In this document: positions 1 through 64,000 of the stretch, piece by piece
How the letters are laid out: each line of letters begins with the position of its first letter
Numbering within the stretch: position 1 is the stretch's first letter
Assembly: GCA_902728285.1 (NCBI GenBank)
Contig: CACVBU010001392.1
Location: 345,060-409,059, forward strand
DNA length: 64,000 nt
DNA from: Clytia hemisphaerica
Lineage: Eukaryota > Cnidaria > Hydrozoa > Leptothecata > Clytiidae
Direction of reading: 5' to 3'
Notes under the pieces: generated by a model
The model's input: the letters and a program-made list of their open reading frames with translations, nothing else
What the model was told of the DNA's origin: nothing
Databases searched by the model: none
Program-made: the position numbers and the translations under genes

Positions 1-2357
1 ATAACGTAATATGAAAATATGCAAAACCGAACATTTACGGAAGAGACTAACTACGGGGATGCTTGCGCGACAAAACACAAAAAAACAACAAAATTTCGAG
101 ATTCCAGTCCAATATCTATGCGTGAAACTATGAGTGCCTCCTCGTCGCTACGCTCCTGCGGGGGCAACTACAAATAAGAAAATTGCCAAAAAGTCAAACC
201 CAAAATAAAGATGCATGCCATAATTTTAGTGCAGAACCATTATTAGTTTTCATTACATAGAAACTGTACTTTTTTTGTTTACTTGATAAAACTCCAATAA
301 CACTTTGTTGTAACTCTCTCCAGCTTCTTCTAAAAATTGTAACTGACTGCCATTAAGCTACAAACTTTTTGTTATGGCTGTGCAAGTTGTGACAAGAGTG
401 GCCATGTTGTGTAACTTGATGGTATATATACTTCATTAAAAAATCTAGAAACCATTTCTCGTAACTTTCTGCAGTCCGCTTTCTGCAAGTCAGATAAAGA
501 TATGTAAAAACTGTTGTTGCCATTCATTCCATATCAACCATTTAGTTAAAGCCAAAAACGTGCGCAAAGATCAGAAAAAACTGCGTGTTAAAAATAATTT
601 GATCAATTTCAACAAAAACTGTATATAATATCAATATAATTGATCAAATTCCAAAGACCATTTGTCATAATTTTGAAAGTCCAATAATAGGAGATGTGAT
701 CGTCATCATTTGGTTACCGTCATCTGACCGACCCTGATTTATAGTCAGCAGGTAGAGTCTGTAAGTCTGAAAGCTTTTCCGCTGCTTTGCTGGATTCCCA
801 CTGTCAACCTCTGCACGCTCTGTGTTTACAAGTTTTCAGATCTAAGTAGAGAGCTGTGTGCTAATGGAGAGTAAACCGAAAACTAGTTTATCCACGGTTG
901 ACGGTTTCTCAATTTTTTAATTCGGACCAGTCCACGCGGATTCCCTTTCAACAAGATGTAGCTGCTTCTTTAACAGAAAAACATTTTCGACCGAACGACC
1001 CACCTTTTTAAAGTAGAAATGATGGGAACAAAACAATTTTTTGCGATCCGCCTTATATAATACTGTATGACTGAAGCCACAACCTTGCCGATACACAGGA
1101 CATTCCGATGCAGTTTGTCAGGTGCGCAATATATGGATAAATCACTATCTTACGCAACATGGGACGGCCATTCCACCACAATTTCACCGAACCTCCATTA
1201 AGTCATTTGCATTGAGTTTAATGAACCGCGTATTAATAAATACACAATCTCTCTTTCGCACCAAATAGGCTTTTAAATCGAAATATGGAAAAAAATCCGT
1301 GTAGAGCACGCGCGAAGGTGATCTATTTGTTATGGACAGGCAGCTGAGGTCACAAAAAATTGGACGGGGTGCGAACAATCCCAAACCACTTTTAATTGAA
1401 AATATATAACCTAAATATCTAGAAACCAGAAACGGGAATACTTATTATCTCATCGGGTGATTAGGCGGCGGGCATTCTCTAATTCTCCATTCGGCGTCTG
1501 GTCATTTTTAAATGGAAACAAAAGTTAAAAAGGGTGCACTATGAGTGAAAGTTATCGTGACATGGTACGACAGAAAGTATGATTGATTGTCAAAGAGATT
1601 TAACAGTAAGTGAAAATACAGGCCAGATATCAACAAGTCCGATGTTGCGTACACTTGTCCCAAGTTGGCGCAGTTGACGGTACTAGACAGTCCGGTGTAT
1701 TCCGGTGTGTACTTTTGAAAATTTAATGAAGAAAACACCAGACAAAAAATAACGCCGGAATGTCCGGTGTATCGGCAGGGTCGTCTGAAGCCAAACACGT
1801 CTAAGTCCAAAAAAACACGATTGCATCCAGTCTTTATCAAATTTAGACAGTAGCTGTATGTACTTTTGTATACTTTATCAAATTCCAATAACATTATAAC
1901 ACCATCAATCCCAACAATAAAAAGTATCAGAAAATTCAACATAAAAAACTTGAGCAAACGTATTTAAACCTTCATAAGATGTAGAAAAAGAATCCCCTTG
2001 ATGAAAATCATGTGTTTGATTTGAAAAAAATAAATGACAGAAATTGAAGCTTGCAACAGCTTCACACTGGAAATACCTTGGAACAACACTTTATCGACTT
2101 ATCGCTTGAGCCGCCATCTTGAATCACCACATTATGATCTGTAAAAACAACACACGCTAAAAGTACCCGAAAAGTTAACCCGATCGGAAGAAGGTTTAGA
2201 AATCAAAGTAAGATCCGGGAAATCGGATTTTTTTTTTGCCGTCTTATGATGATGGAAGAAAATTTTACCTATTTGAATGCTCAGCTTCGGCTGACCAATA
2301 AGAATATGGTGCTAAAAGATTTTTCCTTGACATATTTTTTTCTTATTATTTTTACAG
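1..2357. other. Intronic or intergenic stretch with a dispersed repeat
   Basis: I see no supportable exon here. Segments at about 1160-1205 and 1600-1690 match 55984-56160 in the same orientation; in the later copy the two parts are adjacent, whereas here about 400 bp separates them. The first recognisable exon begins at 2358 and enters in an open frame, so this stretch is probably intron of the same gene. Confidence 0.4.
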
Positions 2358-9809
<7,452 letters not shown>

Positions 9810-10367
9810 GCGTTTCTCATTATTTGAATCGGTTGGCGAAACAAAATGGAGGAAGTGTGACCATTACGTTAAGAAACCGGAATGGAGAAGACCTTCTGAT
9901 CTAAAAGAACTACCATAGCCGTCACAAGTGTCCAAATAGGAACGGTCTCATTACTAAAGGTCGTCTACGTTCCTGATATAATGGTGTTCCATCTGACTAA
10001 ATCACAGTTTGTTATTGGTGGGTGTGTTTAACTTTACCCTTTACCAGGTCTTTCGGTGACTAGTATTTTGCTCACAGATTTGTGACATGACAACATGACA
10101 TTGAGCTAAACAAATAATGCACCAACTTCGACCAAAGTGACCGACAGTGAACCACAGTAATTACACCAGGCTTCAGTACTTTCGCTGCTCTTGCTAACAA
10201 ATTGAAGATCTCGTTTTTTTTTTTTTATTATTTCATCATTCTGTTTCATCAATGATGAAATTAAGCCTGGTCTAGTGTTTTATAGATATTTGAGGCTCCG
10301 TCTTCTCGTATAACTAGTTACCAAGAAACGTTATTTTGAAATCAGATCAAAACTTTTGATCTTGTTG

Positions 10368-10543
10368 TGTTCAGACTAATAATTTGAGATAGTATAGGTC
10401 TTTATGACCGTCTCCGATGAGTCTTTCCGAGCAACTAAAATATAAATACAAAAGAGGACTGTAAAAAATAAAAGAGCGGGTCACGTGCTAATCACGTGAC
10501 CCGTGACTACTTATAGTTATATAACTCATCTTTGTTCTTCACA
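10368..10543 (-). repeat. 3' LTR of the BEL/Pao element
   Basis: The LTR has TG...CA ends. It contains a perfect 10-bp inverted repeat, GGGTCACGTG (10478-10487) and CACGTGACCC (10493-10502), with a 5-bp loop and a CACGTG E-box core in each arm. On the - strand a purine-rich GGGGGAG just outside it is the likely polypurine tract. The pol stop codon overlaps its first bases. Confidence 0.95.
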
Positions 10544-13500
10544 CTCCCCCAAAACAAAGGAAAATAATTGTGTCTTCGTCACTTGTGAATTTAATTTGGC
10601 TTTTGTCCTTTTGGTCTCTTTGTTCTTCAAATTCTACCGGATAGAGTTTACTTACCGGTCTTTTCAAAGTTTGTAGTTTACCGTTGGTAATAACATTTAC
10701 TTCTGCAGCACGAATTTTAAAGTCTTTACTGTGAATAAGTTTCTTAACTCGACCGAGTCTCCATTGACTACGTTTCAATCGTTCATCTTTAATCAATACT
10801 ACATCGCCTTTGTTTGCGTGTAAACTACTGTTCGACTTTTTACGTCTTTGATGTTCTCGTAGTTCAAGAAGGTATTCGTTTTGCCATAAAGTCCAAAAAT
10901 GATCAACAAGTTCTCGAACCCGTGATAACTGTTCGGAAGGTTCGAGATTTTCGGTTTCTGAATCTGGTAATTGCACTTCATTCACAATGTTTCTACCGTA
11001 CAACAGTTTGTTGGGTGTTAGAATTTCATTAACCTCGTCCGAATAAAGGTAAGTTAAGGGTCGATTGTTCAATATACATTGTATCTCTTTCAATAGAGTA
11101 ACTACGTCGTTAAAGTTCAATATCGCTTTACGTAACACTTTTCGTAAGCATCGTTTGACCATCTTTACGACTCTTTCAAAAAATCCACCTGTCCACGGTG
11201 AACTCTCAATATTGAATTTCCAAATAACACCTTTACTTGTCATGAAGTCTTGTACGTCTGACGAAATGAAGTTCGTACCATTGTCTGAAATAACAGTTTT
11301 CGGACATCCAAAAATGTTCGTGTAACGTTTGAGTATGTTTACGCACGCTGGACCAGAGCAGTCAGTAGCTAAGTCCAAATAAACTGCTCTGGAGCTGGCA
11401 CAAGTGATGATCGCTATCCATGCTTTGTAAGTCGACCCATCTGAATCGTAAATGTTTGTTACATGTACTGGGCCGGCGTAATCTATTCCAACGTGTGAAA
11501 ATGCGTTATCGTAAGATACTCGTTCTTTTGGCAGCGGACCTGCCTCTGGGTAATCGTAATTCTGTCCTTCATAATATCTACAAGTAGGACATTTACTCAA
11601 AATTCGTTTAATAAAGTTTCTCGGCTGCGTTATCCAATACTCTTGTCTGATGTGATTGAGGGTTTCTTTCACCCCTCGGTGCATAACGTCTTTGTGTGAT
11701 TTCAAGACGACGAGTTCGGTAAATTTCGTTTTTGACAGTAAAATTGGATACTTTGAATCATACGGGAGTTCAGCATTGTCTATTCTCCCTCTACAACGAA
11801 ACAAGCCATTATCATCAACAAATAAATTCAACTGTCTCTGTAAATTTGTAAAGTTATTTTTGCTTTGTAAGGAGCTTTGTGCATCCTTCAACCATAACAG
11901 CTTGGCTTCCAACATTTCTTCTCCAGTGATACCACCATTGATGCCATTGATACCATTGATACCACCATTGATTTTTGTTTTATTTGTATTATTTACTTTT
12001 TGTTTCTTGTTTCTTGCTTTTGTTCTTAGTTTCCTTATATATCTAAGGACCCAAGCGGTCACGCGGACCAACTTGGACAGAGAGGAGAACCTCTCTGTTT
12101 GGATTAAAGCACCGATGGTACTCGTTGAAACTAAATCTTCTTTTTCTTCTTTTTCTTGAATTTGTGTAACTAATAACTTTTCAGTAACAGGGTGCCTAGG
12201 AGAACTGAGACAGGTAGAGTTAGTCTCAGCCTCGGGCTTTAAATCAGCAAATAAATCATCAGGTGGCCCGTCAGGAGGACAGCTCCCGGGCTTATAATCA
12301 GAAAACTTGTCACCACACCTGAGATTAGGCCAGTATTCTTCATTCAGCTTAAGAAAATCTGGGCCGTGAAACCAAAGTTCAGAGTTAATCAAAGTTGAGG
12401 GGCTATAACCGCGAGTCCCTATATCTGCTGGATTAAGTTTAGATGGCACCAATTTCAAACTGTCAATATCAATACTGTTTCTAATACTTTCAACCCGTTC
12501 TTGTATATATTTGTCATAATCTACACTTTCGTTTTGAGCCCACGAATAAGCAGATGTAGAATCGACCCAATAAATAGTTTTTTGAACGTCGTACACCTTT
12601 TTCAAATTATTCTCCACAATAGGGCTTAATTCTGACAGAAGCAATAACCCGTTTAATTCACCTCGAGGGACGCTATTCTTTTTCGACTTTTTCACTTGAG
12701 AAGATATGATGCGGTGTCGACTTAAAATAATAGCAGTTTTGACCTCCCCGGATTTAAGCTTAAACCGGCCATAAATTGTAGCAGCAATCATATTTTCGGA
12801 GGCGTCACTGAAGCTGTGGATCTGTACATTCGTAATAGGGTCGTTGGGGTCGTCGAAGCAATAATTTCGATCAATTTCAATGGAGTCTATCTCCTTAAAT
12901 TCATTCAAAATGGACTTCCACTCTTTCATGAGGTCAGGGGGTAACAGTTCATCCCACTTACATTTTGCATTACAAACTTTCTGATGCAAAATTCTCATTT
13001 TGACTGTGATTGGGCTTATCAGTCCCAAGGGATCATAAATAGAAGCAATCGAAGCTAAAAGCGACCTTCGAGTTGCATTTTGTGTAAACTTTGATCTCAT
13101 TTCAGCAAAGTTAAAAATAATCTTGTCGGAATTTTTATCCCATTTAATCCCTAAAATTTTCTCTTCCCCGTTATATCGTTTGTCGTCAGGGAAACGTTCA
13201 AAAATCTTTCTCTCAAGTTCATCACTGTTTGAACGAAATTTTCTTAAATTAAATCCTCCCTTCTCAAGACACTCCTTCGCGGTGAGGTAAAGAGATTCAG
13301 CTTGTTTGATTGTTTTTGCACCACTATTGAGATCATCAACATGAAGAGCTCCTTTCAAAGTTTCTTTCAAATCATCCTCACAATGGGTTTCGATGTGTTT
13401 TTGAAGTGTCGCTTGCAATAAAAAGGGCGAGGAATTCAAACCAAAAATAACACGTGTAAATCGTAATTCAATAAGTTCATTGTTCTCAAAGTTTTCGAAG

Positions 13501-16046
13501 TCAAAATTTTCGGTGTCTTTGAACCAAAGAAATCTCACAAAGTTTTTATCTTCTTCAAACAATGCGATTTGCCAAAATGCTTTTTCAAGATCACCGGAAA
13601 TAACGAAATTATGTGCTCTCAATTTAATCAAAACGTCCAACAGAGGAGCGGTTATTGTTGGACCAGTATACAAAACATCATTTAAAGAGGGTCCGCCCAC
13701 TCGACTTTTGCAACTAGCGTCGAAAACAATACGAAGGGGTGTTGTTTGTTTATCAGTTCTTATAACCCCACGATGACTTAAATAATGGGAGGTGCCAATA
13801 GAATATTTCTCACATTCTTCAATAACTTTCAAGTTTCTTTGTTCATTTATAATTTGCTCATAATCTGCAAAAAGTTGTTTATCTTTCGAAAACTGTTCAT
13901 GCAGGTGTTGTAAACGTTTTTTAGCGGTTCTGTAATTATCTCCCAAAGGTTCAGAATTTTCTTTGAAAGGAAGTGAAACATGATATCTTCCTTCCTCGAA
14001 AACAGTCGATTTTTCAAAATCTTGTAAAACAGTTATATCCTCCTCTGTTAAAGTTTTTCTCCAATCAGTATCATAAGCTTTATTTAGATCTGTAAGTTTA
14101 TCCTCAGTTCGATCTGTTTGCACTGCACGCATAAAATGAGTACTAACAACGTTTGCGGTGGAGCTTTTAATCTTTCCCCCTCCTTCAACTGGACCGCTCA
14201 AAACATAACCGAGTTCTGACGATATAGCAGTAGGGCCATTTGGACTACGTATCTGTTTCTGACCAATAAAGTTCCAATAATCTGCTGAGCCGATCAACAC
14301 GTCTATCTGTAACGGTAGATTGTCGGGATTCTGGTCTGCTAATTTCAAATCTTGTAAATGTTTGTATTTACTTTGGGCTAAATTGATAACTTGATCCTCT
14401 AACGGTAAACAGATGTCTGATACGAGAGCACGTACGTAAATATTCAAAGTTCCTTTTTGGTTTTTAACAGCAAAATCAACTTCATCAAGTTCAAGATTTT
14501 CCGTTTTGTTTCCGAATGACATAATGTTAACCGATTTCTTGCCCACTGTACGTAACTTTAATCGTTCTCTGGCTTCCTTGCTAATGTAACTTTGTTGACT
14601 GCCGGTGTCGAACATAAGTCTCAAATTCTCTGATTTCTTTTCATCCGTTGAGCTGACTTGGGCTCTAGCTGTTTGAAGCAAAACTGGATTGGCTGTTTTC
14701 GTATAGCTGATGTTAGCAGTTACTTTCTTGGGTTCCTTCGTCTCAGAGTCCTTACTGTCCTTATCCTCCTGAGGTTTCTCTTGATCCTGACTGGGCTGAT
14801 AACAACAAATTGACGTATTGTGTCTACCTTGACATTTTTGACACTTCCAATTTTTCCTGCACTTGCCTGCTGAATGTCCAGTTTTCATACAAACAAAGCA
14901 CCTAGACTCTTTCATTAAAATTGACTTTCTCACTTCGGGTTTCGTAATAATATCACAGTTTTTTGAGTAGTGATCCCGCCGACAGAATATGCATAATAAA
15001 TCAGTTTTCTCTTTTCCTTTTTGATCAGAGTTACCAGAATTTCCCGAATTTTTATATCTATTTCTGTTTCCTCCCCTCCCGACGAAGAGAGATTGAGCAG
15101 TATAACCAGAATCACGCAAATTTTCTTCAGAAGAAACTTTTTCTCTAGCACACAATTCTTTTTCAAGTTCGTTCATAATGTCTGTCAATTTCCAGACATC
15201 TTCAAATTTTCTGGATAAAACGAGTTTTATATCTTGAGGGAGTTTCTCCATAATAATTGGGATAAGCATTGTCCCATAAGTTGTACTGTCGCAACCTAAA
15301 GAGTCCAAACTTCTTATCTCAGTTTCAATTTTGTCAAAAAGATTCCGCAAACCTTTAACATTTTTCGAATCAATAAACTCTAAGTCTAACAGTTTTTTGA
15401 CATGAGAGCTAATAACAAGTTGTTTATTACCAAAACGTTTTTCGAGCATTTCTTTTGCAGTTTCATAATTTTGGTGAGATAACTGCAGGCCTTTCACACA
15501 TCTTAGGGCCTCATCAGAGAGATAACTAATCAAATAGTTCATTTTTTCAATGGCAGATAGATCAGGATGTTTGTCTATCGCCTCCGTGAAAGATTGTTTA
15601 AAACTTTCATATTCTGTAGGTTCACCGCTGAACCCTTTAATGACGAAACGTGGCAGTTTCACCGGTACTCTTTTGCTCTCTGAATCTGTTGTAACTGAGT
15701 CACTGTCTTTTACACTAGCCTCTGGCTTTTTCTTATGTTTTGCAATAAAGTTTTTCAACACCAAAAGTTTCTTACTGTATTTCACCTCTTCTTGGTCGAC
15801 ACTGTTCCGATCGGCAATATAGTCAGCGTCTTCTTCAAGCATTTCTCCAATTTGTTCACTAAGGTCCAAATATTTCTTATATTTGTTTTGCAATAAAGTT
15901 TGTTTATTTTCCAAATCAATCAAAGTATCTTCATCAACAGTTTTTAAAGCAATGATCGAAGCCTCAAGCTCTTCGAAATAATTTTTCATGAAATTTAAAC
16001 AGCCGGTACGTGTTCTCTTTTTAGTGGTAAGCGACATTATGTACAA
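10539..16046 (-). CDS. BEL/Pao gag-pol polyprotein (1835 aa)
   Basis: This single uninterrupted ORF is the retrotransposon polyprotein, which makes and integrates the cDNA copy. In order: a coiled N-terminus; a DUF1759-like Gag region (around residues 130-300, motif FSGEPTEYESF); three CCHC-type zinc knuckles (around 350-415, e.g. RCFVCMKTGHSAGKC); a retropepsin-like DUF1758 protease (about 475, LMFDTGSQQSY); reverse transcriptase (catalytic HVDDL near 902, with DLEKAFWQIAL upstream); a Pao-type RNase H region (SFSDASENMIAATIYG); an HHCC integrase zinc module (KCPTCRYYEG); the integrase DDE core (GIDYAG near 1520, DNGTNF near 1588, GFFERVV near 1623); and a DUF5641-like C-terminus (KGDVVLIKDERLKRSQWRLG). 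Length and order fit the family. No frameshift or stop is seen, so it may be functional. The stop codon lies inside the 3' LTR. Confidence 0.97.
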   Translation of the reverse strand: MYIMSLTTKKRTRTGCLNFMKNYFEELEASIIALKTVDEDTLIDLENKQTLLQNKYKKYLDLSEQIGEMLEEDADYIADRNSVDQEEVKYSKKLLVLKNFIAKHKKKPEASVKDSDSVTTDSESKRVPVKLPRFVIKGFSGEPTEYESFKQSFTEAIDKHPDLSAIEKMNYLISYLSDEALRCVKGLQLSHQNYETAKEMLEKRFGNKQLVISSHVKKLLDLEFIDSKNVKGLRNLFDKIETEIRSLDSLGCDSTTYGTMLIPIIMEKLPQDIKLVLSRKFEDVWKLTDIMNELEKELCAREKVSSEENLRDSGYTAQSLFVGRGGNRNRYKNSGNSGNSDQKGKEKTDLLCIFCRRDHYSKNCDIITKPEVRKSILMKESRCFVCMKTGHSAGKCRKNWKCQKCQGRHNTSICCYQPSQDQEKPQEDKDSKDSETKEPKKVTANISYTKTANPVLLQTARAQVSSTDEKKSENLRLMFDTGSQQSYISKEARERLKLRTVGKKSVNIMSFGNKTENLELDEVDFAVKNQKGTLNIYVRALVSDICLPLEDQVINLAQSKYKHLQDLKLADQNPDNLPLQIDVLIGSADYWNFIGQKQIRSPNGPTAISSELGYVLSGPVEGGGKIKSSTANVVSTHFMRAVQTDRTEDKLTDLNKAYDTDWRKTLTEEDITVLQDFEKSTVFEEGRYHVSLPFKENSEPLGDNYRTAKKRLQHLHEQFSKDKQLFADYEQIINEQRNLKVIEECEKYSIGTSHYLSHRGVIRTDKQTTPLRIVFDASCKSRVGGPSLNDVLYTGPTITAPLLDVLIKLRAHNFVISGDLEKAFWQIALFEEDKNFVRFLWFKDTENFDFENFENNELIELRFTRVIFGLNSSPFLLQATLQKHIETHCEDDLKETLKGALHVDDLNSGAKTIKQAESLYLTAKECLEKGGFNLRKFRSNSDELERKIFERFPDDKRYNGEEKILGIKWDKNSDKIIFNFAEMRSKFTQNATRRSLLASIASIYDPLGLISPITVKMRILHQKVCNAKCKWDELLPPDLMKEWKSILNEFKEIDSIEIDRNYCFDDPNDPITNVQIHSFSDASENMIAATIYGRFKLKSGEVKTAIILSRHRIISSQVKKSKKNSVPRGELNGLLLLSELSPIVENNLKKVYDVQKTIYWVDSTSAYSWAQNESVDYDKYIQERVESIRNSIDIDSLKLVPSKLNPADIGTRGYSPSTLINSELWFHGPDFLKLNEEYWPNLRCGDKFSDYKPGSCPPDGPPDDLFADLKPEAETNSTCLSSPRHPVTEKLLVTQIQEKEEKEDLVSTSTIGALIQTERFSSLSKLVRVTAWVLRYIRKLRTKARNKKQKVNNTNKTKINGGINGINGINGGITGEEMLEAKLLWLKDAQSSLQSKNNFTNLQRQLNLFVDDNGLFRCRGRIDNAELPYDSKYPILLSKTKFTELVVLKSHKDVMHRGVKETLNHIRQEYWITQPRNFIKRILSKCPTCRYYEGQNYDYPEAGPLPKERVSYDNAFSHVGIDYAGPVHVTNIYDSDGSTYKAWIAIITCASSRAVYLDLATDCSGPACVNILKRYTNIFGCPKTVISDNGTNFISSDVQDFMTSKGVIWKFNIESSPWTGGFFERVVKMVKRCLRKVLRKAILNFNDVVTLLKEIQCILNNRPLTYLYSDEVNEILTPNKLLYGRNIVNEVQLPDSETENLEPSEQLSRVRELVDHFWTLWQNEYLLELREHQRRKKSNSSLHANKGDVVLIKDERLKRSQWRLGRVKKLIHSKDFKIRAAEVNVITNGKLQTLKRPVSKLYPVEFEEQRDQKDKSQIKFTSDEDTIIFLCFGGV

Positions 16047-16231
16047 CTTTTTACAACGAAACTCTGGACCAAAATGTTCTTCGTGAAACTATATACATTC
16101 AATATTTACATCCAGAAAACAAAACCATGAAATCAAAACAAACCAAAACCATAAAGTAACAAGCCAAACCATAAAATAAATTTCTTATACTTTATAATTT
16201 CTCTACTTTTATTTTTTGTTTTTAATATCCG

Positions 16232-16248
16232 GTTCGTGTGTACCAAAA
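16232..16248 (-). other. Candidate primer-binding site of the BEL/Pao element
   Basis: On the - strand the 5' LTR ends TGAACA and is followed by TTTTGGTACACACGAACC. The TGG a few bases inside is what a tRNA 3' CCA would pair with. I cannot assign the tRNA. A similar GAACATTTTGGTCCAGAG occurs just before the ORF start (about 16055-16072), so part of the site is duplicated. Confidence 0.45.
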
Positions 16249-16424
16249 TGTTCAGACTAATAATTTGAGATAGTATAGGTCTTTATGACCGTCTCCGATG
16301 AGTCTTTCCGAGCAACTAAAATATAAATACAAAAGAGGACTGTAAAAAATAAAAGAGCGGGTCACGTGCTAATCACGTGACCCGTGACTACTTATAGTTA
16401 TATAACTCATCTTTGTTCTTCACA
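16249..16424 (-). repeat. 5' LTR of the BEL/Pao element
   Basis: It is identical by eye to the 3' LTR, including the GGGTCACGTG/CACGTGACCC stem-loop. On the coding strand, TATATAA-like stretches upstream and downstream of that palindrome could act as promoter elements. Confidence 0.95.
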
Positions 16425-16476
16425 TGTTGTATTGTTCTACTGATGCATTTGAGAAGATATTAAGACAATTATAGCT

Positions 16477-16560
16477 AGCACCTTACGTTGTTTTAACGTT
16501 CATGTAACGTTATATGGACGTTGTGGACGTTAGACAAACGTTAAAACAACGTTGTGTGCA
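16477..16560. repeat. Short fold-back with ACGTTGTTTTAACGTT ends
   Basis: ACGTTGTTTTAACGTT (16485-16500) is repeated inverted at 16537-16552. A related AACGTT-rich stretch lies at about 17830-17895. Confidence 0.6.
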
Positions 16561-18092
16561 ACCTGGAACGACATTCTTACGGTTCCGTAACTTTTAGTCT
16601 TTCGAAAATTAAGAAGTTCCTAAAATTTTGTATATTTTGTTTTTCAAGTTTTGCTTTTGTACCAAACTCGGAATCACATTTCAATGAAGCCCGTAATTGA
16701 CATTTATTTCCAACAAACCATATTTTCAAATTGTCGTAAAAAAGCTTTCAAGAACTTAAACCCCATACTCTTCTTTTGATAGCTTTCTTTCAAACCATGA
16801 TTCAGAAAAAATAAATCGAGGGCTATGTTGTCTGGGAATTATGTAATTCATGATATTAATGACATAATGTTTTATACAGAATCACTCAAAATAGACGGGG
16901 CGTTTCACATTAATGTTATTGGTTACCATACTTACCAGAAACAATCCGAAAATTCCCTTAACAATCAAAATCACAAAAGTTCGGATAGTACTGTGGTATA
17001 GCCTTTTTGCGATTTTGACCCTTTTGATAAGGTCTTTTCGTAAAATATTTTGAGTACAACGACTATTTCGTTTTGAAACTATTGCCAAGGTGATTAAATC
17101 CCTCGAGTCTTCAAGTATTACTTTCAAGTAGAGTCAACTTCATCTGAATTCCTCTGGTAATCGAAAACTTTAGCAATATTTTGAAAACGGGGTAAGCGTT
17201 GGTCGTGACGTAATTTATGAAAAGGTCTATTGTTGAGGGAGCTTTTGGATTGTTATTGGTAAATACGGTAAATTCAAAATTAGTGGCAAACATCCGGTCT
17301 TTTCTGGATGCCTCTGTATAAAACATTACGTTCATGAGTATCACGAATATTTGGAAAAAGCTTTAAAGAACCTATCAAAAGGCATTTATAAGGCATTCTC
17401 AACGTTTAATTTATTTTTATGACAGACAATTTCATAGTATTATATTCAAATATTAATAATTAGTTAGTTTCTAATGTCATTTAGATTTTTTTCTAAAATA
17501 TTATCTGCCCTTCCTCCAAGGTATACTGCGATGTTGCTCTTCAGAAAGCTCCCCTTTTTTATAAGAACAAGTGAACTGTTACTGTTCTTATAAAAGCAAT
17601 GTATACTACGCGGTTAAGCGATTTCACTGGATACATCAAAAGGACAAAACAGAGGCAAAACTATCAATAACTGTTGAAAAAGTTAAGTGGGTTAATTTTC
17701 GCGAAAAAATTCTAAATTCACCAATAATTAATCCTCGCGAAATTTAATCTCTTTCTGTGCGAAATACAAATGTTTATCGTACTACAATATTGAAATCTTA
17801 AGAATTGTTTTTTATTACCCACATGACTGTCATATAACGTTCATACGTCCATAAATGACGTTCTTATAACGTTAAATGGACGTTGAGGGAACGCTACGGG
17901 CAATATCGCGGATCGTACAATGTTCCTTGTTCAACAGTATATTTTAAACATAGTATTTTTTAATTACGCATTTTCTTTCCATGGCATCTCCCATATTTGA
18001 TATTTGTTTTGTTTTGTTTTGTTTTTGTATCATGATTTTGAAATATGAAGCATTTTTGCGTAACGTTATTATTGTACATTCGTTCATTGAGC
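16561..18092. other. Gene-free AT-rich stretch
   Basis: I see only small simple inverted repeats, for example TTATAAGAAC...GTTCTTATAA at about 17557-17595, and short unsupported open frames. Confidence 0.4.
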
Positions 18093-19211
18093 ACCTTATC
18101 GGGGAAAAAAATGTCGGAGTTTTATTTAGTCGGGTTTTTTTTTCGTCGGGGAAAAATTTCGTCACCTAGAGGCATTTTCGTCACCTTCCCCCGACCAAAT
18201 TTTAAATTCGTCCCTTTTCCCCGACGAAATTTACAATTTAGTCACTTCCAACCAGAGGAATGTAAAGAGATGGAAAAACAGCTTCTTGAAAACAATGGAA
18301 AAACGGCTCGTCATATACCAGGTCTCTTGCCCCTAAGGGAGCTTATGTCGAGTAAATAGGTTTCTTTTGTTGTCGCTATAAAAAATCTGCATTGTAGCGT
18401 GTTGTGACAAAATTCTTTTGTTTCAAGCCTGATTATGCGCAAACTTTTAGGGCTTGTATTTTGGGTACACCTCTCCTATACGAAAAGGTACCTATATCTT
18501 TTTGCTCAGAATTTCCTAGCGATTCTACTGATATAACCGCATTATGACCGCACCATAATATGGAAAGCTAGAGCTCGAGAAAATTATAACTTCATCTTGA
18601 TTTTACTCGACTTCTGACAGTTTTACAAGAACCAATTTAATATCATTGCGTTTGGAATTTCTTTTGTTATACATTGGTAAAAATATTGCTCCTTATTCTT
18701 AAAAATTGAACTAGTAATCGGCGAAAAAGGAAAAACAAACTTTAATTTTTATCGTCAAATCACGTAGAAACCGTCCGATTTGTATGGCGAGCGTCTTTTC
18801 TGGACTTTCATTTAATGACCTAATCAACGTTTTTACAATAGTATTTTCAATAGAAGTGATCGTTGAACTTTGAGTAATCAGAAAAGCTGTTTTTCCATCT
18901 CTTTACATTCCTCTGTTCCAACCAACTAAATTGTCCAAATGAAATGGTTTCCTTCACTAGCTCGAAAATAAATCTTGTAATTCGACGTTTAAAAGCACTA
19001 ATTTCGGTTAATAAAGGTGTAAATAAACTTAGATTTAATTTTTGGTTGGGGTTTAAAAAATTGGGAAAAGTTTTGGTCGGGGATAAAAAAATCGGGTAAA
19101 AGTTTTGGTCGGGTGATGAAATATCGGGAAAAAAAATTCGTCGGGAGAAAATTTCGTCACCCTCTCAAAATTTTCGTCACATTCCCCCGACATTTTTTTC
19201 CCCGATAAGGT
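18093..19211. mobile_element. 1.12-kb non-autonomous DNA element with inverted ends
   Basis: Both ends read ACCTTATCGGGGAAAAAAAT inward and continue to GTCGG. Subterminal CGTCACC/CCCCGACC motifs recur at both ends. A second inner pair of arms is at 18255-18284 and 18884-18913 (GAGGAATGTAAAGAGATGG type). No transposase frame is present, and I found no clear target duplication. Confidence 0.8.
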
Positions 19212-20190
19212 AACATCCAAGCGCGCAACTTTTTAAGTTTTCACGCTCTCAGTGCGCATTGTTTTTTTCAGAAAATAGACATGTTCGGTTATTCTATCAT
19301 AACTGAAGAACTGGGTATTTTTAGAAAAAAAGTAAGGTATCCCTGAAAATTAAATTCTACTTTTGGACCATCAATCATTTTTCACTTTAGAGCAAAAAAA
19401 AAGTGGGGGAAATTAAATAAAAAGACACCGGGTACCGGCTAGTAATTTTTGACAATTTTTTTCAATTTTGCGTCTACTTTTAGTCACTTTGGCCACTTTC
19501 AGGGTGAAAATCGGAAATCTTTTTTGATTTTTTTCTGACAGGGTCCAAGATTTATCAGATACTAGACTGGAGTCGTTTATAATGCGTGTAATACTAATAA
19601 TACAAATACTAATAATAATAATACGGGATTTAGCTTGTATAAACGACTGGAAGAATCCGGTGTTCCAGCCTTATAGATACAGGGGCTAGCTACGCAGAGA
19701 CTTTCGTAGCGAGAAAACAATGTATCAAGCAACAACAAACTCTCAAAACGAAATCAACTCAAAATGAAAAACTTTCAATACACAAATCAACACATATTTT
19801 TTTTCTCAAGAATTATTTTGAGCAGGAAAAAATTATAATTGCAATATTGACACTTTTCTTTTGTTTGGAGTTAGTGCACAAAGGTTTCTAGACGACTAAA
19901 ATTGTTCCATTCATTACTTTTTGCTTTATTTCTACTATGTATAAATTAGTCGTCTAGCTTGCTAGACTAATCAGATACCAGATATAATTCATATCTAGTA
20001 AGTATGTAAGTAAGTACGTAAGTAGATTATTTATTCGCCAAAATAAGCGAAACGAGCAACCACACTCATAGATATAATGCTAAAATAAGGAGGTGGCCGC
20101 ACGCTAAAGTTACAAGATTTAAAATTAATAAGGTCTTACTATAAGATGTATCGAACCTATCTAATATACCACACAACGCTATGTTTACCC
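19212..20190. other. Repeat-rich spacer
   Basis: It contains a TAA/AAT-rich tract at about 19595-19625; an inverted pair CTGGAGTCGTTTATA/TATAAACGACTGGA at about 19568-19655; a small fold-back with CTAGACGACTA arms at 19888-19957; GTAA-rich repeats near 20000-20020; and CCGGGTACCGGCTAG at about 19428, also found near 41118. I see no gene. Confidence 0.5.
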
Positions 20191-20194
20191 AAAG

Positions 20195-20615
20195 CTCGGC
20201 TGGATTGTTAACCAGTATGGGGAGGAGTTCTTTACCAGGTCGACCGGATGGTTAACCAGTATGGGGAGGAGTTCTTTACCAGGTTGGCTGGATTGTTAAC
20301 CAGTATGGGGAGGAGTTCTTTACCAGGTTGGCCGGATTGTTAACCAGTATGGGGAGGAGTTCTTTACCAGGTCGGCCGGATTTTTAACCAGTATGGGGAG
20401 GAGTTCTTTACCAGGTCGGCCGGATTGTTAACCAGAATGGGGAGGAGCTCTTCAACAGGTCGACCAGATTGTTAACCAGTATGGGGAGGAGTTCTTTACC
20501 AGATCAGCCGGATTGTTAACCAGTATGGGGAGGAGTTCTTTACCAGGTCGGCCGGATTGTTAACCAGAATGGGGAGGAGCTCTTCAACAGGTCGACCAGA
20601 TTGTTAACCAGTATG
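20195..20615 (+). repeat. 44-bp minisatellite, first block
   Basis: There are about ten head-to-tail copies of a 44-bp unit whose core is TTAACCAGTATGGGGAGGAG, then TTCTTTACCAGGTCGGCCGG. A recurring variant has AGAATGGGGAGGAGCTCTTC and AACAGGTCGACCAG, showing a higher-order mix of unit types. Confidence 0.97.
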
Positions 20616-21399
20616 CTCAGGCCCTTTAAGTGGTTCTGAAACGAAAATTCTCTTTTCCCTCTTTTTTAAGATCTCTCTGGTACAGTCTAAAAAAACACCG
20701 ACAGAGTTGTATGTTCAATGAAAAAAGGCCTCACGCATCAATCAACACTTTTAAAAGATTATTTAATAAACTAAATCTTATTCTTGTAAAGATTATTTTA
20801 AGAAAAAAATAAGAGAGAGAGCTAATTGGTTTATGCTCAAAAGAACGAAAGAATTGCGTCTTCCTTTTAAATTTGATTCCTGGCTTATTGCGTAAGAATC
20901 TACTTATTGTCAATCAACCATTTTTAACAAACAGGTTTACCCATTGGCCTGTACCTTCCATTTTTAGAGTATTTTCTTGGAGAAACTATTTTTTTCCTAC
21001 ATTCTGCGCGATACAAAGTTGAAAATTCGTGATTTTCTTTTCCCAAGGCAGTAGGGAGGAGAGCCGGCATATTGAAAGTACCTCTGTAGTGGAGGGTTTT
21101 ATTGTGCAATATAGTTAAAATACAGCTTGAACTTAGAACTCAAGTGAAAATACTGAAGTTTTGGTAATTCTTTCGTGCATAGAAAAAAGACTACAAATAT
21201 ATCTTTCACTATTGAGGTAGTTTCGAATAGCCACCTGCTTGAACTACTCGTGTACAAAAGTTGAGGTGAAAAGATCAACGCTGTATCCCGCGGAGGCTCC
21301 ATTTTATGTATTTTTAGCGATTTTCTCCACATTTCTGAAATTCTCTGTAAATTTTTCACCAGCTTGATGGGTATCATTGTAACCATATTAAAATTTTCC
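20616..21399. other. 784-bp sequence interrupting the minisatellite
   Basis: Unrelated AT-rich DNA separates the two array blocks. It is bordered on both sides by GTATG (20611-20615 and 21400-21404), as expected of a 5-bp target duplication inside a repeat unit. No terminal inverted repeats or convincing coding region are seen, so it could be an insertion of unknown type. Confidence 0.5.
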
Positions 21400-24160
21400 G
21401 TATGGGGAGGAGTTCTTTACCAGGTCGGCCGGATTGTTAACCAGTATGGAGAGGAGTTCTTTACCAGGTCGGCCGGATTGTTAACCAGTATGGGGAGGAG
21501 ATCTTTACCAGGTCGGCTGGATTGTTAACCAGTATGGGGAGGAGTTCTTTACTAGGTCGGGCGGATTGTTAACCAGTATGGGGAGGAGTTCTTTACCAGG
21601 TCGGCCGGATTGTTAACCAGTATGGGGAGGAGTTCTTTACCAGGTCGGCCGGATTGTTAACCAGTATGGGGAGGAGTTCTTTACCAGGTCGGCTGGATTG
21701 TTAACCAGTATGGGGAGGAGTTCTTTACTAGGTCGGGCGGATTGTTAACCAGTATGGGGAGGAATTCTTTACCAGGTCGGCTGGATTGCTAACCAGTATG
21801 GGGAGGAGTTCTTTACCAGGTCGGCCGGATTGTTAACCAGTATGGGGAGGAGTTCTTTACCAGGTCGGTCGGATTGTTAACCAGAATGGGGAGGAGCTCT
21901 TCAACAGGTCGACCAGATTGTTAACCAATATATGGAGGAGTTCTTTACCAGATCGGCCGGATTGTTAACCAGTATGGGGAGGAGTTCTTTACCAGGTCAG
22001 CCGGATTGTTAACCAGTATGGGGAGGAGTTCTTTACCAGGTCAGCCGGATTGTTAACCAGAATGGGGAGGAGCTCTTCAACAGGTCGGCTGGATTGTTAA
22101 CCATTATGGGGAGGAGTTCTTTAATAGGTCGGCCGGATTGTTAACCAGTATGGGGAGGAGTTCTTTACCAGGTCGGCCGGATTGTTAACCAGTATGGGGA
22201 GGATTTCTTACCAGGTCGGTCGGCTGGATTGTTAACCAGTATGGGGAGGAGTTCTTCACCAGGTCGGCCGGATTGTTAACCAGTATGGGGAGGAGCTCTT
22301 CAACAGGTCGACCAGATTGTTAACCAGTATGGGGAGGAGTTCTTTACCAGATCGGCCGAATTGTTAACCAGTATGGGGAGGAGTTCTTTACCAGGTCGAC
22401 TGGATTGTTAACCAGAATGGGGAGGAGTTCTTTACCAGGTCGGCCGGATTGTTAACCAGTATGGGGAGGAGTTCTTTACCAGGTAGGCCGGATTGTTAAC
22501 CAGAATGGAAAAGAGCTCTTCAACAGGTCGACCAGATTGTTAACCAGTATGGGAAGGAGTTCTTTACCAGGTCGACCGGATTGTTAACCAGAATGGGAAG
22601 GAGTTCTTTACCAGGTCGACCAGATTGTTAACCAGTATGGGGAGGAGTTCTTTACCAGTTCGAGCGGATTGTTAACCAGTATGTGAAGGAGTTCTTTACC
22701 AGGTCGGCTGGATTGTTAACCAGTATGGGGAGGAGTTCTTTACCAGGTCGGCCGGATTATTAACCAGTATGGGGAGGAGTTCTTTACCAGGTCGGCTGGA
22801 TTGTTAACCAGTATGGGAGGAGTTCTTTACCAGGTCGGCCGGATTGTTAACCAGAATGGGGAGGAGCTCTTCAACAGGTCGACCAGATTGTTTACCAGTA
22901 TGGGGAGGAGTTCTTTACCAGGTCGGCTGGATTGTTAACCAGTATGGGGAGGAGTTCTTTACCAGGTCGGCCGGATTGTTAACCAGAATGGGGAGGAGCT
23001 CTTCAACAGGTCGACCAGATTGTTAACCAGTATGAGGAAGAGTTCTTTACCAGATCGACTGGATTGTTAACCAGTATGGGGAGGAGTTCTTTACCAGGTC
23101 GGCTGGATTGTTAACCAGTATGGGGAGGAGTTCTTTACCAGGTCGGCTGGATTGTTAACCAGTATGGGAGGAGTTCTTTACCAGGTCGGCCGGATTGTTA
23201 ACCAGAATGGGGAGGAGTTCTTCAACAGGTCGACCAGATTGTTTACCAGTATGGGGAGGAGTTCTTTACCAGGTCGGCTGGATTGTTAACCAGTATGGGG
23301 AGGAGTTCTTTACCAGGTCGGCCGGATTGTTAACCAGAATGGGGAGGAGCTCTTCAACAGGTCGACCAGATTGTTAACCAGTATGAGGAAGAGTTCTTTA
23401 CCAGATCGGCTGGATTGTTAACCAGTATGGGGAGGAGTTCTTTACCAGGTCGGCTGGATTGTTAACCAGTATGGGGAGGAGTTCTTTACCAGGTCGGCCG
23501 GATTGTTAACCAGAATGGGGAGGAGCTCTTCAACAGGTCGACCAGATTATTAACCAGTATGGGGAGGAGTTCTTTACCAGATCGGCAGGATTGTTAACCA
23601 GTACGGGAAGGAGTTCTTTACCAGGTCGTCCGGATTGTTAACCAGTATGGGGAGGAGTTCTTTACCAGGTCGGCCGGATTGTTAACCAGTATGGGAAGGA
23701 GTTCTTTACCAGGTCGACCGGATTGTTAACCAGAATGGGAAGGAGTTCTTTACCAGGTCGACCGGATTGTTAACTAGTATGAGGAGGAGTTCTTTACCAG
23801 GTCGGCCGGATTGTTAACCAGTATGGGAAGGAGTTCTTTGCCAGGTCGGCTGGATTGTTAACCAGTATTCGGAGGAGTTCTTTACCAGGTCGGCCGGATT
23901 GTTAACCAGTATGGGAAGGAGTTCTTTACCAGGTCGACCGGATTGTTAACCAGAATGGGAAGGAGTTCTTTACCAGGTCGACCGGATTGTTAACCAGTAT
24001 GGGGAGGAGTTCTTTACCAGGTCGGTCGGATTGTTAACCAGTATGGGAAAGAGTTCTTTACCAGGTCGGCTGGATTGTTAACCAGTATGGGGAGGAGTTC
24101 TTTACCAGATCGGCCGGATTGTTAACCAGTATGGGGAGGAGTTCTTTACCAGTTTTTAGT
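21400..24160 (+). repeat. 44-bp minisatellite, main block (about 60 copies)
   Basis: The same unit as at 20195 continues for about 2.76 kb. The 44-bp period was checked at 22456/22500. Copies differ by point changes, and some stretches repeat as larger blocks: 22844-23026 and 23195-23377 encode the same translation. Short open frames inside it are repeat artefacts. Confidence 0.97.
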
Positions 24161-24258
24161 GTAAAATCTGGCCAGTAAAATTAGCTCCGGCTGAAACCTT
24201 TACCAGTTTTGAAAACTGGTTAAGAATTCAACCAGCGGCCCCTCAAACCGGACCTGAT
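24147..24258. mobile_element. Half of a MITE flanking the minisatellite
   Basis: This is the reverse-complement match to roughly 5195-5090 of the MITE at 5090-5284, including GTGTAAAATCTGGCCAGTAA and the terminal CCTCAAACCGGACCTGAT. The last minisatellite unit merges into it at TTCTTTACCAG. The matching left end was not found before 20195. Confidence 0.75.
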
Positions 24259-24599
24259 CCCACAGAGGAATACACACTTCTCCAGATAAATCAACACCAT
24301 TGCAGCCTCGTTTTCAAGTGAAATAATTACTTCAAACAACATGTTATATGGTTACCCAAAAGACCGTTTTCAATTTTGATACAAAATTAGCTTGCAAACA
24401 TCAATTATGTTTGACGACGTTGAAGTATCGTAGCAACAAGTCTTTGAGAACGAGGTTCGCAATTATTTTATGCATTTCGAGAAGGATGCATTTGTAAATC
24501 AATAAATGCACTTTGTAAATGTACCAAATAACAAGAATACCACTCGAAACGAATTTCTTATTAGTTGGCATAAAAAAAAACTATTTGTAGAATACTTAC
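24259..24599. other. Spacer without a visible gene
   Basis: This is the downstream intron side of the macro-domain exon. No following macro-domain exon was recognised. Confidence 0.4.
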
Positions 24600-24715
24600 A
24601 TTTAGCAGGCAGCATATGACCCCCTGTAACGACCGCACTGCCTGGTGGACACCCGAAAACTGCCGAAGCTCGTGAGACAATGTCGTTCCAGCGGCCTTAT
24701 GGATCGCACCATCAA
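24600..24715 (-). pseudogene. Macro-domain exon with a 1-nt frameshift
   Basis: A - strand exon of 116 bp runs from an acceptor (CACTTTTTAG) to a donor (T|GTAAGT). It encodes VDGAIHKAAG, then after a frame change PPGSAVVTGG followed by LPAK, in the order and spacing of the central part of a macro domain (ADP-ribose binding, MACROD-like hydrolases). The two parts lie in different frames. One base appears to be missing around 24651-24654, so the exon is broken unless the base was lost in sequencing. No other exon of the domain was found on either side; the minisatellite lies where the next exon might be. Confidence 0.6.
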
Positions 24716-24867
24716 CTAAAAAGTGATATGGTGAAGAAAATGAATCCCTGGAAAAATCTGCGTCAATCTTAGCAACATCACTTAAGGGCTCTGACCATAG
24801 TGAATTTTTCATAATTGCCGTGTTTAAAATGTGTTTTCTGACTGATGTAACCAACAAAACTATGCCA

Positions 24868-25038
24868 TGTTATACATTTTCTGTAAGACAAACTATTCCT
24901 GAATCTGAAAATTCAAAAATTGAATTGAAAAAAATTGATGAAGAAGAAAATGAAGACTTTTGCGAGGAAGAGTATTTCAACTTTGAAGAGCTTAGTTTAG
25001 GCAAAGAAAAAAACATTTTGAAAATTTTTTCGCAGTAG
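24868..25038 (+). CDS. Possible terminal exon, Glu-rich, unrecognised
   Basis: The open frame encodes an acidic tail (IELKKIDEEENEDFCEEE) ending in TAG at 25036-25038. An AATAAA polyadenylation signal follows within about 25 bp (near 25054). I do not recognise the protein, and the upstream boundary is uncertain. Confidence 0.3.
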   Translation, partial: CYTFSVRQTIPESENSKIELKKIDEEENEDFCEEEYFNFEELSLGKEKNILKIFSQ

Positions 25039-25059
25039 GTGTATCTTTTACCGAACAAT

Positions 25060-25696
25060 AAAAAGTTTTCCGCAAAATTTTTTTAAATGCTTCTTTGTCT
25101 CGAAATCTTCAAAATAGTGGTTTTTCATCAATTTTTCATCTGGATTTTGCTTTAAAAAACAGTCATAACTTTTGACACATCTTTTTAGAAAAATTTTCCG
25201 CAAAATTCAAAATAGTTCAATTGCGGACAGTGTAAAGAAATTTTGAAACAAAAAAGTTAATTACCCATTAAAACTAAGCACTTTTTGTAAAAGAGGGTGA
25301 TGCAACATATTATTAACATCTTTTTAAAGTTCATAACGTCATTTTTGGTCAGCCCCGGTGACCCTTCAAATCTCTTTTTTCCAGCGTCTCCAGTGTTGCT
25401 TTTTATTCCGATTTATTGGTATAATTCCGATTTTGGATTATTTTCGGAAAACAAGTTATCGGAAAAACTTTGGCGCGAAAAATATTTTTTCTTCGAAGAG
25501 AAAAGAAACACATAACTTCATTAAATAAAAGATTTGCGCATAATAATAAAAGAACACTATAATTAAAAGAAGAAAGTGAAAAATGTTTTTTTTTTGTTTA
25601 TTCAATAAATTGAAAGAAGCTATTGCATTGTAAATAAATAGAGAGTGTAAAAGAAAGTTTTTATGATTGGTTTTGAGGCTTTACCAAAATGAACTT
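25060..25696. other. AT-rich stretch without a visible gene
   Basis: I see only short unsupported open frames and simple A/T runs. Confidence 0.35.
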
Positions 25697-25762
25697 AGCG
25701 TCATATTGGTAGCGTCATATTCAGATTCGTAGCGTCATATTCAGATTCGTAGCGTCATATTC
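25697..25762 (+). repeat. 20-bp tandem repeat, about three copies
   Basis: The unit is AGCGTCATATTCAGATTCGT, immediately upstream of the 178-bp repeat array. Confidence 0.8.
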
Positions 25763-25792
25763 ACTTTCAAATCGAAAGTGCTATCAAAAAGT

Positions 25793-26623
25793 GTATGGGT
25801 TGCAATTATAGAACGGACGGATGCCACACCCATTGGTGACCTTTTAAAGAAAAAATTAAGTTTATGGCTATTTCCGTTCCTGAGATCGGATGCGGAACGT
25901 ACTGCTTGGTGACATTTCCGAAAGTGTGGAAAAGTGGAATTCCAGTGTTCTGGCCAACTTGGATCAAACTGTATGGGTTGCAATTATAGAACGGACGGAT
26001 GCCACACCCATTGGTGACCTTTTAAAGAAAAAATTAAGTTTATAGCTATTTCCGTTCCTGAGATCGGATGCGGAACGTACTGCTTGGTGACATTTCCGAA
26101 AGTGTGGAAAAGTGAAATTCCAGTGTTCTGGCCAACTTGGATCAAACTGTATGGGCTCTAATTATAGAACGGACGGATGCCACACCCATTGGTGACCTTT
26201 TAAAGAAAAAATTAAGTTTATAGCTATTTCCGTTCCTGAGATCGGATGCGGAACGTACTGCTTGGTGACATTTCCGAAAGTGTGGAAAAGTGAAATTCCA
26301 GTGTTCTGGCTAACTTGGATCAAACTGTATGGGTTCCAATTATAGAACGGACGGATGCCACACCCATTGGTGACCTTTTAAAGAAAAAATTAAGTTTATA
26401 GCTATTTCCGTTTCTGGGATCGGATGCGGAACGTACTGCTTGGTGACATTTCCGAAAGTGTGGAAAAGTGGAATTCCAGTGTTCTGGCCAACTTGGATCA
26501 CACTATATGGGTTGCAATTATAGAACGGACGGATGCTACACCCATTGGTGACCTTTTAAAGAAAAAATTAAGTTTATAGCTATTTCAGTTCCTGAGATCG
26601 GATGCGGAACGTACTGCTTGGTG
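25793..26623 (+). repeat. 178-bp tandem repeat, 4.7 copies
   Basis: Unit starts at 25793, 25971, 26149, 26327 and 26505 give a constant 178-bp period. The units share GTATGGG, TTATAGAACGGACGGATGC and GAACGTACTGCTTGGTG. The last copy breaks off after GCTTGGTG at 26623 and runs directly into the transposase-like pseudogene. The period is not a multiple of three, so the array is not an in-frame coding expansion. Confidence 0.95.
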
Positions 26624-28047
26624 CTGTTGATGCTGTCAACTATGGAAAAACAGTCAATGAGGCGGTTGAAGAGATCGAAAAATCGATCAAACAATCCCGC
26701 CATATCGAAGAAGAGTTGAAAGAAACTTTGGAAGAAACAGCAGTGCACGAGAGCATCACCAACAGTTTTGAAGCTGATGAAGACAATCTTCTAGCGTCTC
26801 TCGAAGAAACAACGAAAAGCAAGAAAAATGAGAAACGTTAACCTGTAACAGAACTGTCCGGGTTCTGGGATGATGCACTATCGACTTTTTCAGTGCAAGC
26901 AACAACCAATGAAGAGATCAACAACCAATTTTACGCGCCAGGTTATTTTAACTTTATTTCTACTTACCGACTTCCGATGGCAACTCTTTGGACTGGTCTC
27001 TGCCTTGGTAATTTGACAAGATTTGGAGCCAACAACCATGAAGAGCAACAACCTTCTGCTTCGAAATCAACATTGAAAAGTAATACTACAACTGCCCAAG
27101 TTGAGGGATATTTCTCCAACCTGAAACGTCTGCAAGGCTTACATCAGCCTATCCCAGCATTTATTGAAAACACCTACATAGATCTCCAATGGCAGATGCG
27201 TCAGTTTTATGATGGTCTTTTAGAGGGCAGGTCAAAATATAATTTGGAGAGAACACCAAAGATTTCTGATGAAGATTTTCTTCCTAACAAATCTATTAGA
27301 GTTGAAGAGGGCTGGAAAAAAAGAGAGAAGCGGACCGATTTGAATGAACAGGGGTTTTACCGATCCACCAGGAGGAAGACCCTGGATTTTAAACCTAAGC
27401 CAAAATTTGAAAGAACGAAAGAAGAATCTAGAAATATCTGTGTCGTCTGCAAAGAGGAGGATAATGACTTGTTTGAATGCATCATCTGTCACAACCCTTA
27501 CCATGCACATTGCGCAGGAACAGATATTGCATACGCCAGAGTTACGCCACGTTTTGTTTGCGACCGCTGTATTAAGTCCCGCTTCTTACCGTTTACTAAT
27601 TACATCGGGTTCAAAAACGAAGAAGAAACAGACATCGCAGTTTTGGAGTTTCTTTGGAATTCGAAAGAAAAGGAAGAAAAAAAGTTCTGAAAAGCCATCC
27701 TTTATCTTACCAGCTTGTCCCTGCTCTGAAAGTCAAAAGGCTCTGGCATAAAGAATCCCTTCAATAATTGTTGGGTTAACACTGTATTACAAGTTATTTC
27801 TGGAAGCACTTTCTTTGACTTTCTGTCCAGCTTGTGTCAGCCAAACAATGAGATCTTCAGCCATCTTGCAACTGTCAATCAAAGATTAAAAGTATGCAAT
27901 AAACCTCTTGAAGTCAACGACGGGGTACTAGCAGATTGGACCACCTCTTACTTTCAATTAGGCGCTCCCATCTCTAACGTTGAAAATGGCAAAACGATAA
28001 ATTTGGAACACGTTCCACTGAAGCATACGGTTAATATGTTTAAATGA
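26602..28047 (+). pseudogene. Transposase-like / PHD-finger gene broken by stops
   Basis: One frame carries protein-like sequence over about 1.45 kb but is interrupted by TAA (26839), TGA (27688) and TGA (27727). Part 1 is a Glu/Lys helical stretch. Part 2 contains PMATLWTGLCLG and AQVEGYFSNLK; the VE-x-F-x-x-LK motif followed by helices is seen near the end of DDE transposases of several eukaryotic DNA transposons, and I cannot assign the superfamily. Part 3 is a PHD-type finger (CVVCKEEDNDLFECIICH, then HAHC and CDRC). Part 4 begins NPFNNCWVNTVLQ, like the Cys box of ubiquitin-specific proteases. Such multi-domain proteins are typical of large animal DNA transposons. This copy is dead unless the stops are errors. 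Confidence 0.6.
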
Positions 28048-28049
28048 TT

Positions 28050-28720
28050 TATTTCTTTAAACTGGATAATAAATTTCGTTGAGGTTTTCGTTTGCTTAAT
28101 TTTTGAGAATATGTTCTCCTTAAATTTCATTTTAGCTCCACTCTCAACAAATGCTGGAAATAGCAACATCGCAAAAACACAGTCTACTGCGATAACGATA
28201 ATTTCGGCTTAATTATATTGATTTTAGTTGTAATTTTCATGATAAAAATATTATTGAACTTTTTGAAATTTCAATATTCTCCAAATTTCATTTTAGCTCG
28301 TATTTCAACAAATGCTTATCATGACGAAGTCTCCAATTTGGAATTGCTTGCTGATGAAGCAGATGGTAATGTCGGCTTGATTATATTGATTGTAGTTGTA
28401 ATTTTCATGATAAAAATATCATTGAATTTTTTCAAATTTCAATGTTCTCCAAATTTCATTTTAGCTCATATCTCAACAAATGCTTATCGTGACGAAGTCT
28501 CCAGTTTTGAATTGCTTGCTGATGAAGCAGATGGTAATTTCGGCTTAATTATATTGATTTTAGTGGTAATTTTCATAATAAAATCTTAATGAATTTTTTG
28601 AAATTTCAATGTTCTCCAAATTTCATTTTAGCTCATATCTCAACAAATGCTTATCATGACAAAATCTCCAATTTGGAATTGCTTGCTGATGAAGCAGACG
28701 GTAATTTCGGCTTAATACAT
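28050..28720 (+). repeat. ~168-bp tandem repeat, each unit carrying a 69-bp exon
   Basis: Acceptors (TTTTAG) at 28291, 28459 and 28626 mark units of 168 and 167 bp. Each unit holds an exon of 69 nt (23 codons, phase 1 in and out) ending in a GTAAT donor; the exons encode TNAYHDEVSNLELLADEAD with small changes. A diverged earlier copy at about 28136 has a donor altered from GT to AT. Because the exon is phase-symmetric, any number of copies keeps the frame. Confidence 0.75.
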
Positions 28721-30281
28721 GTTTTCGAACTTAGTTGCACGGATATGCCTTTTGATTTCTTAACTAGATCCAATCTTATTTTGACATTGTTTTCTTTTTA
28801 ATTTATGTGGGGGAACCGACGGGCATTTCCAAGGGTATATTTTTTAAATAGCAGAAATACACTGTAGGGGTGGACTTATGATAAATGCACTGAAAGGGTC
28901 GAAGATCTAGTAAATCTAGGTAAAATTGCAAAATTTGGCCCAAAAATTCTGAATTTTTTGTGTCTAAAAGAGTTGAAAATTCGAGAAAATAATATATCGT
29001 AAGGATATGAATTTCACTAATTTTTATCTGCACTGTATGGGCACTGTATATACCGCTCGCCAAAGGTGATTGTTTCAGTAAAATGTCCGTCAGTAAAATC
29101 AAAATATGGTACGACATTTAAAAACATAGCAAATTTTAGGCTGATATAGTTTATAAGTTATGTGGTCATTATCACAATGCAGTTAATTATTCGCATAAAT
29201 TTCAAAATTTAAGCTTTTGTTTGTAACCAACATTTTTTAATTTATAGACAGAGTTAAGTTGTATGACGGTTCTACAACTTCTTCTGAGTCAAGTGACAGT
29301 AAGTGTTTGATGTTTTATACAAAACATTTAAGTTACAATTTTCAGAAAAAAAAACAAATTTCGAAATTTCGACTATTAAAGTACTACTGGGGGTGAATAA
29401 ATGTGTATCATTTGACCCTCTTCAATAAATAAATTTTTTGAGGGTTTTCGACATCTTTAGGAAGAAAATACAGATATCACAGCTCAAATTTATCACGTAC
29501 TGTTACTTTTCAAATTTGTCAACTACCTTTCTACTTATGTGTTAGTGAAAACCCCAAAAATTGTACGTTACAAATGTGCAATTTCATTATAGATCAAGGT
29601 CCAGAGCTCGAACAAGACTTTTTAAAATTTCTTGTTGAAGACGATACAATCCTGGATTTCATCAAAGGAGACGAATCCTTAAGAAAGCAATCGGAACGAT
29701 TTCAAGTTTTTAACAGCCGTTCATCGCTGATACAATTCAGGAGCTGCGCTGAAAAAGAGGCCAGCATTATTGGAATGACTATTTTAATTCACATATTCAT
29801 GTCATCTTGTTCATACTAAATTTGTTATCTCAATTAAAAGTGATCCAGACGACCCCGCTAGTTTGAGAGGAACAGAGAGGCTTCGATTACCGTTTTTGAG
29901 GGGGTCCTATTTTGAAACAGTTAAATGTTTGCTTGTGCCAGAAATGTACACCTATTCATCATGAAGAGGGAGAACCTTTCACACAGAGACGCAGCCCAAT
30001 ATATGTATGGCAAACTTCAACTAACTGTTTTTCACATTATGCCACTTGGAAATGTACGGGTGTTTACATGTTTTTGTCTATCTTGGTTTTCATGCAAAAC
30101 TTAACTTTTTATTTCATGATATTCTCGATTGGACAGGCCAACAGCTGCTTTAATTGAGTCTTCAGGAAACTTTTTTAGTAATACTCACCATAGCATATTT
30201 ATTACCTTTTTGTAAATTTAGGAACAACAATATTCGACGAAGCCATATCCAAAGGTGAAGGGTACCATCACGATTCAGCGT
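28297..30281 (+). CDS. Exons of an unrecognised gene (acidic repeats)
   Basis: Following the duplicated 69-bp exons, further phase-compatible exons can be read at about 29249-29299 (DRVKLYDGSTTSSESSD), at about 29593 onward (PELEQDFLKFLVEDDTILDF; no clear donor before the stop at 29819) and at about 30223-30281 (TIFDEAISKGEGYHHDS, with a GTAAGT donor). The 3' continuation near 30660 (SDGDLFSQNTDG, stop near 30728) does not join in a matching phase with the donor I see. Function unknown. It may belong to the same decayed transposon as the upstream PHD-finger pseudogene. Confidence 0.4.
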
Positions 30282-30970
30282 AAGTCTTTAATCTAATTTT
30301 CAGATTTTAGCAAAGAAAGGTAAATTTCTAAACCATCCAAAATATTTTATTCGCTGGCATCTTTCATCAGTGCGAGGGATACGAATAATATTACTTCTGT
30401 ATATTATCTCTTTCACTTTTTACGATACTTTAATCCTAATTTATTATAAAGAATCATAAAAATAATTAAAACACAAAAATGTATCATCAACCTATTTTCG
30501 CAGAATTTGAATATGATTTTGAGAATTTAAACAGTCTACTGTTTCTAGTTTCAGAACAATAACAATTTCAATAACAATATAAAAGGAGATTTTTCAATTT
30601 CTTATGTCTGCTGCTACATTTTTTTGCTACATCTTGTTTCAAATCTTTTTCACTTTAAGCTTCTGACGGAGATCTATTCAGTCAAAATACTGACGGGATT
30701 GTTATCAAAACTGACAGTGAGATGAACGCATAAGTCTGGTGAGTAGTTGATTTTTCAACATTTCTCAAGCTCCTAATAAATGATTACTTTGATTCAAATT
30801 TTCTAACTTTCTCGTTTTATTGGAGCTAAACCTTAGCTTAGGTTAATTCAAAGTCGAATGAAGTACATCCCACCACCGTGCCTGGGGCAGTTAGGAAACA
30901 GTGTATTTCGGCTGCCGGTTGTTCTTCCCTCGCCTATATATATTCTAGCGTCAAGCCCTCTTCAAGCTGA
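30282..30970. other. Spacer, probably the 5' end region of the DIRS-type element
   Basis: No terminal repeat of the DIRS-type element was recognised, so its left boundary is unknown. Confidence 0.3.
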
Positions 30971-31237
30971 GCTTGTATTGATTGGGACTTCAATCTTTAT
31001 TGTCAAAATCATGAACAACGACGATCAACCACCGCCTTTTCTGCCGTTATACTGTCAACTGCTAGTGCTGTACCTCACGGTTCAAACAGCATTACTCAAA
31101 CCTCTGCTTCCACATCAACAGCACCAGTCTCCTCAGCAGGCGACGTGACCGATATCTTGAGAACGCTGAAATCATTAAACGACAGCCGACTTAGTGCGTT
31201 GTTGCCTACTGCTTCAAGTCATGTCCTTCCAGGTAAC
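30971..31237 (+). pseudogene. DIRS-type gag, 5' part
   Basis: This open Ser/Thr-rich frame has no in-frame ATG that I can identify; it ends in VTDILRTLKSLNDSRLSALL and then the AGGTAAC target site. Its last codon is continued in frame at 43149. An upstream in-frame TGA (30968-30970) limits it. Confidence 0.55.
31231..31237. repeat. Left target-site duplication AGGTAAC
   Basis: This 7-bp direct repeat abuts the left inverted repeat of the large transposon; its partner is at 43142-43148. A 7-8 bp TSD is characteristic of P-superfamily transposons. Confidence 0.9.
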
Positions 31238-31273
31238 CATGAAACTCAAACGGATGGAAGCCCAACTCATTGT
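31238..31273 (+). repeat. Left terminal inverted repeat of the P-type transposon
   Basis: 36 bp beginning CATGAAACTC and ending CTCATTGT, identical to the reverse complement of 43106-43141. Similarity fades just inside. Confidence 0.95.
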
Positions 31274-31474
31274 TTTGAAGCGCGTTGGGATCTTTTATTG
31301 CGGAACAATAAGAAGGTTACGTCAAATTTCTTTCTAAGAAAGCGAGGCCTCGATAGCCCAAACGTATAAATCTCAAAAGTATAACATAGCCCTCAATCGT
31401 GGTGTAACAATAAAAGTTAAAAACGTGGGTCTCCTGATCAGTGCACAGTGGATAAAATAAATTGCTTCAGAAAA

Positions 31475-33279
31475 ATGGATGGATTTAATGAAAACATTAT
31501 TGATTTTGATGATGATTTGTTCAATGAAGAAGAAGTTGATGAGCTGTTCTTCATCACTGAAAATGCAGGCAAATCCATTGATTTTGAAATTGAACTTGCA
31601 CCTACAGACCACACTCAGCTGCTTGAAAATGATGCTGAGCTTTCAACCATCCCCCCTTTGACTTTCATTGATGAAAAGGATATTGATGTTTTGGATGTGC
31701 CTGCTATCAGATTTGTTCCAGAGAACTGCAATGCTGAAAAGATTGTTGACGTGTTCATTTGTAGGTGGTGTAAACAAACATTTAGAAGTAACACTGTTCT
31801 TCAAAACCATGACAAGAAGTGTTTTCAGAACCCCTCAAAAAGAACAAAACTTGGAAATAAAATTGGTATTAATTTCTTGTATATCTTCCAAAATTATATA
31901 AAGTAAATATCTACCGTAAATTGTTACGGTACTCACTAAAAAAAGCTTCAGAATATTCCATCGTGCATGCATTCTCATTGAAAGTTCCCTTTTTTGTAGA
32001 AGATTTCTCAACAAGTGACAAGTACATTTTCTCAGTTAATTTTTTTTCAAATAAATGATTAAAACAATAAAACATAGATATATGGTATAAATATGTTGGC
32101 TGCTGAGTCAAGTCAAGTGGGGCAAAATAATTATATATCACACAGATGATTAAAGTTGTGTTGTTTTAAATGTATATAAGATAACTCTAAATGAAACAAC
32201 CAGTGTCAAATTATTTCCAATTTACTCTTACTTTAATTTTTCAGTACTATCAAAGACGGACTTGGAGCCAATCAGAAAGCAGTCTCAGCAGCACTTTACA
32301 ATCGCTTTGGATCTTGCCATCAACGATGATGTACTCAACCTTAAATCGGGTAAAAATTTGAGTCCTGGAAACTGTGCGTCCAAATTGGCAAAACAAATGT
32401 CTGAGAAATCTGATCTTGCCACCGCCCAAATTAAAGATTTTGCTGACCACATTCAGGAATTGCTTCTAACCTCTGTCAACACTGATTTTTGTCCTGAAGC
32501 ACGTCAACAGGCATGCACAAAATTTTCATACGTGACAACCAGTGAATCTGGAAGGAAAAAATCTAATACAATAATTGAACATTTGAAGTTAAAGAAAGAT
32601 GGTTTTGACATTTTATACACTTTTGTTGTAACAAAAATATTTTCGTTGATTTTGAAGTGGAAAAATGAAATCGTCATTAAAGTACCAAAGGTCGATTACA
32701 ATCTGGTCAAGATATCTGTTGAGTAAGATAAGGTATTACGGTATGTTTCTGGATTTATACCTTTTTTCCTTAAAAAAGAGATTTTCCAGACTGAAGGAAT
32801 CGATGCTTAGGAGTGCAGTTCTTCAACTAATAAATACATGGTGCGTAGAAGGTGAGGTTGAGGACGCAACTGACTTCTACGATTACACACTTTCTTGGAC
32901 AAATCGCATAAACAGGGGTGGATTGATGATTGTTAAAGAGACTTTTTTTGTTTTCATTAGAAGAATTGAAATGACTGTACGTGGAGTACTGAATCAAACT
33001 TTGATTCAGACGTACAATGGAGAGGATTTGAGAGACATTATTCTGGAGAAACTGATGAAAAGTTTATTGATTGAAAGCTCTTGGGCCTCATTAAGCAGAA
33101 TGTTGTTATCTGAAAAGCTCAAAGTGACACTGAAGCAGATTGTTTTAAAGAAATGGGTGAATTTACGCATACGGTCGTTTGTGACAGCTTGGATACAGGC
33201 ATCAAAAATGAAACAAAATGATAAAAAACTTTCTAAAAAAGCTGAGGTCTCTTTGCGAAAGGGTCTTAGTACAAACTAG
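31475..33279 (+). CDS. Transposon-carried C2HC-finger protein (452 aa, 3 exons)
   Basis: Exons 31475-31865, 32245-32722 and 32790-33279 join in phase (G|TA and GA|A junctions) with GT-AG borders and no stop until TAG at 33277-33279. The start ATG lies 4 bp after a possible acceptor (GCTTCAG). The N-terminal ~90 residues are very acidic (DFDDDLFNEEEVDELF). A C-x2-C-x12-H-x4-C finger follows (around residues 97-119, CRWCKQTFRSNTVLQNHDKKC-like spacing). The rest is mainly helical, with a conserved-looking core containing WTNRINRGGL and RRIEMTVRGVL, and a Lys-rich C-terminus. I do not recognise a catalytic domain. Its position inside the inverted repeats, its intact frame and its convergent partner suggest an accessory protein of the transposon, perhaps DNA-binding. 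Confidence 0.8.
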
Positions 33280-35169
33280 TTTTATTTATTTTTTCATTAT
33301 ATATACATGTATATTTTATGTAGCCTGGGATTTCAAAACATCAAAATTTTGCCCTTTTATTTTCCAAGTAGTTTACCATTATGAACACACCTTTTTGGAA
33401 GCATATACCTCAAGTGGATAAATTTTGGCGGGGATTAAATTTGGCGAATTTGGCGATTTTTTCCAAAATTCGCCAAATTAAATCCTCACCAAAATTTCAA
33501 AAATCAGCCATTCGCCAAATTAAATCCCCGCCAAATTTAATGAAATTTTTTAAAGATAGAAATTCTATGGAGAATGTGTATTTCTTAGTAAAATACCACG
33601 TATTTTTTTTAGTTCACCACAGAATAAAGCCTTCCGACTTGCCAAATTAAATCCCTGCTAAATTTTACATAATTGAGCATTTGCCAAATTAAATCCTTGC
33701 CAAAATTTATCTATTTAAGGTAATTGAGTCTGAAATTATCTTAACAAGTATGTTTTTTTGTGATACTGTACATACACAATAAATTGGTTATAATGATAGT
33801 TGTATTTTTATATAAACTTTATTTTCTAATTCTCTATATTATTTATTTTTGCTAAATCACCCAGCTCCTAGCTTGTGGTTTGTAGATTCTTTTGAGTCTC
33901 TTCTCTGTTCTTATTGCGTCTTTCACCAAGTTTTAGTCCTAAAAAAATTAGGCCCTATTTGTTGTGTTGTTGTGTTGTTTCGAAACTTTCGAATAACAAA
34001 AATCTTTTTGTATAGCTTAAAAAACTGGGTTAGCTTAGCTAAATATTCATTCATGATATCTTGATGATATTTACTGCTTTTTTAAATGTGCTTGTGTTAG
34101 GATTTTATTTTATTTGAACTATGTATATAGATTTAAAACGCTACACTACAATTATGGTCAGCATATACCAAGTATTTGGTGATCGAAGAGATAAAAAGAT
34201 ATCTTCAGCCTGATTGTAGTATTTCATTATGGCCCTGAGATTTTTGAAGCCCTAGTCAAGTTCTCTATTGATTTTTCAGTAGTTTTTTTTGTATTTGATA
34301 TTCTTAACCTCTTACACAAATTTAATTGTCATTATTTGTCAGCGCTTTATTTCACTTCTATATTGTGTATACTTTTAAAGAAGTCTTCATATCGAAATTA
34401 TTTGTTATCACTGTTTTCTTTTGTATCAGATAGAATCAACCCTCAAAATTAATATTACCTTGGAAAGAATTTTTTATTTGTAGAATTTTCCAACATTTAT
34501 CTTTGATTTCTGAAAACCTTCTACCCTTGCAAACTACTTTGAAGTTTTCTGGTTTGATGATTCGACTAAAAAAGGAGCAAATTTTTGGAAATTATAGAAA
34601 TTTCTAGATTAAATTTTGACACAAAAATATTGCTGGAAGAAAGAAACATTTAACAAATTTTAGCAATTTTAGCTTGGAGGTTATGCTTATTTTTTGCAAA
34701 TTTCAGCTTAAGTATGCTTATAAAAACAGATTGTACCATATTTTTCAGTTGTCAATTCAAGTATTGGATAAAGTTTTGTAACAAAATAAGTGTATCAATT
34801 GATATAATGGCTTATCTAAAGAATTGAAAATGGTAGTTTCTAATGCTAAAATGGCAATAGAAAGTTACCTCTTGTAAGTCATATTTTATGGCAAGTGATC
34901 GAAAAAGATATCCGAAATAAGAAACTATTGATGTGGTGATGATTTAATCTGAGTGACAAATTCAAGAATTATACACATTTCTTTATAAGCAACTCTATTT
35001 TTCACTTCAGAGCTAAGGCTAATTTCTGGAAAGTTTGTCTAGGCCCCCTCACAATTATACCTTTAAAATCCATTTCAGAGTGAGCGGAACTATTTCCAAT
35101 TGTTAGAATTTAAAAATAATTTTCTTCAAGAGATAGCCAAAATGTTTGACACCATTTTCAGGGTCCAGC
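33280..35169. other. AT-rich non-coding centre of the transposon
   Basis: At 33420-33710 there are several copies, in both orientations, of a GCCAAATTAAATCC motif forming imperfect hairpins. I see no other genes. Confidence 0.5.
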
Positions 35170-35742
35170 AGGGGGGGGGTCATGCAGTTATTATATAAAC
35201 ACTATGACAATAACTACCGTGGTGGTATATAAACCAAAATTTGGGAAAACAGTTACTCCACCAGTGGACTAACTGCAACATGGGTGGTGCCTAAAGCCCA
35301 AAATTGTCGATTTTGGTAGGAAATGGTGTACTAAGTGAGCACATCTTTCAATTTTTCACTTAAAACTTTAGGTTTTTAAAAATTCCGGAAGCAAAAAAAT
35401 TCAAAACATTTTTTTCAAAAGTCAAAAAAAAATCACAAAATTTTTTCTTCGATCAAGGCATGAAAGATATTTTAACAAACTTGGAAAATGATTGAGATAT
35501 TTAACTCTTGAACGGTCGTTAATAAGACGTACCCAATAAAATGGTATCAAAAATGAGGAATTCAGTGAAAAAATTGCCAAATTTGGCATTTTTGGGGGTG
35601 GTATACACCAATTTTGAGGGTAAAGTCAGTTAGTACACTATGGAATAACTGCAAGGGTGGTGGTGTCTGTAGAAAATGTCCAAAGTTGCAGTTACTCCAC
35701 ATAGTGTCAAGGAGTAACTGCAAGACCCCCCCTGGGTCCAGC
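35161..35742. mobile_element. 564-bp MITE nested in the P-type transposon, 9-bp TSD
   Basis: The element 35170-35733 starts AGGGGGGGGG-TCATGCAGTTA and ends with the inverted TAACTGCAAGACCCCCCCT. It is flanked by GGGTCCAGC on both sides (35161-35169 and 35734-35742). No coding frame. A 9-bp TSD fits Mutator-like elements, among others. Confidence 0.85.
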
Positions 35743-36307
35743 CCTTAGCAACCAGGTATTTAAAAAATGTGTACTAAAATTTCGCAAAAAACAACTAACA
35801 TAGGTAATTTTATATTTTAAATGCATCTTTTCCAGGGCCACAGTTGACTGGATTTTTAACAACATAACAATATTCTTTATGTACAATTTTGTTTTACAGC
35901 ATAAATATATGTTTCAAGAGTAAAGGTTCCTAAGCACTCAAAGTCAGTATAAAAAATACCTTAATATAAATGAAATTTTCCTGCTTTTAAGAAAATAAGA
36001 GTTTTATAAAAATAGTTAAATATTTTAATATAAATAAAAGATTCTTCCTTATAGAAATGTAAGAAGTTTATAAAAATAGTGATGAAATAACAAAATTTAG
36101 TTTTAAATTCAAAGACAAATGCAATAATTTAATTATTGATTGGCGGGAAGTCCATTCTAAGGTGATTTTGACCTTTACCCAATGTGAATTAAGTGCGTGG
36201 ATGAAAGTCTTATATTGCCTTTTGAAAAAAAAAAAAGTTTGCTGCCTTGCTTGGAAATTTGGAAAATAAGATTATAAACAAAAAATATTATAAACGAGAA
36301 AGTTATT
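35743..36307. other. Non-coding tail between the two convergent transposon genes
   Basis: AT-rich; no exon seen. A polyadenylation signal for the - strand gene would be expected here; several TTTATT (AATAAA on -) occurrences are present. Confidence 0.4.
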
Positions 36308-39300
36308 TTATATTTCAACTGTAGATTTTATTTTTTTTGGTCTAGTTGGTAGCCTTGTTGTGTCGTTGACGTCCAAGCTCACTTTCTTTCGTTCCTTGTT
36401 GCGTACATTCCCATTTAACACCTTAATCAAATTATCACCGGCAACATTCAGTCCTAAAACATTTTTGTTGACCATATCAAGACTTGGATTTTCGTCAGGT
36501 CCCCTCTTTGCTCTCTGTTTGGAAAAATATTCTTCTACAGGATCCTGCGAGAGCTTTTCAGTGAGAAAAAACTGTGCCTTCTCCTCATCAAACAATAGTT
36601 TTCCCAATTTGATAAATGACATTGCTGTAAGAAAATGAAAAAAATTCAGTCATTTTAATCAGCTAAAAAAGTTGATCTTCAATTTATAGTCAAAGTTTGA
36701 ACACTCTTTAAATTTAGCCAGATAAAAATAAAGCTTTGTCCATCTCTCATATTCCTATGTTTATTGCACCATACCAAGAGCCCTAGGTTGACTCTAAAAA
36801 ATTTCCTTAAAACAACTTTTGTTCAACATATAGTGTAAGCAAACCTTTTTCCCGGCTAAATGGAATAAGTGACTAATGCTTTTGAGCAAAAAAAAGCAAA
36901 CTAGGTTTTAACAAAAACTTCATTCCTTACTTGTTATGCGCAAACCAGCCAATGTTTGCTGTGATAGTTTGAGCTTTGCCTTTTCGTCGGCTTTTAAGTC
37001 AGCTTTTGAATTTACTTGCTCGTCCCATTCATCAAAAAATTTTAGAAAGGTGTTTTCCAACCACTAAACAAAAAGAAAAAAAAAATATGTAATTTAGCAG
37101 GCTTTTTAGCAGAGCTAGAAAAAAAAAACAGTTGCTTATGTCTTGAAGAAACCATGCCCACTTTTTGCTTTGGTAAACAAATTTAAACTATCATTCAATT
37201 ACTTTCCAGTTTGAGTGATTACATAAGGTTGTGTCTTTTTTGTGAAACTCTCAAATTATATTCTATAATAGAGTATTTGGTAATTCAAATGCCATATGAT
37301 AGAACTAAAAACAAAGATATCACATCAGGGAAATCTTTCCCTCAAAAGAATTTTTTAAACAAGGAGAACGTGCATCCATTAGTTAAAGCTTACCTCAAAT
37401 CTCCAGTCATTTGAACCTCTATAGGCATCTTTTGCTTTTTTTCCCGATTTGTTGATCAGCTTGCAGACATTCAGACAGTCAAAAAACGTATCAATGAGGC
37501 GAATAAATTTCGAGAGGGACTCGGTACCAGATTTTTTTGTTCCCCCAGCATGTCAGCAACAGTAGCACTTAAGACCTGTACAAAATGAAAAATCAATTTC
37601 AATTTTATAAAAAAACATATAGTTGAATTAACCTGCTTCTTTCAAACAGTCATGGGAACTTTTAGGTATATAGACAATAAACTTCCTTTATTATACATAC
37701 TTGTGCAGCAAGATTCACACGCATTCTGCTCCTTGGATCCAACTTCATATGTTCGTGTCTCAGCTTATGTCCAAATCTGATGCCGAATGAATATCTCGAA
37801 GGGCGAAGATCCCAATCGTATAACTTCATTAATTGATGCCATCCAATTTCCTTTCCATCATACTGAAAATAAGAGAAAATATCATATTTTAAAATTGTAA
37901 ATTTATTTTTTTTAACTCCTGTACGCCACCAAAAGAAAACTGTATTTAAAAAATGTCAAAAATAGCATGCATTTTAAACGAAAATGGTTGCTAAAGTGTA
38001 AAGATGGCAGATAGTCAGCTGACATGGATTTTCATAAGAAACACATTTAAAGAAATACATAAGGAATTTAGGCTTTTACAAGAAGAGTTCTGCTCTTTCT
38101 CTTGCAAATGAGTTTTCCAAATTGTTCCGTGTTGTTTTGATGAGGTGAGGCACGTCGCATATAAAGAAGATCTTTCTCTTCATTGAATAGGCCCAAGGAT
38201 TCCAAGCCCAGTAAACATTACCATGGAACAAATTACTTTTATCTGGAAGTTTATGAAGCTCAAAGTACTTTCTGTTGGGACTTGCACCGTCAGCTGTGAA
38301 AGAGCGCACTTTCAAGCCAATACTTTCCAGTATGCCAATGGCTTCATGAGCACAATGGAAGATCTGGTCTGATGTGAATCCTTCACTGGCAAAATGACCA
38401 AATACATATTCTAGATCTGAACACAATCCACGTATACCATCTTCCTGTAAATTTATCAAAAACCAATCCACTCTATAAAAGAATTTGGAAAAGTCAATAC
38501 ATATTATGAATTTAAATAAATGTTGATGATATTTGACAATCTCTTCAAAAACTCTTCCATTACTCTAAGTTACTTGTCATACCCTTGAACTTTGAAAGAA
38601 AACTTTTTCTGAAACATTCAGAATTGTCACATTTTCAACCCTATCTGCTTACTTTAATTTTCATTTCATCGAACACCAAGCCAACATTTTTCTTTGCCTC
38701 GTCTTGTATAGTGTCCATCTTCAATTTGCTAATTAGCCGCTTAATAATGTCGGGGTTAAAGCCACATCCTGGTGTTGTGAAGTTAATATACTTCAGTAAA
38801 GTATTTTTCGAAGGTAAATACATAAAAGGCCCAGCTTGAATGTGTTTGTAAGTACCTGGAGATTTCAGGTATATACTCAAACTCCATCTGATGATGAGTG
38901 GGTGCCAACGCATTCCCCTTGGATCTGATTTAGCAAATTTCTTTTGTTCAGTCCATAACAAATGTTGAGGGGTATCTTCATCAAATGGGTTTTCGTTTTT
39001 ATCAATCACAGATTTACAAATATTCTGAGTTGTATCGTCTAGATTTACTCCATCTTCAAAAATATTTTTTCGGACATCATTTTTCATCTGGTTGTAGTTC
39101 CTTAAAATATTTGCTTTTTCTTTCTGGATCATTTCACACTTTTGTATCAATTGCCCAGTGCTTAGATATCTGAAATTGAATTAGAAAAAATAATTTGCCA
39201 ACCTTTGTACAATTTTCATACAAAATGAATATATTATTACACCTATTATATAAATACAATATATTATATAATTTTGGCTGATTATAATACTGATTATAAA

Positions 39301-40460
39301 AAAAATATAGTTTCATTAATATAATTTTATGAAAATAAATCGTAGAAAGATCATAAAATCAAGTTTCCCATAATCAATAAAAATGTTTAATTTCTGTTTC
39401 TGCTACATCGACACTCATTAAACTTTAAAAATTTAAGAATGGTTATGAAACAGAATCAACAATGAGAATAATCTGAAAAGATATCCAAAAGCAAAAGTAA
39501 AATTTAAAAGAACAAAAACAATCCTCTCCATTTCTGTATATGTAATATAAACTTACAGAGCTTCTGATTGAAATAGAATAACACTTACCATAGAACAGGA
39601 GATAAACAGAAGAATGAAAATATATGTTCCATTTAAGCTAAAATGAACTATTAAGTAACTGTCATCGTCATAATCATTTCTATAATTTATAATGTATATA
39701 AAACAATGTAAGCAACACAAATAAGCGAGGAGTCTTTGTCTGTAAATCCAAGCTATTTGAAGAATAATGAGGGAACTTTATCCTGTATTAGACAGTTAAA
39801 TATTTTTTTCAAAATTAAAATGCTTCCCTTACAAATCTTTTCAAATATGGTTTATCTATATATTAATAGCCGTAGTCTGTATGTCATTTTGTTTTTTGTT
39901 GGTTTGTTTTTTGTTGGTTTGTTTTTTGTGTGTCACTTTCGTTTTCGCAAGCAATGTTTTGTTCTTTTAAAAGATGACTTTCGCTTCTTGCTCCACAAAT
40001 GTGTTAAATCAGATTCGCGCCGTTTTTATAAAGACTTTGTTTTGATTGATAGATTAGACTTTTTCTTTTTTTTTCTCTCTTTTCTTTTGTTTAATCTTTT
40101 CGAATGTAATTAACGACCTTATTTGATTTGAGACATTCGAATTCTTTTCAAAACAAAAATCTTTTAAACAGAATCTGTTAAAGAAAAGAACAAATATAAA
40201 ATAAAACATAAGAATCACAAGACAAGTTTGTTAGAACAACAGCAACATTAAAAATAAATTCAAAAGGCGGTAAAAACTAGAGTTCTTTCTTCGTAAAAAG
40301 GGACCTTTAAACATCTATGTCGATAATTATTTTGCTGTAAATCTAAGTCATTGTTGAATTTGAAATTGAATTTGAAAAGTTATCGAAGTTATGACGAAGT
40401 TATTTTATAAAAAGCAACATAAAATTGCGCTATCACGCTTTTTTGTCTGCGTTAGCTGCC

Positions 40461-41130
40461 TTCCAGGGAGACTATGGTTGCGAGCTGACTTTCGGCCCTG
40501 CCCCTCGGACCCTGTGAATAAAGAGGAGAAGAAACAAGGGAAATTGTGTGAATTTTAATTCACTTTTTGGAACTAATTTGACCAAATTTCTATCTTTCTG
40601 GGGGAAAAAAGTTGAAATTTTCCTACTTTTTCGATTCTTAGTGGGACTGAAGTTTGATTTTCCGATTTTTCAAACTGCCATGTTTCAAAAAAGGCACCCT
40701 TAAGGCCGGCAAATACCCATACCCTTCTCTTGCCTAAGTACCCCCCCCTCCGGGCTACCTTTTTTCGACGAATCTCGTACCATGTCTATTATTTCACTCC
40801 GCTTATCTTGACATCAAAGTTTTCCTAAACATCAAGAACTACGGCAAATGTAACGCGAGCGAAGCGAGAAAAAAAATCTAATTGCAGAGCCGTCTCGGAC
40901 GTCGCTGGTCGCCGGTATGGTGTAATTTGGGAATGACGCCCTTTTTCTGTTTTCTGATCATTTTTGCCACAAAAATCTTTTTCAAAGTATGGTTAAAAGA
41001 TACGTCACCCGGGAGGGATAGAGTCAAACTTTGATTTCATCGTGTTTAAGCCACCTTCCCAACATCTCAAAGGACTTTAAATGCGTTCAGCAAACAGCTA
41101 AACCGGCGTGCGACGCCGGGTACCGGCTAG
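40461..41130. repeat. GC-richer insert in a transposase intron
   Basis: Base composition differs from its surroundings. It includes GCGAGCGAAGCGAG (40855-40868) and ends with CCGGGTACCGGCTAG (about 41118-41132), a motif also present near 19428 in the same orientation. It is probably a remnant of a dispersed repeat; its boundaries are uncertain. Confidence 0.35.
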
Positions 41131-42145
41131 TTAGACAATAATAAAACAATGGAATTTTAAACACACCACGATACTTGGTGTATTTAGCGCAAAATATACC
41201 TGTTGTTTGTCTGAGGTGCAATCAACTCTTCATTTGATCTTCTTTTTCGTGAGCGCATAGCAAATAAACTATTGCGATAATGTGAGCAAGGTTCACATCT
41301 TTTCCCTGGAAATTATGTAGGGTATGGTACAATATCAACTCAATATTCAAAACTTTTGGTATTATTATTAGAAAATACGACTAGCAAGGACTTTATAGCA
41401 TTACATAATGCATATGATAAAATTAAAAAATACATGTAAAATATACAAAAGAACAAACCTTTACTTGAGTTGATCAGTACGTCACAATTTTCATGCCTGA
41501 TTACAGTGACATCCCTCAAGGTCTTTCCATCCACAGTTTTTAAATGACTTGTAACAGTTTTATCAGTTGACATGAATAGAATAGAGTCATCTAAATCACC
41601 CATTTTTCGTGAGACTAGGTCTTCAAAGTCTTCATTGCCTGTACAATATATTGATTGTTGAAGTAACTTAAAAATTTCATCAGTGTTCAAACTAGTTATA
41701 ACATTTGGAAAATTCAGTTTCGTAAGGACCTCACGTCTAACAGGCTTGCCATGAATTGTGACGGTGTAATCACCTGTATCAAAAATTTCAAGACTTTTTA
41801 CTGGTCCAAATGACTGACAACCAAATATATTCTTTCCGATTTCCTAAAAAACGTAAAATTATAAATTTATATATTTTTACATAATATGCAAATTGCATCT
41901 CAAAATTGGGCATGAATAGAAACATTACAACACAAAAGCAATACATACAAAACAGCTTTGGCGATGAGAAAAAAATGTTCAACAAACTTACTGATATACA
42001 AATTTGAATCTAGCTATTTTGTTGCGAGAACATGTCGGTTTTAAAACCCGAGGATCGGCATTTTAGTAGGAGCATCTTACGGTATATATAACCAAGATAT
42101 CAGCAAGAGAGAATTTATACTAAATATATATAAATTTATACCTAC

Positions 42146-42504
42146 CTTGAATCCAAATTTTAGAGCTGAATTTGTTGTTGATGGTTCCATCTTTTCTTTC
42201 ATGGTTGAAATTTGAATTTTCTGTTGGCAAACATAACAAGAAGAGCCACCACCACCACCATCATCATCATCATCGTCATCGTGTGGTAAAAAGTTATAGG
42301 TGGTTATTAGTTCTGTAGTTTTATATTTCTTCATTTTATATAACTTCATGTAGCATTTGTTGCACAAACTTCTTGGATGGATGTTGGCTTCATCATTATC
42401 AATTCCATCTTCACTAATTTCGCAGACTGATAACCTCCAGAAAATGTGATCTTTAAGCCACAAATTCTGCATAATCTTCCCAGTGAAGCAAGATGTTTAT
42501 CCAT
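42146..42504 (-). other. RAG1-NTD-like Cys/His module (first transposase exon)
   Basis: The exon begins MDKHLASLGRLCRICG. After a 1-nt frame change it continues IHPRSLCNKCY, then LPHDDDDDDD and SCYVCQQK. The order C-x2-C, HP-x3-C-x2-C, PH, C-x2-C matches, from memory, the N-terminal zinc-binding region of vertebrate RAG1. The exon is 359 nt and should be 357 or 360 to keep phase with the next, which supports a single-base loss. Role: likely zinc-dependent DNA binding or dimerisation; inferred. Confidence 0.65.
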
Positions 42505-43105
42505 TTTAAAATTAACCCATTTTAATGTGTCTTAAATCCTAGAATCACCACAGAAAAAAAAATTTATTCACTCAAAAAAGTCGAGTATTGATGAAGGTTA
42601 TTGAGGCAAAAAGCCCTGACAACAACGTCATTTTAGCATGATTTTTGTCAATGTTAAAACAAAAGGAATGGGCTTTTCAAATGAGGAATGGCTAAAAAAC
42701 AGCATTCATTTTTTAGATAAACTCTTTACCTGTCATCTGTAAAAAATTCCAGCCCATTCCCTCAAAGGAAAAGAGATAGAACTCCTTTTTTCAACCACAA
42801 CAAATCAAAACAGAAACTCAGTGTCGTGTTTTTGATGCTATTGTGTCGTCTACCTTGTCTCGATGAATAAAAAGTTTGAGGAACATTCCTTCTGGATGTT
42901 GGTACAAAAATAATCTTTGAACCCTCTAATCAAAGTTATAGCCTGACAGCATAAACGTGAAAGGAGAACTCTCAGAATTTATGGTCGTTATGCAAGCCAA
43001 GTCGGAAAAAAATTTTTCGACGCCATGTTGAAAATCACTAAAATTCAAAATTTTGGCGGCAACGCAGATCCTGCGCAAAGGATAAAGCGCGGCTTTGTTT
43101 TTTAG
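42505..43105 (-). promoter_or_regulatory. 5' region of the transposase gene
   Basis: Non-coding DNA between the right inverted repeat and the transposase ATG. On the - strand it contains AACATGGCGTC (about 43018-43031), a YY1-like motif often found at animal promoters. This is the likely promoter region, by position only. Confidence 0.3.
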
Positions 43106-43141
43106 ACAATGAGTTGGGCTTCCATCCGTTTGAGTTTCATG
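43106..43141 (-). repeat. Right terminal inverted repeat of the P-type transposon
   Basis: Perfect reverse complement of 31238-31273, followed directly by AGGTAAC (43142-43148). Confidence 0.95.
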
Positions 43142-43148
43142 AGGTAAC

Positions 43149-44114
43149 TTACAGAACTTAATTCTTCCCCAACAATTTCAAAGGACAACTACGACCTTCA
43201 CGCCCGTTACCGTCAACACGACCGCCTCTAACGCCCTCACGGGAGCAATCAACATAAACAATAATGGTAACCCGGCTACGAGTACGGGTGAAAACGTCTT
43301 GCTTTCGTTGCCACTCCTCCAACAACAACTTGGACATGCTTTGCAACAGCAACAACAACCTCAACCTCAACCGTGTACAAACGAACTGCCTGTTATCCCA
43401 GCAAAGATCATCAAACAAATAAAGAATGGCGAGTTCATTGACTTTGACCTCTTGCTGCCTAGCAATATTGGCAGGCCTGCCAATAATTCAGTATCATTTG
43501 CCTTTGATGGAGATGGAAATATCTCCCTCCAACAGCGTGGTGACTCCTCATCTAATCTGTTAACCAAAAAAGCAAAGGTTATTGATCTAAATTCATGGCT
43601 GATGGCGTGGTCCAGGTTTTTTCAAGCCACCTTGGTTTTTCGCCCTTTTCTTGTCAACCAGATGATTGCCTATCAAGTTTATATTGCACAACTAGCTAAC
43701 GACTACTTTTTTAATGGGTGGTACACTTACGACAAAGCGTTCAGAACTTTTATCGCCAACAACCCCACTGCTAGATGGGATATCAATAACACAACTTTAT
43801 TCATCATGCACCTCCAGGGTCAAAGGGAGCCTAGCAAATGTCACCTTTGCCAGAGCAAGGACCACCTTGCCCCTCGATGCCCTGTGTCTTCTGCTTCCCT
43901 TTCTGGTCGGTCGGCCTTGAATCTTGGCTTAGCTCCTCAGCTTGCACACCACACCCCTCGGTTGCCTTCCCATCCTGGCCCTCGCCCCCCTTTCCCTCGT
44001 GCACAGTACTACCAACCCTACCCTTCCCTCCGCCAACCCTTTCCTAACCCCCAGCAAGCTTCCTCTGCTGCCAATACCACGAAGCACTGTCATCTTTTTC
44101 ATCTTTTCAAATAA
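43149..44114 (+). pseudogene. DIRS-type gag, 3' part
   Basis: The frame resumes here without a stop from the target site to TAA at 44112-44114. It encodes a Thr/Asn-rich region, a Gln-rich stretch (LLQQQLGHALQQQQQ), then IIKQIKNGEFIDFDLLLP and WLMAWSRFFQATLVFRP, a zinc knuckle (CHLCQSKDHLAPRC) and a Pro-rich tail. This order is that of DIRS/Ngaro Gag-like proteins. Confidence 0.75.
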
Positions 44115-44159
44115 GGGATTTTTTAGTGTCTGGGTTTTTCTATGTATTCCACATTGGAT

Positions 44160-44453
44160 TTCAAGGGCCCCCTGCTTCAGGACCTGAACGCAACAACCTT
44201 TCGGCCGATTCCAACAGTGAGGCTGTGTCCACAGCCATCTTGAAAGAGTTGAAGCGGGGACATACCGCAGGCCCCTTTGACTCCCACACTCTACCTTCCT
44301 TCTTCTGTTCCCCTCTTGGTGCCGCCCCAAAGAAGGATGGAACCCAACGTATCATCCTGGACTTATCCTTCCCCCTAGTACCTCGCTCAATGATGGAATC
44401 CCTGCCGACCTGACTCACGTGGAATACACATCTTTTGATGAAGCCCTCAACAT
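44160..44453 (+). pseudogene. Start of a DIRS-type reverse transcriptase, frameshifted and truncated
   Basis: The frame encodes ILKELKRGHTAGPFDS and FFCSPLGAAPKKDGTQRIIL, typical of the beginning of DIRS-type RT. At the C-run 44369-44375 the reading frame changes by one, after which the sequence continues to about 44453 and stops resembling RT. The YxDD active-site region is absent. Confidence 0.75.
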
Positions 44454-44755
44454 GAAATGCAAAATTTCATATATTATGTTTTGATCTGGTTCAAAAATGT
44501 TTTTATCTTATTCAAAATTTACAAAAAATATACATATTTAAGTTTTCTGTGTTTTTCAGTGTCTGTTTTTTTGCCACATGCGGACAGAGCTTTCTTAAGG
44601 GTCTAGACACATTTTGGAAGTTTTCTTGCATGTCCACTTTGTTCTGGTCTTTGTCCTTTGTTTTGTTCTGCATTTTACACACAATTCAATTTTAAAATAA
44701 TTTATATAATTTATGCACAAAAAATTATTTATTTATTCATAATTATCTTTTTAGA

Positions 44756-47700
44756 ATGGCATACGCATTACTTCAATGTTTTGACAAAAGCAAGGTTGTA
44801 GAGACAATCGCCCCCACACATTGGATAGAGGACAAGACAATGTGGTGGCCATCAAACAAGGCTAGGCAGTCAGCCATTGATCTGATTCCCTTAGATAAGT
44901 CCTGGAAATCTTATGCTGTGTTGGAGATTCAGATATACAGTGGTTAGTATATTTATATCAATTTGAAGGTTTGTGTTATTATTTTGAAAGTTGGGCATTT
45001 AAATACTGCACTTTCATCCGGAAAATCTTAATTTTAAATTCAAACTTTCTACAGCCTTTCGTATCAGTTTTAATTTTCTATATTTCTAGATGACTTTGAA
45101 GAGTTAGAAAAAGGTTCATATACCACAACAGAAGCAGAGGTTACACCTGTCAAGAAGAAACCGGAACGTAAGTTGCAACAATCATTCTTATGATCTTACT
45201 CAACATAAGTAAAATACCAAAAATAGATTTTAAAATTATGCTATTTTGAACAGTTTTGAAATGAATGACATCTTTTGCGTACCAAATGGTAATATAGCTT
45301 TCATATCTCTTAATTCTTTTTGAATATATTTAAAGCCCTTGAAAGAGCACCGAGTCCACACTTCAACGTCCAGACAATGTTTTCGGCAAGTCTCCCTGGT
45401 GCATCCAAAGCGAAGCCGTCAAATCTCTCACCGTCTCCTCCTGTAGCTTCACATGCTGTCAGAATGTGTGAGTTTACTTTTACTATTTTAACCAATCATG
45501 AAATTCTAGAGCCCCTGTAATTTCTGTTTGCACTTCCAAATCCTTCTTCAAAATAAGTCAAAGAAGTACATAGTGCCCAAAAGTTTTCTCTTCTCTCTCC
45601 TTTGTTGCCTAGATATTGTATGGATTTGTTAAATTTGAATAGAATAAGATTACACTTTTTTCACAAGAACCAGTAAAATTTTTCTGACGCTTGGCTGTTC
45701 TTATTTTTATGGCACTTTGAGCCCCAAATTATTCTTATCTAACTTTTTAATTATTTTTTCATTACAGCAGACGCACAAAGTTATATTAGATCAAGCTATT
45801 CACCAGTCTCGAATTTGCCGAATAATTGTTTCATTCCGATAACAAAGGCATTAAATTTCCAAGGTATTCAATACGTTATAGAATGGTGATGACATATTTC
45901 AGAGGCTTTGAGTGTTCAACGTTAGGAGATTTTTTAAATTTTTGTTAATCGTTATCAATTTCAATACTGAGAACAAAAGCCTCATTCAAGTAGGGGGAGT
46001 TATACTGTGTGTCTATCCAAGTTTCACCGTGTCTCACAGCCCCGATGGAACTTTCTCCCACAATTAAGCCCCGTGGTTCTGTGACACAGGGATGTTAAGT
46101 TAATACTTTTAATCCCTTAGATGACAATCCACTGAATTCGTCAACAAATTCAATTCGACTGAATTCGTCATCAAATTCAATTCGACTAAATTCGTCAGCA
46201 AATTCAATTCGTCATACTCGTCAAGAATGTAAGATTTCATTACTTCAGAAGAATGAACAAAATTTGAAAAAAACTGTCTTGTCAATGAATTTCGATAACT
46301 TTTCACCTTGCCCACACAGCACAGTGTGACCATTATTTTATTAATAATGTACCGTCATGAGGATCGAAAAACTTTTTGTAATTACTTTGATTTTAAGAAA
46401 ATCTTCTTCCTAAATTCTTAGTCTTTGGATACTTTTCGAAATGTTCAATCTTCATAATGCGCTATCGATTATCTTTCAGCAATCACATCCCCCAAGCTTC
46501 CGAAATCAAATAAATACCCAAGTAGTGGTGGAAATGACTTTAAAGAAATGTCCAATAAACGTAAGAAATATTTATCGTTTTTGTAAGAGAAGTTAATTGA
46601 CAAAATTTGACAAATCTATTTGTATAGCTTTAAAGAAATTGATTATCTTTTTTTTTAAATCATAAGCTTTCGTAAAGCAATGAAAATAAAGTGACTTGCT
46701 GTTCAACGTTTCATGTGTTGTTTATCCACTCTATAATAAATCTTTGAAGAGCTTAAGACTATTAAAGCACATTACAGAAAGCAACAAAATTTTATTTTTT
46801 TAGGTTTCCAATATACAATGATGATGGACATAAAGAAAGTTCAGGAAACACAGAAGCAAATTTTGGATGTTTTAAGTAACATAAATACGGATGCCAATCA
46901 AATTCAAGACGAAGAAGATGACGAAATTGAACGGAGTTCCTTAATGGACCAATTTGAGAGAGTGGAGGAAGAATTGAAACGTCCAGAGAAACGTAGAGCA
47001 AAAGTACGTCAAACTTATTTTATTGACTTTCTATAACAAAAAAAGCCTAAAATCGAATACACCATTGTATCTTAAGTAGAACCTCTAATTAAAAAAGTCA
47101 TCGGGGAAACAGGTATTATTATATAGAGAAGAAGTATCAATAATTACGGGGTGTTGCTCGTATGTGCTTGGAATTAGACATATTAAATAGTATGTACATT
47201 TTCGTTTTAGCGTAAAATGCTGAAACATTTAGTGGCTGGGAGAAGAGCAGTGTTAATTTCGCTCGATGCTCTAATGTCCCGTGGGCTGCAATCCAAATTT
47301 TCAAAGGCTGGGAAGGCGGGGAAGAAAAGTTTCAAGGAGACGAAACATTGCAAATGTATAATTGGTAAGTGAATTTTTTCGACTATATTGTACAACCATA
47401 GAATTACTACAGTAATAAATAATGAAATAATATCAAATGTATATAATTTTATTACTTTAGGCGTCCAAACTTTCCCGAGCAGAAACTTTTGCGATTTTCG
47501 CAAATTTGGCCCTTTTCGAAAGTAAATGTTTTAAAAAATTCTAGGAAGGGCCATTCGCGAAAGTTTATGCTCGCGAAAAATTCTTGACAAAATTGAAAAT
47601 CTCTAAAACTTCAAACTTTGAATAAAATGTACCTTTTATGGCACTTTTTAGCCTGCTAAAAGACTAATATGTCAAAGGACAATTGTTTCAAGCCAATCCT

Positions 47701-48442
47701 AGAAGCATTTGTCCTTCTAAACCATTCTAAGAAAATTTACCGCCCAGACATAATTTGAAGATGAGTAGATAAACTGAACGCATCATAAGCCCTTTGGATA
47801 GTAAAGGGAAAACATTAGACTGCTTTAGACTATTGATGATTTTTCGCCAACCCTGGACAATATTTAGCAAAAATTTAGTCCCCGGTGGGAAAAATATCCT
47901 AGAATTTCAGCCCCTTAGAAATTGACTTTGATTTTATCCCCATTCGGAATTCATTGTTTAGAAATTTCACATCAAAATCATTCCCGCTGGATTTTTTAAC
48001 CTGAAACCTGGTCGATTTTTATCCCCACTGTAGGGGAAAGTTTCACCGGGGCTGTGAGACAGGGGTGTCTAAAATGTATGTGTTAATAAGGAGAAAAATA
48101 CCTTGTAATTTGTGAGTATAATTTTTGATGGGAAAAGATTGAAAACATAAGCTGCTCCATACTTTAAGGGTGGAAACTATTTTACACCATTAATGATTTT
48201 TTTTTCAATATCATTTTTTTCCAATTTTTACAGATGCTTTGAAGCAAAAATACCCCGTCGACCTTGACAGGATGATAGGGGATGTCATCAAACATGCGCC
48301 TGGCAAAAAGGAAAAAACAGCCAACGAAGCTGCTGGCAAATCAGTTGCTGGTAAATCAGTTGCTGGCAAATCGGCCAGTTTTGTGACGCTGGGAGGAGCA
48401 TGTGGCAATGCAAGGGACGATTCCTCAGACAGTGATGATTAA
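44756..48442 (+). CDS. DUF4806-like protein, complete 8-exon gene (378 aa)
   Basis: Exons 44756-44942, 45090-45167, 45336-45467, 45768-45863, 46480-46560, 46804-47003, 47211-47364 and 48234-48442 have GT-AG borders, agree in phase throughout and end in TAA (48440-48442), giving 378 aa. The N-terminal ~60 residues (ALLQCFDKSKVVETIAPTHW, MWWPSNK) look like the short N-terminal domain that starts many invertebrate DUF4806 proteins. The middle is Ser/Pro-rich, then an acidic coiled segment (FQYTMMMDIKKVQETQKQIL). The C-terminal part (KMLKHLVAGRRAVLIS, KKSFKETKHCKCIIDALKQKYP, IGDVIKHAPGKKEK) matches the DUF4806 theme. It ends in KSVAG repeats and an acidic tail. An acceptor 1 bp before the ATG suggests a 5'-UTR intron. 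Biochemical function unknown. The family often occurs near transposons; here it starts 300 bp from the DIRS remnant. Confidence 0.8.
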
Positions 48443-49396
48443 TTATGAGTCATTAAATTTAATTTAGTCATTAAGTTTTTAAAAGAGTCGTTTTTTCATG
48501 AGTATTAAGAATCGAAATATAAAATTTGCAATGCAATACGCATGAAAGTGCTTCCGTCAGAACCCGAGTCAAATATATTTATCTCAAGTTGATAAAGACG
48601 AGTGACGAGCTTTTAAAAACATGTTCTCATATTTCCAGCTTTGTTACAGTTGTATTCATGTATATTTCCTAGTTTTTATCTAATTCTGTCTCTCAGTAAC
48701 TGATTTTTGCGTGAATGTCATCTCTTTGAAAAACGCCTGGTCTCCGTAACTCGAACACGCACAAGGAACACAATTTTTTTCGAGTAAGGTTTATAAGGCA
48801 TCATTAACTAAAGAGTCTATACAACTTGATCGAACTAAGGAGCCCGTAATTTTTCAAAGTTGAAGAATCCAAGAAAAATTAGTTATTTGAAGTTGACATT
48901 TTAAATTAAACTATTTATACACATTTTCCTAAGTTATTTGTACATTTGTACATTTTCCTTGTATATATGGTGAAGATCAGAGATCTGACCTCAAGTGTGA
49001 GAGAAAGTGTTGAAAATACTAAATAAAATAAAGATGAAACATAGAAGGCACTAATATTTTATAATTGTACCTTTTTTTCTCCATTTTTTTGAATTTTTCT
49101 AAATATATAAATCAAACCAATCAAACATCTTGTCAAGAAATGAGAATTTTATGCGAAAAAGAACCAACAAACCAATAGACATAAACTTTAAAAAGCCAAG
49201 CAGAAAAACACAAACACCAAAACCCACTCAAAAACCCAACCAATGCAATCTGTAGTCCCTGACTTGCGACAGGCGCAGCGGCTTTAAACATGTTTTAAGG
49301 ACGTCCAACACTCAGCCTCCCCCAGATTCCATAACCCTGAACAGTCCAAACAAACTAACAAACATAGAAAAATAAACAAAAACTCCCACACAAATA
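48443..49396. other. 3' flank and AT-rich spacer
   Basis: Possible polyadenylation signals (AATAAA) near 49022 and 49027. No gene seen. Confidence 0.4.
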
Positions 49397-50127
49397 TAGT
49401 CGCGCGGCTGAGGTCGAAAAACGTTTCATTTCGTGATACATCTTTTAGATTCCAAAAAAAACAACGGAAATTCGCGAATTAGTATGTGTAGATTACAAAA
49501 TCAAAAAGTTTCCACGATATTATCGTGCAAGTAACGAGTAATTGGCGATTTTTTGCGTTTCCAGGCAAAATTGCAAGGCCTGGAAATTCATGATTTTTAG
49601 GAGGTCTTCAAATTAAAAAAAGACCTATACCACATGATAGAGCTCTTCAAACTGAGCAAAAAAGTGTATTACACCAAAGTCCCAACTTCTCTAGATCAAA
49701 AGTTATGGGCCTATTTGTGGTCAAAAAGGTGTTTAATTTTGCATAAATTAATGCAGATTGTGGGGAAATTCCCTGTTTTCCATCAGTTTTTTACCACAAA
49801 TAGGCCCATAACTTTTGATCTAGAGAAGTTGGGACTTTGGTGTAATACACTTTTTTGCTCAGTTTGAAGAGCTCTATCATGTGATATAGGTCTTTTTTTA
49901 ATTTGAAGACCCCCCAAAAATCATGAATTCCCAGGCCTTGCAATTTTGCCTGGAAACGCAAAAAATCGCCATTTACTCGTTACTTGCACGATAATATCGT
50001 GGAAACTTTTTGATTTTGGAATCTACATATACTAATTCGAGAGTTTCCATCGAAAAAAGTGGAATCTAAGAGGTGTATCACGAAAATCATTTTCTAGCCA
50101 CTTTTTTCGACCTCAGCCGCGCGACTA
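49397..50127. mobile_element. 731-bp near-perfect fold-back element
   Basis: Two arms of roughly 325 bp pair with few mismatches around a central loop of about 75 bp (near 49722-49796). The ends read TAGTCGCGCGGCTGAGGTCG inward from both sides, with TA at each border. No coding capacity of its own. A transcript would form a very long hairpin. Confidence 0.9.
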
Positions 50128-50329
50128 ATACAAAGAAACAAAAAAAGGTAAACAACAGACAAGAACAAGACAAACGACAAAATACAAGTATCAAAAAACA
50201 CAAATTTTTAAAAAGTAGGCCCAGAACCCGGTTCGACACCTTAAGTCCGTGCAGCCGACTGTACGGGAAAGAACGAAAAAGAAAATGACTGAAAAAACTA
50301 ACACGAAAGCAGCCATCGAGGCCAAATGA

Positions 50330-50800
50330 TGGAAAAGCCGTTCCGGAGACCCCCCTCAGCTGGAAATGGCCTAGGCGTTCCGGGAAAATTTCAAAAAGTT
50401 TGCTCCTGGAAATGCATAGCCGTTCCCTGGAAAAATTTTGAAAGTTCTCTAACAATTCTCCAGCTGGAAATTCACACGTGTTCCAGGCTGATTTTACGGA
50501 ACTTTTTCACAGCTTATAGAATTTTGAAGCTGTTCCTTTAACCAACTAGCTGGAAATCTGGAGCCATTCCCGGGACGATTTCTAGCTTCTTTTTCTTTTT
50601 TTTTGAGCCGTTCCTTGAGTTAGCCAGCTGGAAATTTGGAGGCGTTCCGGTAGATTTTTTCAGAGCTTTAAAACCAGCTCGGATCAAGATGTTTCCTGGA
50701 AAAGCACCCTACTGGAGGGGAACGGCTCATTTTGATGTTTTGATTCAGCTGATTTATTAAAAATTGACCCGTTCCACTCCAGTAGGGTACTTTTCCAGAA
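50330..50800. repeat. Degenerate AGCTGGAAAT / GCCGTTCC repeats and a hairpin
   Basis: The motifs AGCTGGAAAT and GCCGTTCC alternate several times with variable spacing. At the right end, CTGGAAAAGCACCCTACTGG (about 50695) is repeated inverted at about 50780-50801. Confidence 0.5.
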
Positions 50801-51235
50801 ACCAGGAACGATTTCCAATTTATACTGCAGTTGAATTTTCTAGCAAAATATACCCGTTTACTTTTTTCCGACAAAATATTAAAAAACTCAATCGCGAGTT
50901 CACCGTTTACAATGCGAGAAAAAAAGATCGGTTACTAGTCTTGCTCAAATTTCGATCTTGGAGAATAATGGCGAAACAGAAATGTCTTTTGAAATTTTTC
51001 ACTGATTCTCGTATTGTAAAGGGATCTATTTATCCTTTAGCAGTGTTAATATTAACTGAATTAGTTGTTGACATCATTCAACTATACGTGTATAAAGTTT
51101 GTAGGTGTATTTTTCAGTGATGATGGAGATACAGTTAGATATAATTTTTAAGGGTGAAATTTAAAGTGTCTAGCAAATGGTTATCAACTGCCAATATGGA
51201 CTACAAAATGCAATAACATCTCTGTATTTAGAATC

Positions 51236-51541
51236 ATGCCTGTTATAAGTCTCAATCAAACTACCTTTAAAATTTGGATGCAAAATAAAAAAGAGCTTGG
51301 ATATACACAGAAGACACACAGTGCGTTTGCACATTTTCTGGTAACACATCTGACTGCTGGTGAGAGTGAAAGTGAACCAGAAACTGATTCCTCAAACAGC
51401 CAACAAAGTGGAACAGATGAAGAAATAATTGTTGCTGATGTTATTGAAAGTGATGACGAACAACAGACTGTTGATGTCACTGGTGGTCTAGAACCTGAAC
51501 ATGATGATGGCAATGCTCTTCTTCAGCAAGAAACAGAGTGA
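51236..51541 (+). CDS. Acidic hypothetical ORF (101 aa)
   Basis: ATG-started frame with a basic N-terminal part (TTFKIWMQNKKELGYTQKTH) and an acidic Ser/Glu-rich remainder. I do not recognise it. Short helical basic segments followed by acidic tails occur at the N-termini of some invertebrate transposon proteins. It may be a single exon or a chance frame. Confidence 0.3.
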   Translation: MPVISLNQTTFKIWMQNKKELGYTQKTHSAFAHFLVTHLTAGESESEPETDSSNSQQSGTDEEIIVADVIESDDEQQTVDVTGGLEPEHDDGNALLQQETE

Positions 51542-51686
51542 GTGATTATTATAAATTAAAGTGAAATTTTTCAATCCGCGGACCTAGACGGGGGTTCGGT
51601 TATTATCAGTTAGGGTTTGGGTTGGAGCTCGAGAGTCACAATATAAGGCCGAAGGCCTTCTTAGGGGCATTCGTACCCTGTGACTT

Positions 51687-53789
51687 AACTTAGGGGGGGG
51701 TTTTCACTTTTACGGTATGACGGTATTGGGCCTTTTTACCCCCGGTAAATCGGTATTACGAGAAAAAAACGACGGGATTACGGTATTTCATTTTCTACCG
51801 GTATCGGTAAATTGCCTGTTTTTTTGTCGGTATTTCGATATTTTTATCAATAAAAAACGGTATTTCGGTATAAAACTATTTACCTTTTAGTTTCTTCATG
51901 AGTTTCATGCAGAAAAATTTTCAAAAAAGATAAGTCTCTTCCGCTATTTTAACCAGTAAAATTTTCTTGCTCGCTTCGCTCGCACAATCTACGATGTCCT
52001 ATTGAGTTATTGTCATGGTCAGGTTATTCAAAATAAGCAAAACTTTACGATAACTAAACAATTTTGGTTATTTTTCTGCGGGCGCATTTTTTTAATGACA
52101 ACTTTTGTGATGCAAATACTGCACATGGCGTCCTCCAGCTTTTTGGTCCCCCCTAATAAGAGCTAAAATCTCCCATCTGGCCTTTTCCCCCCACCTGTCT
52201 TTAAAATTCGTGCTCCCCCCAATTGGGAAATCCCCCTAGCCGTATTGTATAAGGGTTGCGAAGTGATGATCCAGACTTGCCTCAATTCGCAAGCTACTAT
52301 AGCAAAAAAAAAGACTCTCAAAATCCCTAGAAAGACAGGCTCATAAGCCTGAATGCCCAAACACACCAGGAAGGTCTGTATTTATCCTATTACTCCCCCC
52401 ACTAGGTAGAGGACTGAATATACCCCCTATTCACCTTTCTCCCCCCATCAAGCTTGAAAATTTCACTTCCCCCGTGGCACCAAAATCTGATCCCCCCCCC
52501 ATCTTCCTGGGGGGGATGATCCCATGCTGCATCCAGTAGTTCTAAAAGCATCTTGTGCAGCATCGAACGATTAAAAAATAATTCACATCATGATGCACAT
52601 GATGCGTTTTCAGGCAATCTAGGCATTCTAAATTTTAAATTTTTTCTTGGGCGAAACTCTTGGAACGCCGCACCGGGTACGGCAGGTACGTCGCTCGCCG
52701 TACCATATTTTTGCCAACAAATGGTCAGTGTTAAATAAAATCAAAAATTGTATGACCAAACAAGGTATACTTGGCTAACAATAGCGTATTAAGGCTGTTT
52801 TTCAATAACAAAGGAGAGCGAAAATTCTCGAAAAATTTTCGCGCTCGCTTCGCTCACGTTCTTTTTTATATATTTTTTCTTTCCTCCGATAGGGGGGGTT
52901 AAACTTTAGAAAAAAAACGCGTCCTCTAGTTGCACCACAGCACCACCTCTATGAACCTGTGTTGAAGTCTACAGCTTCTCAGACCATGATTGGCCCAAAC
53001 CTCGATTTTGAATTAATTCTCAATATAAAAGACATCTTATGGGTCTGCGAAGAAGAAATTATTGGGGGAAAGGCTTATGTTTGCATTTGCCTCCCGTAAC
53101 AAGAAAGTAACTTTGGCACGGCAGACCTAAAATATTGCTTTATGAAAGCTCAAATAGCTGTAAAAGAGGCCTTAAATAGTGGACGATATCGAGAATAAGT
53201 TCACAAAATTAGCAAAAAACTTTATTGGCGAAAATGTTTGGTATAAGAATGGGACAAGCTGGAGTTTTTACAAGCTCTCGTTTGATTTGGTTGGTCGTTA
53301 ACCTGTAATAAAACAATTTTGTTACTTTTTCTAAAGAACGCGTCATCTCTATTACTTCAAATAACCAATTAGTGAAGTCTCTTGTAAAAACTCCAGTCCA
53401 TCCCATAAGAATAGGCCAATCTGTTTAAAAGAGACCATAAAAAGGTTAAATTTAGCCCAATAAGGTCACAATCGTTTAACCAAAGATGTAAAAGCAAAAA
53501 TGTTTTTTTTCGCGCGTGAATACGTGAATTGGCAAAAATTTGTGAGTGAATACCTGAATTGAGGGTTGACTGGGGGGCCTCATAAAGTACAAAACTTGTT
53601 TGTACAATTTCTCATTTGTTACTACACAATAGATTTGATAACTGAAAATTCATTATTTTCGAGAAAAAAAACATAAATATAATATCGGTATCGGTATTAG
53701 GCTTCCTTCACCGACGGTATTACGGTATTTGACCCAAAATCTTGTCGGTATGACGGTATTTAAGACCCCTGAAAACCCCCCCCAACTTA
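51687..53789. mobile_element. 2.09-kb non-autonomous element with poly-G ends, 6-bp TSD
   Basis: The element 51693-53783 starts GGGGGGGGTTTTCA and ends with its inverse, flanked by AACTTA on both sides (51687-51692 and 53784-53789). Both subterminal regions contain CGGTATGACGGTATT and related CGGTATTACGG motifs. The interior holds C-run-rich DNA (52150-52520) and GCTCGCTTCGCTC palindromes (51969-51983 and about 52842-52856). No transposase frame. Confidence 0.8.
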
Positions 53790-54480
53790 GGATCCCGTGT
53801 AGGGATCCTTGTAGGGGCACCGGTAGGGTTGGGAGCTTTCTTAATTGAGGTCTGTAAATTACACGCTATAAGTACTTGTGAATGACAATATTCTGTCGTG
53901 TCTCAACGTGCGTTTGCGTAGGGTAAAATGGAGAAATGCGAAAATCGAATTTGGCAAAAAAAATTTGAAAAATGACCATACAAGATTTGACTATATCTTT
54001 TTATTCCATGAAGAGATTACTTTCAAATAAAAAATGTATTAACAATGGATGGGTAAGCTTTCTAGAAATCCAAACATAAATTGCATAGCTTTTACCAAAA
54101 AATAGCACTTTAGGATCAAAAACAGTCAAAAACCAGCTTTTTCCAATTTTCTTCGAGTTACAGGAATTAATTCCTTGTTTGTTTTGATCTGAAATTTTCA
54201 GTAGGGGTGGCCATCATGGTTCCCTTGCTCATATCAGGGGGGCCCGAGACGGGGGTAAGAGAATGAAAGTTTCTAAGTAAAATCTTAATTATCACCCAAA
54301 AAAGTGCCTTTTTTATGTCCATATCTTTTAAATAGATTGTCCCAGCCTTATCCCTCTTTCAGTAAAGCTTCCTATACATTCTGTCCTTCAGAAAAACCAA
54401 AAATATTGGCCTTAATTGCTTGCTTTCAGTTCCTGTAGCCAGTAGTGTGACCCCCTGTATTTCTATTTTTGACCCCCTGT
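53790..54480. other. Spacer without a visible gene
   Basis: AT-rich; a short duplicated GACCCCCTGTATTTC occurs near 54449-54486. No exon supported. Confidence 0.35.
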
Positions 54481-54680
54481 ATTTCGCGCGGGTTTTTCAA
54501 TAGAGATGTCACATGACTCAAATACCGCAGTCTTATTGGACTAGAGAAAGCGAAAGTGAAATCGCGTGATCTGATTGGATGAAAAAAGACCCCGGGAGCT
54601 GGAAACGAATGGAATTCTCTAGAATTCTCATTCCAAAACAAAATGGCGGCGAGAAAAGCACGTCTTTTGCTTTGGACGAA
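54481..54680 (+). promoter_or_regulatory. Possible promoter and first exon
   Basis: Two ATTGG (inverted CCAAT) boxes (about 54534 and 54573), a CpG-richer stretch, and AAAATGGCGGC at 54640-54650, which combines a YY1-like motif with a start-codon context (MAARKARLLLW if translated). No downstream exons could be joined convincingly. Confidence 0.25.
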
Positions 54681-55132
54681 AGGTTGTAAATTCTGGTTGA
54701 TTTTAAGGTTTTATCTTATCTTATCTCATTTACTTTAATTAGTAGAGGCTTCTTCAATGTTTGGGGAAGGTAAGTCTGTAAAAGTTATTTGTTTTTCAGT
54801 GGAAAAAAGTGTTTAAAAAAGCATTTTTTGTGCTCAAGGTTTATTTTTCTTTGCAAATTTTTGTCTTCAATCTTAAATAAATGAACGAGTATTTGACTGA
54901 TGCTTATGATTTTTTCATAGAACATAGTAAAACTATTCAGGAACTTAGACCTTTTTACAGAATTTCAAAAGATCTGTTAGTTCTGGAGATATATTGAAAA
55001 GTTTAGACATGGGTAGTTTGCGTTCGTATTTCGCGTTCCCAAACCAAACGCACGTACCTTATGTTTGCCTTCAATGCCAAAACTAATCAAGGCTCCTCGA
55101 ACAACATTTTTCCTTCCAAAAATTAAATTTTC

Positions 55133-55215
55133 AATCGTTGGCGTAAGCGGTTAGGCGTTGGGTTTGTAAACCAAGGTTGCTTGCATTTGGTGGTTCGAGC
55201 CGGGTTCGGAGACCT
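55133..55215 (+). repeat. tRNA-like sequence, SINE head or pseudo-tRNA
   Basis: A-box TGGCGTAAGCGG (55139-55150) and B-box GGTTCGAGCC (55192-55201) are spaced as in a tRNA, with a TTTGTAA anticodon-loop-like segment between them. The anticodon stem has a mismatch and no clean acceptor stem is seen, so a working tRNA is unlikely. Confidence 0.45.
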
Positions 55216-55380
55216 GTTTCACCGGTACGGGCAAATTTCAGAAAAATACTTAGACAACAGCTAGAAACACTTGAGAAACACTTGAGAAAGACAGAAAATC
55301 AGGATAGTAGATAGGAAAGTAGAAAATAGGGGGAAATAAGAGACGATGCATCCTAGAGTATGATATCGATCGTTTGCCAA

Positions 55381-55831
55381 CCAGACGATCTCAATCGAAC
55401 GGAATTGACTATCGAACCAGTCGAACCAAATCGAACGCAATCGACCGATTGAAATTTGATTGTTGAACTCAATCGAATCTCAATCGAACGTCAAAATTCG
55501 ATTGGTTCGATTGTTGTTCGACTGGTTCGATTGTTGTTGTTGTCGGGAAACGTCGCCCGGTTCGAAAGCGTATTGTTGATCGGGCCATACTGCTTTCTAA
55601 CCGTCAAAACAAAGATGGCAGCAAAAAATAGACAATCAGCTCCAGACGATCTCAATCGAACGCAATCGAACATCAATCGAACGCAATCAAATATCAATCG
55701 AATCTGAAAATTGCGGTAATATTCGATTGGGATTCGATTGCGTTCGACAATCGAATTTCAATCAGTCGATTGCATTCTCGATTTGGTTCGACTGGTTCCA
55801 TCGTCAATTCCGTTCGATTGAGATTGTCTGG
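55381..55831. mobile_element. 451-bp fold-back element rich in TCGATT motifs
   Basis: The ends CCAGACGATCTCAATCGAAC and the inverse of CCAGACAATCTCAATCGAAC pair, and the pairing continues through GAACCAGTCGAACCA. The interior repeats AATCGAACGCAATCGAAC-type motifs. Confidence 0.75.
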
Positions 55832-55983
55832 CCGTGGTGAAATTCCCTTAGAAAGTATGCGAAACATATGCAAAAAGGAAGTATTAATATAAAACTTACA
55901 TGCATAATTGGCATTATATTAAAGTAATCTTGTTGAAGAAAGATTAAAAATTTGCTTCTCTTGAAATCTAAAAATTTAAAACG

Positions 55984-56165
55984 GCAATTCGGCCACCATT
56001 TCACCGAACCTCCAAAGTCATTTGATTTGAGTTAAGGAAAGGTGTATTTAAAGATACACGATTTCACTTTCAATTTTACAGTAAGTGAAAATACAGACCA
56101 GATATGCAACAGTCCCATGTTTCGACCAATCGTCCCAAGTTAGAGCAGTCGACGGTACCCAAATC
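55984..56165 (+). repeat. Dispersed repeat shared with 1160-1690
   Basis: CATTTCACCGAACCTCCA...AGTCATTTG and CAGTAAGTGAAAATACAG...CCAGATAT...CAGT are shared with the start of the window, in the same orientation. Confidence 0.6.
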
Positions 56166-57640
56166 AAAACAACATTTTACACGCAAAGAATTTTTTAGTA
56201 GACCTTTTTACCGAGAACTGAAAATAATAAAAAGAACCCAGTTTCCTTTTGAATCTAATGTGACCGCCATACTGGCCGTCACGGCGTGCAGCCTCTTAGC
56301 GCCTAGAGCGTGTGTTTTTGATAAATAAGGAAGGGGAAACCAGGCTAAGTGCGCAAATTATTTTTATCACGTGACTTGAAGTGTAATAAATAAAGTTGTA
56401 AAATTTTAATGATGGATGTTGTAAAATTTTAATGATGGATATGAGAAAGTGAAGAGAAAGTTTGCATGCACTTCATATGTTGTGTAAAATTGTATTTACT
56501 GAATTTAAATTTACTGAACTTCTAGTTTGATGGATGAACTTGTTTGATAAGAATGATACCAAGAATTTCATTCAAGGTTTGTTTTGAATAAATATAAAAA
56601 ATAAAAAATAGAAAATTTGTATCTTGTTTGTCTCAAGGATAAGAATCGTAAATTCCCTGCTAGCACTTCTGTTTTTTATTCAAAATTACCTAAATGTAAA
56701 CAAACTGATAACCCTTCCATGGACGAAAATTTCATAAATTGCCAAAATAAAAAAAAATTCTGACCGACCAACCCACCTCCACAATCTAGGGTCAGGTGAT
56801 AGCAAACCAACAATTATTTAAGCCTCCTTTTCGAACATTTTCCACCCAGGACATTTTTATTCCAACCCCCCGCATATTAAATTTTGAGATTTTTTCCAAC
56901 CCCCCTGCTAATTCCAAACCCGCCGGCTATTAGGTACCCGAGAGTAGATCTATATCGATTCTGTTTTTAAATTGAAGCAAATTATAGGTCCTGCTTTTAT
57001 ATATCATCACAACTCATTGTTGGTGCATTTTTATGTAAACAAAACTTGAGTTCACATTTTTGTCTGGTTGTATGTTTGATGGCTTTTTGAAAGGAACTTA
57101 TGTTCAAGAGTAGCTTTTTTAAAAGCTATTTCAAATTTTTGCTTTCAGATCACTCAATGTAACCCTCAATGTAAATATAATTCGGATAAAATCAAAGAAT
57201 GAATGACTAATTTTTCATAGGAATGTTGGATGATCAAATGTACTCTACAACATTGGGGAAAGCATTGAGCAGTTGAGCACAGTTATCTGTGAGTATAACC
57301 TTTTTAAACTGAAATTCTATTACTACACATTTTAATGGAACTGCTGTAAACAACGTCACTTCTCAGAGCTAAATGAATTAAAAAATTTTTCTAGCTATTT
57401 TCATTGAAAAGTATGAATTCTGGCCCAAATACTTTTAAAAGGCTTTTTCGTGAAGGTGAATGCCTCTTTATTATATTAAGAATTCTTAACAAATTGCAAG
57501 AGTTTATGCTTGTATTCTCACATTCAAATTTTTTTTCAATTTGAAAATCTTTGAAGCTGTGAAATCAAAATTTAAAATGTCCCTAGTAGTAAAATCAATC
57601 ATTGCCTTAATTTTAAGACTGACATTTTTAAACATTTTTT
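56166..57640. other. AT-rich spacer
   Basis: Contains a 22-bp tandem duplication (TTGTAAAATTTTAATGATGG type) at about 56393-56443. No gene supported. Confidence 0.4.
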
Positions 57641-57642
57641 AG

Positions 57643-57988
57643 AACTGCTGATAGTGAAAGAACATTGATTGAGAGTGAAAGAACATTGATTGAGAGTGAA
57701 AGAACATTGACAGCATTAAACTTGTCAACACATGATGAAGGAAAAATGAGTGGGTTTTTACAGAAATGGCGATGAACGTGTCAAGGAAATTTATTCAGAC
57801 AGATAGAGGGAATCAGAATCTAGTGATGAAGAAAAATCTGCACTAAATGTAGCATCCTTGATGGTGGACAAATAAGTGACTGATAATGAATATGACAAGG
57901 ATATTGGTACATACACAGATACTGAAACAGAATCGGAAAGTTCAAGTGATGAAGAAGAATCTGATACGGATCAAATTGAATATATTGG
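57643..57988 (+). pseudogene. Degraded acidic-repeat gene fragment
   Basis: After an acceptor-like CATTTTTTAG, a frame encodes 7-residue repeats (SERTLIE, a 21-bp tandem unit, about 2.6 copies), then stops. A second stretch (YTDTETESESSSDEEESD) from about 57876 ends near a GT at 57989. Several stops interrupt the combined reading. I do not recognise it. Confidence 0.3.
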
Positions 57989-59165
57989 GTATGTTTTGCT
58001 TACTTTTTACTTGATCATGATATTCAATCTGTTTTTCCACTGGTTCTCAACTTCAATTGAGCTAGAATCTGAGAATGTATGTCTGTTAGTCAGTCAGTAT
58101 GTCACCTCAATAAAACATTTGGACAGACTGGAGACTTCAAAAATGGTCAGATTTGGCTTAAATTTTGCTCACTTGTTCCTTGTGTGAATATCTGGGGGTG
58201 TTTTTGAAAATTTACAATTTTGTAAGCAACAACACAATGGCCTTACTTTTTTCTTTCTTTGTTTGGATATGTGACAAAATTATGTAAATTCGTTCAACCT
58301 TATCTGGCAGATGTTTTTTTTATCGTTGTTGTAGAAATCTTTGAAAATCCGGAACTTTTTAACTGCAATTATGTATGAGACCATTTGATTTGATTTGTTC
58401 TGAACTAACCATAAACCTCTGTCAGCAGAGGTGCTAAAAACTTGGAGCATGTGGTGGCAGGTCTAATGGTGTTATCTTTTTTCTGGACCTGGTTAGCTCG
58501 GTTGAAGTGTGCCAATGATTATAAGATGGTTATCTTTCAATTAGCAAAATGATTTCCTTTCTGATTTGATTTGATACACATGTTATGGATATAGCATGTG
58601 GCTCCCTAGATTTTGTAGAGAACTTAACTTAAATTATTATGTTTTAATAGCTAAAAAAAGACATGGGTACGAACTTTTTGCTTATAGCTATATAGGTAAA
58701 TACTTTTGAAACATGAGCAGCCATGCGTCCTACATACAGGTGACAGGGAGAGATTCATCCTCAAAATTTGGCTTTGCTTCAAAGTTTTACTAGCCAAAGG
58801 AATATTCTTGCTAAACATAAGATGATTATGTTTATATATTTCCTACTGTCTGGATTTCTGTCTCATTTGAATGGTTTAACTCTTTAAATAATACACAAAG
58901 AAATAAGAAAATAACATAAGAAATTGATTAAAGTTTATGAAATGTTGACTTCATTTGTTGTTTCTATTTATTATCAACACTTGCCTTTGATTCATGGACA
59001 TATACCTAAACTTCCACTTACATTTTCATTTGTCAGATATTTTTATGATCAGGCAGACAAAGTCAAGAAAATTGAGATACAAAAACTAATATTTTGTAGT
59101 ATGAGTGCATAGTGCTTTGTGACTTGGTTTATTGTACACTCAATGATCGATATATTTCATATCTA
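57989..59165. other. AT-rich spacer
   Basis: No exon or repeat that I can support. Confidence 0.35.
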
Positions 59166-60335
59166 AAAAATTTGGGTTGGGAGACAAGATACATGGTGAC
59201 GACGCGCCCCTCGAACTAGCTTATTTTTTCTATTTATTTTTTCATATTTTCATAGATTCCAGAGTTGTTTGCGACTTGCCTGTATCTTGTGATTTTTTCA
59301 AAAACAAAATGTCTCTCGGATTGATATGGAGCGACGCGCTCCTTCTTCCAAGGCGTTTGCGAACTACAATACTTTCCCTTTGAGATGATTCATGCTAAAT
59401 GGCATTAATAAGCAAAACGATCATAAGAAAAACCATGACAAAGCATCACAGTGTGTTCATAACCAATACAGTTAGTCAGCGTTTAATGAAATATTATTTT
59501 GTTAGATCTGGTCAGCTTAGTGGTCAGTCTTGGTTTACTTGTGATTTGAAAAATCTAATTTCATATCCTAAAAAATTTGGGCTGGGAGACAAGATACATG
59601 GTGACGACGCGCTCCTCGAACTAGCTTATTTTTTCCTTATATTTTTTCAAATTTTCTTAACAATTATATTATTTTTAAATTTAGTCAGGAATATTTTTCC
59701 CATTTTTATTAGAAATTAGGGATTCCAGAGTTGTTTGCGACTTGCCTGTATCTTGTGAGTTTTTCAAAAACAAAATTGTCTCTCGGGATTGATATGGAGC
59801 GACGCGCTCCTTCTTCCAAGGCGTTTGCGAACTACAATACTTTCCCTTTGAGATGATTCATGCTAAATGGCATTAATAAGCAAAACGATCATAAGAAAAA
59901 CCATGACAAAGCATCACAGTGTGTTCATAACCAATACAGTTAGCCAGCGTTCAATGAAATATTATTTTGTTAGATCTGGTCAGCTTAGTAGAGTCAGTCT
60001 TGGTTTACTTGTGATTTGAAAAATCTAATTTCATATCCTAAAAAAATTGGGCTGGGAGACAAGATACATGGTGACGACGCGCCCCTCGAACTAGCTTATT
60101 TTTTCCTTATATTTTTTCAAATTTTCTTAACAATTTATATATTTTTAAATTTAGTCAGGAATATTTTTCCATTTTTATTAGAAATTAGGGATTCCAGAGT
60201 TGTTTGCGACTTGCCTGTATCTTGTGAGTTTTTCAAAAACAAAATTGTCTCTCGGGATTGATATGGAGCGACGCGCTCCTTCTTCCAAGGCGTTTGCGAA
60301 CTACAATACTTTCCCTTTGAGGTGATTTATGCTGA
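59166..60335 (+). repeat. Tandem repeat of 405-470 bp, about 2.5-3 copies
   Basis: GAGACAAGATACATGGTGAC recurs at 59181, 59586 and 60056. Copies share AGCGACGCGCTCCTTCTTCC and long identical stretches. The first copy lacks about 65 bp that the others carry. Confidence 0.9.
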
Positions 60336-61688
60336 GGCATAAATAAGCAAAAAAGATTGTAACCAAATCAATACCAAGCTACAGTTTATTTATATACCAA
60401 AGACATGAAGTTAGATAACTTATGATGAGAAATAATTTGAGAATGTTTGTCTTTGTTTTTCTCTTCATCTGTCTGTCTGTCTGTCTGTCTGTAACTTCAA
60501 AGATGTTCGGTTTTTTTGGGTGAAACCTGGGGTAGTTTTTTTAGTTTTTTTTAACCAATAGGTTTACAGTTTCTCAGGCTTTGTCATTTCAAAATTCCAG
60601 AATCATTCCAAAATTGCACTCCTAAAAAGTATTTTAGGCATGTGATGAGGAGTGCTATGAATAACTTTAGTAGTAAAATCCAAATTTATGGCCTGTGTTT
60701 GATCGCACTCCTCAAGAATTTTAGGTGTGTGTGAATCGTTAATTCAAACAACTGCGACCCAAGTTTTTCTTTATACATACCATAGATACAACAGAACATA
60801 AATTTATCTTTAAAAAGCTCTAAACACTAAAATAAAATCCTCCAAAAGCCAAAGCAAGCTTGGAAACACAAAAATCCTTCCTCTCGCTAAGGCCGTCATC
60901 TTGGTTTGAAAATGTTTAAATCAAAATGTCTCATGGATTTCAGCGAATGGCAACATTTAGTGGGAAAGAGGATTTGCTGACTATTAAGCAGCCTCTATAA
61001 GAAACTTTTTCGTTAAACGATGAGCAGAAGCCTAGAGACTTCCAAAGACTTAAAGGGGAGTCTTTTATTTTCAATTTCCTAAAGGGGGTACCACTTAACA
61101 GGGGGAATTCCCATAAATATCTGTTCTCATGATAATACTTGAAAATAGTATTTCCCAACCAGTACTATTGAATTATTTCCCCTTGATAATGATATTGTCA
61201 AACCTTTTTAACAATAAGCTTGTCATTCAAGGCTTCAGGGGACTGAACAAAAAAATTTAAGGAAGTTTTTATGGGTGTTTTTGAGGGGATGTAAATCTGA
61301 ACCTTCAGACAGACAGGAAATCTAGTACTATTATTCTGGAATATTATGATGAATAGATGATTCAAGTTCTTGTTGTTTTTGTTTTGATTTTTTTGTTTAC
61401 TCATGAGGTCCTGGAAATGTTCTCAATCTACACGTTCTATTATTAGTTTTAACAAATTACCAAGATAACTGCTTTTGCAGCATTCTTTGTAATGCCAAAT
61501 TTAAGATGGACTGAAATTAATAATTGAGTTTTAAAAAGAAATCATTTGCTAAAAGAAAACTATTCAAATAATTGATAACCAAATATGAGGCACTATTCCT
61601 ATCACTGTTATCCAACTTGTCAGATTGTCATACTTTGAAATTGAATTTCCTCTATTTAGCTTATTTAATTTCTTACTTAGACAACATT
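60336..61688. other. Spacer with a TCTG microsatellite
   Basis: (TCTG)n at about 60467-60493. Otherwise AT-rich without a supported gene. Confidence 0.45.
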
Positions 61689-61690
61689 TC

Positions 61691-61761
61691 AGAGGAGCCG
61701 TGCTTTCAATATGTGAGAGGACCTGGAATATTAGTTGAAAATTCTTCTTGCACTTATGGTA
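61691..61761 (+). other. Possible isolated exon
   Basis: Between an acceptor-like CATTTCAG and a donor (TATG|GTAAATG) one frame reads EPCFQYVRGPGILVENSSC. No partner exons were identified. Function unknown. Confidence 0.25.
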
Positions 61762-63400
61762 AATGAGAAAGTGAAAAATATGACTTATTTTAACTGCTTC
61801 TGCTTACTAGTTTGTTTTAATTTGATTGTCTTGCCTACTTTTAATGTGATTTGTTACATCTAGTAAATTTGTGTTCCTTTGAATGAACTACTATAGCATT
61901 TTTATCTACGTTTTGTTGATACAATTTTTTCAAATTGAAGAAAAAGTTTGAATCAAATATTTGTAATCTGATTAATTTTTTTTTCACTCTAGTGATCAAG
62001 TGATTTATTTTGATGGATAATCAGCATTCAAAAGATGTCCAAATTGAAGAAATGGTAAAATTATTGTTTCTTGGTTTAATGGAATATTACATTCTGCTGG
62101 GGGTCTCAAAGGGGGTGGCAAAGGGGGTGGCAAATGTTCATTCAGGGAGATTCTGAAAAGGAGAAAGAAGGAGAGCATGGGAAAAAAGTTCTGACAAAGC
62201 TCATACCATTTGCAGCAAATTTATTACTTAGCAGTTGAAAAATCGTGCATTATTGGTTAACTTACAAAGGGCTGAATCACTTTCTAAAAAGTATGCATAT
62301 TTTGGCAAAATTTAAGAATAATGGGCTAAACGTCTCAGAGGGAGGGGCAAAAGATGTTTCCATTTTCTGGTTTGGAAGGTAATTTTTTGGTTTACAGACA
62401 TTGGAAAGGAACCTTTAGACCGGATGATGGAAAAAAAATTAAAATTAAATTCTTTTTTTTTTCAAACTTGAATTAATGGTTGAGAAAATAAAAGAAATGT
62501 GTTTTGAGATACCAGAAAACAACGAAAGTTTTGTAGTAGTTAACTTGTGTTAAGGGTGCCATTAAGGAAAGCATACAGTATTGGAGAGCTTTTGTTATTC
62601 CTTTCTATCGCATCATACCATATCATCCGATACGATCAGTTCCATTGATATCCTGTGTGGCCTTCTTGGTAGAAAATTAAAACTATCCATCATGACGCCT
62701 GCTTTTAACCATGCAGATCATGGCTTATGATTGGAGCAATTCCCTTTCCATTTTAGCTGTAAACTGGATGCTGGACATTTATGCTGCCATACGTTGAAGT
62801 TCTTGAACGAAATTTGAAATGATAACAACGTGATAATACTTCAAAAGACTGCCATCGGAGAAAGAGTATCGTGCTATTTCGATTGATTGACGGAGAACAA
62901 ATTATGGTAAACGATCGAAAGAGACAATCCAACTTGTAATGGTTATATATTACATGATTTTTTTTAGAAGCATACAAAAATCCGAAAACAGGCTCAGAGA
63001 TGCTTAGGTCGAAAGCTTGATAAGGCTGAAAAATGCTTGAGGGGATGCTTAAATCTAAAGCATAAATTTAGGAAATGCTGAAAATCCGTGAAATTCCAGC
63101 CAAAAAAGCCAAAATCAGGAAAAAAATATTTTTTGTAGGCTCAAGCAATGCTTGCCATATGCTAATTTTTCCCTATATCTGAGCCTAGATATGCTTATAA
63201 GTGCAATGCTTATAAAAAAACATTTATTCTGCTTTCACTGAAACTTTAACTTGGTTATTAAAGACTGATTGACAATTGACAATTCAACGCAGACTATTTC
63301 ATGAAGGAAGTAATGCATCATAAACTCTCGACGCCTAGATATTTTTCAATTTATTGTACTCTTATTAGATCAATATAATTCTATGATTATTTTGTAAAAA
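61762..63400. other. AT-rich spacer
   Basis: Short AAAGGGGGTGGC duplication at about 62108-62132. Nothing else supported. Confidence 0.35.
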
Positions 63401-63668
63401 TGGGCTCACCCAGAAAAAAAATTGTACATGCGGGGGTGGAGGATATTTTGTCCGGGGGTCGCAAAAAATCATCAAAATTTGCCTTGTCCGGGGGGTAAAT
63501 TTGCTCTGTCCGGGGGTAATTTGGGGTGTCCGGGGGGTCAGCAGATGCTTGTCTTCGGGGTAAAACCTATTGTCCGGGGGGCCAAAAGTCACCCTGTTCG
63601 GGCGATAAATCACTAAAAATTGTTATATCCTCCACCCCCCATGTACAATTTTTTTCTGGAAGAGCCCA
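63401..63668. mobile_element. 268-bp MITE with GGGGTGGAGGATAT ends
   Basis: The inverted ends read TGGGCTC, two mismatches, CCAGAAAAAAATTGTACATG and then GGGGTGGAGGATAT. Between them are several TGTCCGGGGG repeats at roughly 30-bp spacing. Confidence 0.8.
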
Positions 63669-64000
63669 ATACATTGAAAAGATAAACCTTAATTAGTCTA
63701 ACCGAAAATAAACCCTTAGAGAGGTAACATTTTCTTTTTTTGGGAACCCTTGGAAAGACTTCCTAAATTTTGGTAGATTTTACCCAAATTTTGGTTGATT
63801 TTCACCAAGTTTGTTCGAATTTCTGGGAATTTTGACCCTTTCTGAGGGAAACTCTCGATTTTCGTGATTTTGGAACTTCTCCTTCAGAGACTAACTTATA
63901 AATCTACACCCCATTCGAGAGACTTTTGAGGCGTGAAAAAAGATATCCTTATGGCTCGCACATACCCGTCTCCTGTTTTGATCAAGTGCACCCGGTGGGC
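63669..64000. other. End of window, no gene seen
   Basis: AT-rich sequence without a supportable feature. Confidence 0.3.

Follow-up and report, generated by a model that had tools for sequence, protein, structure and literature searches.

A probable split P-type transposase encoded by two convergent genes of a 12-kb transposon in Clytia hemisphaerica

The fly P element starts with CATG and is about 3 kb long. In a 64,000-bp stretch of the Clytia hemisphaerica genome (hereafter, the window), a transposon of the same superfamily also starts with CATG, but measures about 12 kb and carries a second gene that faces the transposase gene. This raises the question of whether the second gene belongs to the element, and what it encodes. 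The transposon occupies positions 31238-43141 (11,904 bp) and is delimited as follows:

31231..31237, no strand: left target-site duplication AGGTAAC, read from the sequence
31238..31273, plus strand: left terminal inverted repeat, 36 bp, 100% complementary to the right arm
43106..43141, minus strand: right terminal inverted repeat, 36 bp, 100% complementary to the left arm
43142..43148, no strand: right target-site duplication AGGTAAC, read from the sequence

By chance, about 6e-12 perfect inverted pairs of 36 bp are expected in 64 kb of the window's base composition. The element interrupts a host reading frame (30971-31237 and 43149-44114), which is open over 410 amino acids (89 + 321) once the insert and one duplication are removed. 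A sub-threshold zinc-knuckle match in the right part of this frame fits a gag-like host gene. An earlier note on this DNA had thus rightly described the perfect 36-bp ends, the 7-bp duplication on both sides, the host frame resuming after the insert and the unusual size of an element with complete ends. The last 192 bp of the element have at least 40 matches in the genome, including the window's own; one contig region (G000:C286:57017-59302) contains two copies of the right end in the same orientation, 2.1 kb apart. To the left of the transposon lies a 1849-aa open gag-pol-like frame (10539-16088, minus strand), by eye a retrotransposon, and a 282-aa frame at 26842-27690 (plus strand) has a PHD-like Cys/His stretch in its C-terminal part, a motif also read by eye.

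The transposase is encoded on the minus strand and gene 2 on the plus strand, tail to tail, with the following exons:

31475..31867, plus: gene 2 exon 1, acidic stretch and C2HC finger CX2CX12HX3C (by eye); open reading frame and homologous exons in C348 and C250, splice inferred from Clytia protein P0001; 3' boundary approximate
32244..33279, plus: gene 2 exon 2, helical domain and putative P-type C-terminal domain; open reading frame, homologues and P0001 fold match; frame broken near 32724-32765; 5' boundary approximate
36308..36625, minus: last transposase exon, LSQDPVEEYF with the last catalytic Glu and a short basic tail, without C-terminal domain; PF21789 E 0.002, below cut-off
36926..37063, minus: transposase exon with WLENTFLKFF; Clytia homologues; boundaries approximate
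37389..37577, minus: transposase exon 6, directly after the GTP-binding exon; 1-bp deletion; boundaries approximate
37698..37867, minus: transposase exon, GTP-binding insertion domain; PF21788 E 0.0073, below cut-off; boundaries approximate
38079..38472, minus: transposase exon 4, RNase H domain with TADGASPN and CDVPHLIKTTRNN; PF21787 E 1.4e-6; about 0.12 kb missing near the 5' side; 5' boundary approximate
38644..39180, minus: transposase exon, start of the RNase H domain with VFDEMKIK; open reading frame and homologues; 5' boundary approximate
41454..41843, minus: transposase exon between zinc module and RNase H; open reading frame and Clytia homologues; boundary approximate
42149..42504, minus: transposase exon 1, RAG1-type N-terminal zinc module; RAG1_imp_bd E 0.02 on the broken copy; 22-bp deletion; 3' boundary approximate

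The P-type RNase H domain with its GTP-binding insertion places the transposase in the P superfamily, as the earlier note had it. Neither the transposase pieces of the window, searched at E up to 0.1, nor the protein of a related element on contig C907 shows a THAP domain, and it occurs in one of the 50 homologues scanned (the 50 best of 77). The chain ends soon after its catalytic core: in P0008, the tail after the last catalytic motif measures 66 amino acids, so that there is no C-terminal domain (CTD) in the same chain, and 32 of the 34 homologues that carry this motif have tails of 52-87 amino acids. Set against the near-identical Clytia copies on C613 and C792, gene 2 of the window contains a premature stop codon and one inserted base. 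The transposase gene of the window has lost 22 bp in exon 1, about 0.12 kb in exon 4 and a single base in exon 6. With lesions in both genes, this copy is dead, and their earlier description as intact does not hold. For about 1.26 kb of the window copy (39868-41131), C613 shows no matching DNA; this stretch may be another insertion, within an intron.

We searched the 417-Mb genome (951 contigs) for other copies. These searches score the best candidates and list the best matches, and counts drawn from them are lower bounds. The copy on C613 is close (a transposase exon is 99% identical in protein) and has both genes, with its gene-2-side end in N; that on C792 consists of the gene-2 half only. 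Other copies with both genes, the same ends and 7- or 8-bp duplications were thus found in part: no second complete copy of the window's own family is among the genome matches listed, but three sister families are complete, with both genes in convergent order, homologous ends and 7-bp duplications:

C907 element: about 12.57 kb, duplication GGTTAAC, both genes, complete
C348 element: about 11.5 kb, duplication GTTGAAG, end sequence CACGG, both genes, complete
C250 element: 11,040 bp, duplication GTCACTG, both genes, complete

All four complete two-gene elements, including that of the window, therefore have 7-bp duplications, and so does a derivative on C810 (L064, G000:C810:365572-370281). This relative of 4,710 bp ends in perfect repeats of 39 bp, flanked by the duplication TTTTAGA, and neither gene matched it below E 0.2. 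Perfect ends and a duplication in the absence of genes suggest that it moved in trans. End matches at similar spacing on C129, C294, C797, C869 and C899 suggest a non-autonomous family that includes the C810 relative. Both genes are also present on C34 and C886, which we count as gene pairs with ends not established. We considered C34:1686.5k-1706.1k as a single complete element and rejected it; its two flanks share no duplication, and C34 is therefore counted solely as a gene pair.

Does gene 2 belong to the element? After merging, 75 gene-2 loci were used out of 81 matches (six further fragments or second matches of one locus were dropped), together with 147 of 150 listed transposase matches (three second fragments dropped). 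At least 50 convergent pairs of gene 2 and transposase were found, where about one neighbour is expected, so the convergent two-gene layout claimed by the earlier note recurs across the genome. Gene 2 could instead be a separate nested element or a captured host gene inside the window copy, and for 20 of the 75 gene-2 loci, indeed, no transposase match is listed at a distance of up to 20 kb. However, the recurrence of the pair, the presence of both genes in four complete elements and the absence of separate ends, given that, apart from the ends of the element itself, no inverted pair among the 25 of 26 listed has an arm left of gene 2, make a stray nested insertion barely credible.

What gene 2 encodes is less readily seen. 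Pfam, a PDB sequence search and plain Foldseek gave no useful match. A SAM_1 match in the C907 gene 2 (E 0.0018) was set aside, as one of 38 members shows it. A second structural aligner matched P0001, a Clytia gene 2 protein, to the CTD of the fly P transposase, a structural match that is modest for a helical domain, with weak sequence support. It covers exactly the part of the fly protein that is absent from the Clytia transposase. A stronger argument comes from a protein of the sponge Ephydatia, from one protein cluster, in which a part of the transposase type and a part of the gene 2 type are fused. Gene 2 thus best fits a separately encoded CTD of the P transposase, to judge from its predicted fold and this fusion, and it no longer appears unrelated to the transposase, as had been supposed. 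The equal size of their contigs (72,433), the sole basis for the link, suggests that P0014, of the transposase type, and the gene 2 protein P0091 are linked in another organism.

Two-gene elements are known in which the second product is an accessory protein, such as MURB of MuDR and the Myb-like protein of Harbinger. Gene 2 might likewise be accessory or regulatory, as these or RAG2 are, with no homology to the CTD, and the transposase would then work alone with a shortened C-terminus. Its C2HC finger, the lack of a Pfam family over the cut-off in the Clytia proteins scanned and the lack of a significant Foldseek match speak for this. As the structural match nonetheless falls on precisely the missing part of the fly transposase, and both parts occur in one sponge protein, we consider an accessory role unlikely. 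From the ends, the duplications, the gene order, the recurring convergent pairs, the constraint on both genes, the complementary fly fold matches and the sponge fusion, all computed here, we conclude that the window element, a defective cut-and-paste DNA transposon of the P superfamily, probably belongs to a kind whose transposase is split over two convergent genes, subunit A (the transposase gene) and subunit B (gene 2). Either the split of one chain or the fusion of two could have come about in evolution.

Next, we focused on the N-terminus of subunit A. A profile built from the N-terminal parts of nine P-type transposases, including those of the two-gene Clytia elements C907, C348 and C250, matched RAG1 best (chain 21wb_A, E 8.9e-14; full-length RAG1, E 6.2e-11), with an alignment that extends through the later H..C..C motif; a bacterial Fin chain (E 1.9e-4) and a fly ZAD chain (E 2.3e-4) came after it. 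As the PF12560 match of five of the nine members was already known when they were selected, we made a control profile of five N-termini chosen without it (C907, C348, C250, P0010 and P0050). RAG1 again came first (7e-10 and 1.4e-5), ahead of Fin (0.0082) and ZAD (0.011), so that profile and control both place a RAG1 N-terminal zinc module in P-type transposases. PF12560 was found in 18 of the 50 best homologues scanned (best E 1.8e-10); single Clytia proteins are weaker, as C907 reaches E 9.5e-4 and the broken piece of the window E 0.02, neither of which passes the Pfam cut-off. The Clytia genome contains at least 37 PF12560 matches at E up to 0.1, of which 34 are over the cut-off with frame neighbours counted and three below it, and the same search found none in 14 control genomes. 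Of the 37, 22 have a listed transposase match at most 5 kb away, and all 22 are on its strand and upstream of it (0.13 expected); the other 15 have none listed at that distance. A gene-2 locus occurs within 20 kb of 16 of the 37 (0.27 expected), 14 of them convergent, one tandem and one divergent. The likeness might reflect no special kinship but a CxxC-type finger common to a wider group such as ZAD. In keeping with this, zf-AD occurs in nine of the 50 homologues scanned, the fly ZAD chain was itself matched, part of the profile was PF12560-guided and the comparison set was without Transib or Chapaev proteins. The far stronger RAG1 match through the later motif, the control profile and the PF12560 matches among homologues argue against it, and we consider it distinctly unlikely.

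How does the element compare with known systems? MuDR, with its convergent mudrA/mudrB pair, likewise holds two convergent genes in one DNA transposon, but its transposase is of another family, and to our knowledge mudrB has not been described as a piece of a transposase. Fly P transposase (PDB 6p5a, 6pe2), THAP9 and Pdre2 have the same RNase H fold, GTP-binding insertion and catalytic motifs, and a CTD exists in both systems. In fly P and THAP9, however, this CTD is in the same chain, whereas in Clytia it would be encoded by the second, convergent gene, and they have a THAP domain where the Clytia element has the RAG1-type zinc module. Galileo, also of the P superfamily, makes 7-bp duplications. 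For Pdre2 and fly P, an excerpt of PMC10983969 gives 8 bp, in contrast to the 7 bp of the Clytia element.

The likeness to the RAG1/RAG2 layout of ProtoRAG, drawn by the earlier note, holds for the convergent pair but was understated, as a zinc module of RAG1 type is present too. The RAG analogy is therefore partly literal, although the catalytic core is P-type and the transposase family differs, as the earlier note also had it. The predicted gene 2 model is nearly all helical, the kelch propeller being a beta structure, and no kelch was found among the 25 of 35 Pfam families listed for gene 2. ProtoRAG (RAG1L-RAG2L) has two convergent genes between inverted ends, according to an excerpt of PMC7204232, and the RAG1 N-terminal zinc type, as in Clytia, but its core is of the Transib/RAG1 type and its second protein kelch/PHD RAG2-like, unlike gene 2. 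Because no RAG2-type gene was found in the element and its core is P-type, it is not a ProtoRAG. Transib and RAG1/2 transposition give 5-bp duplications in the part of PMC8355894 consulted, whereas the Clytia element has 7 bp. Zinc regions like the RAG1 N-terminus are encoded by other transposons, namely N-RAG-TP of Aplysia and Chapaev/TransibSU with their Chapa domain (excerpts of PMC8355894 and PMC4411706). In Clytia, the catalytic domain that goes with this region is P-type instead, a pairing absent from the 2015 excerpt of PMC4411706. There, Kapitonov and Koonin state that no known transposable element outside the Transib superfamily encodes the RING finger or the Chapa domain, the latter being their name for part of the RAG1 N-terminus. 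We infer that the Chapa domain is the module found here; if so, our data disagree with that statement, as excerpted. Among the top matches in the open-access PMC literature, none dealt with a P transposase split over two genes or with P transposases that bear a RAG1-type module.

According to an excerpt of PMC7776569 on the strand-transfer complex of the fly, a flexible, disordered linker connects the CTD to the RNase H domain. The CTD lies between RNase H and a different subunit's GTP domain, and touches transposon and target DNA. With such a linker and position, this domain could be supplied in trans. In the proposed split transposase, A would recognise the element ends via its zinc module and cut with GTP. 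B would dock in trans, taking up the position that the CTD has in the fly enzyme, with RNase H on one side and the other subunit's GTP domain on the other. There it would keep hold of the looped strand of the transposon and touch the target DNA, and its own C2HC finger may add a DNA or partner contact. Both subunits would be needed for transposition, and staggered strand transfer would leave the 7-bp duplications.

We are evenly divided over a broader reading: that a large, animal-wide branch of P transposons has an obligate two-subunit transposase (zinc module and P core in one gene, CTD in the facing one), that its N-terminal region is homologous to that of RAG1 and may have been exchanged, that pairs in the style of RAG1/RAG2 arose more than once, and that the module moved between superfamilies before V(D)J recombination. 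If the split explanation is right, a DDE transposase known as a single chain in flies operates here as two, encoded by convergent genes, a layout for which RAG is otherwise the emblem. The N-terminal module of RAG1, the origin of which is debated, would then also exist in a second transposon superfamily, in hydrozoans, amphioxus and sea cucumber, which makes the question of its origin testable by phylogeny.

The long exon of gene 2 is open (350-401 amino acids) in C348, C250, C34 and C907, and the C250 gene 2 is 100% identical to a Clytia UniRef protein over 97% of the query. At C907, one of these four loci, the spliced transposase is open as well, with 100% identity to Clytia A0A7M6DPD0 over 926 amino acids. 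As C907 is open in both genes, the dependence of the subunits on each other is directly assayable there.
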